Positions 1 through 64,000 of a stretch of DNA of 64,000 bases are shown piece by piece. How positions within the stretch are numbered: position 1 is the stretch's first letter; every line of letters starts with the position of its first letter. A program made the position numbers and the translations under genes. This stretch comes from Nitrospinaceae bacterium (lineage in GTDB: Bacteria; Nitrospinota; Nitrospinia; Nitrospinales; VA-1): the NCBI GenBank assembly GCA_021604505.1, contig BQJC01000001.1, forward strand, positions 124,001 through 188,000, read 5' to 3'. The notes beneath the pieces were generated by a model. The model saw only the letters and a list, made by a program, of their open reading frames with translations, was not told the DNA's origin and searched no databases.

Positions 1-149
1 ACCAGAATTGTCTTTTTTTATAACGAAATTTAGCCGATGGACAGAGACTTTTGGCCCCACCTCGAAAATACTCTAAAAATGGACACATTTTTTCACAGTG
101 ACAATTTTGAGCGAACTCCGGCATGGCAGAAAATATTGCGAAATCCCAC

Positions 150-178
150 TTGACAAGAACCAGGGTGGGTGGAATAAT
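150..178 (+). promoter_or_regulatory. Sigma-70 promoter for rpmH-rnpA
   Basis: TTGACA at 150-155 and AATAAT at 173-178 are separated by 17 bases, close to the sigma-70 consensus. It lies about 95 bases before the rpmH start and is the only strong promoter seen upstream, so it probably drives the rpmH-rnpA-yidD-yidC run. Confidence 0.75.
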
Positions 179-226
179 CCCGATAGGAATTTCCCTTATA
201 GGAAGGCTCGTGGGCTCGATAATAAT

Positions 227-243
227 CCATTGAAATTCAATGG
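227..243. repeat. Short perfect inverted repeat in rpmH leader
   Basis: CCATTGAA and TTCAATGG flank a single A. The 8-bp palindrome sits between the rpmH promoter and start, inside the presumed 5' UTR. It could be a protein-binding site or a weak hairpin; no function can be assigned. Confidence 0.4.
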
Positions 244-274
244 TTTTCCACTTTAAAATTAGAGAAGAGATGTT

Positions 275-409
275 ATGAAGCGAACGTATCAACCGAAAAA
301 CATTCGCAGGAAGCGGACGCACGGGTTCAGGAAGAGGAACTCCACCGTGGGGGGACGGAAAGTATTGGCCAACCGAAGGAGAAAGGGGCGGAAAAGATTA
401 GCCGTCTAG
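275..409 (+). CDS. rpmH: 50S ribosomal protein L34
   Basis: A 44-residue, very basic protein starting [14 protein letters not shown] and ending GRKRLAV, the usual length and pattern of L34, a small protein of the large ribosomal subunit. It contains the THGFRKRN and [16 protein letters not shown] signatures. The GAGAAGAGA stretch before the ATG can act as ribosome-binding site. rnpA begins 4 bases after the stop codon, the classic rpmH-rnpA arrangement, which normally lies near dnaA and the origin; neither is visible in the few hundred bases to the left. Confidence 0.97.
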
Positions 410-412
410 CCG

Positions 413-757
413 ATGGGCCATTATTCTTTTCACAAAACCGAAAGATTGGCCAAACGGCACCAGTTTGAAAGGGTGATGTCCAAGGGCCGCAAACAGCGGG
501 TCGGGACGTATTGCACCCTTTTTATTTTTCCCAACGAGTTGGACAAAAAAAGACTTGGTATTATCGCCTCCCGGAAAATTGGCAATGCCGTTGCCCGCAA
601 TCGGGCGAAGCGAAAAATTCGAGAAGCGTTTCGCCGTATAAAAGACAACATTTCTCCGGCGTTGGATGTCGTGATCATTTCTGGAAAGGATTTAATCTCC
701 CTTCCTGTCCATGTTCTTGAAAAAAAGATATCCAAACCTCTTTTAACCCAGCGATAG
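413..757 (+). CDS. rnpA: Ribonuclease P protein component
   Basis: 114 residues, the normal size of RnpA, which binds the catalytic RNase P RNA and helps mature tRNA 5' ends. The family RNR region is clear in the second half (ARNRAKRKIREAFRR), preceded by KKRLGIIASRKIGNAV, the conserved central strand region. It starts 4 bases after rpmH, so the two are probably translationally coupled. The gene order rpmH-rnpA-yidD-yidC supports the call. Confidence 0.95.
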   Translation: MGHYSFHKTERLAKRHQFERVMSKGRKQRVGTYCTLFIFPNELDKKRLGIIASRKIGNAVARNRAKRKIREAFRRIKDNISPALDVVIISGKDLISLPVHVLEKKISKPLLTQR

Positions 758-802
758 TTTTTGCAGTCCTTTCCCGCCTCGTTGATAAACCCGAGAGTGT
801 TG

Positions 803-1015
803 ATGATAAACTGGCTTCTTATCAGGACCATTAGGATCTATCAAAAATGCCTGTCCCCATTTTTGATTCCTTCCTGCAGATTCTATCCGACCTGCTCAGA
901 ATATTCGGCGCAGGCGTTGGACCGGTTTCCCATTTATAAGGCATTGGGCCGAATCGTGGTTCGCTTACTTAAATGTCATCCCTATCATGAAGGGGGGAAG
1001 GACCCTCTGAAATGA
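803..1015 (+). CDS. yidD: Membrane protein insertion efficiency factor YidD
   Basis: About 70 residues containing the invariant family core [17 protein letters not shown]. YidD is a small, membrane-associated, cysteine-containing protein that assists YidC-dependent insertion. The frame stays open back to a TTG at 761, but the ATG at 803 ([15 protein letters not shown]) gives the usual family N-terminus. The C-terminus is [12 protein letters not shown]; the HPGG-like motif carries Tyr-His-Glu where many members have HPGG(Y/F)DPV. It lies between rnpA and yidC as in many bacteria. Confidence 0.92.
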
Positions 1016-1041
1016 CAGACCCAAAATTCGGAGATTGATCT

Positions 1042-2685
1042 TTGGAGAATAGAGTATTACTGGCTTTCGTGTTGTCCCTGGTGGTTTTCGTGGGCTGGGG
1101 TTATTTCCTCGCCGTGGTCAAGGGACCGCCTCCTGAAGGAGTTCCTCAAAAACAGGCCGGGAAAGTTCAACCGGCGCCGCCTAGCGCTCTACCGCCGGCA
1201 GGAACGACGGTTCCGTCCGCACCTGCCCCAGGTGGAACAGCATCAGGTGCGACTCCGCCGATGCCTGGAAACGTTCAGTTTCCCGGCACGGAAGTCATTG
1301 TGAAAGTTCACAACGGCCGGGCCGATATGGAGTTTTCCAATCGCGGCGGAACGCTTAGAAAATTTCTTTTGCCGGAATACCACAGTGATCAGGGCGAGAT
1401 CGTCAATCTCGTGGATCACGAAGGCGGAGACAAATGGCCGCTTTCCCTGGAATCGTCCGACCCTGGAATTTCAAATATTCTGCAAAACGCCTTTTATGAA
1501 GTTTCACCTCAATCGCTGGTGCTGACAGAGTCCAATCCGACTGGAAAACTGACGTTTCGTCTCAAGCACGAATCCGGACTGGAAGTGACCCGTGTGCTCA
1601 CCTTTCAGCACAAAAGTTTCCTGATTGAAATGCAGACCCAGATCAGCGCCGCTCCGTTCGCCAGTCAAAATCTGCAATACAGCGTGTTGTGGGGACCGTC
1701 GATGGGAGGCAAAGTTCAATCTCAGACCGACTATTTCGTTTTTTCCGGCCCCACCACCTTCGCGAATAACGAACGTATAGAAACACCTGCCGACGAATTT
1801 GCCGATGTTGTCCGTTACCGGGGGGATGTGAAATGGACAGCGTTTCAGAATAAATATTTCGGCGCCGCCCTCGTCCCACTGAGCGGCACCAAATCCTCAC
1901 TGGTAAAAAAAGAAGGGGATCGTCTTTATGTCGGGCTGGATTTTGAATCCGTGCAATCCGCGGTTTCATCTTCCCATCTTTTGTACGCCGGCACCAAGCA
2001 ACTGCAGGTCCTCGAAGACTCCGGTTACAAATTATTCCGGTTGATGGATTATGGATGGTTTGGCAATAAATTTGCCTTTCTGGTCAAACCCCTGCTCAAG
2101 ACGCTCGAGTATTTTCATGGCATCACCGGCAACTATGGGTGGTCCATCATTTTCCTGACCTTCATCATCAAGCTTTTATTCTTTCCCTTGACCCACAAAA
2201 GCTTCAAGTCGATGAAGGGAATGCAGAAGGTTCAGCCCTACATCAAGTTGATACAGGAACGCAACAAGGGCGACCGGCAGAAAATAAACGAAGAGATGCT
2301 GGAGTTGTATAAAAAGCATAAGGTGAATCCTTTGGGAGGCTGTCTTCCCATGCTCTTGCAGATTCCGGTCTTCATCGCTCTTTATCATGCCTTGTTTTTT
2401 TCCATCGAATTGCGTGGCGCTCCTTTCATGGGATGGATCCAGGATCTTTCCGTGCAGGATCCGTATTATGTGACTCCGGTGTTGATGGGCGTCACCATGT
2501 TTTTACAGCAAAGGCTTTCACCCGCGGTCGGCGATCCGGTGCAACAGAAAATCATGATGTTTCTGCCAATCGTTTTTACCTTCCTGTTCATGTCCTTTCC
2601 TGCCGGCCTGGTGATTTACTGGACCGTAAACAACATTTTGACGATTTCCCAGCAATATTATATCTATAAGATCGCCAAAGACTGA
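1042..2685 (+). CDS. yidC: Membrane protein insertase YidC
   Basis: 547 residues, the length of a Gram-negative YidC. It has one N-terminal membrane segment (LLAFVLSLVVFVGWGYFLAV), a Pro/Ala-rich linker, a large periplasmic beta-sandwich domain (about 80-330) and a C-terminal membrane core (about 350-540) with the LGGCLPMLLQIPVFIALY signature. YidC inserts and folds inner-membrane proteins, alone or with Sec. The TTG start is supported by GGAG at 1030-1033. The khpB/jag gene that often follows yidC is absent; mnmE comes next after an interspersed repeat. Confidence 0.97.
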   Translation: MENRVLLAFVLSLVVFVGWGYFLAVVKGPPPEGVPQKQAGKVQPAPPSALPPAGTTVPSAPAPGGTASGATPPMPGNVQFPGTEVIVKVHNGRADMEFSNRGGTLRKFLLPEYHSDQGEIVNLVDHEGGDKWPLSLESSDPGISNILQNAFYEVSPQSLVLTESNPTGKLTFRLKHESGLEVTRVLTFQHKSFLIEMQTQISAAPFASQNLQYSVLWGPSMGGKVQSQTDYFVFSGPTTFANNERIETPADEFADVVRYRGDVKWTAFQNKYFGAALVPLSGTKSSLVKKEGDRLYVGLDFESVQSAVSSSHLLYAGTKQLQVLEDSGYKLFRLMDYGWFGNKFAFLVKPLLKTLEYFHGITGNYGWSIIFLTFIIKLLFFPLTHKSFKSMKGMQKVQPYIKLIQERNKGDRQKINEEMLELYKKHKVNPLGGCLPMLLQIPVFIALYHALFFSIELRGAPFMGWIQDLSVQDPYYVTPVLMGVTMFLQQRLSPAVGDPVQQKIMMFLPIVFTFLFMSFPAGLVIYWTVNNILTISQQYYIYKIAKD

Positions 2686-2732
2686 CCAGCGTGACGCTGG
2701 CCCCAGTGCTAACGTGCGACGGGTTTATGTCC
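2686..2732 (+). repeat. Interspersed repeat, copy 1
   Basis: It begins at the base after the yidC stop with a perfect palindrome CCAGCGT-G-ACGCTGG, then continues to CTAACGTGCGACGGG and GTTTATG. The same layout (GCTGG palindrome, about 8 variable bases, TAACGTGCGAYGG) recurs at 17520-17556 and 20306-20342, and in a diverged inverted form at 30774-30812. It could also act as a weak terminator for the yidC transcript. Confidence 0.75.
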
Positions 2733-2815
2733 GACTATATTCTGCATAGCGCTGAATTTTCATCCGGGTATTTTGTACGAGGCCCGTGGACAAGTTCGTC
2801 CTCCGCGGAGGAGTC

Positions 2816-4186
2816 ATGAGCGACACCATCGCATCCATCGCCACCCCGGCAGGTGAGGGGGGCATCAGCGTCATCCGCATCAGCGGACCCCAATCCTTGT
2901 CGATTGCCTCCAGCCTTTTTCATTCCTCGGCTGACCTTGAGCATTGCGTTGCGCAAAAAGTTTATTTCGGCAGAATGGTTGACCCGCAGTCAAAGGCGAG
3001 TGTGGATGAAGTCTTGCTGACTTATTTTAAAGCGCCGAAAAGTTATACCGCGGAAGATGTCATCGAGATCAGCATGCATGGCGGACTTTTTGTCACCGCA
3101 AAAATTCTGCAACTGATACTCGATCAAGGCGCGCGTTTAGCGGAACCAGGGGAGTTCACCCGCCGCGCTTTTTTAAATGGCAAAATCGATCTTTCGCAGG
3201 CAGAAGCGGTTAAAGATGTGATCCACGCTTCGTCAGAAAGAGCGTTACAGTCGGCGGTCTCACATCTCCAGGGGCAGCTTTCCAAAAAGTTGAATGCCTG
3301 GTACGACGGATTGCTCGCAGTACTCGCCCAGTTGGAAGCTTCCATCGACTTTTCAGAGGAAGGACTGAGGTTTCAAAAAAGAGAAGAAACCCTGGCGGAT
3401 GTTCGGCGCATACAAACGGAGCTTATAGCGCTGATTCAAACCTTCAGGCAGGGCAAAATTTATAGGGAAGGCGCCCAGGTGGCGTTGATGGGAAAGCCCA
3501 ACGTAGGGAAATCCAGCCTGCTCAACGCTCTTCTTAAAGAAGACCGGGCCATCGTGACCGCTTTGCCTGGAACCACGAGAGATACCTTAGAGGAAAGGCT
3601 GCGGATTCGCGACATTCACGTCAATTTCATCGACGCGGCGGGAATACGTGAAAACCCGGAAATTATTGAAAAAGAAGGTATCACAAGGGCAAGGCAGGCT
3701 CTTAAGCGGGCCGATCTGGCGCTTGTGATCTTTGACGGTTCCGAACCGCTCGACGCAAACGATGACCTTCTGATGCAAGAGGTTTTGGAAAAGCCGAAAT
3801 TGCTCCTCTTCAACAAAAGCGATCTTCCCCAACGGTTGGATGAAGCCGGTTTACGATCCCGGTTTCCCGATGAAGAACCTCTCAAAATTTCTGCCAAGAC
3901 CGAAGCTGGAATATCCGAACTTTGTGACGCCATATATGGATTTGTGATCGGCGATGGTTCACTTCAGGAAAATTTAGTCATCACACGCGAAAGGCATCGG
4001 CAAAATTTAGTGGCGGCAAACGGTGCGTTGCAAAAATCATGTGAATCTTTCGAGCAAAATTTATCGGAAGAATTTATTGCGGTGGATATCAGTTTTGCGA
4101 TGGATCGTATCGCATCGATTTTAGGAAAAACATTTGAAGATGATTTGTTGGATCAAATTTTTGGCGAGTTTTGTATCGGTAAATAA
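2816..4186 (+). CDS. mnmE: tRNA modification GTPase MnmE
   Basis: 456 residues. MnmE with MnmG makes the cmnm5/nm5 modification at wobble uridine 34 of some tRNAs. The sequence shows the N-terminal folate-binding domain starting MSDTIASIATPAGEGGISVIRISG, a helical domain, a GTPase domain inserted near residue 205-370 (GKPNVGKSS P-loop, DAAG, NKSD) and the C-terminal FCIGK, whose cysteine is the family hallmark. The frame is open from a GTG at 2786, but the ATG at 2816 directly follows GGAGGAG and matches the family start. Confidence 0.96.
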   Translation: MSDTIASIATPAGEGGISVIRISGPQSLSIASSLFHSSADLEHCVAQKVYFGRMVDPQSKASVDEVLLTYFKAPKSYTAEDVIEISMHGGLFVTAKILQLILDQGARLAEPGEFTRRAFLNGKIDLSQAEAVKDVIHASSERALQSAVSHLQGQLSKKLNAWYDGLLAVLAQLEASIDFSEEGLRFQKREETLADVRRIQTELIALIQTFRQGKIYREGAQVALMGKPNVGKSSLLNALLKEDRAIVTALPGTTRDTLEERLRIRDIHVNFIDAAGIRENPEIIEKEGITRARQALKRADLALVIFDGSEPLDANDDLLMQEVLEKPKLLLFNKSDLPQRLDEAGLRSRFPDEEPLKISAKTEAGISELCDAIYGFVIGDGSLQENLVITRERHRQNLVAANGALQKSCESFEQNLSEEFIAVDISFAMDRIASILGKTFEDDLLDQIFGEFCIGK

Positions 4187-4333
4187 TATTTTGTAGTTTT
4201 TTAAAGGAGAAAGATAAAATTTTTTTTTGTATGTGATCGTGCGTTGAAAGTCTGGAAAATCATGAATAGTTAAACTTAGGTTCAAGTTGAAAAAAAACTG
4301 CGCGTGTTTGTAAAAAAATTGACGGTGTTTTTT

Positions 4334-4361
4334 TTGACAATCATTAGGTTCTGACTATAAT
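4334..4361 (+). promoter_or_regulatory. Near-consensus sigma-70 promoter, near-leaderless
   Basis: TTGACA (4334-4339) and TATAAT (4356-4361) are both perfect consensus boxes with a 16-base spacer. The predicted transcription start is only about 6 bases before the ATG at 4374 and no Shine-Dalgarno sequence is present, so the regulator downstream is probably translated from a leaderless or nearly leaderless mRNA. Confidence 0.75.
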
Positions 4362-4373
4362 AATTTTAATTAT

Positions 4374-5432
4374 ATGAATAAGCTACGCACAGGCCCCTTC
4401 CAAATTGTAGGCGAAAGCAAACCCATCCGAGAAGTCTTTGAAGTGATCGAAAAGGCGGCTCCCGCAGCAAGCACAGTCATGATTTTTGGCGAGAGCGGGA
4501 CGGGCAAGGAAATGGTTGCACGCGCCTTGCATGCCAACAGCCAGCGTGCAGACAAGCCTTTCGTTGCCGTCAACTGCGCCGCCATTCCCCACGAACTTTT
4601 AGAGAGCGAACTGTTCGGTTACGAAAAGGGAGCCTTCACCGGAGCCGCCAACGTCCGCATTGGCCGTATGGAGCTGGCAAATGAAGGCACCATTTTTCTC
4701 GATGAGATCGGCGACATGCCGTTGACCCTGCAGGTAAAACTATTAAGAGTGTTGTCGGAACGCGAGATCGATCGCATCGGTGGCTCCAAATCGATCAGCA
4801 TCGACGTTCGGGTCATCGCGGCAACGCACCGGAATTTAGAGCAGTCGGTGCAGAGCGGAAAATTCCGCGAGGATCTTTATTACCGTCTCAACATCATTCC
4901 GGTCGTCATCCCTCCCCTTAGAGAAAGAAGATCGGACATCCCGCTTCTCGTCACCTACTTTCTGGACCAGTTCAATAGAATCCAGGGTGGTTTTGAAAAA
5001 AGCGTCAGCCAGGAAGCGATGGAGATTCTGATGAACTATGAATGGCCGGGGAATATTCGCGAGCTTGCGAACTTCATCGAGAGAATGGTGGTTCTCAGTC
5101 CGGGGGCCGTGATCACGCCGCGCGATTTACCGGAAAAAGTGCTGGGCGAGACTCCCAGAGAAAAGTGGGCGCCGCTTGCGGAACCCGACTTAGATGAAAA
5201 CCCTGCACAGGCTCTGCAAAATTCATTGCGGAAAACTTATTCCATGAGTCTTCCCGATGAGGGGATGAATCTGAAAAGCGCGGTCGAAGATTTTGAAAGA
5301 GGCCTGATCATGGAAGCGCTGGAAAAAACCGACTGGGTGAAAAACAAAGCCGCCGGTCTTCTCGGATTGAACCGGACCACGCTCGTCGAGAAACTAAAGA
5401 AAATGAATATCCGGCGGGAAGCGGTAACCTGA
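4374..5432 (+). CDS. Sigma-54-dependent activator without receiver domain
   Basis: 352 residues of the bacterial enhancer-binding protein family. It has an AAA+ sigma-54 interaction domain with Walker A GESGTGKE (39-46), the sigma-54-contacting loop GAFTGA (86-91), the Walker B segment FLDEIGDMP and the [10 protein letters not shown] motif, and ends in a Fis-type helix-turn-helix (about 310-350, [22 protein letters not shown]). The N-terminal receiver or sensor domain usual in the family is missing: AAA+ starts at about residue 10, so control must be by abundance or a partner. Position beside flagellin and fliD suggests a FleQ/FlrA-like role in flagellar gene control; that is inference. Confidence 0.88.
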
Positions 5433-5592
5433 TTCCTCGCCTGACCCGCCAACGGGACCCAAGTTCCCCTCCTAACTCGTACAATTTGTTCCAGACGGAT
5501 AAAAAACCAAAGGCAGGAGCGTCGGCTTAAATTAGCAGGCACTCATGAGAACTTAATCAGTGGTGGGATTTTTCTAGCTCTGTGCCACCCGG

Positions 5593-5793
5593 TTATTCGA
5601 TCCGGGCTTCGGCCAATTCTTTGCCGATTCGGATCGCTTCTTTGACAAAATTCTGAAACGACAGATCGGTGTCCTTGTGCTGAGTTTGTTTTACAATTTT
5701 TTCGCCATTGGCATCGATCACCATGTCGAGCACGTTCACCCCTGGGGTCACATGGTGCTTTCTGATCTCAATTTTAACCGTATTGACTTCCAT
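5593..5793 (-). CDS. Small conserved-looking protein of unknown function
   Basis: 66 residues starting MEVNTVKIEIRKHHVTPG and ending AEARIE. It is preceded on the minus strand by a good Shine-Dalgarno sequence (CTGGAGAAG, 7 bases before the ATG), which supports translation. A beta-strand-rich N-terminal half and a charged C-terminal helix (FVKEAIRIGKELAEARIE) are apparent. No membrane segment or signal peptide is seen. It lies just downstream of the flagellin gene on the same strand, so a flagellar link is possible. I do not recognise the family. Confidence 0.6.
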   Translation of the reverse strand: MEVNTVKIEIRKHHVTPGVNVLDMVIDANGEKIVKQTQHKDTDLSFQNFVKEAIRIGKELAEARIE

Positions 5794-5929
5794 TGAATCT
5801 TCTCCAGATAAATTCCCATAGTTATGAAAGTGTCATTTAATATCATTTCAGGAACTGGGGGTCAAGAACCAATCGAGGAGGCAGACAGGAGAAAACCTAA
5901 AGGACGTTCTGGGAACTCAGTACCGTGGA

Positions 5930-6781
5930 TTAGACGCTCAAATTGAGGAGACGGCCGGTGGCCTGCTCATTTTGCTTGAGCGAGGTGGCCAGGGTCTTGA
6001 TTGAGGTTTGAAATAAAGAAAGCCCGCGCCGTAAATTGGAAACTTCCTGGGCCAGATCTGTATCCGCCAGCGCCGATTCGGACCGGGTGAGATTTTCAAC
6101 TTGCGTGCCCAGCCCGTTGGCGGTGGTGACCAAACGGTTGCCGACGGCTCCCACCTGTCCTCGGCTGGAGGTCAGGCTTGCCGCAGCCTGATCCAGATCA
6201 CCCAGAGCCTGTCTGGCGCCATTCGCGGTGGATATGTCGGTATTGCTGATTCCCAGGGACTGAGTATCAGTGGCTTCGATGACATTCATGCTGATCCGGT
6301 TTTCGGGACCGCTTCCGGTTCCGGCCTGAATTTCGATGGGGGTTGAAGATTGAGCGCTGAGAGAGCCGTCCAGAAGTTTTTGTCCGTTGAATTCGCTGGA
6401 ACTGGCAATTCGATCGATTTCGCTTTTTATCTGGGTGAATTCCGCATTCAGGGTTTGTCTTTCGGTATCGCCCAGTGTTCCGTTTGCGGCCTGCAAAGCC
6501 AGTTCCCGGCCCCGGGTGGTGAGTTCCGAAATGGTGTTCAGACCGCCTTCGGCAGAGCGGATAAAATTTGCTCCGGATTCGACGTTGCGCACCGCCTGCC
6601 CCAGGGCCCGGATATCAGACTGTAATTGTGCGGAAATGGCGCTTGCGGCCGCATCTTCTCCGGCCCGGTTCAGGCGTCGGCCTGAAGCGATTTTTTCCAG
6701 GGAGCTTCCCAGCCCCGATTTATTTTGCTGGGTGATATTGAGAAGCCGGTTGATGCTGTTTGAATGGGTCGGTCCGATCAT
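5930..6781 (-). CDS. fliC: Flagellin
   Basis: 283 residues from the ATG at 6781, with the conserved D0/D1 ends of flagellin: N-terminal SINRLLNITQQNKSGLGSSLEKIASGRRLN and C-terminal ALADTDLAQEVSNLRRGLSLFQTSIKTLA. The central variable part is very short (roughly 130-190), so this is a minimal filament protein, likely without D2/D3 domains. The frame is open to a TTG at 6811, but the internal ATG gives the usual flagellin start. No cysteine is present. It would be exported by the flagellar type III system and polymerise under the FliD cap encoded at 9103. Confidence 0.92.
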   Translation of the reverse strand: MIGPTHSNSINRLLNITQQNKSGLGSSLEKIASGRRLNRAGEDAAASAISAQLQSDIRALGQAVRNVESGANFIRSAEGGLNTISELTTRGRELALQAANGTLGDTERQTLNAEFTQIKSEIDRIASSSEFNGQKLLDGSLSAQSSTPIEIQAGTGSGPENRISMNVIEATDTQSLGISNTDISTANGARQALGDLDQAAASLTSSRGQVGAVGNRLVTTANGLGTQVENLTRSESALADTDLAQEVSNLRRGLSLFQTSIKTLATSLKQNEQATGRLLNLSV

Positions 6782-6976
6782 TTTCTGAATCTCGACATAC
6801 CAAAAGATCAATAAATAGAAGGAATTACCAGCTTAGAAACAATTATCCAGGTTGTCAATCGCTGTTCACTGGAGGCGCGGTTATTCAAACTTTATTGCAG
6901 GTTGCAATGGTTTGAGACTATGATTAGAATGTGCGTCTTTAAAGGGTCCGATAACGCTCGCATGGGGGAGGTCTGA
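6782..6976. promoter_or_regulatory. Divergent flagellin / unknown-gene promoter region
   Basis: On the minus strand toward flagellin there is a perfect sigma-28 -35 box TAAAGTTT (6894-6887), but the sequence 11 bases on (CCTCCAGT) does not match GCCGATAA. A TTGACA at 6858-6853 lacks a good -10. On the plus strand TCCGATAA (6947-6954) resembles a sigma-28 -10, without a matching -35. Promoters are surely here, but none can be assigned firmly. Confidence 0.35.
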
Positions 6977-7594
6977 ATGAAAATAGTCGTGAACGGTGTC
7001 GAAAACACGCTTTCTTTCACGGGTGAAACCCTGGGAGAAGTTTTGGACCATATCCTCGCCAAAAAACCTTCCAAAGGAAATTATTTCAGTAAAATTCGTT
7101 TGAACGATAAAGACGTTCCCTTTGACTCAGAAACCATCCGTGAGACTCCGGTTTCCCAAATTGAGACGCTGGAAACCGAAATCTCTTCTTTAGATGAAAT
7201 CCTGAAAAAAAATATCACCAACGCCCAGGATTACCTCCAAAAATTGATTCCGGGAATTCAAAAGGCTGCAGACCTTTTCCGTTCCGGAAGCGAGCAGGAA
7301 GCCAACAAATTCTTTCTGAACATCATCGATGGAATGGACTGGTTTTCTCAAGTCACAGGCTCCATCGCCCAGGCTGTAGGTTTAAAGGCCGAAACAGCCC
7401 TGTGGGGAGGGAAAAGCTTCCCGGCCCTGCAAGAAAATCTGGTTGAATGGACCCAGCAGATGGTGGAGGCAAATAAAAACAAAGATTGGGTGCTTCTCGC
7501 GGATTTACTGGAATACGAAATCCTGCCTTTTTACCGCGAATGGGAAGAGCACCTTCCCAAAATCCTCTCGGATAGAACCAAAAAATCACATTAA
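6977..7594 (+). CDS. Unknown protein of the flagellar locus, beta-grasp-like N-terminus
   Basis: 205 residues with a strong ribosome-binding site (GGGGGAGG) before the ATG. The first 50 residues (MKIVVNGVENTLSFTGETLGEVLDHI) have the pattern of a ubiquitin-like/beta-grasp fold, two strands and a helix. The rest is largely helical with coiled-coil character (ETLETEISSLDEILKKNI, DYLQKLIPGIQKAADLF) and ends in an acidic, Trp-containing helix. No signal peptide or membrane segment is seen. It is divergent from flagellin and precedes a sigma-28 promoter, so an accessory or chaperone-like flagellar role is possible. No family is recognised. Confidence 0.75.
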   Translation: MKIVVNGVENTLSFTGETLGEVLDHILAKKPSKGNYFSKIRLNDKDVPFDSETIRETPVSQIETLETEISSLDEILKKNITNAQDYLQKLIPGIQKAADLFRSGSEQEANKFFLNIIDGMDWFSQVTGSIAQAVGLKAETALWGGKSFPALQENLVEWTQQMVEANKNKDWVLLADLLEYEILPFYREWEEHLPKILSDRTKKSH

Positions 7595-7707
7595 TTTACC
7601 CGAAACACCAAAATATGAAAGGGCCGGTTTTTTAAGGGTTTTCCCCTGATTTTCCAGCAATTCCCCATAAGCCATTGATTTTTTTGAAAAAAATCCTAAT
7701 CCGGGGC

Positions 7708-7734
7708 TAAAGTTTTAAGGAAATTATCCGATAC
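7708..7734 (+). promoter_or_regulatory. Sigma-28 (FliA-type) promoter
   Basis: TAAAGTTT (7708-7715), 11 bases, then TCCGATAC (7727-7734). The -35 matches the sigma-28 consensus at 8 of 8 positions and the -10 matches GCCGATAA at 6 of 8, with the canonical spacing. The predicted start near 7742 precedes a 28-codon ORF with a strong Shine-Dalgarno and the gene at 7930. Its place in the flagellar locus fits late-class flagellar expression. Confidence 0.75.
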
Positions 7735-7772
7735 AATAGGTGTAAACCTGCGACCAACTTTAGGGAAGGAGT

Positions 7773-7859
7773 ATGAAAGCTCGTTGGGGTGTGGTTTTCC
7801 GAAATTCAATAAAAATTGCCAATAACAACCCTAATGAGCTTAGCGGGTTAAATGCATAA
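7773..7859 (+). CDS. Possible 28-residue small protein or leader peptide
   Basis: An ATG preceded by GGGAAGGAGT opens a 28-codon frame (MKARWGVVFRNS...LSGLNA) ending at TAA 7857-7859. It is the first start codon on the transcript predicted from the sigma-28 promoter and has one of the best ribosome-binding sites in the region. It may be a real small protein, a leader peptide, or chance. No homology is recognised. Confidence 0.4.
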   Translation: MKARWGVVFRNSIKIANNNPNELSGLNA

Positions 7860-7929
7860 AACTTTAATGGCGATTTGTTAAATGTTTTAAAAGTTTTTAG
7901 GTGTGATTAACTTTTTGGAGGAAAGGATA

Positions 7930-8718
7930 ATGGCACAGGTAAGCGATGCGGCGGCAAGCCCTCTGAATTCTTTGGGTCCTTTACAGGCCGAGGGAGCGGG
8001 GCAAAAAAACAAGCCAGCCCGTGATGCGGGCGAGGGGGTGGAAGATGAGAAAAATAATGGTGTTGAAACGAAGGACCCCGGAAAAAACACCCGTGATGTC
8101 CGCCCAAACGAAGACCAGGTTCGACTCAGCCGGGAAGCCCGGGACCAGAACAGGGAGTCCCGCGCCGATGAAGGCAGCAGAAATGAAAACAATCTTCGTC
8201 CGCAGAGAGAGCGGATTGACAATGAACGCGGTGCGGCTCAAAAATTTAGAGACCTTGAAGATACCAACGCCCGAGGTGTCCGTGGGTTGGACGAAGCCGC
8301 CCCTCCGGTTGAATCTGAAAATCCCGGAAACAATCGAACCCAGGAAATAGGTGAAGCTCGTGCCCAGATCCGTGAGGCCGAAGAACCCCGCACGAATTTG
8401 GAACAACACGCCGCAGACAGCAAAAATGCGGAAGTTCAGTTGCGGGAATTTCAGACTAAAGATGAGATTCGCGTAGAGCCGAAGATCGTGTCCGAAGCGG
8501 TCGAGGAAATTGAAGGCCAGCGGGCAAAAGCCGAAGCGGCGAAAGAGCCTGCGCTGGAACCGCCGTCCCAAAGAATCGACCCGAATGACCCCGCGTTGCA
8601 GTCTGAAAGATCAGCGGCGATTAAGGAGCAGAACGATCCCGAAGGAAGTAGGAAGGACCCCCCGAATCCGGTCAGTGTTCAAACCGAAACGGGGCAGAAT
8701 GTCGATGATTTGATTTAA
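7930..8718 (+). CDS. Highly charged, predicted disordered protein of the flagellar locus
   Basis: 262 residues, almost entirely polar and charged (Glu, Asp, Arg, Asn, Gln, Pro), with no hydrophobic core, cysteine, signal peptide or membrane segment. One motif stands out near residue 60 (NEDQVRLSREARDQ), resembling the short IDRVSISTAARKM motif of the small protein at 11400, a pattern common in small flagellar proteins. The ATG at 7930 directly follows GGAGGAAAGG; an upstream in-frame GTG at 7903 is less likely. The two GGA triplets over the ribosome-binding site could bind CsrA. It sits behind the sigma-28 promoter. Function unknown; an exported linker or secretion-control role is conceivable. 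Confidence 0.7.
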   Translation: MAQVSDAAASPLNSLGPLQAEGAGQKNKPARDAGEGVEDEKNNGVETKDPGKNTRDVRPNEDQVRLSREARDQNRESRADEGSRNENNLRPQRERIDNERGAAQKFRDLEDTNARGVRGLDEAAPPVESENPGNNRTQEIGEARAQIREAEEPRTNLEQHAADSKNAEVQLREFQTKDEIRVEPKIVSEAVEEIEGQRAKAEAAKEPALEPPSQRIDPNDPALQSERSAAIKEQNDPEGSRKDPPNPVSVQTETGQNVDDLI

Positions 8719-9102
8719 ATTACCACGCCCGCCAGCATCACGCTGATCGGGCCGCTCTCAGGGTAACATGTCTTAGAGGAGACAGCTGATACACTTCAAA
8801 CCCAACGGAAAGGTTGGGATGAGGGAAAACCTTCTACTTGAATTGGAATGGTTGGCAGCCCCCAATTCTAACAGGAAGGTTCGGTTTCAGCCACGTTTAG
8901 CCTGAAAGGAGCCTGCCGAATTCCGGCAGGGCTTCAACAAGTTGTTGGAAACCACAGCCGAACTGTATGCACGCGACACCGGCGAGGCGGGCGTTTTTTT
9001 TTAACTGCCTGACAAAAAACCCTTGCCAGATATTCTTATCGGCTTTTGATCTTCGGCACTTGAACTGTTTCCCGAGAGCTTGCATGTATTAAGGATCTGA
9101 CG
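8719..9102. other. 384-base intergenic region before fliD
   Basis: It holds no convincing gene. It contains a weak CCAGC/GCTG hairpin after the previous gene, the GGA-rich structured segment described separately (about 8774-8950), a run of nine T at 8994-9002 after GC-rich sequence, and on the minus strand a perfect sigma-28 -10 box GCCGATAA (9043-9036) whose -35 is poor. fliD itself has AAGGAT as ribosome-binding site. Confidence 0.5.
8774..8950 (+). ncRNA. Candidate structured RNA with many GGA motifs
   Basis: Nested complementary segments are visible. CCCAAC/GTTGGG closes a GGAAAG loop (about 8800-8818). AACCTTC (8828-8834)/GAAGGTT (8875-8881) encloses GAATTGG (8840-8846)/CCAATTC (8862-8868). 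CCTGCCG (8912-8918)/CGGCAGG (8924-8930) forms another hairpin. Eight GGA triplets occur within about 180 bases, one exactly in a hairpin loop, the pattern of CsrA/RsmA-binding RNAs; csrA and fliW are present at 31163-31863. It could be a CsrA-sequestering RNA or the structured 5' leader of fliD. No promoter was identified. Confidence 0.4.
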
Positions 9103-10938
9103 ATGCAGGTTACGGGAAGTCAAAATTCCTCCTTTCTCTATTTTTCTCCGACATCAGGGAGAAAAGCGTCCCCTTCGCTTGCAGAACCCCAGGTAAAGAT
9201 TGCTCTGAGCGAAACGCCCCGTTCAAACAGGCGGGATATCCTGTTCGATTCCTTCAAACGGTCTCAAGGGGGGATCAATTCCCTGCAAGCCACCGGTCCG
9301 CTCGCCCTGTTTCGGACACAGGATGCCGTTAAATTTCTCTCCGTGAACGTTGACTCTCAGCGTTTTCCAGTTGCCGATGATTTGAGCAAAACCCCGCGGT
9401 TTAGCGAATTGCAAATCGACCGGCTGGGCGACCTCAAGAACTCACTGCAAACCCTGCAAAGCCGGGTTTCCAGATTACAGAATGAAGACGCCTTGAACTT
9501 TCGCGGCGCAAAGTCTACAAAGCCCGATGTCATCCAGGTGGAAGCGGGTAAAAACAGTCCCGTAACCGATTTTTCAGTCCGGGCTGACCGATTGGCCCAG
9601 GAAGACGTCCGGGTGTCAGACGAGCAATCCACTCCTCTGGGGTCGCTGGGTCTTTCAGGGAGTTTCTTTATCAATGGAATCAAGGTAACGGTCCAGGATT
9701 CGGATTCGGTTTTTGAGATCAGAAATAAAATCAACTTTGGCGAGGATCAGAATCGCAACGGAATATTAGACGGGCCGGAAGATTTAAACGGCAACAATCT
9801 CCTGGAGTCCTACAGCGTCGCCGCTACGGAGTTCGGACCGGGGGTGTTTGTCAATGAAGATCTGGATGGCGACGGAGCTTTAGACCCCGCAGAAGACAGC
9901 AACAACAACAAGCGTCTGGATGGTGGTATCACAGAAACCAGGGCGGTCGCCAGCGTTCAGGACAACCGGCTGGTGTTCACCAGTTTGACGGGAAGCGACA
10001 CGCGAATCGACTTGCGCGACGACGACAATGTTCTTCTCGCCCTTGGGTTTTTTGAACGCGATAGAAAAGGAAATCCCATATTAAAAGAACGGCAGTTCGA
10101 TTCCGGAAACCCGCCGGTGAATTTGAACAAGAACCCCGAAAGTGCACAAATCGAGGTTGATGGAGAAACCGTCACCAACCCCACCAACAGCTTTCAAAAC
10201 GTTGCTGAAGACACGACCCTGACCGTCAAACAGATTTCCCAGCGTAAGGCTAAGATCAGCCTTTTAATCGACGCCTCGCAAGTGGTTTCACAAATTCAAT
10301 CCCTGTTTGAGCAGTTCAATGCCGCCGCCATCACTTTGAATACGGTTCTGGGGCAATCCGCCGCCTTCGGCCAGGACCAGGACATTCAAAAAATCCGCGA
10401 GGGTCTCACAGGCGGGCCGCAGGAAAAAACCAAAGAGTTGAGCCAAAGAAACGATAACCTCGAAGCGACGCTAGGGTCCAGGGAAAACCAGAAGCTGCTG
10501 GGCATCGACGTTAAAAATACCGGGAAAAACCGGGTGCAGGACGAGTCCATATTATCTGCTGTTCGCTCTGTAAAAAGTGGAGAGAATCCTTCCTTCAATG
10601 GAGCGGGAGGAAACCGGGTCCAGCGGTTGACGGCGATCGGCATCAAGACCCAGGAAGATGACACGTTTGTGGTCGACGTTAAGAAACTGGACCGGGCGTT
10701 GAACATCAATTCAGAAGAAGTGTTGGACTTGTTAAACAATCCGGAAAACGGTATTCTCCCCCTACTCGATAAACAATTGAACCGCATTCTCGATTCCGGG
10801 TTGGGAGATATCGACCTCAAGCGGCAGGAGATTTCATTACGCGCAAGCAATCCTGATCCCGCTCGCGGAAAATTGCGTCAATTCGAGGAAAGCTCTAACT
10901 TAAAACGCACCCTTCAAAATCTAATTGCGGTGGCTTGA
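9103..10938 (+). CDS. fliD: Flagellar hook-associated protein 2 (filament cap) with EF-hand-like insertion
   Basis: 611 residues. FliD caps the growing filament and directs flagellin assembly. The C-terminal part shows FliD features (SLFEQFNAAAITLNTVLGQ, RLTAIGIKTQEDDTFVVDVKKLDRAL, then a coiled-coil tail). A hook IN-type domain lies at about 140-320 (DFSVRADRLAQ, DSVFEIRNKIN ... VASVQDNRLVFTSLTGSD). It is interrupted by about 65 residues with two canonical calcium-loop patterns, DQNRNGILDGPE (215-226) and DLDGDGALDPAE (253-264), each followed by a shorter Asp/Asn-rich segment. The N-terminal 100 residues are not typical. AAGGAT before the ATG serves as ribosome-binding site. The next gene starts directly after the stop. 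Confidence 0.85.
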   Translation: MQVTGSQNSSFLYFSPTSGRKASPSLAEPQVKIALSETPRSNRRDILFDSFKRSQGGINSLQATGPLALFRTQDAVKFLSVNVDSQRFPVADDLSKTPRFSELQIDRLGDLKNSLQTLQSRVSRLQNEDALNFRGAKSTKPDVIQVEAGKNSPVTDFSVRADRLAQEDVRVSDEQSTPLGSLGLSGSFFINGIKVTVQDSDSVFEIRNKINFGEDQNRNGILDGPEDLNGNNLLESYSVAATEFGPGVFVNEDLDGDGALDPAEDSNNNKRLDGGITETRAVASVQDNRLVFTSLTGSDTRIDLRDDDNVLLALGFFERDRKGNPILKERQFDSGNPPVNLNKNPESAQIEVDGETVTNPTNSFQNVAEDTTLTVKQISQRKAKISLLIDASQVVSQIQSLFEQFNAAAITLNTVLGQSAAFGQDQDIQKIREGLTGGPQEKTKELSQRNDNLEATLGSRENQKLLGIDVKNTGKNRVQDESILSAVRSVKSGENPSFNGAGGNRVQRLTAIGIKTQEDDTFVVDVKKLDRALNINSEEVLDLLNNPENGILPLLDKQLNRILDSGLGDIDLKRQEISLRASNPDPARGKLRQFEESSNLKRTLQNLIAVA

Positions 10939-10940
10939 CG

Positions 10941-11381
10941 ATGAAACGAAACGATCCGGCAGTATCGGTTTTAAAGTTTTTACAGGAAGAGAAAAAGCAT
11001 TACGACGAACTTTTGCAGTTGGTTAAAGAGCAGGTGGCAGTGATCGAGAAGGAGGACGAAACCCGTTTGCAGGCGATCGTTGAAGAAAAAGACGGGTTGC
11101 TCAAGGCCACTCGGGGAAACGAAAGCGCGATCGAACAGGTAATCACCGGGCTTTCCGAAGAAGCGTTGACGAACGTCGAACAAGCGGCGGGAGACTTGAG
11201 AAAAGAAGTGGAGGGCGTTTTACAACAAATCATTGAGCTCGAAAACTTCTGTCAGGTGGAATTAAAAGCCAGGAAGTTTCTGGCTCAGGACAAGATCCTC
11301 GATCTCAAAGAAAGAAAAACCCTTTTGAAAGGATACAAAACATCGCAACGCATCAAACCGAAGATTTCAAAAAATGTTTAA
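10941..11381 (+). CDS. FlgN/FliT-like flagellar export chaperone
   Basis: 146 residues from the ATG at 10941, two bases after the fliD stop. Almost entirely helical, with heptad-like coiled-coil stretches (HYDELLQLVKEQVAVIEKEDETRLQAIVEEKDGLLKA) typical of FlgN-family chaperones that hold hook-associated proteins before export. FlgN serves FlgK/FlgL and FliT serves FliD; the direct fliD coupling could favour a FliT-like role, but the length and the E-x-Y-x-x-L-L N-terminal helix resemble FlgN. No fliS is seen beside fliD. Assignment rests on pattern and position. Confidence 0.65.
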   Translation: MKRNDPAVSVLKFLQEEKKHYDELLQLVKEQVAVIEKEDETRLQAIVEEKDGLLKATRGNESAIEQVITGLSEEALTNVEQAAGDLRKEVEGVLQQIIELENFCQVELKARKFLAQDKILDLKERKTLLKGYKTSQRIKPKISKNV

Positions 11382-11399
11382 CCTTTAAAAGAAAATATC

Positions 11400-11606
11400 A
11401 TGGATTTTTCAATCGTCCGCAGCACACAAATTTCCAAGGTGTACCAGAATCAGGACCGGATCGCTGAATTGAACCAGAAGTTTAAGTTCAATAGCGTTCA
11501 GGGCCAGATCGACCGGGTGAGCATTTCTACGGCTGCCCGGAAAATGCTTCTGGAAGACCAGGAAACTCAAACGACACAGGCGCCTCAAAAACCAGCTGAG
11601 GGTTAA
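11400..11606 (+). CDS. Small flagellar-locus protein with FlgM-like motif
   Basis: 68 residues, 18 bases after the FlgN-like gene. The middle carries GQIDRVSISTAARKMLLEDQ, a motif widely seen in small flagellar proteins, including the N-terminal part of FlgM anti-sigma-28 factors. The two C-terminal sigma-binding helices of FlgM are missing: the protein ends in a Gln/Pro/Thr tail (TTQAPQKPAEG). It could be a truncated or divergent anti-sigma factor, or an unrelated exported small protein. A sigma-28 promoter exists in the same locus, so an anti-sigma role is attractive but unproven. Confidence 0.6.
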   Translation: MDFSIVRSTQISKVYQNQDRIAELNQKFKFNSVQGQIDRVSISTAARKMLLEDQETQTTQAPQKPAEG

Positions 11607-11644
11607 AAAACCCGGACTTCCGGCGGGAACACCCCCCAAAGCCC

Positions 11645-11673
11645 TTGACATCGCCTGGTATTCTCCCAAGAAT
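11645..11673 (+). promoter_or_regulatory. Probable sigma-70 promoter for aroDE
   Basis: TTGACA at 11645-11650 and AAGAAT at 11668-11673 with a 17-base spacer. The -35 is perfect and the -10 matches 4 of 6. It lies 55 bases before the aroDE start and just after the flagellar cluster, marking a transcription-unit boundary. Confidence 0.55.
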
Positions 11674-11727
11674 GGGCCGGATCTAATTTCAGGCCTTCGC
11701 TCACCCTTTGTCGAAAAAGAAAAACTT

Positions 11728-13206
11728 ATGATTTGCATACCCATTGTCGGTCCTTCGATGGAGAAGGCCTTGAAGGACATTTCCGCTGCCAAGAACATCG
11801 CCGATATCATTGAACTGCGCCTCGACCTGATTTCCCGGTTCGATTTATCACAACTCACGCAAGCGACTACGCTTCCCGTGATTGTCACCAACCGCACCAA
11901 GCTGGAAGGCGGCCAGTTCAAGGGCACGGAGGAGGAGCGAGTGGATATCCTCAAGCAGGCGATTGCGGCAGGTGCGGACTACATCGACATCGAAACCTCA
12001 ACACCGAAGGAGTTACTGCAATCCGTTTTGGCAAATAAAGGAAAGACACGCGCTATTCTTTCGTACCATAACTTCAGCAACACCCTGGAAGATCTCGAAC
12101 CGCTGTACGAAATCATGTGCGACCTGCCGGGAGATATTTTAAAAATCGTGACCTACGCCCAGGATATCAACGACAATCTGAAGATGTTTCAATTGCTCAA
12201 ACGGGCGAAGCAAGAGAACCGCAAACTGATCGCCCTTTGTATGGGAGACAATGGCGAGATCAGCCGCGTTCTCTCTCCGCTTTTCGGAGGGTTTTTGACC
12301 TTTGGCGCATTGGCGACCGGTAAGGAAAGCGCGCCGGGACAGATCCTGGCAAGTACTTTGAAAAACGTTTATCGCGCCGACCGCCAGAGAGAAAATTTCA
12401 GAATTTACGGAGTCATCGGCAACCCGGTTGCAAAAAGCATGGGCTATCTGATTCACAACCGCGCGTTTCAGGAAATCGGGTCGAACGATATCTACGTGTC
12501 CTTTCTCGTGAAGAACGTCGAGAAATTTTTCAACGAGTTCAAAGCATTTTTTTCCGGCCTCAGCGTCACCATGCCCTGCAAGGAAAGCGTCATGCCTCTG
12601 CTTGATGAGGTCGATGAGACGGCAAAAAAAATAGGCGCCGTGAACACGGTGGTGAAAGAAAATAACGGTTGGAAAGGCTATAACACCGATTGCACAGGCG
12701 CCGTTCAAGCGTTGGAGGCGCATCTGGATTTAAAAAATAAAAATGTTTTGATCATCGGTTCCGGCGGGACGGCAAAAGCCATCGGCTACGGCGTGGTCGA
12801 AAAAGGGGCCCATCTCACGGTCACCTACAACCGGAATAAGGAGCGCGGCGTCAAACTGGCAGAGGAGCTGGGTTGCCGACTGGCCGGCATCCGCGATATC
12901 GGCGACCACGATTTCGATGTGTTGATCAACTGCTCTCCTGTGGGAATGAGTCCCAACGTCGATAAAACGCCTTTTTCCAACCGCTATTTGAAAAAGGAAA
13001 TGCTGGTGTTCGATTCCGTGTACAACCCGCCGGAAACCCGTCTCATCAAAGAAGCTAAAAAGGCAGGATGCAGGGTCATCTCCGGTGTGGAGTTATTCAT
13101 TAATCAGGCGGTGGGCCAGTTCGAAATGTGGGCCGGAAAAAAAGCGCCTGCCCAGGCTATGCGCGATGTGCTGATGGAGAAGATTGAGGAACAACCAGAA
13201 GGGTAA
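11728..13206 (+). CDS. aroDE: Bifunctional 3-dehydroquinate dehydratase (type I) / shikimate dehydrogenase
   Basis: 492 residues joining two consecutive shikimate-pathway enzymes. Residues 1-215 form a type I dehydroquinase: His114 (LSYHNF) and Schiff-base Lys139 (LKIVTYAQ) are in place. Residues 225-485 form shikimate dehydrogenase, with catalytic Lys285 (SVTMPCKE) and Asp321 (GYNTDC) and an NADP-binding GSGGTA loop (344-349). The substrate loop reads NPVAKSMGYLIHN, so the usual S-x-S-P is changed. Such fusions are known in plants, chlamydiae and scattered bacteria. It converts 3-dehydroquinate to shikimate with NADPH. No strong ribosome-binding site is seen. Confidence 0.93.
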   Translation: MICIPIVGPSMEKALKDISAAKNIADIIELRLDLISRFDLSQLTQATTLPVIVTNRTKLEGGQFKGTEEERVDILKQAIAAGADYIDIETSTPKELLQSVLANKGKTRAILSYHNFSNTLEDLEPLYEIMCDLPGDILKIVTYAQDINDNLKMFQLLKRAKQENRKLIALCMGDNGEISRVLSPLFGGFLTFGALATGKESAPGQILASTLKNVYRADRQRENFRIYGVIGNPVAKSMGYLIHNRAFQEIGSNDIYVSFLVKNVEKFFNEFKAFFSGLSVTMPCKESVMPLLDEVDETAKKIGAVNTVVKENNGWKGYNTDCTGAVQALEAHLDLKNKNVLIIGSGGTAKAIGYGVVEKGAHLTVTYNRNKERGVKLAEELGCRLAGIRDIGDHDFDVLINCSPVGMSPNVDKTPFSNRYLKKEMLVFDSVYNPPETRLIKEAKKAGCRVISGVELFINQAVGQFEMWAGKKAPAQAMRDVLMEKIEEQPEG

Positions 13207-13472
13207 GGATGTTTTTCAAGGCGAAGCACTATTTAGGCCAAATTTCTTGGGTCCGGCCAGGAATAAAGAGTAGTCAATTAGTTTAACAAGCTTCGTTAAA
13301 ACCCCATTTTTCATATAAATTTTCTAATATCCCAAAAGTAAACAACATGGGTTTTCAGGAAAGATTGATATTTGGTGATTTTGGGGACTTTTTTTGCTAA
13401 CATTCTAGCTTGAGTTTTGATTGCTTATTTCAAAATTCAAATGTCAAAACCCTTCCTACCTTTTTTATTCTT
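13207..13472. other. AT-rich boundary of accessory cassette
   Basis: Composition drops sharply to AT-rich after aroDE. No gene, clear terminator, direct repeat or integrase is visible. The promoter of the following three-gene cassette must lie here, but no box pair stands out. Confidence 0.4.
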
Positions 13473-14228
13473 ATGACATCATTTGAAAGATTTCCCAATG
13501 CTCCCATCCGAGAAGCAATTATAGACATCAAGGTTGAACTTCCCCAAGAAATCATTCTCGACGACCTCGAAAAATTTGGAAATGACATTAAGTCCCGCTA
13601 TCCTGAAAAAAAGAAAAGATTGTCCTGGATCGGGGAGGTAGAGTTTAAAGCGGACCATCCCCCACAAATTAAAAAGCCGGCTGGTGGCCAGGATGGTTTT
13701 CTTTTTAGTTCAGAAAAAGAACAAAAAATTGTACAAGCTCGCTTGGATGGTTTTACCTTCAACAAGTTAAAGCCCTATGATCATTGGGAAACTTTTCGAG
13801 ATGAAGGAAAAAATTTATGGGAATACTATAAAAGACTTGCTAAGCCAAAAAAGGTTACAAGGTTGGCCTTGCGATATATAAACTCAATTGAAATTCCATT
13901 AGTAGAGCCAAAAATTACTCTTAAAGAGCATATTTTAACTTATCCCGAATTTCCTGATGAATCCCCGTATAAACTTACTAACTTTCTTGTTCGACTGGAA
14001 GTGAGTGATCCCAATTCGGAGGCACGAGCAAATATTAGTCAATCCATTGAACCTGTGTCTACTGAAACCAACGTGTTGCCAATTATATTTGACATTGATT
14101 GTTATCGACTCGTAGATATTGATCCAGAAAGTAATGAAGTTTGGGAAGTATTTGAAGAGTTAAGAAACTTTAAAAATGGAATTTTCTTTGGAAGCATAAC
14201 TAAAAAAACAACGGAGCTCTTTCGATGA
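13473..14228 (+). CDS. TIGR04255-like family protein
   Basis: 251 residues from the ATG at 13473 (MTSFERFPNAPIREAIIDIKV); an upstream in-frame start at 13410 adds 21 residues without a family match. The FPNAPIREA opening, the RLDGFTFNKLKPYDHWETFRDE core and the RLALRYINSIEIP motif fit the sporadically distributed TIGR04255 family, whose function is unknown. It is AT-rich compared with aroDE upstream. Its stop overlaps the start of the next gene (ATGA at 14225-14228), indicating translational coupling in a three-gene cassette. Probably cytoplasmic. Confidence 0.82.
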   Translation: MTSFERFPNAPIREAIIDIKVELPQEIILDDLEKFGNDIKSRYPEKKKRLSWIGEVEFKADHPPQIKKPAGGQDGFLFSSEKEQKIVQARLDGFTFNKLKPYDHWETFRDEGKNLWEYYKRLAKPKKVTRLALRYINSIEIPLVEPKITLKEHILTYPEFPDESPYKLTNFLVRLEVSDPNSEARANISQSIEPVSTETNVLPIIFDIDCYRLVDIDPESNEVWEVFEELRNFKNGIFFGSITKKTTELFR

Positions 14229-14713
14229 TTGTTGATTCACAGTTTTTAAAGGAAAGACAATTAGCAAGCAGTGATTGGTCTGAGAACTTCAATCCTAAAA
14301 AAGGGACATTATATATACAAAACAAAGTTGATATTGGAGAAAGCTCAGCAGCATTTCATTTGGCTTTCACAATTTTTAAAGCGTGGTTAGAATATTCTTC
14401 TCCTATTTCAACGGAGAAAAAAAATCTTGAGAAATATTTTTTCTTTCTTGCCTCAAAATGGAGGGCAGATATGGCCTTCCAATCTTCTATTACAAAAATT
14501 GTTGAGCATCCAGCCTATAAGGAAATTATTGACCTTGGATGTGATGTTGTTCCTCTATTGCTTAAAGAACTAAAAGAGAGACCCGATCATTGGTTTGTTG
14601 CCTTAAAAAGAATTACTGGGAAAAATCCTGTTAGTGCTGATCAGCGAGGTAATTTTGATCAAATGGCACAGGCATGGCTTAAATGGGGCGAGGACAATGG
14701 AATTCACATATGA
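14225..14713 (+). CDS. Unknown accessory protein with ITGKNP motif
   Basis: 162 residues overlapping its neighbours by 4 bases on both sides. The C-terminal half (HPAYKEIIDLGCDVVPLLLKEL, PDHWFVALKRITGKNPV, MAQAWLKWG) is a pattern I recall from small proteins of accessory regions, with a helical HEAT-like look. The N-terminal half has no recognisable features. No signal peptide or membrane segment is present. The tight overlap with a TIGR04255-like gene upstream and a DUF7689-like gene downstream says the three act together. Function unknown. Confidence 0.75.
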   Translation: MIVDSQFLKERQLASSDWSENFNPKKGTLYIQNKVDIGESSAAFHLAFTIFKAWLEYSSPISTEKKNLEKYFFFLASKWRADMAFQSSITKIVEHPAYKEIIDLGCDVVPLLLKELKERPDHWFVALKRITGKNPVSADQRGNFDQMAQAWLKWGEDNGIHI

Positions 14714-15177
14714 GCATAAATTATCCACCAAATTACATAAGGAAATTAGAAAAAGAATTTCCAAGGCTTACGAATGGTAACTATACAATCACCAGCCATA
14801 GGACAAAGGATTATAATTGCATAGCATGGTCTTTTGAAGAAATAACTCGATGGTGGTGGCCAGACAAATACGAACAATATTATTGGCCGGAAAATGTCCC
14901 TAGAGTAGAGACTTTGGAATCTTTTATCCGTGCTTATCAAGATATTGGTTATTATCCCTGTTTTAACGATAATTTTGAGAGAGATTTTCAAAAGGTGGCT
15001 ATTTTTGTGGATAGCAACGGAGCCCCTACCCATGCTGCAAGACAATTATCCAATGGAAAATGGACTAGTAAACTTGGGGATGAGGTAGATATCGAACACG
15101 AACTAGAAGGTGTAGCGGGACAAAAATCCCCTTACGGAAACGTTGCGCAAATTCTAAAAAGACCTACAACCCAATAA
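14710..15177 (+). CDS. DUF7689-like protein, possible Cys/His enzyme
   Basis: 155 residues from the ATG at 14710, which overlaps the previous stop. It carries DYNCIAWSFEEITRWWWPD, THAARQLSNGKWTSKLG and DEVDIEHELEG, the hallmarks of DUF7689. The invariant-looking Cys near 40, His near 108 and Asp/His near 127-131 have the spacing of papain-like or NlpC/P60-like folds, so an enzymatic role is possible; this is inference. It is the last gene of the coupled cassette, followed 7 bases later by the convergent rhodanese gene. Confidence 0.78.
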   Translation: MSINYPPNYIRKLEKEFPRLTNGNYTITSHRTKDYNCIAWSFEEITRWWWPDKYEQYYWPENVPRVETLESFIRAYQDIGYYPCFNDNFERDFQKVAIFVDSNGAPTHAARQLSNGKWTSKLGDEVDIEHELEGVAGQKSPYGNVAQILKRPTTQ

Positions 15178-15184
15178 ATTTCTT

Positions 15185-15529
15185 TCACCCTCCCGCCCGG
15201 TACCTCGGGACCGAGGGGTCGACCACCTGCGACCAGCCGTCGATGCCGCCGATCAGGTTGTGCACGTTTTTGAATCCCGACTCCATGAGTATGACCGCTC
15301 CCCGGTAAGACCGTTCACCTATGTGGCAGTACACCACGATGTTCTCCTCGTAGAGCAGTTCCTGCACCCGGTCCGCCAGTTCGCCTAAGGGAATGTGTTC
15401 CGAACCGGGAATGGCCGCCAGCGAATGTTCCCAGGCCTCCCGGACATCCACCAGGCAAATGTCCTCCCCGTCGTCCATGCGTTTCTTTAAAACCAGGGGC
15501 TGAATTTCCAGCACTTTTGGATTTGCCAT
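15185..15529 (-). CDS. Single-domain rhodanese-like sulfurtransferase
   Basis: 114 residues forming one rhodanese domain. The N-terminal CLVDVREAWEHSLAAIPGSEHIPL and the active-site loop YCHIGERS with nucleophile Cys68 are intact, so it should form a persulfide and transfer sulfur. The six-residue loop size fits sulfur rather than phosphate or arsenate chemistry. No signal peptide, so cytoplasmic. A sigma-70-like promoter lies just upstream. The natural sulfur donor and acceptor cannot be told from context. Confidence 0.9.
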   Translation of the reverse strand: MANPKVLEIQPLVLKKRMDDGEDICLVDVREAWEHSLAAIPGSEHIPLGELADRVQELLYEENIVVYCHIGERSYRGAVILMESGFKNVHNLIGGIDGWSQVVDPSVPRYRAGG

Positions 15530-15545
15530 GATTGAAAAACGGCCT

Positions 15546-15574
15546 CTTATCGGAGGTGATTATTTAATTGTCAA
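15546..15574 (-). promoter_or_regulatory. Probable sigma-70 promoter for the rhodanese gene
   Basis: Reading the minus strand, TTGACA (15574-15569), 17 bases, then GATAAG (15551-15546). The predicted start near 15540 leaves a leader of roughly 10 bases before the ATG at 15529. Confidence 0.5.
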
Positions 15575-15616
15575 CAATACCACACAGGTGTTTCAAACAT
15601 TAGTACCCCGTTTCCC

Positions 15617-15711
15617 GATGCCTGTATAGAACCTGAAATTTCCTTTTCGGCCACAACCCTGAAATCACAGTGGTTGTGCGGAACAGAAGCCCGGTTGCCT
15701 TTACAGGCATC
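15617..15711. other. Nested inverted-repeat element
   Basis: GATGCCTGTA (15617-15626) is the exact reverse complement of TACAGGCATC (15702-15711). Inside, CACAACC (15652-15658) pairs with GGTTGTG (15672-15678). A 10-bp outer stem with an inner hairpin suggests a folded RNA or a short mobile relic. Strand cannot be decided. Confidence 0.4.
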
Positions 15712-15792
15712 AATCTTGCTCAAGTATTAAAATACCTAACGTCATTGTAGTGCGGGGAAGCCTGAATCCAGGTTTTCCATCCACACAAAGCA

Positions 15793-15828
15793 CTCATGGC
15801 GATTCGTCTCCTCTCGAATCGCCATGAG
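15793..15828. terminator. Strong 14-bp hairpin
   Basis: CTCATGGCGATTCG (15793-15806) and its perfect complement (15815-15828) enclose an 8-base loop. It lies 14 bases beyond the stop of the DASS transporter gene, on its downstream side. A T-rich stretch follows on the plus strand only (TTCTTTTTTA). It most likely ends the transporter transcript. Confidence 0.7.
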
Positions 15829-15841
15829 CCAGCCTTCTTTT

Positions 15842-17293
15842 TTATTTGAATCCGATCATCGGCCAGTAAACGACCAGCAGGAAAAGATAACAGCCCATGC
15901 CCATCAGGCTGAGCAGGCTTCCGGCCTTGATCATTTCCCCCAGGGAAATGTATCTCGAAGAATAAGCGAGAGCCGAGGCCGGTGTTGCAATCGGCAGACT
16001 GAACGCAAAATTACTCGGCAAAATAACCGTCAGGGTCGCCAGCACCGGACTGATCCCGTAAGCCTCGCACATGCTGATGGCAGGTGGTAGAAGGATGGCA
16101 ATCACCGCGGAGTTGCTCATAAACGTGGTGAACAGCAAAGAAAGAATGGCGATGGAGATCAAGAACAGAGTTCCCGATTGCACCGTTCCTTCGAAAATGG
16201 ATTGTGACAACCATAAAGCCGCTCCTGAAGTGGCCATGACCTCGCCCAGGCAAATAGCGCCGCCATACATCAAAATGATGGCCCAGTTGATATGCGGTTC
16301 CACCATTTTCCAGTTGATGAGGTTGAGCGAGAATAACAGCACCAAAGAGAGGATGGCGATGTTGGCGATTCCAAGAGAGTCTCCGTAACCGAACCATGCG
16401 AACAGGGTAGCGGCCATTACCAGGCCGATGCCTTTTTCCTGAAACGTCATGCGCCCTAGAGTTTGGTGTTTTTTCGCCAGAGCTTCCTGAGCCGGTTTGA
16501 TGTCGTCAAGGTCTGGGGGAAACATCGTCAGTAAAACCACCCAGCCGCAGGCGAAAAGCAGCAGAACCAGAGGAAAGCTCCATTGGGTGTATTCCAGGAT
16601 GCCGATGGTGCTTTGTCCCTGCGTCGTTTTTTCCAGGATTTCCACGGCGAGGGGAACCCGTCCTCCGCCCAGCACCGTCATGGCTCCGCCGATAATGCAT
16701 CCCCAGGCCATGGCAAAAAACAGAGCCTTGGCGAACACCGATCTTCCCCGTGGAAGATTCAGGGATTGAACGATTTCCATCAGGATGGGAAATAACATCG
16801 TTGCCACCGCGTGTTCGGACATGAAGCAGGAACTGAGAGCGCCAAAGAAATAAATAGAGGTGATCAGTTTTTTAGGTGTGTTTCCGAAATGTTCCATCAC
16901 CCACATGGAAAGCCGGACGCTCAACCCCGACCCGACCATTGCCGCCGATAAAATGAAAACTCCGAGGATGAAGAAAACCGCCCGGTTGCCAAAAAATGAA
17001 TACACATGCGAGGCATCCATGATTCCAAGAAGCGGGATCAAGGCGATCGCCAGCAGGCTGGTGACCGATAGCGGGATGAGATTGGTGGACCAGAGGCTCA
17101 CGCACAGAAAAAACACGCAAAGCACCTTATACCCCTCAGGAGAAAGGTTTTCCGGTCCCTTCCCGTTGAGCAGGATCAGGAAAATCGCGAAAATCAATGC
17201 CAGCAGAATGGGGCGACGCATTCTATCGACGATGACGATCCACAGAGGTCTGCGGTCGACGATGATCTGAGAATTTTCTTCCGGTTCCTGCAT
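15842..17293 (-). CDS. DASS (SLC13) family anion/Na+ symporter
   Basis: 483 residues with about 11-12 hydrophobic segments. DASS proteins import dicarboxylates, citrate, sulfate or related anions with sodium. The pseudo-symmetric halves are visible: motif one CFMSEHAVATMLFP (Ser159-Glu-His) and motif two FMSNSAVIAILLPP (Ser393-Asn-Ser), plus the conserved C-terminal LPSNFAFSLPIATPASALAYSSRYI. In characterised members both motifs read Ser-Asn-Thr; the Glu-His replacement in the first suggests altered ion or substrate binding, as in a divergent DASS subgroup. Substrate is not predictable. It is followed by a strong terminator. Confidence 0.9.
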   Translation of the reverse strand: MQEPEENSQIIVDRRPLWIVIVDRMRRPILLALIFAIFLILLNGKGPENLSPEGYKVLCVFFLCVSLWSTNLIPLSVTSLLAIALIPLLGIMDASHVYSFFGNRAVFFILGVFILSAAMVGSGLSVRLSMWVMEHFGNTPKKLITSIYFFGALSSCFMSEHAVATMLFPILMEIVQSLNLPRGRSVFAKALFFAMAWGCIIGGAMTVLGGGRVPLAVEILEKTTQGQSTIGILEYTQWSFPLVLLLFACGWVVLLTMFPPDLDDIKPAQEALAKKHQTLGRMTFQEKGIGLVMAATLFAWFGYGDSLGIANIAILSLVLLFSLNLINWKMVEPHINWAIILMYGGAICLGEVMATSGAALWLSQSIFEGTVQSGTLFLISIAILSLLFTTFMSNSAVIAILLPPAISMCEAYGISPVLATLTVILPSNFAFSLPIATPASALAYSSRYISLGEMIKAGSLLSLMGMGCYLFLLVVYWPMIGFK

Positions 17294-17899
17294 TCGAGTT
17301 CGATTCTATTTTCAGGATAAAATTTAAGAGTTCGGCCAGGCCCCTTGGAAGATGTTATTACGCCTTATAACACAATCTCTTCCAGATAGTGCGTTACCCT
17401 ACAATATACAGGAAATTCCTGCAAACAAATAACAAGGGGTGGCTTAGAGCCGGAGGGGAACGGTTTCGAAGAACGAAAGGGCTATTAAAAAAGGAGGATG
17501 GATTTGGTTAATTTCCGTACCAGCCTAGGGCTGGATCAAATGTTAACGTGCGATGGACTTTCTGCCGACACATCCAAGTTTCGACTTAGGGGTTCGAACT
17601 ATTTCGCCGAACCTCCACCAGCCTGCACATGGCTCTGGTCACGCTTTGCGCCTTATGACATACACTCGGCCTTATGATGTTCTACAGTTTTCTACTCCGG
17701 AGGAATGCAAGACTTCCTGTCTCTCCTAAGGAATTGAAAGAAAGAGGGGTAAAAGCAAATCGACGTGTTGAAGGTTGTTTTCAAGTCTTGGTCTGGTAAA
17801 CTTTGTTTCAAGGCAATGATCTGGCCTCCTTCCTTAATAAGTGGCACCCCAAATTAGAGCAGGTCAAGGATTTGGTGAAATTTTACATAAGGATTTTCA
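17294..17899. other. 606-base intergenic region with repeat copy 2
   Basis: No gene is evident. Upstream of the DASS start a nested hairpin is visible around 17345-17388 (TGGAAGA...TCTTCCA around GTTAT...ATAAC). A small palindrome CAGGAAATTCCTG follows. Repeat copy 2 occupies 17520-17556, and GGTTCG/CGAACC forms a hairpin at about 17580-17602. The last 100 bases are AT-rich and give the DUF262 gene an AAGGA ribosome-binding site. Confidence 0.45.
17520..17556 (+). repeat. Interspersed repeat, copy 2 (left flank of DUF262 gene)
   Basis: It begins with the perfect palindrome CCAGCC-TAG-GGCTGG and ends GTTAACGTGCGATGG. It is identical to copy 3 at 20306-20342 over 37 bases except one (T versus G at 17541/20327), in the same orientation 2.8 kb away. 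Confidence 0.85.
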
Positions 17900-20155
17900 A
17901 TGAGTGAAACCCTTTTTAAACAAGTTAATTATAATCTTGGCAATTTGATAGAGTATATCGCACTTGGAGAAATTGGCCTTCCAGACCTTCAACGCCCCTT
18001 CGTTTGGAAAAACGCCAAAGTTCGAGATTTGTTTGACTCTATCTATCATGGATTTCCAGTTGGCTATTTTCTATTTTGGCAGAATGCCTTGGCGGATGGC
18101 ATCAAACCTATAGGAACTGATCAAAAACAAAAGGTTTCCAAATTGCTTATAGTAGATGGCCAACAGCGACTGACCGGGCTGTATGCGGTCATTAAAGGGG
18201 TGCCGGTTGTAAGAGAAAACTATAAAAAAGAAGTAATTGAAATAGCCTTCAACCCCCTTCTAGAGAAGTTTGAGGTGGCCGATGCCGCAATACGAAAAGA
18301 CAGATCCTATATCTCCTCCATTTCAAAAATATGGGGCGATAATACAAATATTTTTGCTCTTGTCCGCCAATACCTTGAAAATTTAAAAGCATCACGGGAA
18401 ATTGAAGCAGAGGAAGAAGAAAGGATACAAAAATCCTTTTCAAAGCTTATTAATATCTTGAGTTTTCCATTTACAGCTCTGGAGTTGTCAGGTAATACCA
18501 ATGAAGAGCAAGCTCAGGAAGTCTTTGTTCGAATAAATAGTAAGGGTAAGCCACTAAATCAAGCGGATTTCATACTCACTTTGATGTCTGTTTTCTGGGA
18601 CGAAGGCAGAAAACAGTTGGAAAAGTTTTGCCAAGAAACCAGAATGCCTTCCACCGGACACGCTTCTCCTTTCAACTATTTTATAGAACCCGATCCAAAC
18701 CAACTATTAAGAGTGGCGGTTGGTTTGGGTTTTAAAAGAGCCCGGTTGAAATATGTTTATTCCATCTTGCGAGGAAAGGATTTGCAGACAGAAACATTTA
18801 GCGAGGAAATACGAATTCAACAATTCGAAGTGCTAAAGAAGGCTCAAGAACAAGTTTTGAATCTTCAATATTGGCATGATTTTATGAAAGTTTTAATTCA
18901 AGCAGGATATCGAAATGGCCGAATGATAAGTTCGGAAAACAATTTGCTGTTTTGTTACACCTTATATTTGAAGGGCCGCATTGAATATAAGGTGGAAGAA
19001 TTTGATCTTCGCCAGGTTTTGGCTAGATGGTTTTTTATGTCGAGTATGACAGGTCGATACACAAGCTCCCCAGAATCCACGATGGAATCAGATTTAGCTA
19101 GATTCAGAGACGTTAAAACCCCGGAAGAGTTTCTAGAAACACTGAAGCAAATTTGCGATGAGACCCTAACAAGGGATTTCTGGGAAATTACTCTTCCCAA
19201 TGAATTGGCGACCTCCTCTCCTCTGAGTCCCTCGCTTTTTGCCTATTTCGCCTCCTTGAATCTCTTGGAAGCCAAGGTATTGTTTTCCAATTTGAAAGTT
19301 TCGGAGTTATGTGATCCGACAATCAAAGGGAAAAAGTCCTCATTAGAACGGCATCATTTGTTTCCTAAAGCCTATTTAAAGTCTTTAGGAATTTCGGACA
19401 CTAGGGATATTAATCAAATTGCAAACTATGCTTTAGTGGAATGGGGGGATAATGTAAATATCTCAGATCAAATTCCCGCACAGTATTTCCCCAATTTAAA
19501 AGAACGATTTTCCTTAAAGAAATTGGAGCGTATGTGTTATTGGCATGCACTTCCAGATGACTGGGAAAACCTGGAATACCGCCAATTTCTAATTCAGCGT
19601 AGAGAATTAATGGCTAAAGTGATTAGTGATGGTTATCACAAACTATGCTCTGGAAAGAAAGAGGATAAGTTTGAGGCTTCAAATATTTCTATTGAAGAGT
19701 TGGTGTCTGGCGGGGAGACTACAGATGTGGAGTTTAAATCCACCTTGCGGACCAATTTGCATACGGGAGAGAAAGACCCCAGGATGGAATATGATTGCCT
19801 AAGAACCATTGCGGGACTTTTAAACCGTCAGGGAGGTAAACTAATTATAGGGGTGGCTGATGACGGTGATCCTGTGGGGATTGAGATAGATGGTTTTCTC
19901 AATGAGGATAAGATCTATCTTCATTTGGTGAATATTATTAAAGAGCGATTGGGTTCCCAATTTATGCTTTATATCCATCCCAGATTTGACGATTATCAAG
20001 AGGTACGAGTCTTGACTGTGGAATGTTGGCCTTCCAAATCTCCGGTATTTCTTAAAGATGGGAAGGATGAGCGTTTTTATATCAGAACCGGTGCGTCAAC
20101 CTCCGAACTTACAGGAGGTAAAATGCAAGAATATATTAATCAAAAATTTAAATGA
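17900..20155 (+). CDS. DUF262-HNH-AlbA_2 fusion, candidate single-gene defence nuclease
   Basis: 751 residues, three modules. 1-380: DUF262 (GmrS/ParB-like) with LPDLQRPFVW (28-36) and the nucleotide-hydrolysing signature DGQQRL (86-91). About 470-545: HNH/DUF1524-like nuclease, H485-H486-L-F-P and a distal EWGDNVN segment (514-520). About 590-735: Schlafen-type AlbA_2 domain, E611-F-K613 and LLNRQGGKLIIGVADDGDPVGI. DUF262 plus DUF1524 is the architecture of GmrSD, SspE and BrxU-type anti-phage nucleases; the added AlbA_2 domain is unusual. No methylase or partner gene is adjacent. AT-rich relative to neighbours and bracketed by repeat copies. The start has AAGGA 7 bases upstream. Confidence 0.88.
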   Translation: MSETLFKQVNYNLGNLIEYIALGEIGLPDLQRPFVWKNAKVRDLFDSIYHGFPVGYFLFWQNALADGIKPIGTDQKQKVSKLLIVDGQQRLTGLYAVIKGVPVVRENYKKEVIEIAFNPLLEKFEVADAAIRKDRSYISSISKIWGDNTNIFALVRQYLENLKASREIEAEEEERIQKSFSKLINILSFPFTALELSGNTNEEQAQEVFVRINSKGKPLNQADFILTLMSVFWDEGRKQLEKFCQETRMPSTGHASPFNYFIEPDPNQLLRVAVGLGFKRARLKYVYSILRGKDLQTETFSEEIRIQQFEVLKKAQEQVLNLQYWHDFMKVLIQAGYRNGRMISSENNLLFCYTLYLKGRIEYKVEEFDLRQVLARWFFMSSMTGRYTSSPESTMESDLARFRDVKTPEEFLETLKQICDETLTRDFWEITLPNELATSSPLSPSLFAYFASLNLLEAKVLFSNLKVSELCDPTIKGKKSSLERHHLFPKAYLKSLGISDTRDINQIANYALVEWGDNVNISDQIPAQYFPNLKERFSLKKLERMCYWHALPDDWENLEYRQFLIQRRELMAKVISDGYHKLCSGKKEDKFEASNISIEELVSGGETTDVEFKSTLRTNLHTGEKDPRMEYDCLRTIAGLLNRQGGKLIIGVADDGDPVGIEIDGFLNEDKIYLHLVNIIKERLGSQFMLYIHPRFDDYQEVRVLTVECWPSKSPVFLKDGKDERFYIRTGASTSELTGGKMQEYINQKFK

Positions 20156-20207
20156 CCTATTCAGAGATAAACAAAAAACTGTAAATACATAAGAAGATAC
20201 AGAGCAA

Positions 20208-20235
20208 CCACTGATTTTTATTCAGTAGGTTTTTT
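20208..20235 (+). terminator. Intrinsic terminator of the DUF262 gene
   Basis: ACTGA (20210-20214) pairs with TCAGT (20222-20226), extended by flanking C/G pairs with one bulge, and six T follow at 20230-20235. It lies 55 bases after the stop codon. Confidence 0.65.
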
Positions 20236-20265
20236 GTTATTCAACTGTGAAAAGGCAGTTAAAAA

Positions 20266-20308
20266 TCCCCCTCAAGAGGTCGGAGGTTCGATCTCCCGAG
20301 CCCCTCCA
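20266..20308 (+). pseudogene. Degenerate tRNA 3'-end-like fragment
   Basis: The stretch contains a T-arm-like GGAGGTTCGATCTCCC, then GAGCCCCTCCA, resembling an acceptor strand plus CCA. The T-loop is out of register by one base and no matching 5' half is found, so it is not a working tRNA. Such 3' fragments are typical attachment-site remnants of integrated elements. It abuts repeat copy 3. Confidence 0.35.
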
Positions 20309-20342
20309 GCCTAGGGCTGGATCAAAGGTTAACGTGCGATGG
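20306..20342 (+). repeat. Interspersed repeat, copy 3 (right flank of DUF262 gene)
   Basis: CCAGCC-TAG-GGCTGG palindrome then GTTAACGTGCGATGG, one mismatch to copy 2. The following GTTTATG matches copy 1 (2686-2732) rather than copy 2. Confidence 0.85.
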
Positions 20343-20383
20343 GTTTATGACTGCAGGAGGTTTTCCGGGGCGCGTGAGCGAAG

Positions 20384-21394
20384 CTAGCCTTGCTCCACTT
20401 TTCCTCCCCGCGTTGCGGGGTCCACCTGGGAGATGGTCCACAAATCACAGGACCCACAGATGTCCCGGTAGTTTTCCCTGAAATCGTTGAATCCGTCGCT
20501 TTGCCAGATATCGTCAAGGTTCTGGTCGAGCATGTTGCCCATTTTTGCTTCCGGCAAAAGACAGCAGGGGGTGACGTTTCCTTCCCGGCTGATATAGGCA
20601 TTGTCAAAAGTTTTCAGGCAATACTTCCCGGATCGGTGCAGTTTTTTGCGCAACAGCTGATAGGCGAATCTCGTGATGCCCTTGGAAACCGAATACTGAA
20701 TCCAGTCCAGTTGCACGCCTAAAGAACGGGCGATACGATTGGCGTTTTGAAAAATGCGCTCCTCCTCCTGAAGGTTCGGGCGTTTCAGGCTGGGGGCGTA
20801 TTTTCGATCCAGACGGCCGACATTCACCACTTCACAGCCGATTTTTCCCGCATATCGGATCACATCGTAAAGATCATTTTCGCAGTCCGCATGTAAGGTC
20901 GATTGCAGGCGGAGCGACAGAGATCCTTTTTTCCGCATTCGGGCCAGGGTTTCGATATTCTGGTAGACCCCGTTGTTGTTGTGACCTTCCTCGGCGCTGG
21001 TGCTTCCCTCCACTCGGTCTATTGAAAACGTCAGAGTGTTCAGGCCGGATTGCAGAATGCGCTCTATGATTGACGGTCTGGTGAACAAGCCGTTGGAGGT
21101 GATCATGACCTTGTGCCCCCGGTCCTTGCAATGGGCGATCATGTCGAAAATTTGGGGATGCAGAAAAGGTTCGCCCCAGCCGGTCAGAGTGACGTCCTCT
21201 TTGACGAGCAGTTGGCCGACCACCGCCACGAATTTGTCCCAGTCCATATGCTCCAGTTCGATTTCCAGGTCTTCCCTGGGGCACATGGAGCAGTCCATAT
21301 TGCAACGGTTGGTTACCTCGATCTGGATATGGCGGGGTTTCCGGGGGATCTTGTAAATCAACCGGTTAAATGTGTCGAGGGCTAGATGGAGCAT
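20384..21394 (-). CDS. Radical SAM/SPASM domain protein
   Basis: 336 residues. The N-terminal radical SAM motif CNMDCSMC (31-38) binds the 4Fe-4S cluster that cleaves S-adenosylmethionine; the GWGEPFLHP motif follows. The C-terminal SPASM-type region has further cysteines (GKYCLKTFDNAYISREGNVTPCCL, DICGSCD) for auxiliary clusters. Members modify peptides, proteins or small molecules; no peptide substrate gene is apparent next door. The gene stands alone between the DUF262 region and leuC and is transcribed away from both. Substrate unknown. Confidence 0.88.
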   Translation of the reverse strand: MLHLALDTFNRLIYKIPRKPRHIQIEVTNRCNMDCSMCPREDLEIELEHMDWDKFVAVVGQLLVKEDVTLTGWGEPFLHPQIFDMIAHCKDRGHKVMITSNGLFTRPSIIERILQSGLNTLTFSIDRVEGSTSAEEGHNNNGVYQNIETLARMRKKGSLSLRLQSTLHADCENDLYDVIRYAGKIGCEVVNVGRLDRKYAPSLKRPNLQEEERIFQNANRIARSLGVQLDWIQYSVSKGITRFAYQLLRKKLHRSGKYCLKTFDNAYISREGNVTPCCLLPEAKMGNMLDQNLDDIWQSDGFNDFRENYRDICGSCDLWTISQVDPATRGGKVEQG

Positions 21395-21623
21395 GCGGTG
21401 AAAGTCATTGGATCAGGTTTTCAGGCTTGTCAAAAGAACCGTTCGTCGTTGATCGGGCTAAATAGGGAATATTTTTGTCAAATTTTGTTCGTACCAGCTG
21501 GATTAAATGGTATTTTATATACTTAACGGATGCAGATGAGAAAAACTGAAGCTTTTGCCCGATGGAATGGCCGGGTGATATGAAGTCCTTATTTTTGAAT
21601 CCTTTAAAATGAATACGATGCGT

Positions 21624-21656
21624 TGCGCCCATAGAGTTCGGGCGCACTTTAAGGAG
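21624..21656 (+). promoter_or_regulatory. Hairpin directly before the leuC ribosome-binding site
   Basis: TGCGCCC (21624-21630) and GGGCGCA (21640-21646) form a perfect 7-bp stem with a 9-base loop, ending 4 bases before the AAGGAG ribosome-binding site (21651-21656). It could modulate leuC translation or protect the 5' end. Confidence 0.45.
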
Positions 21657-21664
21657 ACGTCTTA

Positions 21665-22966
21665 ATGGCAATGACCGTAACAGAAAAAATACTTGCCGCC
21701 CACGCGGGAAAAGAATCGGTAAAACCCGGTGACAACATTTGGGTGGATGTCGATGTTCTGATGACCCACGACGTTTGCGGTCCAGGGACGATAGGCATTT
21801 TTAAAAAGGAATTCGGCGAAAACTCCAAGGTCTGGGATCGTGAAAAAGTGGTCATCATTCCCGACCATTATATTTTCACCTCCGATAAGCACGCCAACCG
21901 CAATATCGATATCCTGCGCGAGTTCGTCAAAGAGCAGGACCTTCCGTACTATTATGATGTGGGCACCGAAAATTATAAAGGCGTGTGTCACATTGCCCTG
22001 GCCCAGGAGGGGCACAACCGCCCAGGCGAGGTATTATTCGGAACCGATTCACACACCTGCACCTCAGGCGCGTTCGGTATGTTTTCCACCGGCATCGGCA
22101 ATACGGATGCCGCGTTTATTCTGGGAACGGGAAAACTTTGGGTCAAAGTTCCGGAAACCATGCGCTTTGAGTTCACCGGCACCTTTCCGCCTTACATCAT
22201 GGCCAAGGATATTCTTCTTCAGGTGATTGGCGATATCGGCGTCGATGGCGCCACTTACCGCACCATGGAATGGGCGGGAGACGCCGTCTACAAATTTTCG
22301 ATGGAAGAGCGAATGACCCTTTGCAACATGGCCATCGAAGCGGGTGGAAAAAATGCCGTGATCGAGGCCGATGACGTGACTCTGGAATATGTGAAGAAGA
22401 GGACCGACAAGCCTTACAAAATTTATCATTCTGACCCGGATGCCAGGTATTATTTCAAGAAAACCTACAACGCCAGTGAGATGGAGCCCATTGTGGCGAA
22501 ACCTCATTCGCCGGACAACAAAGCCCTGGTCAGCGAATGCAAAGACGTTAAGCTCGATCGATCCTATATAGGGTCCTGCACCGGTGGTAAGCTGACCGAC
22601 TTTGTCGCCGCCGCCCAACTGCTAAAAGGCAAAAAAGTGGCGATTGAAACCTTCATTGTTCCCGCAACAAAGGAAGTAGAAAAGGAACTTCATACAGAAA
22701 CTCTGGACGGGGAAACCCTGATGGACATTTTTAAAAATGCCGGAGCCAATGTGGGAGACCCTTCCTGCGCGGCCTGTCTGGGAGGCCCGAAAGACACGTT
22801 TGGCCGGGCCAATGCCGAGGAAGTGGTGGTTTCCACCACCAACCGTAATTTTCCAGGCCGGATGGGGTCGAAACAGTCGCAGGTTTATCTTGCTTCCCCC
22901 TACACAGCGGCGGCGTCGGCTTTGACGGGAAGGATCACCGACCCGAGGGAATTTATCCACAATTGA
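21665..22966 (+). CDS. leuC: 3-isopropylmalate dehydratase large subunit
   Basis: 433 residues of the aconitase superfamily. With LeuD it isomerises 2-isopropylmalate to 3-isopropylmalate in leucine synthesis. Cluster-ligand cysteines appear in YIGSCTGGKLTDF and DPSCAACLGG, and the TDSHTCTSGAFG substrate motif is intact. The length fits the shorter LeuC/HACN type of archaea and many bacteria (about 420), not the 466-residue enterobacterial form, so homoaconitase-like activity cannot be excluded. The AAGGAG ribosome-binding site is 9 bases from the ATG. leuD follows after 20 bases. Confidence 0.93.
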   Translation: MAMTVTEKILAAHAGKESVKPGDNIWVDVDVLMTHDVCGPGTIGIFKKEFGENSKVWDREKVVIIPDHYIFTSDKHANRNIDILREFVKEQDLPYYYDVGTENYKGVCHIALAQEGHNRPGEVLFGTDSHTCTSGAFGMFSTGIGNTDAAFILGTGKLWVKVPETMRFEFTGTFPPYIMAKDILLQVIGDIGVDGATYRTMEWAGDAVYKFSMEERMTLCNMAIEAGGKNAVIEADDVTLEYVKKRTDKPYKIYHSDPDARYYFKKTYNASEMEPIVAKPHSPDNKALVSECKDVKLDRSYIGSCTGGKLTDFVAAAQLLKGKKVAIETFIVPATKEVEKELHTETLDGETLMDIFKNAGANVGDPSCAACLGGPKDTFGRANAEEVVVSTTNRNFPGRMGSKQSQVYLASPYTAAASALTGRITDPREFIHN

Positions 22967-22986
22967 AACGGATTTGAGACATATTT

Positions 22987-23550
22987 ATGGAACACATGAT
23001 TGAAGGCAAAGCCTATGTTCTGGGGAATGATATCGACACAGACCAGATCATCCCTGCTGAGCATCTGGTTTACAGTCTGACCGAGCCGGAAGAAAGAAAG
23101 AACTATGGGAAATTTGCACTGTCAGGCGTTCCGCAGGAAGATGCGGGCCTTCCCAGTGGAAAACAACCGTTTGTGAAAGAAGGCGAGTTTCAATCTGAGT
23201 ATGCGATTCTCATTGGCGGCAAAAACTTTGGCTGCGGTTCCTCCAGGGAACACGCACCGGCGTGTCTTGAGATCGCAGGGATTCACGCCGTGGTGGCGGA
23301 GTCCTTCGCGCGGATCTTTTACCGCAACTCCGTGGACGGTGGTTTTTTCATTCCGTTTGAATCTGAAGTGCGTCTGGTGGAGGAAATAAAAACCGGAGAC
23401 AGGTTATCGATCGATGTGGATGCGGGAACCCTGACCAACACCACCTCCAACAAGGTGTATCGGTTGAAATCCCTGGGAGAGGTCATCGACATCATCCGGG
23501 CGGGCAATATCTTTGAATACGCTAAAAAAGCAGGACTGATTCCCAGTTAA
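22987..23550 (+). CDS. leuD: 3-isopropylmalate dehydratase small subunit
   Basis: 187 residues, swivel domain partner of LeuC. The conserved GNDIDTDQIIPAEHL opening and GGKNFGCGSSREHAP active-site loop are intact. The subunit supplies substrate-binding residues, including the Ser-Arg pair of the GSSREHA motif. It lies 20 bases after leuC in the same operon; leuB and leuA are not in the window. Slightly longer than the archaeal-type small subunit (about 165), owing to an insertion around 45-70. Confidence 0.94.
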   Translation: MEHMIEGKAYVLGNDIDTDQIIPAEHLVYSLTEPEERKNYGKFALSGVPQEDAGLPSGKQPFVKEGEFQSEYAILIGGKNFGCGSSREHAPACLEIAGIHAVVAESFARIFYRNSVDGGFFIPFESEVRLVEEIKTGDRLSIDVDAGTLTNTTSNKVYRLKSLGEVIDIIRAGNIFEYAKKAGLIPS

Positions 23551-23590
23551 ACTATTTAAAAGCAGGGTGATTTTTTTTAAAGAAGTAAAA

Positions 23591-24397
23591 ATGATGATTA
23601 GAAAAGCAATGATCCTCTTTTGGATCTTTTTTTCTTTTGCCTCCTGGATTGGTATGGCTGCGGCTGAGGAAAACAAGGGGTCCGATCCGTCAGATATGGT
23701 CCTGATTCCTGCGGGGACATTCACGATGGGGAGCACGGAAGCCGATATAAAATGGGCCGCCGTTAAATTTTTTTCCGAAACCCTGGAATGGTACCAGGAT
23801 GAAACTCCAGCGCGTGAGGTCCATCTCGATGCGTATTATGTCGATAAATATGAAGTGACCAATCGGGCCTATATGAAATTTCGAGAGTCGGTGCAAGGGC
23901 GCGGACCCAAGTTCATGGATGAGTTGCGGTTCAATAAACCCGATCATCCCGTTGTGGGTATTTCCTGGCAGGAAGCCGATGACTATTGTTTGTGGGCCGG
24001 AAAGCGGCTTCCCACGGAAGCGGAGTGGGAAAAGGCGGCCCGGGGGAACGATGCCCGCTATTTTCCCTGGGGCAATGAACCAGACGCAACCTTGGGCAAT
24101 GTCCGGGGAATGTTGGACGAATACCGCTACACCGCTCCGGTGGGGGATTATGAAAAGGGCAAAAGCCCTTATGGAGTTCATGACCTGGCCGGGAATGTTT
24201 GGGAATGGACCTCGGACTGGTACAAGCCTTATGCCGGCAACCAGCACGAAAATGATTTGTATGGAGAATCATTGAAAGTGATTAAAGGAGGGTCCTGGAA
24301 ATCGAATATGGATCTCGCGCGTTCGGCGATCCGTGGCAAGGCGATTCCGGACCAACCACAAAGCTATATCGGATTCCGCTGTGCCCGCGACCTTTAA
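23591..24397 (+). CDS. Secreted formylglycine-generating-enzyme-like protein
   Basis: 268 residues from the ATG at 23591; a GTG at 23567 is also in frame. A signal peptide (MMIRKAMILFWIFFSFASWIGMAAA) is followed by an FGE-sulfatase domain: MVLIPAGTFTMGS, YEVTNRAYMKF, RLPTEAEWEKAARG, DLAGNVWEWTSDWY, IKGGSW and YIGFRCARDL. True FGEs oxidise a sulfatase cysteine using a conserved cysteine pair. Here the expected active-site cysteines are not evident near the C-terminus, so it is more likely a structural or ergothioneine/PvdO-like relative. It probably shares a transcript with leuCD and the following LRR gene. Confidence 0.85.
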   Translation: MMIRKAMILFWIFFSFASWIGMAAAEENKGSDPSDMVLIPAGTFTMGSTEADIKWAAVKFFSETLEWYQDETPAREVHLDAYYVDKYEVTNRAYMKFRESVQGRGPKFMDELRFNKPDHPVVGISWQEADDYCLWAGKRLPTEAEWEKAARGNDARYFPWGNEPDATLGNVRGMLDEYRYTAPVGDYEKGKSPYGVHDLAGNVWEWTSDWYKPYAGNQHENDLYGESLKVIKGGSWKSNMDLARSAIRGKAIPDQPQSYIGFRCARDL

Positions 24398-24413
24398 AAT
24401 GGAGAGTGTAAAA

Positions 24414-25202
24414 ATGCAAAATTTAGTGAAATGGATTTTCCCCGCCATTGCCATCCTGTTTCTGACTCAGACCAGTTGGGGTTACGATCCAAGCAAACAC
24501 GCGGGCAAAGAAGGTATAAAAGGCGGTGGAAAAGGACATCACGGATACGGCAGACCCAAAGGACCGCCTGCGGATATTCCAGCTCATATCAAGGAAAGAA
24601 CCAGCCCGGACGGAAAAGGGATCAACCTGAATAAGTCCCAGATAGGGGTCAAAGGAATTTCCATTCTTGCAAACTCCACAAACCATGCGAATATCGTTTC
24701 TCTTGCCCTGCAAGGCAACAAGTTAGGTGATGAGGGTGCCGGAATCCTCGCGGGATCGGAAACGTTCAAGCATGTCGAATTGCTGAATCTTTGGGGCAAC
24801 GATCTCACCGAAGCCGGGGGAAAGCTGTTGGCCGAGTCTCCCCATCTTGGGAACTTGAAAGAATTGAAGTTGACCCGTAACAAGCTGGGAGACGCAGGAG
24901 TGATCGCGCTGGTTCAATCTAAAAACGCCCGCCACCTGACGATATTAAATTTGGACGCGAATCAAATCACCGATAAAGGGGCGGTAGCGATTGCAAATTC
25001 CCCGCATTTATCCAATTTGAAGAGTCTGGATCTCTATAATAACCAGATCGGTCCGGAAGGTATCAAGGCTCTTTTGCAGTCAAAATCCCTGAAGAATTTG
25101 GAGACCCTGGTTTTGGTCCGCAACCAGGTGGATGTGGATACCGCTTTGAGTATAGAAAAAACGGCAACCTTGCCCAATTTGAAATCACTGCAACTGTTTT
25201 AA
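24414..25202 (+). CDS. Secreted leucine-rich-repeat protein
   Basis: 262 residues from the ATG at 24414, supported by GGAG 9 bases upstream. A signal peptide (MQNLVKWIFPAIAILFLTQTSWG) is followed by a Gly/His/Lys-rich linker and about six 28-30-residue leucine-rich repeats of the ribonuclease-inhibitor type (pattern LxxLxLxxNxLGDEGAxxLA), ending at LKSLQLF. Such repeats make a curved protein-binding surface. No enzymatic domain is attached. It starts 17 bases after the FGE-like gene, so both secreted proteins are likely co-expressed. Binding partner unknown. Confidence 0.85.
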   Translation: MQNLVKWIFPAIAILFLTQTSWGYDPSKHAGKEGIKGGGKGHHGYGRPKGPPADIPAHIKERTSPDGKGINLNKSQIGVKGISILANSTNHANIVSLALQGNKLGDEGAGILAGSETFKHVELLNLWGNDLTEAGGKLLAESPHLGNLKELKLTRNKLGDAGVIALVQSKNARHLTILNLDANQITDKGAVAIANSPHLSNLKSLDLYNNQIGPEGIKALLQSKSLKNLETLVLVRNQVDVDTALSIEKTATLPNLKSLQLF

Positions 25203-25214
25203 GGCCTGGTTGTC

Positions 25215-25250
25215 AAGAGCCCTGAAATTTTTATTTTTTTAGGGCTTCAC
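25215..25250. terminator. Terminator after LRR gene
   Basis: AGCCCT and AGGGCT enclose an A/T-rich loop that can extend the stem (AAA with TTT). It lies 15-45 bases after the LRR stop codon and between convergent genes, so it may serve both strands. Confidence 0.5.
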
Positions 25251-25281
25251 AATCTTTTGACCTTCATTCCCAGTGGTTTTA

Positions 25282-25470
25282 TTAACGCTGCCAGCGGCGG
25301 TCATTGTAGTTGTCAATCCTTTCCTGGACACTGTGTGCGCCGCGCATGAAACAGTCCAGTATTTCCTTTAAAGACTCGATTTGTTCTTCCGGGTTTTCTG
25401 CCTTACTGAAAATCTGATTTTCTTCTTTTATTTCCTCAAGGAACGTATTTATTTTTTCATGAAATTCCAT
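25282..25470 (-). CDS. Small helical protein of unknown function
   Basis: 62 residues from the ATG at 25470 (MEFHEKINTFLEEIKEENQ), with AGGAAG 8 bases upstream on the minus strand; an upstream in-frame start adds 11 residues without a ribosome-binding site. It is acidic and helical, with one cysteine (EILDCFMRG) and a basic, Trp-containing end (NDRRWQR). No membrane segment. It is convergent with the LRR gene. No family recognised. Confidence 0.55.
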   Translation of the reverse strand: MEFHEKINTFLEEIKEENQIFSKAENPEEQIESLKEILDCFMRGAHSVQERIDNYNDRRWQR

Positions 25471-25660
25471 GTGATTCTTCCTGAAAACGGTTTTTAGAAA
25501 CAACGGACCATAAAAAAACCTACCGTGAACGAAAAAGATCCCGATAGGTGGTATGCGGGTAGTGCTATCCGCTACTTAAGATATCCTGGTTACAAAAAGG
25601 ATTCAAAAAATTCCGAATCAATTCGATGAGTTAAACTTCGAGTTCTTCACCTGGTGTTTG

Positions 25661-25779
25661 AAAAAGGTCCGTCTCCGACCCATTGGGAAGGTATACCGCA
25701 AGGTATTGGGAGGCGATGCCCGCCCCTGGAATCGGAGACAAAGCAAGGAGGCGAACTTTGCTTAACGGACCTTTTTTTT
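25661..25779 (+). ncRNA. Candidate compact structured RNA with terminator
   Basis: AAAAAGGTCC (25661-25670) pairs with GGACCTTTTT (25767-25776), followed by further T. Inside, GTCTCCGA (25671-25678) pairs with TCGGAGAC (25732-25739), enclosing three hairpins: CCC/GGG (25679-25687), ATACC-GCAA-GGTAT with a GNRA tetraloop (25693-25706) and GGG-GGC/GCC-CCC (25708-25724). A further hairpin AAGCAA/TTGCTT (25741-25763) completes the closed junction. Nearly every base is explained. The GNRA loop fixes the plus strand. It matches no riboswitch or housekeeping RNA I can recall. Its promoter was not identified. Confidence 0.6.
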
Positions 25780-25788
25780 GTGAGCCGC

Positions 25789-25811
25789 AAAAAGAGCCCC
25801 CCGAGGCTCTT
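25789..25811 (-). terminator. Minus-strand intrinsic terminator
   Basis: Reading the minus strand, AAGAGCC, a 6-base loop and GGCTCTT, then a T run (TTTTT over 25793-25789). It would end any transcript running leftward from the CRP-site promoter region, and perhaps that of the FecR gene. Confidence 0.65.
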
Positions 25812-26002
25812 GATAGGTTGTTGCAGATGAATGACTTACTGGTCTTTTAAAAGACGCACCGATACTAGGCAGGATGTTTGCTTTAAGGCAGGGCTTCGGG
25901 GGGATCCTTTGAATCCTTGTTTTCGGAATGCCAAATGGAAAATCCATATGGGCCTCTGGGGTGTTCCCGGTTAGGGCTGCTGGTCTTTAATTACCTTCTA
26001 TC
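25789..26002 (-). ncRNA. Candidate CRP-controlled small RNA
   Basis: A TATAAG -10-like box (minus, 26013-26008) would start transcription near 26001. The CRP-type site centred at 26063.5 is then about 62 bases upstream, the usual class I distance. The terminator at 25811-25789 would give an RNA of about 210 bases. A 61-codon frame inside (from 25947) runs through the terminator and is unlikely to be translated. All positions are predicted from motifs only. Confidence 0.4.
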
Positions 26003-26044
26003 AATAACTTATAACGTTTATCAAAGTTGGGGGTAGGTTAGGCA

Positions 26045-26071
26045 TCACATAGTTATGTGAGAAAGATCACA
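26045..26071. promoter_or_regulatory. CRP-type binding site, overlapping palindromes
   Basis: TGTGA (26056-26060), six bases, TCACA (26067-26071) matches the E. coli CRP core exactly. A second palindrome, TCACAT-AGTT-ATGTGA (26045-26060), shares the middle half-site. A CRP-like protein with the matching recognition helix is encoded at 29884-30570 in this window. Confidence 0.7.
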
Positions 26072-26208
26072 TTTTCCCGTACAAAGGAGGCGTGTGCGGC
26101 AGAGCGGGATCTGTATTTTTCCCCTTCGATGAAAAGGGCTTCAGTGGGAGAATAAAAGCAAAAAAGGCAGGTTTGATGGATCGTCTGATACCGAACGATG
26201 AATAGGGT

Positions 26209-27393
26209 CTACCCTGAAAATTTTTCCAATTTCAATGGCGCTTTGGAAAAGTTTTCTTTGTCGCTCGGTAGAGGCTTGGTTTTGATGCCTTGGCCTTCAG
26301 AGGTCTTTTTATTTTTCTCTTCGGCTTCCTTCGCCAGTCTGGCCAATCTGGCAGTTTCCGCGGCTTGCTCAGCTTCGGCTTTAGTGATCCCCCGGTTCTG
26401 AGGAACGGTCGTTTGTTGAATGGTGGTTTCCTGTTTGGCCTTTTTCGTTAAATCCACTTGAGCTTTAGCCACCTGAGAAGCCTTGCCGCTTTCGGAAATT
26501 TCCAGAGACTGTCCCCGGGAAACAACCTGGGGCATGCCGGGCCGTCCGGTGGGTGAGATTGGGATCGTTTCAATGGAGCCCTCGAGCCCGACAAAAGTGG
26601 TCTTTCCATTGGGTTCCACCACGACGACAAATTCCGTTCCCCGCACTCCGGCAATGCCTGCGGGAGTGATGACTTCAAACGTGGAATCTTTGGATTTTGC
26701 CTTGGTCACCACAAACCGGACCGCTCCCAGCGAAACCTGGACCACGGTTTGACGCAATTCTCGATCAGGATCATAGATGTGTTTGGTGATACTCACTTTT
26801 GCGTTTTCCCCCAGGGAAAGGGTACTGGCATCATCGAAGGAAAAAGACACTTTGGAATTGACGGCGGTGTTGATACGGTCCTTCAAAAAAACAGGGGATG
26901 CAAGCTCGGTTCGTCTTCCGGTGTTCTCCCCTTCGGAATATTGAAACACTTTCCCTTCGACGCCGGTGGCGAGACCGATATCAGCGGAAATAACGATACC
27001 GGCTTTCTTCAAAAAAAGTTTCTGATCGAGCAGATTCTTCCCGGCGGGCGCTCCGGTAAACGCATAAGTCAGAGTCACAAATTCGATATCTTTTAGCGGG
27101 TCGTCTAAACCTTTGCCTTCCAGAATATTAAACCCCTGTTGCTTTAAAGAAAGGGCTGTTTGGGCGTATAATTGCTGTTGCGACAATTTGCCGAGATTTC
27201 TAGGGAATAAGGGATTTTCGGGTTGGTGCTGAGCCATTATATTTATAAATTCACCCCGGGTAATTTTTCCCTTCACCTTGGAAAAAGCGCTGGGCAGAAA
27301 CAGGGTCTGCAGAAGAAAGACAAAAAGTACGCACCCAAAAGTTTGTAAAAAGAATCGGGACCTTGAAATGGAAAAGGTTTTTCTAATCTTCAT
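26209..27393 (-). CDS. Secreted FecR-domain protein
   Basis: 394 residues. A basic N-terminus and hydrophobic stretch (FGCVLFVFLLQTLFLPSAFS) form a signal peptide or anchor. About 125-290 is a FecR domain: VNSKVSFSFDDASTLSLGENAKVSI, VQVSLGAVRFVV and VITPAGIAGVRGTEFVVVV are the family landmarks. The C-terminal 90 residues are a charged, Ala/Glu/Lys-rich helix (KAEAEQAAETARLARLAKEAEEKNKK). FecR domains of this class occur in periplasmic proteins rather than in iron-siderophore signalling. It is divergent from the CHASE2 cyclase, an association seen in other bacteria, so it may feed a periplasmic signal to it (inference). Confidence 0.87.
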   Translation of the reverse strand: MKIRKTFSISRSRFFLQTFGCVLFVFLLQTLFLPSAFSKVKGKITRGEFINIMAQHQPENPLFPRNLGKLSQQQLYAQTALSLKQQGFNILEGKGLDDPLKDIEFVTLTYAFTGAPAGKNLLDQKLFLKKAGIVISADIGLATGVEGKVFQYSEGENTGRRTELASPVFLKDRINTAVNSKVSFSFDDASTLSLGENAKVSITKHIYDPDRELRQTVVQVSLGAVRFVVTKAKSKDSTFEVITPAGIAGVRGTEFVVVVEPNGKTTFVGLEGSIETIPISPTGRPGMPQVVSRGQSLEISESGKASQVAKAQVDLTKKAKQETTIQQTTVPQNRGITKAEAEQAAETARLARLAKEAEEKNKKTSEGQGIKTKPLPSDKENFSKAPLKLEKFSG

Positions 27394-27551
27394 TTTTTCC
27401 CCTAGGTTGAATAAATTTTGTTCGCCCCATTGATTTCCCGGCTAATTTGGCATCTATTTTAGAATTTACGAATTTTATGTCAAGTTAATAGATTTTAATG
27501 TTGCATGGTACAATTGATTTTCTAAAAAACTTTTGATTTTTTTTGGCGGCA

Positions 27552-29825
27552 ATGAAAAAAATAACACCCTGGATTCTCGGCTTATCGATTACAGTTGTTG
27601 TGGTTGTTTTCTATAGAATAAACTCGCCGCTCATTTACCATTTGGAACTCTTATTCCAAAAGGCTCACTTCGAATGGCGGGGGCCTCTCTCGCCCGGGCC
27701 TGAGGTGGTGATCGCCGCCATCGATGAAAAAAGCATCGACGAATTGGGACGTTGGCCCTGGCCTAGAAAGCATTTGACCCGCTTGGTTGAAAAACTGGTG
27801 GAAAAGGAAGCCAAGGTCATTGGTTTTGATATGGTATTTTCATCTCCAGATGAAAGCTCTGGAATTGAAACTCTGAAGCGATTGCAAGAAGAACTGGATG
27901 TTAAGGCCGATGGCAATGTGGCGGTTTTCGAAACCGTGGAACGTTATATCCAAAATTCGGATGACGATGGATTATTTGCCAGGGCACTTGGGAAATCGCA
28001 GCGCTCCGTTTTAGGTTATTTTTTCCATTTTCACCCGGAAGGCCTGGATCATCTTTCCGATCGGACGTTGCACGAGTTTCTGCAGGATATCAAGTCCGCG
28101 CAATTTGTAGGTTTCATCAAGTCCAACCGAAATCTGGATTTGTCACTGGTGGATTTTCGCTCTGCCTTTGCGGTCGAGTCCAATATTCCCATTCTCTCGA
28201 AGGCGGTCAAGCAAGTGGGTTTTATCAGTATCGACGTGGAGCCGGACGGTTCCATTCGAAAGTTGCCGCTCATCGTCAAATATCACGATAAGAAAAGCAA
28301 TCAGGATTATTTTTTCCCGCCGCTTGCGATTCGCGTTTTGGAAAAATTCCTCGAAGGGACTCTTTTGTTCCGTGTGGGAGAATTTGGGGTGGAGAAAGTA
28401 TTGCTCGATGGAGAGACCCCACTGCAAATTCTCACCAATGATAAAGGCGAGGCACAAATTAATTTCATGGGCCCGCAGGGAACGTTTCCCCATTTTTCGG
28501 TAACCGATATCATTCACGATCGGTTAGATGCCGTGCCGCCGGGAAGCCTGAAAGATAAAATTGTTTTGGTGGGAGCGACCGCACCCGCATTGGAAAGCGT
28601 CAAAATCACTCCTTTCGATCCTAACTATCCGGGAGTGGAAATTCATGCAACCGTTATCGATAATTTTCTGCACAAAAACTCCCTGCATCAACCCAAGTCG
28701 ATCGATTTGATCGATATGGGTTATTTGATCGTTCTGGGTTTTTTGCTGACCTGGGTGTATTCCGGAGTCCGCCCGGGTCTGGGTTTATTGATTTCAGTGC
28801 TTACTCTGGTGCTTCATTTATGTGTCAGCCATTGGGTCATGGTCTATAAAAGATTCTGGCTGACCGATGTCTTTCCCTTGATGGAAAATGTGCTGATCAT
28901 GGCCTCCATCATGGTCTACCGGTACGGCACCGAAATGAAACAGAAACAAGAGATCCAAAATGTTTTCAGCAAATACCTGCCTGAAAAAGTGATCGATCAA
29001 CTGATGAAAGATCCGGGCCGGTTGAAATTGGGAGGCGAACAGAAAGAGCTGACCGCGTTATTTACAGACATCGTGGGATTCACCTCGCTCTCGGAAAAAT
29101 ATTCCCCTGAGAAGCTCATGAACTTTCTCAATGCCTATTTGACCGAGATGACGGGAATTCTTTTCAAATATGAAGGAACCCTCGATAAATACGATGGGGA
29201 TGCCATCAAATCCTTTTTTGGGGCGCCATTGTATTTTAAAGAACACGCCAAACGCGCGTGCTGGGTTGCGATCGAAATGCAGGATCGGCTCCGGGTGTTG
29301 CGCCAGCACTGGAGAAAGTCAGGGAGGCCGGAACTTTATATTCGAATCGGGATCAACACCGGACTCATGGTGGTTGGCAATATCGGTTCTAAAAACCGCA
29401 TGAATTATGGGATCAATGGAGATTCGGTCAATTTAGCCGCCCGCCTGGAAGCCGCAAATAAGGAATACGGGACATTTTGCCTGATCAGCGACACGACCTA
29501 TCAACAGGCAAAAAATGATATAGAAGTCCGTGAGCTGGAATACATCCGGGTGGTAGGAAGGGTTGCGCCGGTGAAGGTGTATGAATTATTGGGTAAATCC
29601 GGACAGATGGATGAAAGAATACGCCGGATCCTGCCGCTTTATTATGAGGGACTGCGTCACTATCGGAAGAGGAATTGGGAGGCGGCGATTGCTTCATTTG
29701 AAAAGGTTCTTAAGTTTCATCCTAAGGACGGGCCAACCAGAGCGTTCAGAAATCGTTGCCTGCGATTCAAACTAAAACCACCGCCTGAAATTTGGGACGG
29801 TGTGTTTCATCTTCCAACCAAATAG
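27552..29825 (+). CDS. CHASE2-domain adenylate cyclase
   Basis: 757 residues from the ATG at 27552. One N-terminal membrane helix (7-25), a CHASE2 extracytoplasmic sensor (about 30-375), three membrane helices (about 385-465) and a class III cyclase domain (about 495-680). Metal-binding Asp506 (LFTDIVGF) and Asp550 (KYDGD), adenine-selecting Lys546 and Asp624 (NGDSVN), and transition-state Asn627 and Arg631 are all present, so it should make cAMP. The tail (690-750) resembles one tetratricopeptide repeat (YYEGLRHYRKRNWEAAIASFEKVLKFHP). It is divergent from a FecR protein and convergent with a CRP-type regulator. No clear ribosome-binding site. Confidence 0.92.
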   Translation: MKKITPWILGLSITVVVVVFYRINSPLIYHLELLFQKAHFEWRGPLSPGPEVVIAAIDEKSIDELGRWPWPRKHLTRLVEKLVEKEAKVIGFDMVFSSPDESSGIETLKRLQEELDVKADGNVAVFETVERYIQNSDDDGLFARALGKSQRSVLGYFFHFHPEGLDHLSDRTLHEFLQDIKSAQFVGFIKSNRNLDLSLVDFRSAFAVESNIPILSKAVKQVGFISIDVEPDGSIRKLPLIVKYHDKKSNQDYFFPPLAIRVLEKFLEGTLLFRVGEFGVEKVLLDGETPLQILTNDKGEAQINFMGPQGTFPHFSVTDIIHDRLDAVPPGSLKDKIVLVGATAPALESVKITPFDPNYPGVEIHATVIDNFLHKNSLHQPKSIDLIDMGYLIVLGFLLTWVYSGVRPGLGLLISVLTLVLHLCVSHWVMVYKRFWLTDVFPLMENVLIMASIMVYRYGTEMKQKQEIQNVFSKYLPEKVIDQLMKDPGRLKLGGEQKELTALFTDIVGFTSLSEKYSPEKLMNFLNAYLTEMTGILFKYEGTLDKYDGDAIKSFFGAPLYFKEHAKRACWVAIEMQDRLRVLRQHWRKSGRPELYIRIGINTGLMVVGNIGSKNRMNYGINGDSVNLAARLEAANKEYGTFCLISDTTYQQAKNDIEVRELEYIRVVGRVAPVKVYELLGKSGQMDERIRRILPLYYEGLRHYRKRNWEAAIASFEKVLKFHPKDGPTRAFRNRCLRFKLKPPPEIWDGVFHLPTK

Positions 29826-29883
29826 GGGAGCAGGAACTGGAATTTTTCATTAAGGGAACAGGAGGGGTGGGGGTTTTTCACGC

Positions 29884-30570
29884 TTATAAAACGATTTCCC
29901 GTCTCATGACTTTTTCATCCACAATAGTCATTTTTTTCCCTTGGACTTTCAAACAACCACGCACCTGGAACTCCTTGAGGATACGGGCAAACGTCTCCCT
30001 GGACAATCCAGCCATATTGGCCAGTTCCTGACGCGACAAGGTCAGTTCCATAGACATCCCGTCACCTTCATTTTTGCCGATTTTTTCCGCCAGGTCCAGG
30101 AGGCATCGGGCAACTTTTCCATACGCATCGAAGAAGGTCAGGTTGGATATATTTTCGGTTGTATTTCGCAATCGATTGGATAATTCCGTCAACATTCCGA
30201 GAGCCACCGAAGGGGTTTTTTGAATGAGCCCGATAAAATTATCGCGGAATATAATGAGCGCCCGGGTATCTTCCACCGCCGTTGCGGTCGCGCTCCGGGG
30301 GCCGCCGTCCAGAAGAGCCATTTCCCCAAAGAAATCATTTTCCCCAAACGTTTTAATAATAAACTCGTGATTGTTGGAATCGACAAGAGAAATTTTGATC
30401 AACCCGTCCAAAATGATAATCAGAGAATTTCCCGGATCGCCCTGATCAAATATCACCTGGTTTTTTCGATAGGTTTTCTCATGTGCAATTTCTGACAGCT
30501 CTTCCAGATGCGCCTGAGACAAGGATGAAAAAATAGGTATCGCTTGTAAATTTTCAATTTTTGAAACCAT
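29884..30570 (-). CDS. crp: CRP-type cAMP-responsive transcription regulator
   Basis: 228 residues from the ATG at 30570; a TTG at 30579 is also in frame. The cyclic-nucleotide domain has GE82-83 and PRS (91-93), matching the phosphate-binding cassette that holds cAMP in E. coli CRP. The long helix TTENISNLTFFDAYGKVARCLLDLA parallels the CRP dimer helix, with Thr137-Thr138 at the Thr-Ser that contact adenine. The helix-turn-helix reads MAGLSRETFARIL: Arg191, Glu192 and Arg196 equal the TGTGA-reading residues of CRP. It is not the FNR type, as no N-terminal cysteine cluster exists. Its neighbour makes cAMP and a perfect site lies at 26056-26071. Confidence 0.9.
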   Translation of the reverse strand: MVSKIENLQAIPIFSSLSQAHLEELSEIAHEKTYRKNQVIFDQGDPGNSLIIILDGLIKISLVDSNNHEFIIKTFGENDFFGEMALLDGGPRSATATAVEDTRALIIFRDNFIGLIQKTPSVALGMLTELSNRLRNTTENISNLTFFDAYGKVARCLLDLAEKIGKNEGDGMSMELTLSRQELANMAGLSRETFARILKEFQVRGCLKVQGKKMTIVDEKVMRREIVL

Positions 30571-30910
30571 TGCCCTCAATCATTATAAAATTTTAAGATC
30601 CGATGGTTATGTCCAAAAGGCATTATACATTTAAACGGGAAGAGAGGCCCTTTCTATTTATTTGTCCATTTTACCCGCCCCATTTTAATAATTTCTAATT
30701 TTTCTTTTAAAGAAAGCGGGATGCGGGAAAGGCAGGGGGCTGTGGTGACAAGATCGGATAAACCGGCAGTCAGCCCACCGCACGTCAATAATGGGACCAG
30801 CGGTGTGCCAGCAAATCTGAGCTAAGCTTGTTGAAATCGATCACTGCTAAATGGCACAGAGGAACGGTGGATCGTTGGGAAAGGTTTCTGCAAACTCCCT
30901 CCACGGGTAG
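30571..30910. other. 340-base region between crp and tRNA-Phe
   Basis: Immediately upstream of crp (minus strand) a TATAAT lies in an AT-rich stretch, so the crp promoter is probably there. A diverged inverted copy of the interspersed repeat is at 30774-30812. No gene is seen; translations spanning the tRNA are artefacts. Confidence 0.45.
30774..30812 (-). repeat. Interspersed repeat, copy 4 (diverged, inverted)
   Basis: On the minus strand CGCTGG, eight bases, TTGACGTGCGGTGGG and then CTGCCGG parallels copies 1-3 (GCTGG ... TAACGTGCGAYGG ... TGYCGA). The leading palindrome is degraded. It lies about 100 bases from tRNA-Phe. Confidence 0.5.
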
Positions 30911-30986
<76 letters not shown>

Positions 30987-31024
30987 ATTACAAAGACTTA
31001 CCGTTGCCGAGGAAAGAGCGAAAA

Positions 31025-31052
31025 CTATCATAAACGTCCGCACCCTGTCAAT
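31025..31052 (-). promoter_or_regulatory. Probable promoter of tRNA-Phe
   Basis: On the minus strand, TTGACA (31052-31047), 16 bases, then GATAGT (31030-31025). It starts transcription about 30 bases before the tRNA 5' end. Confidence 0.55.
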
Positions 31053-31162
31053 GAATAACCCTCCAAACCACCCCCTCAACAAATAATTAAAAAATCGCCC
31101 TTTATTCTGCTATACTCCGGCTTTATTACCGATTTGCCAATAAAACGGAATGGAATCCACCG

Positions 31163-31402
31163 ATGCTTGTCCTCACGAGAAGAATTGGCGAGAGTATTAA
31201 AATTAATGAAGAAGTCAAAATAACCGTTATAGATGTAAAAGGAAAAAATATTCGCCTGGGAATTGAGGCGCCAAAAGAAACCAAAATCTATCGAGAAGAG
31301 GTGTTTTTAAGAATCAAGCAGGAAAATCGCTCCGCCGCCACCCCGGCCGATATGGATTTGGGAAAAATTTCTCAGCTGGTATTGGATAATCTGGATACAT
31401 GA
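31163..31402 (+). CDS. csrA: Carbon storage regulator CsrA
   Basis: 79 residues opening MLVLTRRIGESIKINEEVKITVIDVKGKNIRLGIEAPKE, the CsrA core, with the RNA-contacting first strand (LVLTRRIGE) and the downstream RLGIEAP/EVFLRI region. CsrA dimers bind GGA motifs in mRNAs and block or promote translation. The C-terminal extension is longer than in enterobacteria (61 residues), as in many species where FliW is the antagonist. The leader has two GGA motifs (GGAATGGAAT) close to the start, suggesting autoregulation. The stop overlaps the fliW start by 4 bases. Confidence 0.97.
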   Translation: MLVLTRRIGESIKINEEVKITVIDVKGKNIRLGIEAPKETKIYREEVFLRIKQENRSAATPADMDLGKISQLVLDNLDT

Positions 31403-31863
31403 TATACGAAACAACACGGTTTGGCCCTCTTGAGGTCAAGGAAAACGAGATCCTCAATTTCCCTGTAGGTCTTTACGGATTTGAAAGGGAAAGAGACTTC
31501 ATACGGCTGCCTTTCAATCCCAATATAGAAAGCCCCATGGAATGGTTGCAGTCGCTTAAAACGCCGGGCCTGGCATTTGTGATCACCGATCCCTTCCTTT
31601 ACGTGCCCGACTATTCAGTCAAATTAACGGAGGAGGAAAAAAAACAAATCCGTTTTGAACCGGGACACACGCTGATGACGCGCGCCATCGTCACCCTTCC
31701 TGAAAACTACCTGGAGATGACCGCCAATCTCGTCGCTCCCATCATCGTCAACCTCAATTCAGGGCTGGCCAGACAATTTGTCTTAACATCCATGGAATAC
31801 GATACGCGTCATTACCTGCTTCCTCAGGAAGTCAGGGAAGGTAAAGTGAAGACTCCCGAATAA
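31399..31863 (+). CDS. fliW: Flagellar assembly factor FliW
   Basis: 154 residues with the family pattern (TRFGPLEVKENEILNFPVGLYGFE, FVITDPFLYVPDYSVKL, NLVAPIIVNLNSGLARQFVL). FliW binds CsrA at an allosteric site and is itself titrated by flagellin, so free flagellin releases CsrA to repress flagellin translation. The ATGA overlap with csrA means both are made together. With flagellin at 5930-6781, all three parts of the FliW-CsrA-flagellin switch are in this window. Confidence 0.96.
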   Translation: MIYETTRFGPLEVKENEILNFPVGLYGFERERDFIRLPFNPNIESPMEWLQSLKTPGLAFVITDPFLYVPDYSVKLTEEEKKQIRFEPGHTLMTRAIVTLPENYLEMTANLVAPIIVNLNSGLARQFVLTSMEYDTRHYLLPQEVREGKVKTPE

Positions 31864-31874
31864 AAGCCCTTCCA

Positions 31875-33206
31875 TCATTTCTTATCACCCGTTTTTTTGC
31901 TGAACGCCATCAGATAATCCCGCATTTCTTTTAAAGCCGTGTTCGCATCAATATAGATATAAGTATCCCTGGATGAGGAATTGAGAGCAAAATTGACTCT
32001 CGACAGCTGCGAGCCATCCACAAACATGAGATCTGTCCACGGCGGGGACACCCGGTAGTCGCGGTTTTTTTTCAAAAAATCAATGAAGTTTTGAAACGCT
32101 TTAGCGCAAAGTTCAGAGCCGAGACCCTCCAGATCGCAAACCGCTCTAAGGCCGGCATGATTATTTTTAGACCGGCCCTCCAGCTTTTCCGCCCGGATGG
32201 TATTTCGGGTGGCTTCCTTTCGGGACGGTTTTTGCGAAAAATGCTTGATGATCTCGGCGGCGGGTAAATCATAGCGCAGGGTGACATGAAAATCATCCTG
32301 CACAAGCGTATTGAACCGGTCGATCGTCACCCGTCCCCAGAATTTTTCCTGTAAAATATCATCTTCACTGGCCTGCGATAAGTTCAAAGCCCCCTGCTTA
32401 CATTCTTCCGCGGAAAGATCCGGCGCACACAAAAAGTTCTCCGATTGCAACCGTTCCTTAAAAGCTTGACCGTGCTGGGTCTGGATTTCCTCGTACACCC
32501 GTTTCTTTGCAGACCATATCTGGTCGATGTCTTTTTTAAGGTGATCCAGCATATTCTGCGGAGGGCTGTTAAAACTCAACGCCAATGAATAAGGATCTTT
32601 TAGAGGACGTTGAGTAGCAGAGATCACGATTTCTCTCCACTTCATTTTCTTGAGCGAGTTTCCTGGCTCAACCGTGGCCAGATTTTGATACCCCGTCAGA
32701 CATTGCTCGTTGGATATTTCCATACTGCAATAGAGTTGTTCGATCTTTATTTCCTGGGCAATCGCTCGCTTCAACGCATGGATCTTATCCAGGAATTTTT
32801 CTCTCTCATCCGGGCTTTTGTTTTGTTTCAGAAGTTGAATCAATTTTTCTTTGGAAACGTCCCAGGGCACCAGGAGGGTATGAAATCCTCCCGTTCTGAG
32901 AAACCGCGTGCTGATCCCTACGGTGCGAATATCAGGCTCCGAAACCTCAACCAGAGCCGCTTTTAGAGTGCGGGCTCCCTGGAGACAGTTGGCAATTAAA
33001 GGGATTTGGTTTTCTGTAAAGCCAATGTCCCTGATGAACGGAAAACACTCCAGAGATTTAATCCCGTGTTGTTTTTCGAGATGAGATTTTTCCAGCAACA
33101 GCTGATTCAACGCACTTTCAGCCGCAAGCACATTTTCCGTCCAGCCGTGAAGCGAGACAAAAGCAAATGCAATCACCGCCAGCAGGTTGAGTTTCAATCG
33201 GGTCAT
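31875..33206 (-). CDS. Secreted protein with repeated cysteine-pair motif, unknown function
   Basis: 443 residues with a signal peptide (MTRLKLNLLAVIAFAFVSLHGWTENVLAA). Four related segments carry paired cysteines: LECFPFIRDIGFTENQ...NCLQGA, LYCSMEISNEQCLTGYQNL, FLCAPDLSAEECKQGALNL and AVCDLEGLGSELCAKAFQNF. Each is followed by 50-100 residues with recurring arginine- and aromatic-rich strands. The pairs likely form disulfides in the periplasm. No known domain is recognised. It is convergent with fliW and sits 15 bases downstream of the RND-operon barrel gene on the same strand, so it could be its last gene. Confidence 0.75.
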   Translation of the reverse strand: MTRLKLNLLAVIAFAFVSLHGWTENVLAAESALNQLLLEKSHLEKQHGIKSLECFPFIRDIGFTENQIPLIANCLQGARTLKAALVEVSEPDIRTVGISTRFLRTGGFHTLLVPWDVSKEKLIQLLKQNKSPDEREKFLDKIHALKRAIAQEIKIEQLYCSMEISNEQCLTGYQNLATVEPGNSLKKMKWREIVISATQRPLKDPYSLALSFNSPPQNMLDHLKKDIDQIWSAKKRVYEEIQTQHGQAFKERLQSENFLCAPDLSAEECKQGALNLSQASEDDILQEKFWGRVTIDRFNTLVQDDFHVTLRYDLPAAEIIKHFSQKPSRKEATRNTIRAEKLEGRSKNNHAGLRAVCDLEGLGSELCAKAFQNFIDFLKKNRDYRVSPPWTDLMFVDGSQLSRVNFALNSSSRDTYIYIDANTALKEMRDYLMAFSKKTGDKK

Positions 33207-33221
33207 AGGTTTTGAGTTTAA

Positions 33222-34460
33222 TTAAAAATAATAATTCAATTCCATCTGGATCAAGTCATCTGCCCGTTGGTCGAATTGCAGATCGCTGACAGGTTGACTG
33301 AATGAAGCGCGCATTTCAACGGTTAATTTCCAGTGGTCACCGAAGCGGCGGCTGGTTTCCAGAAATGCAGAACGCGCGTTGTCGGTCATGTCCTGGACAA
33401 AACCCAAAAGGACTTCCGTACTTTCCGGATCGTTGACCGTGAGACGTAAGGCCAGGGCGATGTCGTTTTCCAGAGGGGTGGTTGCCTGATTTCCCCGCTC
33501 ATCAAAGATTACCTCAACCAGCGCACCCAGGTCCATAGAGGTTTCGTAAATTCGAGTGAAAGTGTATTCGAACCCCCCGGTCCAGGAAAAATAATCCTCA
33601 TTTCCCTGTCCCGCCCGGTAAAGGGCCTCCAGCTTCCACAGCCAGTCTTCCACCACATAGGAAAGGTCGAGTCCGGTTTGATGGATTTGTTCGTAAAGAG
33701 GAATGAGGATGGGATTGCCCGCGCCATCCGCACCTGGAAGCAAAGTTGGTTCACGGCCCGTACCGATGAAATGATAAATCCCGGCATCCCAGTCGCCAAA
33801 CGTGTTGCTGTAACGGAAGGCCCAGTCCGTATGCCATTCCTGGGCGGCGCTTTCAAAAACCGCCCGGTCCGTATCCACCACAAGGGCTCCTCGCAAGCGT
33901 CCTTCCCGTCCGGGGAAGGTGCGTTCACGGAAAAAGGGAAGCATGAAAAAATCCACCGTTCCCCAGTCGCGGGCCAGGGAAAGGTTGACCATCGGTTGGC
34001 CCAATTTGTCTTCCGTGTCGACGTTTTCTACCAGGTCAGTCTGATTGATGATGTCGATCAGATGCACCACCTCGGTGACGCCCCAGAAAACTTTTCTCAC
34101 TCCCAGGCGCAACTCAAAACTATCGTGGAGCCACAGATAGGTGAGTTCACGAATGTCGAAATGAGTGCGCTCGTCGTCGGCGCTGTCCAGGCGGAAAAAA
34201 GGGACAAACGTGAAACTGCTGCCGCTTTCGAATTCGTGGTAATACTCCGGGTTGGCCACGAAAGAACCGGAATGATCCTTTTGTCCCGGTTGAATGGCGC
34301 TTTGGGAAAATACTCTGGCCTCTCCTCCCACGAATCCGGAAAACTCATGGGCGGTTGCGTTGGCACTTGCCAAGGAAAAAAGACCCAGAACCATCCCGAA
34401 GACGTATCTACGGTGGGTCGATAACCGTCTTCGGTCATTGTGATGGTTCGGGTAAGTCAT
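33222..34460 (-). CDS. Outer-membrane beta-barrel of the RND exporter operon
   Basis: 412 residues with a signal peptide (YVFGMVLGLFSLASANATAHE) and a long series of alternating amphipathic strands ending in an aromatic C-terminus (MELNYYF), as expected for an outer-membrane barrel. The pattern (LRLGVRKVFWGVTEVVHLIDIIN, LARDWGTVDFFMLPFFRER) resembles DUF1302-like barrels found with MMPL/RND permeases and LolA-like proteins. It lies 5 bases after the lipoprotein-sorting gene, clearly one operon. It may receive or display cargo delivered across the periplasm. Confidence 0.82.
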   Translation of the reverse strand: MTYPNHHNDRRRLSTHRRYVFGMVLGLFSLASANATAHEFSGFVGGEARVFSQSAIQPGQKDHSGSFVANPEYYHEFESGSSFTFVPFFRLDSADDERTHFDIRELTYLWLHDSFELRLGVRKVFWGVTEVVHLIDIINQTDLVENVDTEDKLGQPMVNLSLARDWGTVDFFMLPFFRERTFPGREGRLRGALVVDTDRAVFESAAQEWHTDWAFRYSNTFGDWDAGIYHFIGTGREPTLLPGADGAGNPILIPLYEQIHQTGLDLSYVVEDWLWKLEALYRAGQGNEDYFSWTGGFEYTFTRIYETSMDLGALVEVIFDERGNQATTPLENDIALALRLTVNDPESTEVLLGFVQDMTDNARSAFLETSRRFGDHWKLTVEMRASFSQPVSDLQFDQRADDLIQMELNYYF

Positions 34461-34465
34461 GAAAC

Positions 34466-35248
34466 CTAACGCGCGCGTTTCAGGCTGTTTCTATTAAAAT
34501 CCTTATCGCTCAGCCCGGTTCGAAATTGGTAATCCGACCAAATTAAAAGCGTGCTTTTCCCCGTTTGGTGATTTTCCATAAACATTTCCTCAGGATGCCA
34601 ATACTGGCCCAGATATTGATTGTATCTCTTATTGGTCTGGGTTTTTAGAAGCGCATTCTTGCGGTCGTAAAATTCAATCTTGTAGATACGGTATTCCGCT
34701 TTATCGAGCCAGACCACCTGCCGGGTGTACCCCGAGTTTTTATACACGGGATAGCGTTCGAACACGAAACATTCCTTGCCATCCAGAGTTTCATCCGCAA
34801 TCCATTTGTAATTATACTTTTCCACTTCCTGACTGGTGACATCCTCATAAGCAAACTCACTGCCCATGAACGAACCGGACTTGTTGGACGAACTGATCCG
34901 TTTGACCCGTTTTAAAGCAGGAAGGAACAGCCATTGATCGTCACTGCCGGTTTTGTGAGTGAAATTTAACAGAGCCGTTCCTTTCACATCCCGCGGTTTG
35001 TCGAAAATGACCAGAGATTTGTCCCCGTCACCCTCAACTTCCAGGGTTTTGTTGCGGATATCCCGGGTGCTCTCCTCGCCCTGGCGGTTTTTTAAAATCA
35101 TCATCAGGTTCGCCGTGAAATCGTCGAAGCCGTTATCGCGCTTATCGTCTTCCACCGCGATGGCCAGTCCTTTTTCCTCCGGACTCTCCGCCATGACGGA
35201 TAAGGGGCTAAGAAAAAATATTGCAAACAAAATAAAAATTCGAAACAT
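34466..35248 (-). CDS. Outer-membrane lipoprotein-sorting-like protein (LolA-like fold)
   Basis: 260 residues with a signal peptide (MFRIFILFAIFFLSPLSVMAE). The motif train (NLMMILKNRQGEESTRDI, LVIFDKPRDVKGTALLNF, DQWLFLPALKRVKRISSSNKSGSFMGSEFAYED) identifies the PF17131-type family, periplasmic proteins with a LolA/LolB-like lipid-binding half-barrel. They are nearly always encoded with an MMPL-type RND permease, as here, suggesting a relay of hydrophobic molecules to the outer membrane. It is flanked by the permease (80 bases upstream) and a barrel (5 bases downstream). Confidence 0.9.
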   Translation of the reverse strand: MFRIFILFAIFFLSPLSVMAESPEEKGLAIAVEDDKRDNGFDDFTANLMMILKNRQGEESTRDIRNKTLEVEGDGDKSLVIFDKPRDVKGTALLNFTHKTGSDDQWLFLPALKRVKRISSSNKSGSFMGSEFAYEDVTSQEVEKYNYKWIADETLDGKECFVFERYPVYKNSGYTRQVVWLDKAEYRIYKIEFYDRKNALLKTQTNKRYNQYLGQYWHPEEMFMENHQTGKSTLLIWSDYQFRTGLSDKDFNRNSLKRAR

Positions 35249-35328
35249 GGGCGTTTCTCCAGAGGCAAAAATTGAATTATACGAACAGGGTATCGAAAAT
35301 TGTCATCAACAAATTGCGATGTAAAATT

Positions 35329-37650
35329 TCAGGTAGTTTCAGGCGCAACCGAACCGGGCAACTCCGTCGTTTTCTGTTTTTTTCCCTCCAGCTTCATCAA
35401 CAGCGGAGGGAGAAATAAAAAGTCTGCCAGAAGAGCCGAAAGAATGGCGATGGTCGTCATGATTCCCAGGTGGGAATTCATCGTGAATCCCGAATAAGAG
35501 AGCACTAAAAACCCGGCCACCAGAATCAACGATGTCACCCCAAGAGCGGTGCCCACGGTGTGAAACGAGTAACGGACGGCATCCTCGGCGCTTTTATTTT
35601 GTTCCCGCCGGGCGCGCAGGTATTTGCTCAGAAAGTGCACCGTGTCGTCGACGATGATCCCGAGCGCCACAGGCGCCACCACAGCCACCGCAAACCCGAT
35701 TTCTTGATAAATGAGTCCCCATACCCCGAAGGTCATCAAAACCGGACCGATATTGGGAATGATGCTGATGACACCGATCTTCAAACTGCGGAGCACGACA
35801 ATCAGAATGACGGAAATGAGCAGGAGAGCCAACAGCGTCCCCGTCATCATGCTCACCAGATTACGCTTGGCGATGTGGGAAAACATGATCAAGGGGCTGG
35901 CGCCGTGGGTTGCCATACTGGCCGGTGCATTTTCCTTCAACCACGCCTGTGCCCGCTCTTCAAGCTCCAGCACCTCCTTAGTGGAAATACTTTCCAGAAC
36001 TGCCGTGAGCCGGGTGGACGATTTATCGACGTTTATTTGATTGTTGAGATCCAACCCGAAGGGCAGGGACAACTCGTACAGGAGCAGGTACTGGGCGGAC
36101 AGGTTGCGTTCATCCGGAATCCGGTAAAAGGCCGGGTCGTCGAAATTCAGATTCTTATTCAACCGCTTCATCGTATCGGTCAGGGTGTTCACATACAGAA
36201 CACCGGGCTGTTGACGGTACCATTCGGAAAACGTTTCCAGTGTCTCCAGATAATCCGGGTTGCTGATGCCGCCGGACTCTCCGGCGCTCAGAGAATAGCT
36301 GATCGATTCGAATCCGGTGAGGCGGGCTTCCACGTAATCGTTGTCAGTGCGGAACTGGTAACGGGAGTCAAAATACTCGTTGAACTTCTCATCGATCTCG
36401 ATTCTAGGAATCTGTGCGGCGATGACGATGATGAATGCCAGCATTCCCCAGTACAGGCGCGTTCTATGCAGAATGACAAATTCCGCAAAGCGGTCGAAAA
36501 ACTCGCGCCGATTCTGAACCGTGCCCTTGACCTTGAGCGGCAGAATCGCCAGCACTGCCGGCAGGAAGCCCACCGAATACACGTAGGCGGCCATCACTCC
36601 CATGGCGACGATGTTTCCCAAATGCCAGAAAGGCGGGGAGTCGCCGAAGTTGAGACTCAAAAATCCGATGGCGGTGGTCACACTGGTGATGAAAATCGGT
36701 TGATGGTTGATGCGCAGAGATTCCACGATCGCCTCGTGTTTGCTTTTGCCCAGCCGCATTTCGTGAAGCATGGTGACCAGAAGGTGAATGCTGTCGGCCA
36801 CCGCCAGTGTGAGAATGATCGTGGGTGCGTTGGCGGAAACGGGTGTCAACTGGATTCCCAGCCATCCCGCAAGCCCCATGCCTGTGAGTATCGAAAAAGC
36901 GATGACCACCACCGTGGTCAGGGTTGCCTGAAACGAACGCAGCACGAAGGTCATGATGATGAACACCAACAGGTACATGATCGGAACCAGTGTCATCATG
37001 TCCCCTTGTCCGGCTTCACTGAAGGCGTTGTTCATGAAGACGACGCCTGTCAGGTAGACGTTGACTCCAGGATGTTTTTTGTGGATATCGTCCGCCATCT
37101 TACGGGCAAAAGCGACCACCTCCGGCGTTTCGTTGATGGATTTTCCGGGAAGATTGATGATCATATTCACCGCGGTCATATCGGCGGCGGGATTGATGAG
37201 TCGTTTGATGAGGAGCGGTTCATTTAAAGCGATTTGTTTTTTCTTTTCCAGGTCTTCATCGGAAAGATTGAGAGCATCTTCTACCAGATCCTCCACAATC
37301 AGGTCATCGCCATCCGCCCAGGTGTGCTGAAAATTGGTGATGGAATCCACGCGGATAGAATAAGGGGTCTGCCATGAGGCTTGGGTCACCTCCTCAACAA
37401 CCGCCAGAAATTCCCGGCTGAACACCTCACCGTCTTTCGGCTCCAGGGCAATCATGAGATTGTCCTCTTTGGTGTAGGTATTTTGAATTCGCTCAAACGC
37501 TTCCAGTTGTGGGTTTCCTTTGCTGAAGAAAGCCCGGTAGTCGGTAGAAAACCCAAGAAACCGGCCGCCGCTGGCGGCAGTCATCATGAGTGCCAGAGAG
37601 CCGGCAATGATCCACCATCGGTATCGGATGACGCCTTCGCCAAAATTCAT
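35329..37650 (-). CDS. RND-superfamily (MMPL/SSD-type) exporter permease
   Basis: 773 residues: two repeats of one membrane helix, a periplasmic loop of about 180-200 residues, and five membrane helices, 12 in total. The first loop contains FSTDYRAFFSKGNPQLEAFERIQ, and the helix-4 region has LTLAVADSIHLLVTMLHE and VAPVALGIIVDDTVHFLSKY, where the intramembrane Asp residues carry protons. These hydrophobe/amphiphile exporters move lipids, hopanoids or similar molecules. It is in an operon with a LolA-like protein and barrel and is preceded by a TetR gene with a shared operator-like sequence. Confidence 0.92.
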   Translation of the reverse strand: MNFGEGVIRYRWWIIAGSLALMMTAASGGRFLGFSTDYRAFFSKGNPQLEAFERIQNTYTKEDNLMIALEPKDGEVFSREFLAVVEEVTQASWQTPYSIRVDSITNFQHTWADGDDLIVEDLVEDALNLSDEDLEKKKQIALNEPLLIKRLINPAADMTAVNMIINLPGKSINETPEVVAFARKMADDIHKKHPGVNVYLTGVVFMNNAFSEAGQGDMMTLVPIMYLLVFIIMTFVLRSFQATLTTVVVIAFSILTGMGLAGWLGIQLTPVSANAPTIILTLAVADSIHLLVTMLHEMRLGKSKHEAIVESLRINHQPIFITSVTTAIGFLSLNFGDSPPFWHLGNIVAMGVMAAYVYSVGFLPAVLAILPLKVKGTVQNRREFFDRFAEFVILHRTRLYWGMLAFIIVIAAQIPRIEIDEKFNEYFDSRYQFRTDNDYVEARLTGFESISYSLSAGESGGISNPDYLETLETFSEWYRQQPGVLYVNTLTDTMKRLNKNLNFDDPAFYRIPDERNLSAQYLLLYELSLPFGLDLNNQINVDKSSTRLTAVLESISTKEVLELEERAQAWLKENAPASMATHGASPLIMFSHIAKRNLVSMMTGTLLALLLISVILIVVLRSLKIGVISIIPNIGPVLMTFGVWGLIYQEIGFAVAVVAPVALGIIVDDTVHFLSKYLRARREQNKSAEDAVRYSFHTVGTALGVTSLILVAGFLVLSYSGFTMNSHLGIMTTIAILSALLADFLFLPPLLMKLEGKKQKTTELPGSVAPETT

Positions 37651-37682
37651 ATTTCTCGCTATGATCCTCTGAAGTTTCTAAA

Positions 37683-37715
37683 AATATTGAATAAATGGTA
37701 AATTATTTATCTATT
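37683..37715. promoter_or_regulatory. Operator-like sequence before RND gene (site A)
   Basis: AATATTGAATA (37683-37693), five bases, TAAATTATTTA (37699-37709), then TCTATT. The same arrangement lies before tetR at 38342-38374. Position directly upstream of the permease start makes it the probable TetR operator. Confidence 0.65.
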
Positions 37716-37726
37716 GAGGCAAAAAA

Positions 37727-38326
37727 TCAGCGTTTTGCAAGGCCTTTGACTAATAATTTGACAACCCCCCGGGATTCTTTTTCCAGCTCTTCCAGGGTAA
37801 AAGCACCCATGAAATGCGGGGCGATGAATTTCATGGTGGCCGCCAGAATGATTTCGGCGGTTTCCAGAACGTCCGGCACTTCAAATTCCCCGGAGCGGTT
37901 GCCTTCAGCCAGAACCTCTGCAACCAAAGACTGCTGGGTTTTGAGATGATTTTCCACGAGGTCCCTACGTTCCGCGGAAATAAAAAGAACCAGCTCGAAA
38001 AGAGGCGGACGATCCGAAAACTCCTGGTGGATATGGCGCAGCTTTGCCAGCATCAGGGCCTCCAGACGCTCAGATGGTGTCATTCCGGTTTGTTTCAAAA
38101 CATCGCGCCACAACTCTTCAGCTTCCTTCATACAGCGCCTGGCGCAGCTTGCTCCGATTTCCTTTTTGTTAGGATAATAGCGGTAGAGGTTACCTGCAGA
38201 CATCAGGCAATCCTTGGCGATTTCAGCCATGGTGGTCTTGCCGAAACCATACTTTCCGAACCGTTTGTGGGCCGAATCCAGTATCTGATTCTTGATTTCT
38301 TCTGTGGTCTCATGGGCAATTTTCAC
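37727..38326 (-). CDS. TetR-family repressor of the RND operon
   Basis: 199 residues. The N-terminal helix-turn-helix (IKNQILDSAHKRFGKYGFGKTTMAEIAKDCLMSAGNLYRYYPNKKEI) is typical TetR. The C-terminal ligand-binding part is helical with a hydrophobic pocket sequence (FELVLFISAERRDLVENHL). TetR members usually repress a neighbouring exporter and release DNA when its substrate binds. It lies just upstream of the RND permease on the same strand, with matching palindrome-rich sequences before each gene. Confidence 0.9.
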   Translation of the reverse strand: MKIAHETTEEIKNQILDSAHKRFGKYGFGKTTMAEIAKDCLMSAGNLYRYYPNKKEIGASCARRCMKEAEELWRDVLKQTGMTPSERLEALMLAKLRHIHQEFSDRPPLFELVLFISAERRDLVENHLKTQQSLVAEVLAEGNRSGEFEVPDVLETAEIILAATMKFIAPHFMGAFTLEELEKESRGVVKLLVKGLAKR

Positions 38327-38341
38327 AAAGCTTCTCCTTTG

Positions 38342-38374
38342 AATATTGAATATTTTATAAATTATTTACTATTT
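38342..38374. promoter_or_regulatory. Operator-like sequence before tetR (site B)
   Basis: AATATTGAATA (38342-38352), five bases, TAAATTATTTA (38358-38368), then CTATTT. It matches site A in both 11-base blocks and their spacing, consistent with autoregulation by the TetR protein. Confidence 0.65.
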
Positions 38375-38538
38375 AATCAACTGAATTTCAAAAAAATGCG
38401 TGGAGGCGGCTTTCAACTCTTTCCCTGTAAACCCAAAGAGTGGTTTAACAATGATTTGACCATTTGGAGGAAATGTCCTATACCCAATTGTGGCCTTCCG
38501 AATGCCGATTTCCATTCTATTCTGAATTGACCATCCTT

Positions 38539-39384
38539 ATGTCCGGCACACCAAAAAAATTTCTTTTCCGCATCGGGCCGAGTTTTGTTCTCGCCGTTAA
38601 AAAGTTTTCACAGATCGACGGGCCACAGCGGGCCGGGGCCTTTGCCTTTTATGCGTTCTTTGCTTTGTTTCCTTTGGTCATCCTCCTGGTCACGTTTGCC
38701 TCAGCCTTCATTGACCAGGGACAAGCCAAAAAACAGGTCATCGATTATATCGAAAGCTATATTCCGATCAGCGGGGAGATGCAGCATTATATATTTGATA
38801 CCGTCGGAGGAGTGGTTAGCGCACGTGGGGAAGCCGGTGTGATTGCCATTTTAATGCTCGTTTGGGCGACTATTAAATTTTTCACAACACTCATTTTCAG
38901 CACCAATCGTGCCTGGGGCACTAAAGTGGGCAACTGGTGGCGTCTGCCGCTGAAAAGTCTCTCGCTATTAGGCATCATGATGGGTGCGGTGCTTGTAGGG
39001 ATCACCCTTCCCACCGTGGTGCGAATGATTCAGAATTGGCTTTTCCCTTTTCCGGAATTTCATTTTTGGTATGGCTTGTGGAACTTTTTCGTTCCATTGA
39101 TAGTTGTTTTCTTCAGCCTGAGCCTGTTTTATAAATTTGCACCCAGACGGTCGACAAAATTTTCTGAAGTGTGGGCGGCGGCCCTGTGCACTACGGTTTT
39201 ACTGCGAATGGGAGAAATCCTGTTTGTGATTTATCTGGAACGTTTTGCCACGCTGAATGCGGTTTATGGGGCGTTTGGCGGGATCATGGCATTATTGCTT
39301 TGGATTTATTTGTCCGGGTGTATTTTTATTTTCGGCGCCTGCCTTTGCGCCGCTCAGTCTGAAATCCTCGAGAATCAATCCTGA
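38539..39384 (+). CDS. YihY/UPF0761 family membrane protein
   Basis: 281 residues from the ATG at 38539; the frame is open from 38464 but the internal ATG gives the family start. Six hydrophobic segments and the landmarks RAGAFAFYAFFALFPLVILL, GGVVSARGEAGVIAILMLVWA, YKFAPRRSTKFSEVWAAALC and YGAFGGIMALLLWIYLSGCIFIFGA place it in YihY/BrkB, once misannotated as RNase BN. The function of the family is uncertain, perhaps transport of lipid-linked or polar molecules. It is divergent from tetR. Confidence 0.92.
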   Translation: MSGTPKKFLFRIGPSFVLAVKKFSQIDGPQRAGAFAFYAFFALFPLVILLVTFASAFIDQGQAKKQVIDYIESYIPISGEMQHYIFDTVGGVVSARGEAGVIAILMLVWATIKFFTTLIFSTNRAWGTKVGNWWRLPLKSLSLLGIMMGAVLVGITLPTVVRMIQNWLFPFPEFHFWYGLWNFFVPLIVVFFSLSLFYKFAPRRSTKFSEVWAAALCTTVLLRMGEILFVIYLERFATLNAVYGAFGGIMALLLWIYLSGCIFIFGACLCAAQSEILENQS

Positions 39385-39438
39385 GAGAGTAAAACGCAAA
39401 AAATTATCTCTCGATGGCTGGATTGGAAAACGGAAAAT

Positions 39439-39978
39439 TCATTCTTGCAGGAGAGCTTCCTTCAAGTCCTCCGAGACTGGATGAGAGCCAATCCACTGTT
39501 CGAGCAAGGCTTCCATCAACCCCGCGCCGGGGTCTTTAAACAGGAATTTGTCGTTTAGAAATAGACTTGTCGCTTTCCCGGGCAAATACATAAACAATAA
39601 AACATCACCCTCGTCCAGATTGGAAAACCCTTTTTTGAATCGGCGAAAAGCTTTACCGGTGACTTCTGATTCGATCGTCTCCCGCCAGACATCGGGCATT
39701 TTATCGGGAAGCATCGAGGTTAAAATTTCAATGCGTATGAGGACCGGGAACTTCAGATTATTAATGGATGCGATCGGTCGAACACGATTGGGGAGATAAA
39801 GCGCGCATTGATAAACGTCCACGAATTCGTAGGAACGAATTCCCGAGGAAAAGTGAGTCCATTTAAGATTATTTAATTTTAATTCAGGAGGCGGACTGGC
39901 ACTCGCATCGGGTGCGGTAAACCCTCCCAAAAAGATAGCCGCAAGTGCCATTAATCGAACCAAAAGGGAAGAAGTCAT
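39439..39978 (-). CDS. Secreted chalcone-isomerase-like protein
   Basis: 179 residues from the ATG at 39978, preceded by AAGGA. A signal peptide (MTSSLLVRLMALAAIFLGGFTAPDASA) is followed by a chalcone-isomerase-like fold: FVDVYQCALYLP, FPVLIRIEIL, EGDVLLFMYLPGKATSLFLND and LMEALLEQWIG are its landmarks. Bacterial members are periplasmic, lack flavonoid chemistry and may bind fatty acids or similar ligands. The gene is convergent with YihY. No operon partner is visible. Confidence 0.85.
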   Translation of the reverse strand: MTSSLLVRLMALAAIFLGGFTAPDASASPPPELKLNNLKWTHFSSGIRSYEFVDVYQCALYLPNRVRPIASINNLKFPVLIRIEILTSMLPDKMPDVWRETIESEVTGKAFRRFKKGFSNLDEGDVLLFMYLPGKATSLFLNDKFLFKDPGAGLMEALLEQWIGSHPVSEDLKEALLQE

Positions 39979-40295
39979 AATCACATCCTTTTTCTGAATA
40001 AATAATTACCAACGCAATAAAACCATTTTCATTAGTATTGGAAATAAAATTATAAAATTCTAATGGAAGACTATTCTACGCGCGTCTTTGTTTTCCGTCA
40101 CCCAAAAGCGAACCTTTCTGAAAAACCGGCCCCGGCTCAGGTTGGATGATCCATAAAACCGAACCTTTTTGTAGAATGAAGGTTTGGCATGACGAATCGG
40201 TGTCCTACAGGGGCGTATATTTCTTCGGCTTGACTCTTTGGCAACGCCAACATAAGGTAGACAAATCCTTTCTCTATATTTGCCAGGAGCCTGCA

Positions 40296-40739
40296 ATGAA
40301 TTTCCGAATTCTTGTGGTTTGTGTTTTATCCTTTGGATTGATGCTGTTGGTGAACGCCTGTGCGACCCACACAGTCTCCAGCGATAAACCGGATCTCATC
40401 GCCGAGCCTCTTACGAACACAGGGGGGCCAAAGGCGTATTGCCGCAAAAATGGCAATGACCTTGTGGTGCAAGTGCGCAACCAGAGCGCCGTCGGAAGCG
40501 ATCAGGCATCCAGGACTCAGGTGACATTTTTCAATGGGGTCGATCTCAAAAAAGTCACCGGTGCTCTTGCCGGGGGCGCTACAGAGGACGTGACTTTTCC
40601 GATGCCTCCCAGTTGTTTTAACCCAGACTGCCGTTTCAAGATTATGGTTGATGCCGACAACGATATCGATGAGAGCCCGGGAGAAACCCCGGATAATCGC
40701 GAGTTCAACAACGATGCGGAGGGCGTTTGTGCAGGATGA
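40296..40739 (+). CDS. Lipoprotein with CARDB-like domain
   Basis: 147 residues from the ATG at 40296, supported by CCAGGAG upstream; longer in-frame starts lack a signal sequence. MNFRILVVCVLSFGLMLLVNAC is a lipoprotein signal with a VNAC lipobox. The rest is one Ig-like CARDB domain (PDLIAEPLTN, DLVVQVRNQSAVGSDQASRTQVTFF, VDADNDIDESPGETPDNREFNND). The acidic DADNDIDES stretch could bind calcium. Two further cysteines (PPSCFNPDC) may form a disulfide. It is likely on the cell envelope; function unknown. Confidence 0.85.
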   Translation: MNFRILVVCVLSFGLMLLVNACATHTVSSDKPDLIAEPLTNTGGPKAYCRKNGNDLVVQVRNQSAVGSDQASRTQVTFFNGVDLKKVTGALAGGATEDVTFPMPPSCFNPDCRFKIMVDADNDIDESPGETPDNREFNNDAEGVCAG

Positions 40740-40808
40740 ATGACTTCCTGGCACCGGAAACAGCTCAATTGACCGGTGAGAGCCCGGTGCGGGGAAAATA
40801 TAAAACGC

Positions 40809-40976
40809 TTAAACGGAGGGCGGGCGCCGTCCTATCAAAGCAAATAGAACAGCAAGCACAAGCCCCACGACAAATAAAATCCACGCAATGTTAACCGCGG
40901 TACCCGCGATTCCCGTAAACCCCAAAACTCCAGCAATGATTCCTATAATAAGAAATGTGGCGGCCCATCCAATCAT
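40809..40976 (-). CDS. DUF1328 (UPF0391) small membrane protein
   Basis: 55 residues from the ATG at 40976, preceded by GGAGGG 7 bases upstream. [49 protein letters not shown] is the standard DUF1328 sequence with two membrane segments. These proteins are widespread, often stress-induced, and without known function. Confidence 0.93.
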
Positions 40977-41114
40977 CGTCAGATCCCTCCAATACATTCG
41001 AAAAAACAAAAAAGATTGATACACATGTGAACATAGACGCTATCCGGGATCAATGGAATTAGTTTTCTGCTGTAAAAGCTTTTAGCTATTTTGGGGCGCG
41101 GAGTGACTCGAAAT

Positions 41115-43580
41115 TCAAAGCCGGATTTCGTTGGCTCCTGATGTTAGATAGTCTTCAAGGGAGGCTTTGTGGCAGGTCAGGACGATGATCTGCCGGGATT
41201 GGGCAAACTTGTTGAGCATTTCAATGACCCGGATTTTTCGGAGGTCGTCGAAATTGACCAGAACGTCGTCCATAATGATGGGTAATGGTTCCGAGCGGGA
41301 TTCGTATTCTTCGATCAACCCCAGGCGCATGGCGAGATAAAGTTGTTCGCGAGTTCCACGGCTCATTTCGGTGGCCTTTTTCCGGTCGCCGGCTTTGTTT
41401 TCAATCAGGATTTCGTCCTCGCCGATGGGTTTGACGATCCTCGGGTATTTTCCCTGGGTAATTCCTGAAAAAATTTTCTCCGCGGCTTTTAACACTCCCG
41501 GCTGGCGGGTTTTTTCGTATTGGTTTTTAGCGGCGTCCAGCATGAACAATGCAATTTTACGATGGGCCCATTCCTCCGCGCACTCGTTGAGAATTTGCTT
41601 TTTGGCTTCCAGGGTCTCCTGATGAACTAACAGTTCTTCGTTGGACGTCAGTTGTTTAAGTTTTGTACGCGTTTCCCCGATGGTTTCGTGTAGGCGGTTT
41701 TTTTCTTCATCCAATTCCTTTAACTGCCTGGTCGACCGATCCAGATCTTCCTGCAGAGAAGTTTTGCCTTCAAAGTTTTGGTTTCCTGAGAATGCCTCCA
41801 GGCTGTCCACCGCCGTCCTTTGTTCGTTGATCCGGGCAAGGGAGTCCTCGGTTGCTTTCACCTGGTTTTGAAGTTTTTCAATTTTGAAAAACTGTTGCCG
41901 CATTTGTTTTTCGATCTGTTGTTTCCTTTGCTGAGTGTCCTTCATCTGGTTGAAAGAATCGCTGATGATTTTGATATTGGTGGGAACATGATCCTGCCAC
42001 GGTTTTTCAGGAATAGAAGGTTTTATTTTGTCAATTCGATGGGTTATCTCCTCCCTGAATTTTTCCATTTCCCGAATGCGCGCTTCCAGTTCCGCCTTGC
42101 GGGAAATTTCACCTTGAATCTCTTTGAGGTTGTTTACCATGTCTTGCGCTGACAGAGGCTCCAGTGTTTCATCGAAAGCAATTTCCTTTAACCAGGAGCG
42201 CCACTCTAAATTCTTTCGATTGATGGCTAACTGCGCCTGATCTAATTTTTCCTCCAGTGTTTTTGCGAGAAGATCTTCTTTGATGAACCCTTTTTTTCCT
42301 TTCACCGCTTTCCAGAAAATAAAACCACCGAAAAACAGGAAAAGAATGCCAGCCGCTAAAAGGGGAATGTTAAGTTCTATCAGACTCCACGCGGCGCTTG
42401 CCAGGCCCAGAAAGGAAAGGGCACCCGCGATGAACTTCAACCACGCCGGGATGCTGGAACCTTGTGATAGTTCCTCGGCTTTTTTCTCCTGATGTTGTTT
42501 CAGCCGGTCCTCAGCGAGTTTTAATTCCTGTCTTAGATCCTCAAAGGTTCTGAGAAACGATTTGATTTGATCGCCTTTACTTCGGTTAAATTGAAAACTT
42601 GTTACCCGCTCCTCGCTCCACGAGATTCCGGTCTCCCGAAGATCGGTTTGAACCTTGTTTTCGAGGATGGTTTTTTCCCGTTGCACGTTCCCCTGATCTT
42701 CCAGGGACGATTGGACCGCCTGGGTTGATTGTTGTAAAAAAATAATGTCCGCTTCCAGGGCCAGCAAATCGTGATTGACGGGCAAAGACTCATTTTCAAT
42801 ATTCAGCTCATTTAGACAGGCCTCTTCTTCATCAATGGCCTTAAGCAATTCCTTTCGGTTTTCGAGGAGTCTTATTACGGATTCCACGGCCTCGATTTGA
42901 GTTTGCCGGGCGTTCTGTTGTTCCTCGCAGTGCTCTAACTGCCCCATCAATTGGTCATAGTTTTTCGCCTGGTCTTGAATGCTGCGGATGTCCTGCTCGA
43001 GTTTTTTAATTTCCTGCAATAAAACATTCACTTGCGTTTTTTTTCCCCGTGGAGAAAAAATCGCATCCGCACGTTTACTGATGGAACCTTCCACCTGTTT
43101 CAAAGAAACGCGTCCAAGGCCCAGTTCGGCGCCGTAAATTTGGTTGCTGATTCCACCATCCTTCAAGGAGTCCATGTTTTGCAGTTCGTCCAGCGTGAAA
43201 GCAAAAATATTTTGGAAAATATTTATGGAGGCATGATCCAGGATGACGTCCAGAGCGGATTGTCCTCTGAGTTCTCCATTTGCGGCGGATACGGTGACAT
43301 CGTCCTTGCCGGAAAAATTGCGAGAGATGAGAAAAGGTTCCCCCGACGCCAGTTGGCCTTTAAGCCTTCCCCCATGCCGGCCTCCGGACAGAGGAGGATA
43401 AGTATTGAACCCTTTGCTGCGCTTGTTTACTTCGAACAGCATCCGGCGGACGAATTCGATCAACGTGGTTTTTCCTGCTTCATTTTCTCCGTGGAAGACA
43501 TTCAGTCCAGAGGTCAGGCCGCTCACCTTTTTATTGGAGAAGACTCCAAAACCGTCGATATGAATTTCACTGATTTGCAT
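41115..43580 (-). CDS. YhaN-like AAA/SMC-type ATPase with internal membrane segments
   Basis: 821 residues. N-terminal ABC/SMC half with Walker A GENEAGKT (31-38), then long coiled coils, and a C-terminal half with signature EMSRGTREQLYLAMRLGL and Walker B PLPIIMDDVLVNFDD. This is the Rad50/SbcC layout. Mid-coil (about 385-435) two hydrophobic segments (FIAGALSFLGLASAAWSLI, IPLLAAGILFLFFGGFIFW) replace a zinc hook, a feature of the YhaN family, so the complex is probably membrane-tethered. With the adjacent YhaO-like nuclease it should process DNA ends. Confidence 0.9.
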   Translation of the reverse strand: MQISEIHIDGFGVFSNKKVSGLTSGLNVFHGENEAGKTTLIEFVRRMLFEVNKRSKGFNTYPPLSGGRHGGRLKGQLASGEPFLISRNFSGKDDVTVSAANGELRGQSALDVILDHASINIFQNIFAFTLDELQNMDSLKDGGISNQIYGAELGLGRVSLKQVEGSISKRADAIFSPRGKKTQVNVLLQEIKKLEQDIRSIQDQAKNYDQLMGQLEHCEEQQNARQTQIEAVESVIRLLENRKELLKAIDEEEACLNELNIENESLPVNHDLLALEADIIFLQQSTQAVQSSLEDQGNVQREKTILENKVQTDLRETGISWSEERVTSFQFNRSKGDQIKSFLRTFEDLRQELKLAEDRLKQHQEKKAEELSQGSSIPAWLKFIAGALSFLGLASAAWSLIELNIPLLAAGILFLFFGGFIFWKAVKGKKGFIKEDLLAKTLEEKLDQAQLAINRKNLEWRSWLKEIAFDETLEPLSAQDMVNNLKEIQGEISRKAELEARIREMEKFREEITHRIDKIKPSIPEKPWQDHVPTNIKIISDSFNQMKDTQQRKQQIEKQMRQQFFKIEKLQNQVKATEDSLARINEQRTAVDSLEAFSGNQNFEGKTSLQEDLDRSTRQLKELDEEKNRLHETIGETRTKLKQLTSNEELLVHQETLEAKKQILNECAEEWAHRKIALFMLDAAKNQYEKTRQPGVLKAAEKIFSGITQGKYPRIVKPIGEDEILIENKAGDRKKATEMSRGTREQLYLAMRLGLIEEYESRSEPLPIIMDDVLVNFDDLRKIRVIEMLNKFAQSRQIIVLTCHKASLEDYLTSGANEIRL

Positions 43581-43607
43581 GCGGCAGGGATGAATTTAAA
43601 GGGTGGT

Positions 43608-44864
43608 TCATTCCTCTTCCACCAGTTGATCCAGAGAGAGGTTGCGCGCCCGGAACAAAAGATCTCGAATCGTTTCCGATGAAAGTTTCTCCAGATATCT
43701 GTTTCCTGCCCAGTTCTCGTAAAGGGGTGAGAGCGCATGCTTTAAGGCATCGGCTCCTTCCTCCTTTTCCATCGATTCATAAAGCGCGAGCAGGTCAGCG
43801 ATAAAATCGTTCCCCTGTTTTAAAATCTCGATATCGAAAGTTCCCTGGGTTTTGAGGGTCAAATGGACTAACACGGACGGCGTTTGTCCATCGAAACCGG
43901 ATTGGACGTTTGCCGTCAGGTCATCGATGGCGGAGGGTTGCTGGAGTTCATCGTGCATTGGAGTGCGTCCAGTCAAGGTGAGGTGCGCCACCGCGTCGCG
44001 GCCCTCTGCTTCAGACGAAATCTCCATGCATCGAGAGCGAATCAAATCCATGACCTGGTCGAGAGTTTCTGCCTGGCTGACCTCAAGGGTCTCTTTTATG
44101 AAACGAACGGTGTCGGTCGGAACAAACTGAATTTCCGGGGGTGAATTTTCATGCAGGGAAACAAGACAGCAGCCCTTCTTGCCATTCTCATTTTTATGTC
44201 GTGCCTGGGTGTTCCCGGAATAAACGATGGCAGGATCGTTGTCGCGAAGCACCTGGTGAATGTGAATATGCCCCAGAGCCCAATAGTCCATTTTCCGGGA
44301 AACCAGATCTTCCAGTGAGCAGGGAGCGTAGTCGTCGTGGTCCGGGTTATGGCCGACATTGGTGTGCAAAACGCCGACTGCGAATCCTTCCTCTGAAGTT
44401 TTTTCAAATCTCAAAGCCAGGTTTTCTTTAACCTCCCGGGTGGAATAACTGATTCCATAGATCCTGGCTATGGGTGTTCCCTGCCGCATCACAGGATGGC
44501 ATTCCACCTTTTCTCCCGAAAACACGGTTGCATGGTCGGGCCATTTTAAGGTGGCGAATCGGCTGTCCAGAGGATCGTGATTGCCATGCACGATGAAAGA
44601 GGGGATCCCTGCATTGGAAAGATCTGTCAGACCCTGGCGGAATTTCAACTGCGCCTGCAGGCTTTTATCGGCGCCGTCGTAGATATCGCCGGCGATGATC
44701 ACCGCATCCACTTTTTCTCTAATCGCCAGCTGCACGATGTTTTGAAATGACCGGAACGTGGACGCTCTGAGCTTATCAGCCCATTCGGGCTGAACCGACC
44801 GCAATCCCTTGAATGGACTGTCGATGTGCAGGTCGGAACAATGAATGAAACGAAAGGAGGTCAT
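43608..44864 (-). CDS. YhaO-like DNA repair metallophosphoesterase
   Basis: 418 residues. The N-terminal calcineurin-like domain shows all metal-binding blocks: FIHCSDLHID (Asp11, His13), AGDIYDG, VHGNHDP and the distal GHIHIHQ. It is related to SbcD/Mre11, and the C-terminal part carries a capping/DNA-binding region. It lies 27 bases upstream of the YhaN-like ATPase on the same strand, so the two form an SbcCD-type complex. These exonuclease-ATPase pairs act on DNA ends and hairpins. Confidence 0.92.
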   Translation of the reverse strand: MTSFRFIHCSDLHIDSPFKGLRSVQPEWADKLRASTFRSFQNIVQLAIREKVDAVIIAGDIYDGADKSLQAQLKFRQGLTDLSNAGIPSFIVHGNHDPLDSRFATLKWPDHATVFSGEKVECHPVMRQGTPIARIYGISYSTREVKENLALRFEKTSEEGFAVGVLHTNVGHNPDHDDYAPCSLEDLVSRKMDYWALGHIHIHQVLRDNDPAIVYSGNTQARHKNENGKKGCCLVSLHENSPPEIQFVPTDTVRFIKETLEVSQAETLDQVMDLIRSRCMEISSEAEGRDAVAHLTLTGRTPMHDELQQPSAIDDLTANVQSGFDGQTPSVLVHLTLKTQGTFDIEILKQGNDFIADLLALYESMEKEEGADALKHALSPLYENWAGNRYLEKLSSETIRDLLFRARNLSLDQLVEEE

Positions 44865-44892
44865 TATCTGTCAATGGATCAGGGTGCCGTTG

Positions 44893-46002
44893 TCATGAGT
44901 ATGAACGGTTTAAAATGTCCGCACTTTTTTTCTGCCAGTCAAACCGCGCTTTCGCCATGTAGACCAGCCGGTCCGTAGCGATCAACTTCTCGCCGTTCGC
45001 GGGGTTGAGTAATATTTTGTCCTCGGATTCGCGTTTAATGCCCACAATTTCTGTTGGAAGGTCCAGGCGGATCGCCGCTATTTTAATCTGCCCGAGCGTG
45101 AGTTCGTCTATATCTCCATTCCAGTTGCCGAGCGGAGTTCGGCTGATATAAATCTGGCTGCCCTCGGCGTTGGATGACAATTGGCTGTAGACCTCAAACA
45201 CACCAGGGTCCTCCAGTTCCTGAACCAGCAATCCAACGTTCAAGTCGGTGGTGTTGATGCCGCCGTCGATATTGAACGTTTTCAGGTTTTTCATCGTCTC
45301 CGGTCGGGCGCAGGCAATGATGGTGAGGACTTGAGGCCAGTTATTTTCGATGAGTCCAGCGGTCAGGGTATTGGTGTCGTCCAGTTTAGGGTCCGTAGTT
45401 GCGGACATGAACAGACAGGCTTTTGCCTTCGAAATATTGGCTCTTTCCAGAGTTTCTCGTGAGGAAGGAAGCCCCATGATGAACCCGTCAATTTTGCTCG
45501 AAAGTAAATGCGGGATTTCTTTGTCTCTTCCGGGAAGCGATTCTGTCAGAATCACCCGCGGGATGCCTTTCAAGTCGAGGCTGAGATCCATTTCTTTTAG
45601 CAGTTCGCTCATTTCGTTATAAGAGGGAGCATTCACAATCAGCACGTGCCCTTCTCCCGTGTACTTGCCTTCTCCCTTCATTTTTTTCATCCTCCTTTGC
45701 AGGGCCTTCTCAACGATGATACCCGTGAATACCGCAAAACAGCCGATTCCAAATAAAGACGTGAGAACGGTGACCGTTCTTCCTTCGGTGGTTTGCGCGG
45801 AAAAATCACCGTAACCGATGGTGGTCACCGTGATATAAGCGGTCCATAGCCCGTCTGCAAAGCTGGCCTCCTGTTCAAAGGCGGAGAAGACCGCCGCAAA
45901 GACGAGGATCATTCCGAATAGCACGAAGACCAGGCTGACGGGATTACGGAACTCCCGTTGTCGAAACAATCGCCTAAAGCGCTTCCAAACCAATAGATTC
46001 AT
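44893..46002 (-). CDS. Potassium channel with RCK/TrkA-N domain
   Basis: 369 residues. Two membrane helices (about 24-43 and 78-96) flank a pore loop with the potassium selectivity filter TTIGYGD (60-66). A cytoplasmic Rossmann-like RCK domain follows (GHVLIVNAPSYNEMSELLKEM, then SKAKACLFMSATTDPKLDDTNTLTAGL) and a C-terminal TrkA-C-like part. The glycine-rich NAD loop is altered (VNAPSYNE), so the ligand may not be NAD. It is divergent from a lipoprotein-DUF350-SpeE-like run, a neighbourhood in which such channels recur. Confidence 0.9.
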   Translation of the reverse strand: MNLLVWKRFRRLFRQREFRNPVSLVFVLFGMILVFAAVFSAFEQEASFADGLWTAYITVTTIGYGDFSAQTTEGRTVTVLTSLFGIGCFAVFTGIIVEKALQRRMKKMKGEGKYTGEGHVLIVNAPSYNEMSELLKEMDLSLDLKGIPRVILTESLPGRDKEIPHLLSSKIDGFIMGLPSSRETLERANISKAKACLFMSATTDPKLDDTNTLTAGLIENNWPQVLTIIACARPETMKNLKTFNIDGGINTTDLNVGLLVQELEDPGVFEVYSQLSSNAEGSQIYISRTPLGNWNGDIDELTLGQIKIAAIRLDLPTEIVGIKRESEDKILLNPANGEKLIATDRLVYMAKARFDWQKKSADILNRSYS

Positions 46003-46125
46003 TCAGGGTTTTAAAAATCGGTTATTGGGGGGTATTGAAAAATCACACGCTTAATTATAGCGAATTCCTCCGGTAAAAAAAGAGCGGGCTTTTTTTTAAA
46101 GTCGACAAGTAAATTTTAATCCATG

Positions 46126-46163
46126 TTGACATGGTTTTTCATCTTATATAGGGTAACTATAAT
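46126..46163 (+). promoter_or_regulatory. Promoter region of the lipoprotein-DUF350-SpeE operon
   Basis: TTGACA at 46126-46131 is followed by two candidate -10 boxes: TATAGG (46147, 15-base spacer) and a perfect TATAAT (46158-46163, wrong spacing for this -35). Which pair is used cannot be settled, but transcription toward the gene at 46209 is well supported. Confidence 0.5.
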
Positions 46164-46208
46164 AGCATTTCCACCCGTTAACAATTTACGAACCATTCAT
46201 TGGCATAC

Positions 46209-46922
46209 ATGAGACCTCTTCATTTCCCAACGCGCGTATTTTTTGCAATGGTTTTGGGCTTATCTGCGGTGTTGATTCTTCCAGGTTGCGGAGGGTTCAG
46301 CGACCCTGTGGAAAAACTGCAAAAGGAACTTTCTCAAGAAAAAGAATATGCCATTATCCTGAATGACATGAGCGAAGAAGGGAATTTTGTCCCCTCCTAT
46401 TTTCATCAATACCGTATCGACAGAGGGGAAAAAAAGGAGGTTCGTCCTTTTGTGGAAGTGACCGAGCCGTTTTACAAAAAAAACGAGCCGTTTCTGGGAA
46501 TGGCCCTGGCCGCAAAAACGCCTGACGGTCAGGTGACCAGCACTCCTTTCCCGAATGGATATCAATACGTGGGCAATCCGGAATACGGGCGTTGGCGGCA
46601 GGATGAAAGCGGTGGAAGTTTCTGGGAGTTTTACGGAAAATACATGCTCATCTCCCAGGTCATGAACTGGGCCGGATTCGGAATGAACCGGATGCATTAT
46701 AATGACTACACCACCAGCCGGACAGGGGGTCGCCCCTATTATGGTCCCAATAAACAGTACGGGACCAACGGCGCAGTGACCAAAAAACAAAAACCAAATT
46801 TTTATGCCCGTAAGGCGGCCAAGATGAGTGGGGCGCAAAGCCGCTTCAAAGACAAAATCAACCGCCGTGTAGGAAGAAGTAAAAGCTCCTTTCGAAGCCG
46901 TGGAATGAGGTTTGGGAAATAA
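46209..46922 (+). CDS. Lipoprotein of unknown function in DUF350/SpeE cluster
   Basis: 237 residues from the ATG at 46209. MRPLHFPTRVFFAMVLGLSAVLILPGC is a lipoprotein signal with an LPGC lipobox. The mature part begins acidic (DPVEKLQKELSQEKEYAIILNDM), has a central Tyr/Trp/Gly-rich segment (YVGNPEYGRWRQDESGGSFWEFYGKYMLIS) and ends in a very basic, Arg/Ser-rich tail. It is 2 bases from the DUF350 gene. No named family is recognised. The Tyr/Gly-rich region followed by a basic tail suggests an envelope surface contact role. Confidence 0.75.
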   Translation: MRPLHFPTRVFFAMVLGLSAVLILPGCGGFSDPVEKLQKELSQEKEYAIILNDMSEEGNFVPSYFHQYRIDRGEKKEVRPFVEVTEPFYKKNEPFLGMALAAKTPDGQVTSTPFPNGYQYVGNPEYGRWRQDESGGSFWEFYGKYMLISQVMNWAGFGMNRMHYNDYTTSRTGGRPYYGPNKQYGTNGAVTKKQKPNFYARKAAKMSGAQSRFKDKINRRVGRSKSSFRSRGMRFGK

Positions 46923-46924
46923 TC

Positions 46925-47770
46925 ATGTGGCTGGATAATTTATTGACCTCGATAATTTATTTGACTGCCTCTCTGGGGTTGTTCGCCCTCGGGCACGGAG
47001 TGTTTCGTCTTTTCAGGACGGGGTATAACGTCCCGCACGAATTGGTGGAAGAGGACAATGCCGCCCTCGCCCTGGTCATGAGCGGATATCACCTGGGATT
47101 GATTTTAGCCATCGGCGGGGTGATCGCCGGCCCGTCGGCGGGCTTGGCGGATGATTTGATCGACCTGCTGGTTTACGGACTGCTCGCCATTCTCCTTCTC
47201 AATATTTCGGCGCTGATCAATGACCGCTTTATTCTCTTCGATTTCAATATCAAGAAGGAAATTCTGGATGATCAGAACTGCGGCACCGGGGTGGTTGAGT
47301 TTGCGGTGTTTGTTGCCTCGGGGTTGAATATCTTCGGAGCCGTGTACGGGACGGGAGGCAATATCTACACCGCCATTGTTTTTTGGGCTATGGGTCAGGC
47401 CATTCTGGTATTGATCGGTCATTACTATAACTTGATCACGCATTACAATATCCACGAGCACATTGAAAAAGACAACGTTGCCGTGGGGGTGGGTTTCGCC
47501 GGAGCCCTGATCGCCATCGGAAACCTTTTGCGGGCCGCGTCGGCGGAAGATTTTGTCTCGTGGGGAAGCAATTTAATGACCTTCGTCTGGTTCGTTTTTC
47601 TGGGTCTTCTGCTTTTACCCGCCGCGAGGATTTTTACCGACCGCGTGCTTCTCCCCAGCCGCAGTCTCGCCGACGAAATGGTCAATCAGGAACACCCCAA
47701 CATAGGCGCCGCTTATCTGGAAGCCGGGTCCTACATCGGTTCTTCTTTTTTGATCGTCTGGTGTTTGTAA
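46925..47770 (+). CDS. Double DUF350 membrane protein
   Basis: 281 residues, about eight hydrophobic segments arranged as two DUF350 repeats: one near 45-115 (GYHLGLILAIGGVIAGP ... LLLNISALINDRFIL) and one near 185-255 (VAVGVGFAGALIAIGNLLR ... LLLLPAARIFTDRVLLP). DUF350 proteins are inner-membrane proteins of unknown function that co-occur with spermidine-synthase-like enzymes and PspA-type or channel proteins. It starts 2 bases after the lipoprotein gene and is 30 bases before the SpeE-like gene. Confidence 0.88.
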   Translation: MWLDNLLTSIIYLTASLGLFALGHGVFRLFRTGYNVPHELVEEDNAALALVMSGYHLGLILAIGGVIAGPSAGLADDLIDLLVYGLLAILLLNISALINDRFILFDFNIKKEILDDQNCGTGVVEFAVFVASGLNIFGAVYGTGGNIYTAIVFWAMGQAILVLIGHYYNLITHYNIHEHIEKDNVAVGVGFAGALIAIGNLLRAASAEDFVSWGSNLMTFVWFVFLGLLLLPAARIFTDRVLLPSRSLADEMVNQEHPNIGAAYLEAGSYIGSSFLIVWCL

Positions 47771-47800
47771 CCAGAGCGTATCTTTTTTTGTTGGCTTCGT

Positions 47801-49378
47801 ATGGAATCGACGATAACCGGCCCCTCCCCTGAAGCTTCCCGCTCCGGATTGAGCCAGATACTTAAAATCTGCATGTTCGCCACCGGTTGCGCCGCGATGG
47901 TGACAGAATACACGCTCGCCACCCTCGCCAGCTATCTTCTCGGCAACACCATTTTACAATGGACGATGGTGATTTCCCTCATGCTGTTTTCCATGGGATT
48001 GGGAAGCCGCCAAAGCCGCAAATTGTCCGGACATCTTCTCGACCGTTATGTCCTCACCGAGTTCGGCCTGTCCTTGTTCTGCACCTTTTCGGCGATTTTT
48101 TCATTCTGGATCGCTGCCTTTACCATTCACAACGGTTTCGTGATCTATGGGATCGCCTGCCTGATCGGTTTTCTAACGGGACTGGAAATTCCGCTGGTCA
48201 CAAGAATCAATGAAAAATACGAACCGCTGCGAGTCAATATTTCTTCCGTAATGGAGTACGATTACTACGGGGCGCTGGCAGGCGGCGCGTTATTCGCCTT
48301 CCTGCTCCTGCCTTTTTTAGGATTGACCTACACGCCGGTTTTACTGGGCGGCATCAATCTGCTGGTGGCGGGATTGATCCTCTGGAAATTTTCAGGATTG
48401 CTCAATTGGGCTAATATATTGAAGGTCCTGTTTTTGGCGATGATTATTGTTGTCGCTGGTGCGGCAGGGTTCGCGAAGCCCATCATTCTGTATGGCGAAC
48501 AGCATAAATATAAGGATAAAATTATTTATGCGGAACAGACCCGCTACCAGAAAATCGTCATCACCCAATGGAAGAAAGACCATTGGCTGTTTTTAAACGG
48601 CAGCATCCAGTTCAGCACCCATGACGAGCATCGCTACCATGAACCCCTGGTCCACCCGGCCATCAGCCTGATAAAAGAGCGGCGGGACGTTTTAGTCCTG
48701 GGGGGCGGAGACGGGTTGGCCGTGCGGGAACTGTTGAAATACCCGGATGTCGAACAGATTACCGTCATTGACCTGGACCCGGCCATGACCCGTTTGGCGA
48801 AGTCGCATGAAATTCTTCTTGCAATCAATGAGGGCGCGTTAAACGACCCCCGCGTTCAAGTGATCAACCAGGACGCCTACCAGTTCATTCAAAATTCACG
48901 GGATCTTTACGATGCCATCATCGTTGATCTACCCGACCCCAAATCCATTTCCCTTTCTTTTCTCTATTCACTGGGGTTTTACGAGCTTTCCAGAAAGCAT
49001 TTAAAGCCGTTTGGTGTGTTGGTGACCCAGAGCACGAGTCCTGTTTATTCACCCGAAGCATTTTTATGCATCAAAAAAAGTATGGAAGCGGCGGGGTTTT
49101 CGGTGGTCCCTTATCAGAACTCCATTCCGACGATGGGTACATGGGGCTGGAACCTGGGAGTGAAGAAAGAGGCGATGCCTGCCGATCGGCTCAAGGAGAA
49201 CCTTCTCAACCTTGAATTTTCAGGATTGCAGACGCGATTTTTGAATAAAGATGCTATGACTTCCATGGCCCATTTCGGCAAAGGTCTGTTCGAGAAGTCG
49301 GAGGGGGTTGAGGTGAACACACAGTTCAACCACATTATTTTGAAATACTATCGTAAAGGCGACTGGGACATTTATTGA
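47801..49378 (+). CDS. Membrane-bound spermidine synthase-like protein
   Basis: 525 residues. The first 240 residues hold about seven membrane segments (from ICMFATGCAAMVTEYTLATLASYLLG). Residues 245-500 form an aminopropyltransferase/SAM-type domain: QKIVITQWKKDHWLFLNGSIQFSTHDEHRYHEPLVHPA, VLVLGGGDGLAVREL, VTVIDLDPAMT-like and DAIIVDLPDPKS. Soluble SpeE makes spermidine from putrescine and decarboxylated SAM; the membrane-fused type may act on another amine. It closes the channel-lipoprotein-DUF350 cluster. Confidence 0.9.
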   Translation: MESTITGPSPEASRSGLSQILKICMFATGCAAMVTEYTLATLASYLLGNTILQWTMVISLMLFSMGLGSRQSRKLSGHLLDRYVLTEFGLSLFCTFSAIFSFWIAAFTIHNGFVIYGIACLIGFLTGLEIPLVTRINEKYEPLRVNISSVMEYDYYGALAGGALFAFLLLPFLGLTYTPVLLGGINLLVAGLILWKFSGLLNWANILKVLFLAMIIVVAGAAGFAKPIILYGEQHKYKDKIIYAEQTRYQKIVITQWKKDHWLFLNGSIQFSTHDEHRYHEPLVHPAISLIKERRDVLVLGGGDGLAVRELLKYPDVEQITVIDLDPAMTRLAKSHEILLAINEGALNDPRVQVINQDAYQFIQNSRDLYDAIIVDLPDPKSISLSFLYSLGFYELSRKHLKPFGVLVTQSTSPVYSPEAFLCIKKSMEAAGFSVVPYQNSIPTMGTWGWNLGVKKEAMPADRLKENLLNLEFSGLQTRFLNKDAMTSMAHFGKGLFEKSEGVEVNTQFNHIILKYYRKGDWDIY

Positions 49379-49402
49379 AAGGTGCCGTCCGTTTTCACCT
49401 TT
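49378..49402. terminator. Bidirectional hairpin overlapping two stop codons
   Basis: AAAGGTG (49378-49384) and CACCTTT (49396-49402) form a perfect 7-bp stem in the 22-base gap between convergent genes; its ends overlap the last base of one gene and the stop codon of the other. Likely a compact shared terminator. Confidence 0.5.
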
Positions 49403-50045
49403 AACCCACCAGGTTTTTCAATTCAGAAATATCGTCAATCGTCCAGTCGGGTTGCAGTCTTTGCAGGGCTTGCATGTCCCCCATTCCATAAGTCACTGCG
49501 CAGGTCCTGACCCTGGCATTTTTCCCGGTCTCAATATCCAGTGCGCTGTCGCCGACCATGAGGACCTCATGGGGAGCGACATTGTGTTTTTTCAGAAGAT
49601 GGTTGAGTCCTTCCGGATCGGGTTTCCGTGTCGTGAAGCTGTCCCCTCCGATGATGGATTCAAAGGGATCAAGGCAGTTCAGGTGTTGGAGAATTTTTCG
49701 AACGAAATCTTCTGGTTTGTTGGAACAGATGGCTTGTTTCCGGTTGGAAAAATGTTCGATCGTTTCCCTGCAGTTGGGGTAAAAATCGCTGTGATCCATC
49801 AGGTGGTCAGCGTAGTGTTTGCGGAAAACGGCAACTGCCTTGTCGATGTCGTTCCATCCGGTGCCGTTGAGCGCCCGGGTCATGAGCGTTGCCACCCCGC
49901 GGCCGACACAGGTTTTAATCACTTCGATATCCAGTTGCCGTTGCCCTAATTCCTGAAGGGCAAGGTTTACGGAGAGAGAGATGTCGTCCAGCGTATCGAC
50001 CAGAGTGCCGTCGAAATCATAGACGATGAGAGAAATTTTGTTCAT
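49401..50045 (-). CDS. gph: HAD-family phosphatase, phosphoglycolate phosphatase-like
   Basis: 214 residues. HAD motifs are intact: nucleophile region YDFDGTLVDT (Asp9 and Asp11), motif II CSNK, motif III KPDPEGLNHLL and motif IV VGDSALDIETGKNA. The helical C1 cap after motif I (ISLSVNLALQELGQRQLDIEVIKTCVGRGV) matches Gph, which hydrolyses 2-phosphoglycolate from DNA repair or RuBisCO oxygenation. Other small phosphate esters cannot be excluded. It is convergent with the SpeE-like gene. Confidence 0.85.
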   Translation of the reverse strand: MNKISLIVYDFDGTLVDTLDDISLSVNLALQELGQRQLDIEVIKTCVGRGVATLMTRALNGTGWNDIDKAVAVFRKHYADHLMDHSDFYPNCRETIEHFSNRKQAICSNKPEDFVRKILQHLNCLDPFESIIGGDSFTTRKPDPEGLNHLLKKHNVAPHEVLMVGDSALDIETGKNARVRTCAVTYGMGDMQALQRLQPDWTIDDISELKNLVG

Positions 50046-50094
50046 TCATTTTCCGCAAGGGGACTGCCAATCATCCGATCCCAAAATCCCCTGG

Positions 50095-50406
50095 CTACTC
50101 GTCGATGCTGGACGTGAATCGATAGGCTTTTACAATATTATTTTCATCAAACAAAATCACCAGATCTTTTGATTTGGTCTCGGCGAATAAATAATACTTG
50201 TCAAGCTGGTAGGTCCACATGGTGTGAGAGTTTTCAACGCCCTCCTTATATGGAACTCCAAACCAGTCAAGGATTTCCGACTGGGTGGTCACGTTGTTTT
50301 GGATGTTCTGCACTTTATCACTGGAAAAATCTTTTCCCATCGAACCGCATCCGACCGCCCAAAAAAGAATCAGAAGGGTGCCTAAACTCTGTAAGGATTT
50401 CTTCAT
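50095..50406 (-). CDS. BamE/SmpA-like small lipoprotein
   Basis: 103 residues. MKKSLQSLGTLLILFWAVGC is a lipoprotein signal with an AVGC lipobox. The mature domain (FSSDKVQNIQNNVTTQSEILDWFGVPYKEGVENSHTMWTYQLDKYYL) has the pattern I-x-x-x-x-T-T-x-x-E-I-x-x-x-F-G-x-P and W-x-Y of the BamE/OmlA fold. True BamE belongs to the outer-membrane barrel assembly machine; this could be a paralogue, as many lipoproteins share the fold. It is 49 bases upstream of the Gph-like gene on the same strand. Confidence 0.8.
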   Translation of the reverse strand: MKKSLQSLGTLLILFWAVGCGSMGKDFSSDKVQNIQNNVTTQSEILDWFGVPYKEGVENSHTMWTYQLDKYYLFAETKSKDLVILFDENNIVKAYRFTSSIDE

Positions 50407-50974
50407 ACTGTTCCTCCTCGCGAAAAACTGATGGCTTTAATAATCAGGGTGATATATGCGGATGATCGAGGTTTGATCAACAAGTTGGATTGGCGAAATC
50501 CAGTTTACCAAAAACCTCAAAAAAATAAAACGCTAACTGTAAAAAAAACATGTCTGCATTTTCCAGTGCTTTGAATTTTAGAAGTATTACAAGCACATGA
50601 GTTCGCTCCGAAGTTTTACAGTTAATAAAACTTAAAAAAATGCGCCGATGTGATCTGGGTCCTTGGGGCGGCGAGCGGCATCTGAAACAATTTTAGGGTT
50701 CCGGAAAAATACCCGGAATTTGGGGTATTCGAAAAACCTTGTATTACCATAAGTGATTTATATTACAAAAAATTATATTGAAGTTTAAACAAAATAAATA
50801 TAAGTTTCAAATTGAATCTCGGCATAGCGATAACTGGAATAATTGGAAAAATGAAGCGGATTAGAGGATGAGTCCATAGGTGGTTACTCATCCGGTAAAG
50901 CCTTTGTTGCTGGTCGTTTGTGTCGTGTTGACGGATTTATTTATGCCATCAGAAATCAACTTTAGGAAGCCGTT
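50407..50974. other. 568-base AT-rich intergenic region
   Basis: No gene is seen. TAACTGTAAAA (50534-50544) and its exact complement TTTTACAGTTA (50614-50624) lie 69 bases apart. AATACCC/GGGTATT forms a hairpin at 50708-50729. The stretch 50750-50830 is extremely AT-rich and may hold the promoter of the pentahaem cytochrome gene, but no box pair is convincing. A weak CCGGTAAAG segment and TTGACG (about 50928) are nearby. Confidence 0.4.
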
Positions 50975-52903
50975 ATGAGAAATACAACCCGCATAATGAA
51001 GTCATTTTTGATTCCGTTAATACTAGCAGCATCTATTTCATTGTTTTTTGCCTCCTGTATAAAAATGGGGCAAAGCCCTGGCTCCGGGGATTCCATGAAA
51101 GCGGAAAAATCCTCTGAAGCGATGGTCAAGAACCTTGCGCCCGAAGACACCGAAACAAAAGATCAGACCGGGGAAGCAAAGGAAGAGTCCAACGAAAAAC
51201 CGGCCGCCGGTGGAGATGAGCAAAAAGACATCGCTCTTAAAGCTGCTGCGGACCATGAGGCACTTTTTGCCGAGAACCGTTACCCATCCGCCGCGACCTG
51301 CGGAACCTGTCATCCTAAGCACTATAAGGAGTGGTCGGTTTCTTCGCATGCGTACGCTCAGCTCAGCCCGGTCTACATGTCTCTCAACAGCGAGATCAAC
51401 GAACTGACCAGTGGAACCGACGGAGACTTTTGTCTGCGTTGCCACAGTCCCATTGGGGCCAATCTGGGAGAATCGCCTTTCATTTCCAATTTGAAGCGTC
51501 ACCCCACGTCCCGAGAAGGCATCACCTGTGTGGTCTGTCATCGTCTGAACAAAAATTATAATAAACGCAGTGGACGGCTGGCGCTGGAAGAAGGCGGTTT
51601 GCTCAAACCGATCTATGGCCCAGAGGGAAATAAGGAATTGGCACGGGTCCTTGACAACACCGACCAATACCGGGTGGTGACGGAGGACGGCAAGCCGGGT
51701 CGTAAAATCCACACGGAAGCCAAAAAATTTGCTTCCATTTCCGATCCCGTTTTTTGCGGGACCTGTCACGACGTGACCCTGCTGAACGGGTTTCGCCTTG
51801 AAGAAGCCTTCAGCGAATACCGGCTGTCGCCGGCGGCAAAAAAGGGCGTGACCTGCCAGGACTGTCACATGGGCAAGGTTGAGGGCGTTCCTTCCGGTTA
51901 TCATGAAGGGCCGGCAGCCATGGTTGGCGGCAAACCCACTAAGAAACGAAAAATCACGTCGCACTTTTTTGCGGGACCGGATTATTCCATTGTTCATCCG
52001 GGAATTTTTCCCCACAACACCGCCGCCCAGGAATTGGCCACCATGGAAGAATGGTTGCAGTTCGATCACAAGGCCGGGTGGGGCACCGATGAGTTCGAAG
52101 ATAACGTTCCCGAGGACGCCAAATTTCCACTGCGTTGGGAATCTGTGGACGACCGTTACGATGCGCGGGAAATTCTGGACCATCAATTCGAACGTTTGGA
52201 GTGGGCCCGCGAAAGGCGGTTGGAAGTCCTGCGTAATGGATATTTCCTGGGTGAAGTCGTCACTCAGAAGAGCGACCTGGACGGCATTCGCTTTAAAGTG
52301 AAAGTGCAAAACCTGACCGACGGACACAATGTTCCCACGGGGTTTACCGGCGAACGTTTGGTCTGGTTGTATGTGAAGGTGATGGATCCTTCCGGAAAAG
52401 TGATCTTTGAATCGGGTGATCTCGACCCGAACATGGACGTTAGAGATCACGAATCCTCCTATGTTCACAGCGGAGATGTGCCTCTCGACACGCAATTATT
52501 TGACCTTCGATCCCGGTTTGTGGTGCAGAATATCCGCGGTACCGTGCGTGAAAGAATCATTCCCATCCCTTATCCAGTCATCACCATTCCTTTTGTTCGC
52601 CCTTCGATTCAATCCCTGGTTTTTTCGGGGGAGCCGACCACCGAACGTGTTCACAGAAGGGGGATCGAGCCACTAGGATCCCGCTGGGCAAAATATAAGA
52701 TAAAAGAAGAAGCCTTAACGGGCAAAGGATCCTATAAGGCGGTGGTGGAGCTGAAAGCTGCGATGGTTCCTGCCAATTTGATCGGCGCGATTCAAGGGCG
52801 TGGTTTTGATTATGGCATGAGCGCGCGCGAAGTCGTGGACGGTGTGGTCGCCGGACACGAGGTCCTTTATAAAAAAGAAATTGCCCTTGAAGTGACCGAG
52901 TGA
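50975..52903 (+). CDS. Pentahaem c-type cytochrome lipoprotein
   Basis: 642 residues. The N-terminus has a hydrophobic stretch ending FASC, a probable lipobox, then an acidic linker. Five CxxCH haem sites start at Cys109 (CGTCH), 153 (CLRCH), 185 (CVVCH), 261 (CGTCH) and 294 (CQDCH), the spacing of cytochrome c-554-type domains; several nearby histidines can be distal ligands. The C-terminal 300 residues lack haem sites and are beta-rich (FKVKVQNLTDGHNVPTGFTGERLVWLYVKVMD), a separate domain. Start supported by AGGAAG. It is followed by an outer-membrane barrel gene, suggesting electron transfer at the outer membrane. Confidence 0.92.
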   Translation: MRNTTRIMKSFLIPLILAASISLFFASCIKMGQSPGSGDSMKAEKSSEAMVKNLAPEDTETKDQTGEAKEESNEKPAAGGDEQKDIALKAAADHEALFAENRYPSAATCGTCHPKHYKEWSVSSHAYAQLSPVYMSLNSEINELTSGTDGDFCLRCHSPIGANLGESPFISNLKRHPTSREGITCVVCHRLNKNYNKRSGRLALEEGGLLKPIYGPEGNKELARVLDNTDQYRVVTEDGKPGRKIHTEAKKFASISDPVFCGTCHDVTLLNGFRLEEAFSEYRLSPAAKKGVTCQDCHMGKVEGVPSGYHEGPAAMVGGKPTKKRKITSHFFAGPDYSIVHPGIFPHNTAAQELATMEEWLQFDHKAGWGTDEFEDNVPEDAKFPLRWESVDDRYDAREILDHQFERLEWARERRLEVLRNGYFLGEVVTQKSDLDGIRFKVKVQNLTDGHNVPTGFTGERLVWLYVKVMDPSGKVIFESGDLDPNMDVRDHESSYVHSGDVPLDTQLFDLRSRFVVQNIRGTVRERIIPIPYPVITIPFVRPSIQSLVFSGEPTTERVHRRGIEPLGSRWAKYKIKEEALTGKGSYKAVVELKAAMVPANLIGAIQGRGFDYGMSAREVVDGVVAGHEVLYKKEIALEVTE

Positions 52904-52968
52904 TCTTCCCGTCCTCAAGGTTTTAATAACCGCGAAAATTGCATCGCTTCCCAAGAGTGGCCGCGCAT

Positions 52969-54417
52969 ATGAAAAAACTGTGTAAGACCCGGTTCCCCCT
53001 GCTCGACATCATTCCATTTTTTCTTTTCATTGTGTGCTTGATTTTGTCAGGGGCGGCCTCCGCTTTCGGTGGATGGTTGTATCCTTTGGGGGAAACCACC
53101 GACACACCGCGGTTTTCCGATGAACGGGTGCAATTGAAATCGCCTTCGGATACAGGAAACCGTCCGCCGCTCATTTATGAGGGAGGCGATCTTTTTCTGG
53201 GAACCGGAAATCTTTACGAAGGGTTCGAGACCCCTTGGGGAGCCGTCTGGCAGCCTCAGTTATGGATCTTCGCCACCATGCGTTCCGCAGTTTATTATTT
53301 TGATGACGGGGTTCAAAGCCCTTCGGCGGAGTGGGGAAACCGACTGGATATTTATGCCAACCTGCAGTTGACGGGAACCGAAAAAATCATTCTCGGCATG
53401 CGTCCTCTCGACAGGAACCGTCTGGACCGGTTTTCGCGGGTCACCTTCAATGATAATCGCGGGGGGAACGAAGCCGAGTTTAATGCCGATATACGGACTT
53501 TATTTTTTGAAGGGGATTTAGGAAGCCTCTTCCCAGGTCTCGATCCGGGTGGGTATAAAAAGCTGGACTATGGTTTCACTGTCGGGCGGCAGTTGTTGCT
53601 TTTTCAGGAAGGCATTCTGTTGAATGACGAAATAGATGCAGTGGGGCTGGTCCGAAATAACATCCGCCTTCCAGGCGTGAGCAATTTGCGCACCTCGCTT
53701 CTTTATGGGTGGAACGAAGTGGGACGCAGTAGTGCCGTCAACGTGAACGACACCAGCACGAACATATTTGGGATGTTCAATTCTGCAGACACCTACTTTA
53801 CGACGATAAATCTGGATCTTATCTATACGAAAGATGCCAATGAACAAACCGATGAGGATGCCTTTTATGTCGGATTGTCCGCCATCCAGCGGATCGGTCA
53901 TTTCAACACAGCATTTCGTGTCAACACGTCCTTTTCCGAAGGGGCCAACAGCGCTCAGGTGGGAAATGGAACTCTGCTTTCCTCGGAAATTTCATTCACG
54001 CCGCGATCCTCCGATGACGTGGTTTACCTCAATACGTTTGTTTCGGCAGGGAATTTCACCCAGGCAGGCCGCGAACCGGTGGTTGGCGGACCCTTGGGCG
54101 CGTTAGGAATTCTGTTTGCCTCCCCAAGCCTTGGAAATTTTGGCTCAGAGCTCAACAGCTTTGCCGATGACGTGGTGGGGTTCGCCTTAGGGTATGAAGC
54201 GTTCTGGCAAAATCACCGCCGCAGTCTGACCCTGGAAGTGGCCGGCAGAAAGGACATCACCGCCAGTGGAAACGGTTTCGATGACATAGCCGTGGGTTTT
54301 GAATTTCGGCAGCGGTTATTACACCGGCTTCAATTGCAAATAGACGGACACTACGCTTTCCAGGAATCCCGCGACAACGGGTTCGGGGGGCGCACCGAGT
54401 TATTATACCAGTTTTGA
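52969..54417 (+). CDS. Outer-membrane beta-barrel linked to multihaem cytochrome
   Basis: 482 residues from the ATG at 52969. A signal sequence (FPLLDIIPFFLFIVCLILSGAASA) is followed by many alternating amphipathic strands with aromatic girdles (DIYANLQLTGTEKIILGMRPL, LDYGFTVGRQLLLFQEGILLNDEIDAVGLVRN) and a C-terminal ELLYQF, the outer-membrane barrel signature with terminal Phe. It is too short for MtrB (about 700 residues). It lies 65 bases after the pentahaem lipoprotein gene. A porin-cytochrome conduit is possible, but a plain porin encoded nearby is equally compatible. Confidence 0.82.
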   Translation: MKKLCKTRFPLLDIIPFFLFIVCLILSGAASAFGGWLYPLGETTDTPRFSDERVQLKSPSDTGNRPPLIYEGGDLFLGTGNLYEGFETPWGAVWQPQLWIFATMRSAVYYFDDGVQSPSAEWGNRLDIYANLQLTGTEKIILGMRPLDRNRLDRFSRVTFNDNRGGNEAEFNADIRTLFFEGDLGSLFPGLDPGGYKKLDYGFTVGRQLLLFQEGILLNDEIDAVGLVRNNIRLPGVSNLRTSLLYGWNEVGRSSAVNVNDTSTNIFGMFNSADTYFTTINLDLIYTKDANEQTDEDAFYVGLSAIQRIGHFNTAFRVNTSFSEGANSAQVGNGTLLSSEISFTPRSSDDVVYLNTFVSAGNFTQAGREPVVGGPLGALGILFASPSLGNFGSELNSFADDVVGFALGYEAFWQNHRRSLTLEVAGRKDITASGNGFDDIAVGFEFRQRLLHRLQLQIDGHYAFQESRDNGFGGRTELLYQF

Positions 54418-54495
54418 CCCCGCCCCTCCCAGTCATCTAACCTGCGGAAAATAGATTTGAACTAAGATCCAGTTTAAAAACGTATCGTTCGGATT

Positions 54496-55482
54496 CTACT
54501 TGTAGTCTCCCTTGGCGGGGAGCAATTTTCCAACCTCCGCAGTCAAATCTTTTCCTTGGATCGCGTCCACTAATTTAAGAGCATTTTCCCGAGTGGGCGA
54601 GGCGATCAAAGCCGCGGCTTCGGGGATGCTTTTGACGGCGGAAAGAGCCGCCTTGGCGTTTTCGGCTCTTTTATTCTGTGCTTTTGTGTATTTGGGTTCT
54701 TTGGATTTTGATTGCGCTTCCGCGGCGGAAACCAGCGCGGCGGCATGACCGGTCACAAAGAGCTCGGCTTGTTCTTTTGGGGTCATTTCCGCATTGGTGG
54801 ACCGGTTGGGAGGGTAATAGCGGTGGCGAACGGAGCCTTGCGAATATTTGACCAACTCGAAATCAGGGTTGATGGGATGGCCGGCTCCCAGCATTTTAGC
54901 CAAGGTGTCGCCTGTGAGATCAGGATGCGCCAGACCGTGGCAGGTCATACAGTTTTCAGCCACCTGGTACTTCATGTTCGGCCAGATCAACCCGGCGGAT
55001 CTAGATTTTTCAAATCGTTGTTTCTTATGCTCAGGCGTTTCCTGGTCGCGTTTGATATTTTTTCCACCGTAATTGTCGTGGATGGCGAGCCACTCGGAGG
55101 ATGCACCATGACAACTTTCGCAGGAGTTGCCTGATCTGGCGACCGCTTTGGATTCAGCATTTTTTTGTTCCAGGGTGTAATGACAAAGAGAGCAGGCTTT
55201 ATTTCTTTTCATTCTCTTTTGTCCGCCAACCGCGGCAAGAATTTTTTTGGGAGAGGGTTTACTTTTGTCCTTAGGTTCTCTGTGGGCCGTGCGGTACGAC
55301 GTGTAGTGTTTGGTTTTTTCCCAAACTTCATTCTCAGCGTCGTGGCATTCCTGGCACACTTTGGCCCCCTGAAAAAAGGGTTCGGCGGTAGCCTGGGCCG
55401 GTGAAACTGTTAAAACTCCGGTCAGGATCAAGAAAGAAAAAAAGGTGAAAAAAAGATGGTTCAGAGCGCGGTTCCCGTTCAT
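54496..55482 (-). CDS. Periplasmic tetrahaem cytochrome (c-554-like)
   Basis: 328 residues. A signal peptide (LFFTFFSFLILTGVLTVSPAQATA) precedes four CxxCH haem sites at Cys43 (CQECH), 97 (CSLCH), 121 (CESCH) and 178 (CMTCH), the number and spacing of cytochrome c-554-type proteins. The C-terminal third is an Ala/Lys-rich helical tail without haem (AQSKSKEPKYTKAQNKRAENAKAALSAVK). AAGGGG before the ATG is a good ribosome-binding site. It is convergent with the barrel gene and could shuttle electrons to the pentahaem lipoprotein (inference). Confidence 0.92.
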   Translation of the reverse strand: MNGNRALNHLFFTFFSFLILTGVLTVSPAQATAEPFFQGAKVCQECHDAENEVWEKTKHYTSYRTAHREPKDKSKPSPKKILAAVGGQKRMKRNKACSLCHYTLEQKNAESKAVARSGNSCESCHGASSEWLAIHDNYGGKNIKRDQETPEHKKQRFEKSRSAGLIWPNMKYQVAENCMTCHGLAHPDLTGDTLAKMLGAGHPINPDFELVKYSQGSVRHRYYPPNRSTNAEMTPKEQAELFVTGHAAALVSAAEAQSKSKEPKYTKAQNKRAENAKAALSAVKSIPEAAALIASPTRENALKLVDAIQGKDLTAEVGKLLPAKGDYK

Positions 55483-55792
55483 TGCAACCCCTTTACCCGA
55501 AATGATTTAACTCAAATTTATTGTAATTAATTATCTCATAAATCTTATGGAATTATTGATAAATTTAAGGATTGCAGGGGGAAAATTTTAGCCAAAAAAG
55601 TTCCGTTCAATACCTATTGGGAAAGCCCGATTTTATAATTAGCGGGTTTGTCGGAGGTTTCGATTTAAGAACTGTTTTCAGGCAAACCGGGCCAGAAAAA
55701 ATCAAAAAATTGAGCAGGTTATCGAGAGAAAGAGGGCACTCTTATTTTCATCCGAGGATAAATTTTTATTCTCACAACGTTTAAACCGTGCG
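55483..55792. other. 310-base intergenic region upstream of the tetrahaem cytochrome gene
   Basis: AT-rich. It should contain the cytochrome promoter on the minus strand, where TACAAT (55525-55520) is a possible -10, but no matching -35 is clear. A 70-codon plus-strand frame (55572-55784) has no ribosome-binding site or family and is judged spurious. Confidence 0.4.
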
Positions 55793-56803
55793 TTAATTTT
55801 TGATCGTCTTGTATTCGTTCAGGATAGTCTGAGCTTCTGTGTGGGAATGGACCGGCATGCGCGGACCCATGTGAGTGACCACTTGGGCGGCGCAGTAGGC
55901 TCCAAGAATAGCGGATTCCTTCAAGTTAAAACCCTGGATCATTCCGTGAAGCGCGCCCGCGGCGTATAGATCTCCTGCCCCGGTCGTGTCCACAGGCGTA
56001 ATGGGAAAAACTCCGACCGTTTCCATAGTATTTATGTTGCTATTGCCCACCCAGGAGCCCTTGGACCCCAGAGTCATAAATACGGTGTTGGCCATTCTGC
56101 GGAGGGCTTCGAACGCGTCTTCGGGATTGTCTGTATCGGTCATCGCCAGCGCTTCCACCTCGTTGCAGAAAAGAACATCGACATTCCAGCGGATGAAGTC
56201 ACTCAAGCTTTCCTTAAAAGTATTGACGACAAACGCATCGCTCAGGGTAAATGCTACGGGAACCCCGTCGGATTTTGCGATTTCAGCCATTTTCAAGGCA
56301 GCATTTCGTGTTTCATCCCCCGTCCATAGATAGCCTTCGATGTATATCATTTTGGCATTGCGGACGATGGTCTCATCGACATTATCCGGGTGAAGGGAAG
56401 CAGAAATTCCCAGGTGGGTGAGCATGGTGCGTTCGGTGTCGGGAGTGACAAGGACGACGCAGGTTCCGGTCCCGTGATTTTCCGATCCGGTACCGGGAAA
56501 GCCGACCCCGCACACTTTCATGTCCTTCGTGTAATGCTGCCCGTAGTTGTCATTGGCGACTCGGCCAAGATAATATGCATGGCTTCCCAGGACACTGATT
56601 CCATGCACGGTGTTGGCCGCCGAACCGCCGGAGGAAATCTTGGTCGGTTTGCCTGAAAGGGAGTTTAAAACCTCCGTCTGTTCTTGCGAGGTAGATAATT
56701 TCATTCCCCCCTTGATCAGAGATTGCTCCTCAATGAAAGAATCCTCCACCAGGATTTCAATATCCACCAGAGCATTGCCGATTCCCACCAAGTCGTAATT
56801 CAT
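55793..56803 (-). CDS. PfkB-family sugar/nucleoside kinase, adenosine kinase-like
   Basis: 336 residues. The ribokinase/PfkB signatures are intact: YDLVGIGNALVDIEI at the start, ISSGGSAANTVHGISVLG (substrate and Gly-Gly hinge) and the C-terminal DTTGAGDLYAAGALHGMIQG with catalytic Asp and anion hole. The overall pattern matches the bacterial adenosine-kinase-like branch, which phosphorylates a nucleoside or sugar with ATP. Substrate cannot be fixed from sequence alone. The gene stands alone. Confidence 0.88.
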   Translation of the reverse strand: MNYDLVGIGNALVDIEILVEDSFIEEQSLIKGGMKLSTSQEQTEVLNSLSGKPTKISSGGSAANTVHGISVLGSHAYYLGRVANDNYGQHYTKDMKVCGVGFPGTGSENHGTGTCVVLVTPDTERTMLTHLGISASLHPDNVDETIVRNAKMIYIEGYLWTGDETRNAALKMAEIAKSDGVPVAFTLSDAFVVNTFKESLSDFIRWNVDVLFCNEVEALAMTDTDNPEDAFEALRRMANTVFMTLGSKGSWVGNSNINTMETVGVFPITPVDTTGAGDLYAAGALHGMIQGFNLKESAILGAYCAAQVVTHMGPRMPVHSHTEAQTILNEYKTIKN

Positions 56804-56840
56804 AGATCGTTTAACTCAGAAAAGTTTAAAAATCATTCGA

Positions 56841-57368
56841 CTAAGGGTTTCCCCGCGATTCCGATTGCTTACGGGAAAACATCTTATAAGCCAGAACCAA
56901 AAACACAGCCACAGCCGACAGAAAAAACGAGGCTCCCGAAACCTGCGCCACCAACCCCACCGCTTCCTTGGCATCATGAGTGGAACCCATACCCGGCGCT
57001 AAAGCTGCGGCCCATAACCAGAACACGCCATAGCCGAGACTGCCGAATCCGCTGAAAAGGGAAACGCCCAGTTGAATTTTAGGATGGAAGTGGAGCCATG
57101 CCGCAAGCAGGGAAAAGGCGATGGCGATCACGCCCATGGTTTGGGAGTGCAGGTGCGCCCGTTTCATATAGACCCAGGACTTTTTCACCACCGCATCTTT
57201 TTTATCCTGTTTTCCCTCATACTTTTCCGTGAATACCGCATCCGCTTCGGCTTTCAAATATCCTTTTACATCATCCTCGCAACACCCGAAGGAAAGCCCA
57301 AGAGAGCCGCCAAATAAAATCGCGACCATTGAAATAAGGATCCCATATTTTACATGCGCGATATCCAT
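56841..57368 (-). CDS. Four-helix membrane protein of unknown function
   Basis: 175 residues from the ATG at 57368, with GGAGAGG upstream. Four membrane segments are visible (about 8-30, 82-99, 106-128, 141-163). A conserved-looking RAHLHSQTMGVIAIAFSLLAAWLHFHP motif with three histidines lies at the second helix and could bind metal or haem. A Cys-Cys pair (FGCCEDD) sits at the first helix exit. Nothing in the flanks explains it. I do not recognise the family. Confidence 0.7.
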   Translation of the reverse strand: MDIAHVKYGILISMVAILFGGSLGLSFGCCEDDVKGYLKAEADAVFTEKYEGKQDKKDAVVKKSWVYMKRAHLHSQTMGVIAIAFSLLAAWLHFHPKIQLGVSLFSGFGSLGYGVFWLWAAALAPGMGSTHDAKEAVGLVAQVSGASFFLSAVAVFLVLAYKMFSRKQSESRGNP

Positions 57369-57522
57369 CGTTTTTATCCTCTCCAAAAAAAGCGGTATTA
57401 TAGCATCTTTGTAAAAACAACTGGTTTTTCCTCGCGGATTTTTCTAAAACAGTTCCTGAAAATGACGATCTCCCTTATACTGTGATGAGACCGCAAATTA
57501 GATTTTAGTCCTGTTATTTTTT

Positions 57523-59025
57523 ATGAAGGGTCACGATATTAAAAAAAAGTATTTATTTCCTCTTGTTATTATCACAGTCCTTCTTTTCCCCCTATCCCCA
57601 TCACAGGCTGAGCCGGAAATTGGCAAAGTCCGCGGGTTCCATCAAGCGGTCGAAAAAATCCTGACCCATCCCTGCCTGAAGAAAAAGAACTACGGGGTCG
57701 AAATATTTTCTCTGGACAGGCATGAGATTCTTTTTCAGGTTCGAAAGGATAAGAAATTTATTCCAGCATCTAATCTGAAGCTGATCACTACGGCCGCGGC
57801 ACTCAAGCACCTGGGTCCCGACTACCGGTTTTCCACCCGCCTGTTCACGACGGGAAGGTTGGAAGGCGATACTCTCTACGGAGATTTGTATATCAAGGGT
57901 TACGGAGATCCAAAATTGGTCACGGAGCAGATGTGGCTTCTGGTCAACGAATTGGAAAATCTCCCGCTGCGCAAAATCGTCGGCAACATCATCGCGGACG
58001 ATTCTTATTTTGATTCGATTCTGCGCGTCAAAACCTGGGAACAACCAGGGGGAGCCGAAGCTTACAACGCTCCTTTGGGAGCCCTTTCCTTCAATTTTAA
58101 TACCGTCACCGTTTATGTGTCTCCGGGAGACGGGTCCGGCGATAAACCTCGGATCATTGTGGAGCCGGACACGCAATACCTTAAAATCAACAACCGCACC
58201 CGGACTTTGCCGAATGGCAAAAGGGGCCGGTTGACGGTGCACCGGATGGACCGGGGGGATTACGATGAAATTTCCATAACCGGAAAAATATCAAAAAGCC
58301 GTCCGCGCGCAAGGTATTTTGTCAACATAACCGATCCCACAAAATACACCGTCAGTGTGTTCAAGGAGTATCTCGCCCGTGTGGGCATCCAGTTTGTAGG
58401 GGAAACCGTTCTGGGAACCGTTCCAAAAGGAGCCAGGCTCCTGGTCAACCACAAATCCGAACCGCTCGCTCTGGCGCTTCGGGGGCTGAACAAATTCAGC
58501 AACAACTTTGTCGCCGAACAAATTGTGAAAACTATGGCGGCGGAGCAGTTCGGTCCACCGGGGACTACGGAAAAAGGTTTAAAAATAATTCACCAATACA
58601 TGCAATCTTTGGGCTTTCAGGCCGGTCGTTTTAAGATCGTGGACGGCTCCGGTCTCTCTAGGCAGAACCGCTTGACGGCCAACCAAATCGTCAAGGTATT
58701 GGACGATGTGAGGGAAGATTTGAGTATTTTTCCGGAGTTCATCTCGGCTCTGGGGGTGATGGGGGTCGATGGCAACGTTCGCAAGCGAATGAACGGGGTG
58801 GAAGAGTCTCAAAAAGCCCGCGTGAAAACTGGAACCTTAAACTCCGTCAGCTCTCTTTCAGGGTACTTTCAATCACTCGATGGGGAGCGGTTCGCTTTTT
58901 CTATTCTGATGAACGATTTGAAATGCCATAATGGGCAGGCCTTGAAAATTCAGGACAGGATTGTCCGGGAAGGGTTGCGGTTCAACAGGGGAAATAAAAT
59001 ACAGGATAAACGTTCCAGGCCTTGA
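57523..59025 (+). CDS. dacB: D-alanyl-D-alanine carboxypeptidase/endopeptidase (PBP4, S13)
   Basis: 500 residues with a signal peptide (YLFPLVIITVLLFPLSPSQA). The penicillin-binding triad is complete: Ser83-x-x-Lys86 (PASNLKLITTAAAL), Ser326-Asn-Asn (KFSNNFVAEQ) and Lys435-Thr-Gly (RVKTGTLNSVSSLSGY), with the long insertion between the first two motifs typical of S13 enzymes. It trims or opens peptidoglycan cross-links in the periplasm. A TATACT box about 40 bases upstream is a possible promoter -10. Confidence 0.94.
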   Translation: MKGHDIKKKYLFPLVIITVLLFPLSPSQAEPEIGKVRGFHQAVEKILTHPCLKKKNYGVEIFSLDRHEILFQVRKDKKFIPASNLKLITTAAALKHLGPDYRFSTRLFTTGRLEGDTLYGDLYIKGYGDPKLVTEQMWLLVNELENLPLRKIVGNIIADDSYFDSILRVKTWEQPGGAEAYNAPLGALSFNFNTVTVYVSPGDGSGDKPRIIVEPDTQYLKINNRTRTLPNGKRGRLTVHRMDRGDYDEISITGKISKSRPRARYFVNITDPTKYTVSVFKEYLARVGIQFVGETVLGTVPKGARLLVNHKSEPLALALRGLNKFSNNFVAEQIVKTMAAEQFGPPGTTEKGLKIIHQYMQSLGFQAGRFKIVDGSGLSRQNRLTANQIVKVLDDVREDLSIFPEFISALGVMGVDGNVRKRMNGVEESQKARVKTGTLNSVSSLSGYFQSLDGERFAFSILMNDLKCHNGQALKIQDRIVREGLRFNRGNKIQDKRSRP

Positions 59026-59040
59026 GTGAATTATTTTTTA

Positions 59041-59835
59041 TCAGCCGCCAAAAATTTTACGATTTTCCTTCCGATCCTCTTCAAGGATTTTTTTCCAATC
59101 TCTTTTTTGATACGGCGCCTCCAGATAATCTTCATAAATGGATTTAGCAAGCTCCGTTCGATCCACTCCCTCGGGGGCCACTTGAATGTCTAACTGCGCC
59201 AGGGCCATGTCAAAATCGCGATCCAACAGAGAAGCGGAATCCATACCATATTCCTTCAAAGCCTGACGGATGGTTGCGGGGTCCAATCCAAATCGATTGG
59301 CCACTTCATTAATATTGGAGGGTTTGTATTGCTTGTTGGGTCCGATGCCGAGATGATAGGCACAGAACAATTCAAAAGGTTCCAGGTTGGCAACTTTTCG
59401 CGGTTTCTTAGCCCCTTGTTCGGGTCCATTGTTGGTCCGGGAACGCCCATCTCCCCGGGCCTCGTTGTTTTGTCTGGCCTTGTTGGAGTGATTGTTTTTT
59501 CGCGGGTCGCGTGAAGGGGAAGATCCGTTTTGCTTCGATCTGTCCCAATTCGATTTATTTTTTCCACTGCCTTTTGCATTGGAACCCCTGGTGCCATTTT
59601 TCCCGGAAGGTTTGCCCGACGAATTTTCTGCCTGCCGCTTGTTGATTATGGAAATGTGGGAGCTCAGTGTTTGCGACGGAGCGGTCATCCATTGTTCCAC
59701 GGCTTTTGCTCTTTGCCCCTGTGTGTTTTGCCGGGGTCGTCGATTAGAGGGCGTTTTGGAGGATCTTTTCTGGGGGGTATTTTGGTTTCCCCCGGATTTT
59801 CCGGGTGGGCGGCGGGAATGACCTGGTTTCTTCAA
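59041..59835 (-). CDS. Protein with disordered basic N-terminus and conserved helical C-terminus
   Basis: 264 residues. The first 140 are low-complexity, rich in Lys, Arg, Ser, Asn and Gly, and probably disordered and nucleic-acid-binding. The last 120 form an ordered domain (NLEPFELFCAYHLGIGPNKQYKPSNINEVANRFGLDPATIRQALKEYG, then DFDMALAQLDIQVAPEGVDRTELAKSIYEDYL) that includes a helix-turn-helix-like stretch. I recall similar C-terminal domains in deltaproteobacterial hypothetical proteins but no assigned function. It could be a nucleoid or RNA-binding protein. Convergent with dacB. Confidence 0.7.
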   Translation of the reverse strand: MKKPGHSRRPPGKSGGNQNTPQKRSSKTPSNRRPRQNTQGQRAKAVEQWMTAPSQTLSSHISIINKRQAENSSGKPSGKNGTRGSNAKGSGKNKSNWDRSKQNGSSPSRDPRKNNHSNKARQNNEARGDGRSRTNNGPEQGAKKPRKVANLEPFELFCAYHLGIGPNKQYKPSNINEVANRFGLDPATIRQALKEYGMDSASLLDRDFDMALAQLDIQVAPEGVDRTELAKSIYEDYLEAPYQKRDWKKILEEDRKENRKIFGG

Positions 59836-59937
59836 AACGATGGTCCTCGATTTATTGGGTTTGAATTCATTGGCCTGTGGATTTTCCGTGAATACATTTT
59901 TGCGGAGTGGGCCAATTCTGCTTTATTGTTGTTTGCT

Positions 59938-61755
59938 TCATTTATTTTGCGCGGTCAATGTTTCTAATTCATCGACCAGTGCGGAGAATTTCTCCAAAGC
60001 GGTCCCGACCGGTTGGGGAGATGTCATGTCGACTCCGGCGCCCTTCAGTAAATCGATAGGGTATTTGGAGCCTCCGGATTTCAGAAAAGTCAAATAGTCG
60101 TTTAGTTCCGAGGTCCCGCCTTCAACCACCCGGTTTGCCAGAGCGTAGGAGGCGGAGATTCCGGTCGCGTATTTATAGACGTAAAAACTGAAATAAAAAT
60201 GCGGAATTCGGAAACATTCCAGCGAGAGGCAATCATCCAGGACCACGCCTTCCCCGAAATACAATTTTAAAAGTTTCCTGTAGATATTTTGCAGGGCTTC
60301 GCCGGTCAGCGGCTGACCGCTTTCTGCTTCTTTATAAATGAGATATTCAAACTCCGCAAACATCGTCTGCCGGTAGAGCGTGCCGCGAAAATTATCGATC
60401 TCCCGGCACAGAAGATAGATCTTCATGTCGCGGTCGATTTCCTGCGCCAGCAGGTAACGGGTGACCAGTGCCTCGTTGAACGTGGAAGCCACTTCAGCCA
60501 CGAATATCGTGTAATCGGCATACAGGTAAGGTTGATTTTTTTTTGAATAATAAGAGTGCATGGAGTGGCCTGCTTCGTGCGCCAGCGTATACAGGCTGTT
60601 GATGTTGTCCTCGTGGTAGTTCATGAGAATGAACGGATTGGAGTCATAACATCCGGACGAGTAGGCGCCACTGCGCTTTCCCTTGTTTTCATAGCGGTCC
60701 ACCCACCGTTCGTGCATCAACCCTTTATTGACGGCATCGGTGTAGTCATTTCCCAAAGGTTTCAGGGCTTCGGTGATTTTTTCCGTGGCTTCCCCATAGC
60801 TCATTTGCCAGTGGATATCCTTCACCAGCGGTACACTGCAATCGTACACATGCAGTTCGTCGAGGTTCAAAAGACGTTTTCTTATATCGAAGTATTTATA
60901 AAGCGGGGCGAGGTTTTCGTGAACGCTCTGGATAAGGTTGTCGTACACCGCAACGGGAATGTTTTCCGCAAACAGGGCCTGCTCGCGGACAGAAGGATAT
61001 CGCCGGCTCTTAGCATAAAACATATCCTTTTTGACACTGCTCGATAGAAGCGATGCGTAGGTGAACTGATGCCCTTCATAGGCGGCGTAAAAAGTTTCAA
61101 AAGCCTCCTGCCGGACCCTGCGGTCGTAGTTCTGCATCAAGCTCTGAAAATTGCCCTGGCTGATGGTGACTTCCTCGCCTTTTTCATTTTTGACCGTCCC
61201 CAGTTTCAAATCGGCGTTATCCAGCATATCGAAACCTTCCCTTGCCGCCCGCGCCATCTCCGCAGTGGATGCCAGCAGTGCCTCTTCCTTTTCCGACAGG
61301 GTGTGCTGTCGATAACGTAAGATCTTTTCCAGATGAACTTTGAAAAATTCCAGTTCCTTGTCTTGCAGAAACTCCTGCATGCGGGTTTCCGGAATCGCCA
61401 TGATTTCGGATTGAATAAAACTTCCTGCTTGACCGACCTGGGACGCCAAACGGACGATTCGTTCAAAGTTTCCTTGATGAATGTTATTGGTCTTGTCTTC
61501 GTCGTTTTTAAGATGGGCAAAGGTGTACAGCTTTTCCAAACTGCGGGAAATGCCCATGTCAAATTCCAGGCAGGCTTTCAAAGCCGCCGCCGAATTTCCA
61601 AGCGTACCCTGATGCGCGGCATAACCTTTGACTTCGGATTCCAGGGCTTTAAATTCGTTCTGCCATGCTTTGTCGGCGGAATAAAGACCGGAAAGATCCC
61701 ATTTGGAATCTTCAGAAATTTCATCTCGTGTTGCGAGTTCTACTTTGGCATCCAT
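59938..61755 (-). CDS. pepF: Oligoendopeptidase F
   Basis: 605 residues, the usual length of M3B oligopeptidases. The zinc site is intact: His393-Glu-x-x-His397 (LAHEAGHSMHSYYSKKNQPY) and the third ligand Glu in FVAEVASTFNEAL. The N-terminal helical lobe includes KLYTFAHLKNDEDKTN. The enzyme degrades peptides of roughly 7-17 residues in the cytoplasm. No signal peptide. It lies 49 bases downstream of valS on the same strand and may share its transcript. Confidence 0.95.
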   Translation of the reverse strand: MDAKVELATRDEISEDSKWDLSGLYSADKAWQNEFKALESEVKGYAAHQGTLGNSAAALKACLEFDMGISRSLEKLYTFAHLKNDEDKTNNIHQGNFERIVRLASQVGQAGSFIQSEIMAIPETRMQEFLQDKELEFFKVHLEKILRYRQHTLSEKEEALLASTAEMARAAREGFDMLDNADLKLGTVKNEKGEEVTISQGNFQSLMQNYDRRVRQEAFETFYAAYEGHQFTYASLLSSSVKKDMFYAKSRRYPSVREQALFAENIPVAVYDNLIQSVHENLAPLYKYFDIRKRLLNLDELHVYDCSVPLVKDIHWQMSYGEATEKITEALKPLGNDYTDAVNKGLMHERWVDRYENKGKRSGAYSSGCYDSNPFILMNYHEDNINSLYTLAHEAGHSMHSYYSKKNQPYLYADYTIFVAEVASTFNEALVTRYLLAQEIDRDMKIYLLCREIDNFRGTLYRQTMFAEFEYLIYKEAESGQPLTGEALQNIYRKLLKLYFGEGVVLDDCLSLECFRIPHFYFSFYVYKYATGISASYALANRVVEGGTSELNDYLTFLKSGGSKYPIDLLKGAGVDMTSPQPVGTALEKFSALVDELETLTAQNK

Positions 61756-61804
61756 AAATGGTTTGACTCCTTTGCAAAACCTTCTGAGGGTTTTTGCGAC
61801 GGGT

Positions 61805-64000
61805 CTAGGAAATTGCTTGCTCTATGGTCTGCAAATGGACCTTGAGCTTGGTTTGTTTTTCAGAAAGGGCCCGCTTTCTTTGTTTATCTTTCTCGAGTAT
61901 CTCGGGAGGCGCTTTTTTGACAAAATTCTGGTTGGATAATTTCTTATCTAAAAATATGAGGTCTTTTTCGATTTTTTTCAACTCTTTTTCGACACGGCTT
62001 TTCTCTTCGGCAAAATCCATCATGCCTTCCAGCGGAATGATGATGTCCATCCCGTCCAGCACTGAAGATGCCGAAGCCTTGGCCTTGACAACCGAAGCAT
62101 CGACGGTTCTCAGTTCGACCCTGGCTAACTCATTGATCAATTTGGCGCTGGCTTTGATGAGCAGGGTTTTTGGGGCATCGTCGGTCTTGATATCAAGGGG
62201 AACTGTAAGCCCCGGATTGAGATTCATCTCCCCGCGGATATTGCGCGCACTGGTCACAATATCCATCACCAGCCCAAGTTCTTCTTCGATTTTTTCATCC
62301 ACTTTCGCGTCATCGTATCTTGGAAACGCCGCGGTCATGATGGTCTTTCCTTCGGCGGGTAATTTCTGCCAGATCTCCTCTGTGATGAAAGGCATGAAAG
62401 GATGCAGAAGCTTCAAGCTGGTTTCCAGAACGTGAACCAACACATTTTGCACCGCCTGTTTTTCAGGTCCCTGTTTGAACAAACTGGATTTGGACAATTC
62501 TATGTACCAATCGCAAAACTCGTTCCAGATGAATTTATAAACAACCGAGGCGGCTTCATTAAACTTAAATTCTTCCAGAGCTTCGTTGGTTTCCTTGCTG
62601 GCGGCATTGAGGCGGCTTAAAATCCACCGGTCCGCCGCAGAACGTTTTAGAGAGTCGTCCAACTCACAAGTGCCCTTATAATCCTCAAGGTTCATGAAAA
62701 CGAAACGCGAAGCATTCCATAATTTGTTGCAAAAATTTCGATACCCTTCGATCCTGTCCTCCGCAAGTTTGATGTCCCTTCCTTGAGCGGCGAAGGCGGC
62801 CAGGGTGAACCTGAGAGCATCGGTGCCGTACTTTTCCATCATGACCAGAGGGTCGATGACGTTGCCCTTGGTCTTGCTCATCTTTTGTCCTTCCGCATCG
62901 CGGATCAACGCGTGGATATAAACCTGGCGGAAAGGGACCTCCTTCATCATTTTGAGACCCATCATGATCATGCGGGCCACCCAGAAAAACAGAATGTCGA
63001 ACCCGGTGCACAGAACCGAAGTCGGATAAAACTTTTTAAGGGTCATGGTTTGGTCCGGCCAGCCGAGGGTGGAAAACGGCCACAGGCCGGAACTGAACCA
63101 GGTATCGAGCACATCGGTTTCCTGAACCAGTTCCTCCGATTCGCAGTGCTGACACCTTTCCGGGGTTTCTCTCGCAACCGTGATTTTTTTGCATTTGGGG
63201 CAATGCCATGCGGGAATCTGATGGCCCCACCAGATTTGCCGTGAGATGCACCAGTCGCGGATATTTTCCATCCATTCAAAATAAGTTTTTTCCCAGAATT
63301 GCGGAACGATTTTGATCGATCCGTTTCTCACCGCTTCCATCGCAGGTTCCGCAAGCGGTTTCGTTTTAACGAACCACTGCTTGGAAAGATAGGGTTCGAC
63401 GACCGTCCGGCACCGGTAGCAGTGGCCTACGGAGTGCATATGATCTTCAATCTTAACAAGCAAACCCTGAGTTTCCAGATCCGCGACTACTTTTTTCCTG
63501 CACTCGTAGCGGTCCAGCCCGGCATAATCCGTGCCGGCTTTCTCGCTCATCGTGCCATCCGGGTTCATGACATTGACCGTGGGAAGTTGATGGCGTTGAC
63601 CGATTTCAAAATCATTGGGGTCGTGCGCAGGGGTGACTTTGAGAGCGCCGGAACCGAACGAGGTGTCGACGTACGAATCTTCAATGACCGGAATTTCACG
63701 GCCTGCCAGCGGAAGGAGCAACGTTTTTCCTCCCAGTCCCTGATAGCGCTCGTCGTCGGGATTGACCGCCACAGCGGTGTCACCGAGCATGGTTTCAGGC
63801 CGGGTGGTGGCGATGGTGAGAAACCGGTCTTCACCCTTTATTTTGTATTTAATGTTATACAGGTGGCCCATGGCATCTTCATACTCTACTTCCAGATCGG
63901 AAAGCGCGGTGTGGCACCGGGGGCACCAGTTGATGATGTAATCTCCCTGGTAAATCAGACCCTCTTCATACAACGAGACAAACACCTCCCGGACCGCGCG
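61805..64000 (-). CDS. valS: Valine-tRNA ligase (5' end outside window)
   Basis: At least 731 residues; the frame runs through the right window edge, so the N-terminus, including the HIGH motif, is missing from view. Visible: the zinc-binding-like [17 protein letters not shown], the editing domain ([38 protein letters not shown]), the class I KMSKTKGN motif, the anticodon-binding domain and the C-terminal coiled-coil tRNA arm ([30 protein letters not shown]). It charges tRNA-Val and hydrolyses mischarged threonine. Upstream of pepF. Confidence 0.97.

What the first reader, a model, noticed from the sequence alone, without database searches (positions are those of the whole stretch)
17520..20342. 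Solitary DUF262-HNH-AlbA_2 fusion bracketed by direct repeats
One 751-residue protein joins a DGQQR-type DUF262 domain, an HNH/DUF1524-like nuclease and a Schlafen-type AlbA_2 domain. DUF262 plus DUF1524 is known from GmrSD, SspE and BrxU, which cut modified or phage DNA. The added AlbA_2 module would give a second nucleic-acid-binding or cleaving function in the same chain. The gene is AT-rich, has its own terminator, no methylase partner, and lies between two 37-bp repeats with one mismatch in direct orientation. This looks like a self-contained, recently acquired anti-phage gene.
Basis: partly seen in the sequence, partly recalled or inferred. Interest (0 to 1): 0.75.

Follow-up and report, generated by a model that had tools for sequence, protein, structure and literature searches.

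The report
GmrSD-like restriction enzyme with Schlafen domain
A recently acquired bacterial gene encodes one protein that joins a known type of virus-DNA-cutting enzyme to a domain like those that cut tRNA in animal antiviral proteins; this fusion arose at least twice and is probably an anti-phage defence.

Summary
Window 17900-20155 (+) encodes 751 aa: a GmrSD_N/DUF262 domain, a GmrSD_C-like HNH region (recognised by motif and by its match to BrxU, not by Pfam) and a C-terminal Schlafen AlbA_2 domain. All three active-site signatures are intact. Full-length relatives (51-67% identity) occur in at least five named phyla and one viral contig; about half sit beside restriction-modification (types I, III, IIG-like) or Hma genes. 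The fusion is nested among two-domain DUF262-HNH proteins, and a second, separate lineage also acquired AlbA_2 (joint origin rejected, AU p 7.7e-5). The domain keeps the Schlafen E/E/D triad under purifying selection. The gene is AT-rich and absent from all four congeners; one has an empty site, three a PAS/GAF gene there. The 37-bp repeats belong to a genus-wide dispersed intergenic repeat and the left copy predates the insertion, so they are not shown to be attachment sites. Best reading: a GmrSD/BrxU-type, NTP-gated DNA nuclease with an added Schlafen-type RNase effector or, nearly as likely, an added nucleic-acid-binding module. New variant of a known kind; no paper found in the open library describes this fusion.

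The parts
17900..20155 (+). CDS, 751 aa, DUF262 (GmrSD_N) - HNH (GmrSD_C-like) - Schlafen AlbA_2
   Evidence: full-length relatives 51-67% identical
17954..18577 (+). GmrSD_N/DUF262 domain, residues 19-226
   Evidence: Pfam E 2.8e-32; BrxU aligned by sequence, E 3e-16 with profile A1
18155..18169 (+). DGQQR motif (residues 86-90), predicted NTP site; the LFDS motif (residues 44-47) lies upstream
   Evidence: invariant in A1, A2 and in all 35 rows; motif roles from PMC4619093 and PMC8565348
19352..19453 (+). HNH motif region, H485 H486 ... N509 ... N518
   Evidence: invariant in A2; weak PF07510 hits in relatives; spacing as in GmrD
19715..20110 (+). Schlafen AlbA_2 domain, residues 606-737
   Evidence: Pfam E 9.8e-16; Foldseek to SAMD9 tRNase domain 9o0d, SLFN14 and SLFN13
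19715..19861 (+). Schlafen-type acidic triad E606, E611, D654 (also K613)
   Evidence: profile alignment to SLFN14 puts E606/E611/D654 on E206/E211/D249; E606, E611 and K613 in all 19 clade A and B rows, D654 in 18 of 19
17620..20421 (.). approximate acquired segment, absent from congener G001
   Evidence: window-G001 alignments: clear homology to 17582, weaker to about 17619, resuming at 20420
17520..17556 (+). left 37-bp repeat A, ancestral copy of a dispersed intergenic repeat
   Evidence: orthologous diverged copy at G001:C4:83173-83209
20306..20342 (+). right 37-bp repeat A copy, 36/37 identical to the left copy
20358..20421 (.). second dispersed intergenic repeat B; dozens of copies in congener G004
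20264..20304 (+). decayed copy of the 3' end of tRNA-Ala(CGC)
   Evidence: 82-83% identity to three places on C2 of the same genome, one of them the full tRNA-Ala gene
17591..17622 (+). short dispersed motif C (GGTTCGAACTATTTCGCCGAACCTCCACC), also beside a tRNA-Ala 3'-end copy on C2

Best explanation
A horizontally acquired anti-phage effector of the GmrSD/BrxU type. The DUF262 (ParB/Srx-fold) domain binds and hydrolyses NTP and helps recognise foreign or modified DNA, and this gates the HNH domain, which nicks or cuts that DNA. The added Schlafen AlbA_2 domain carries the E/E/D acidic triad of SLFN and SAMD9 RNases and most likely acts as a second effector on structured RNA such as tRNA, set off by the same NTP and DNA-sensing cycle, so that an infection that escapes DNA cleavage ends in translation arrest. 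It resembles one Schlafen lobe, so two copies would have to meet in a GmrSD-type dimer to form the tRNA-holding valley. Shown here: domain order, intact motifs, two lineages of the fusion, purifying selection, recent acquisition, restriction-gene neighbourhoods of relatives. Inferred: anti-phage function, substrate, NTP gating, RNase activity, dimer assembly.
For: Domains and motifs. Fold match to BrxU and, for the C-terminus, to the SAMD9 tRNase domain and SLFN14/13. Triad E606/E611/D654 aligned with SLFN14 E206/E211/D249; the matching residues of SLFN13 are needed for cleavage (PMC5862951) and those of SAMD9L for antiviral action (PMC11221667). AlbA_2 under purifying selection (dN/dS about 0.07 for L016/L017, 0.10 for L019/L064). 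Convergent recruitment: joint clade of the cores rejected, p 7.7e-5, and of the AlbA_2 domains, p 0.0008. Relatives next to type I HsdR (L015), type III MTase+REase (L016, L017), IIG-like MTase + HKD/SNF2 helicase (L014), HmaABC (L019), Eco57I MTase + AAA (L020). Sporadic distribution across distant phyla.
Against: No activity was tested. AlbA_2 is also a DNA/RNA-binding domain and the E..EFK motif may be kept for folding or binding; D654 is N in L014. In SLFN13 the RNase unit has two lobes, here there is one. One relative (L097) carries a RAMA domain in the same C-terminal position, which suggests a reader slot rather than an effector slot. The window copy has no restriction partner, and four of the eleven clade-A relatives with neighbours to read (L012, L013, L018, L021) have no restriction genes next door.
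Confidence: 0.45

Rival explanations
1. Same GmrSD-type DNA restriction enzyme, but AlbA_2 is only a nucleic-acid-binding or targeting module that helps find the substrate, comparable to the RAMA or DUF4357 modules seen in the same position in other family members.
For: A relative (L097) has RAMA in the same C-terminal slot; GmrSD proteins with DUF4357, DUF4268 or DNA_binding_1 are published (PMC4619093); the SAMD9 AlbA_2 domain was crystallised with DNA (7ksp); AlbA_2 fused to long pAgos is described as DNA-binding (PMC6299218).
Against: The whole catalytic triad E606/E611/D654 and K613 is kept in both independent lineages, which a pure binding role would not obviously require.
Confidence: 0.37
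2. An accessory or stand-by nuclease of restriction-modification or Hma/BREX-like systems that reads their modification status (as SspE does with phosphorothioate), stranded here without its partner.
For: Six of eleven relatives with readable neighbours lie beside methylase/helicase/restriction genes of several types; a two-domain relative lies inside a type I operon (L100).
Against: Partner types differ from locus to locus and the window copy and four relatives have none next door, so there is no fixed partner; the intact window ORF argues against decay after loss of a partner.
Confidence: 0.1
3. A non-defence regulator or DNA-metabolism protein.
For: Housekeeping neighbours in the window and in L013.
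Against: Nuclease motifs, horizontal distribution, restriction-gene neighbourhoods, plasmid and viral-contig relatives.
Confidence: 0.05
4. The gene is a self-contained mobile cassette whose ends are the two 37-bp repeats (attachment sites or target-site duplication).
For: The two copies are more alike (36/37) than either is to any other copy in this genome.
Against: The repeat is dispersed in the genus; the left copy is present at the empty site of G001 and the ancestral sequence continues beyond it; no recombinase between the repeats.
Confidence: 0.05

Closest known systems
GmrSD family, type IV restriction enzymes (single-chain Eco94GmrSD)
   Same: DUF262 with DGQQR plus a C-terminal HNH region with the E/D-H-N-N pattern; often in defence regions (PMC4619093)
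   Different: HNH region too diverged for the Pfam GmrSD_C model; extra AlbA_2 domain; substrate (modified cytosine) untested
BrxU (PDB 7p9k/7p9m)
   Same: best structural and sequence match among solved structures; LFDS and DGQQR motifs
   Different: 18% identity over the structural alignment, low global TM-score, no AlbA_2; BrxU is BREX-linked
SspE
   Same: DUF262 + DUF1524-type architecture, NTPase-gated nicking (PMC10952713)
   Different: only weak N-terminal profile match (E 1.6e-4); no SspABCD seen next to the gene; extra domain
Hma-embedded candidate HEC-05 (PADLOC)
   Same: best PADLOC profile for the N-terminal 250 residues (E 5.4e-31); relative L019 lies in an HmaABC operon
   Different: matches only part of the 600-aa model; the AlbA_2 region is not covered
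Schlafen / SAMD9 RNase domain (SLFN13, SLFN14, SAMD9)
   Same: fold and E/E/D triad of the C-lobe
   Different: one lobe instead of two, bacterial, attached to a restriction enzyme
DUF262-HNH-AlbA_2 clade B (haloarchaeal plasmids, S. meliloti pSymA)
   Same: same domain order, about 25% identical over full length
   Different: separate lineage; the fusion arose independently

Membership tests
GmrSD family | DUF262/GmrSD_N domain with DGQQR | tested here: met
GmrSD family | DUF1524/GmrSD_C HNH domain, E/D-H-N-N pattern | tested here: inconclusive
   pattern and spacing met and invariant; no Pfam hit in the window protein or its 9 aligned relatives; sub-threshold PF07510 hits in wider relatives; Foldseek to BrxU spans the region
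GmrSD family | cleaves modified-cytosine DNA, NTP-stimulated | not testable with these tools
   needs protein and phage DNA
BrxU | encoded within a BREX locus | tested here: not met
   no BREX genes among the window neighbours checked by Pfam
SspE | partner of SspABCD phosphorothioation genes | not tested
   no Ssp-like gene seen next to the gene; the whole genome was not searched for SspABCD
PADLOC HEC-05 | full-length match to a HEC-05 model | tested here: not met
   best HEC-05 stretch covers residues 10-248 and model positions 25-295 of 600
Schlafen AlbA_2 (PF04326) | domain match above gathering score | tested here: met
   58.8 bits against a cut-off of 25.3
Schlafen-type RNase | E/E/D catalytic triad | tested here: met
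   E606/E611/D654 aligned with SLFN14 E206/E211/D249; conserved in relatives
Schlafen-type RNase | two-lobed pseudo-dimeric RNase unit | tested here: not met
   only one AlbA_2 domain per chain; a dimer could supply the second lobe, untested
Schlafen-type RNase | RNA cleavage | not testable with these tools
   needs biochemistry

The most novel reading that the evidence does not exclude
A single polypeptide couples a DNA-sensing, NTP-gated GmrSD-type DNA nuclease to a Schlafen-type RNase, giving restriction plus translation arrest in one chain, and nature built this fusion at least twice.
Probability: 0.35. Interest if true: 0.7.

Novelty: new variant of a known kind. Interest (0 to 1): 0.47.

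Why it matters
GmrSD-type enzymes are known as DNA restriction enzymes, and Schlafens as tRNA-cutting antiviral effectors. A repeatedly evolved fusion of the two would make a testable bacterial case of layered immunity inside one protein. It would also ask whether the AlbA_2 domain, found in many bacterial proteins and usually called DNA-binding, is in fact a nuclease.

Tried and rejected
Repeats as attachment sites or target-site duplication: rejected from the G001 empty-site alignment and the dispersed copies. A tRNA or tmRNA gene at the insertion: Rfam finds none, but a decayed tRNA-Ala(CGC) 3' end lies at 20264-20304. A conserved upstream partner ORF in 17557-17899: nothing shared with the relatives' upstream DNA. 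A joint origin of the two AlbA_2 fusions: rejected for the cores (p 7.7e-5) and for the AlbA_2 domains (p 0.0008; but adding the differently built protein L078 to the group gives p 0.044). A first AlbA_2-domain test was confounded by a mislabelled row (L012) and was redone. Close DNA relatives on plasmids: none. The first AlphaFold model (10 rows) had a poor N-terminus; a 13-row alignment gave mean pLDDT 77.6. Promoter/terminator scan: no more hits than shuffles.

Full report
WHAT IS THERE. Window 17900-20155 (+) is an intact 751-codon gene. Pfam finds GmrSD_N (DUF262, residues 19-226) and SLFN_AlbA_2 (606-737), both well above cut-off. The middle region has no Pfam hit in the window protein or in nine aligned relatives, yet it carries the GmrD HNH pattern: H485 H486, then I507-A508-N509 and N518, with the same nine-residue N-to-N spacing as GmrD N169/N178 (PMC4619093). 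These residues are invariant in the 13-row alignment A2, and wider relatives give weak GmrSD_C hits in the same region (E 0.0002-0.02, below the curated cut-off). The AlphaFold model (mean pLDDT 77.6) matches BrxU best (7p9k, E 7.9e-12 over 647 columns, though with a low global TM-score, so domain placement differs). Its C-terminus matches DIP2311, the SAMD9 tRNase domain, SLFN14 and SLFN13.

ACTIVE SITES. DGQQR (86-90) and the LFDS serine S47 are invariant. In the profile alignment to SLFN14, E606, E611 and D654 fall on E206, E211 and D249. The matching residues in SLFN13 are needed for RNA cleavage (PMC5862951) and in SAMD9L for antiviral action (PMC11221667). E606, E611 and K613 are kept in all 19 AlbA_2-bearing rows of clades A and B; D654 in 18. 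Pairwise dN/dS in AlbA_2 is about 0.07 (L016/L017) and 0.10 (L019/L064), so the domain is under purifying selection. All of this fits an RNase but does not prove it.

RELATIVES. Ten full-length relatives at 51-67% identity came from one scan of GTDB-type genomes: Thermodesulfobacteriota, Bacillota, Chloroflexota, Acidobacteriota, Planctomycetota and a PVC-group bin (L012 is split by a frameshift). One more came from a viral contig (L064) and one from a distant genome (L065). Names come from MAG records and may be imprecise. In 387 genomes sampled around this one, two carry the full three-domain clade-A protein (own and G333). Two-domain relatives without AlbA_2 are more common, also on plasmids.

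TWO LINEAGES. On a tree of the DUF262-HNH part, clade A sits among two-domain proteins, and a second AlbA_2-bearing group, clade B (haloarchaeal plasmids, S. meliloti pSymA, G006, G093, G321), is far away. Forcing A and B together is rejected (AU p 7.7e-5). The clade-A node itself has modest support (50/81). A tree of the AlbA_2 domains also rejects A+B as one group (p 0.0008), less clearly when the protein L078, which has membrane segments by eye, is added (p 0.044). So AlbA_2 was most likely recruited at least twice. A Euzebya relative (L097) has a RAMA domain in the same place, so the C-terminus is an exchangeable slot.

NEIGHBOURHOODS. Gene by gene: L014 follows a IIG-like methylase and an HKD/SNF2 helicase; L015 overlaps a type I HsdR; L016 follows a type III methylase and restriction subunit; L017 lies downstream of type III genes and TGT/OGG/QueC-like genes; L019 follows HmaA, HmaB and HmaC; L020 follows an Eco57I methylase and an AAA protein. 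L012, L013, L018 and L021 show no restriction genes next door (read by eye from ORFs apart from a few Pfam checks); L064 has a resolvase. L065 lies on a 4.6-kb contig and could not be judged. The window copy lies between a Na/sulfate symporter and a radical SAM/SPASM gene. No matched control set was scored, so the enrichment is counted, not tested.

ACQUISITION. The CDS has GC 39.5% and GC3 37.6%, against 52-68% GC3 in the other window genes measured. None of four congeners has it. In G001 the site is empty: homology with the window runs to 17582 (weakly to about 17619) and resumes at 20420. In G002, G003 and G004 the same intergenic space holds a PAS/GAF-type gene of about 480 aa (recognised by eye). 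So this is a variable site, and the gene was most likely gained here after the split from these species.

THE REPEATS. The 37-bp pair is real (36/37), but it is a dispersed repeat: G001, G002 and especially G004 carry further copies, and a second repeat family adjoins the right copy (20358-20421). The left copy is present, diverged, at the empty site in G001, and ancestral sequence continues beyond it. So the repeats do not mark the ends of the insert. Why the two copies are so alike is open: duplication or gene conversion during the event is possible. At 20264-20304 lies a decayed 3' end of tRNA-Ala(CGC); two extra 3' ends of that tRNA lie at 603.6 and 613.7 kb of contig C2, near the full gene at 619.2 kb. 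The insert may have passed through such a tRNA-linked place; this is inference.

MECHANISM. Known (PMC8565348, PMC10952713): in GmrSD/BrxU/SspE the DUF262 domain hydrolyses NTP and gates the HNH domain, and BrxU switches between dimer and monomer. Inferred: the window protein does the same to phage DNA, and AlbA_2 adds an RNA-cutting effector (0.45) or a binding module (0.37). SLFN13 uses a two-lobed RNase unit with the active site in the C-lobe; the single AlbA_2 here would need a dimer partner to build such a valley.

NOVELTY. GmrSD extra domains described in PMC4619093 are DUF4268, DUF4357 and DNA_binding_1. Searches of the held open library for DUF262 or GmrSD together with Schlafen or AlbA_2 found no paper describing this fusion; most subscription papers were not searchable, and one cited preprint on bacterial Schlafens could not be read. 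I rate it a new variant of a known kind.

Noticed in passing
G000 C2:603631-603676, 613689-613732, 619162-619203 (L112): Three copies of the tRNA-Ala(CGC) 3' end within 16 kb, one being the full tRNA gene: looks like an array of attachment sites; the DNA between holds ankyrin, radical SAM and unknown genes, no integrase found by Pfam.
   Followed up: partly
window 17520-17556, 20306-20342, 20358-20421; many places in G004: Two dispersed intergenic repeat families in this genus (A about 37-42 bp with a CCAGCCTAGGGCTGG palindrome; B about 64 bp), dozens of copies in G004.
   Followed up: partly
L115 1307-2746, L116 1216-2652, L118 from 1650: The same intergenic site holds a PAS/GAF-type gene in three congeners and nothing in a fourth: a variable site.
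   Followed up: partly
L017 4736-7042: TGT-like, OGG-like and QueC-like genes in a row near a relative; recalls the accessory genes of type IV CBASS (from memory, cyclase not identified).
   Followed up: no
L086 (G292 C28:2575-3105), 329-aa ORF: AlbA_2 domain behind what looks by eye like a voltage-sensor membrane segment; L078 and L083 also have membrane segments before AlbA_2, which hints that AlbA_2 is an output domain.
   Followed up: no
G000 C6:36384-36698 (L002): A second, distant DUF262-HNH gene in the same genome (about 22% identity), without AlbA_2.
   Followed up: no
L097 3983-6115: Euzebya plasmid relative with a C-terminal RAMA domain instead of AlbA_2, near a phosphorothioated-DNA-binding restriction gene.
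   Followed up: no
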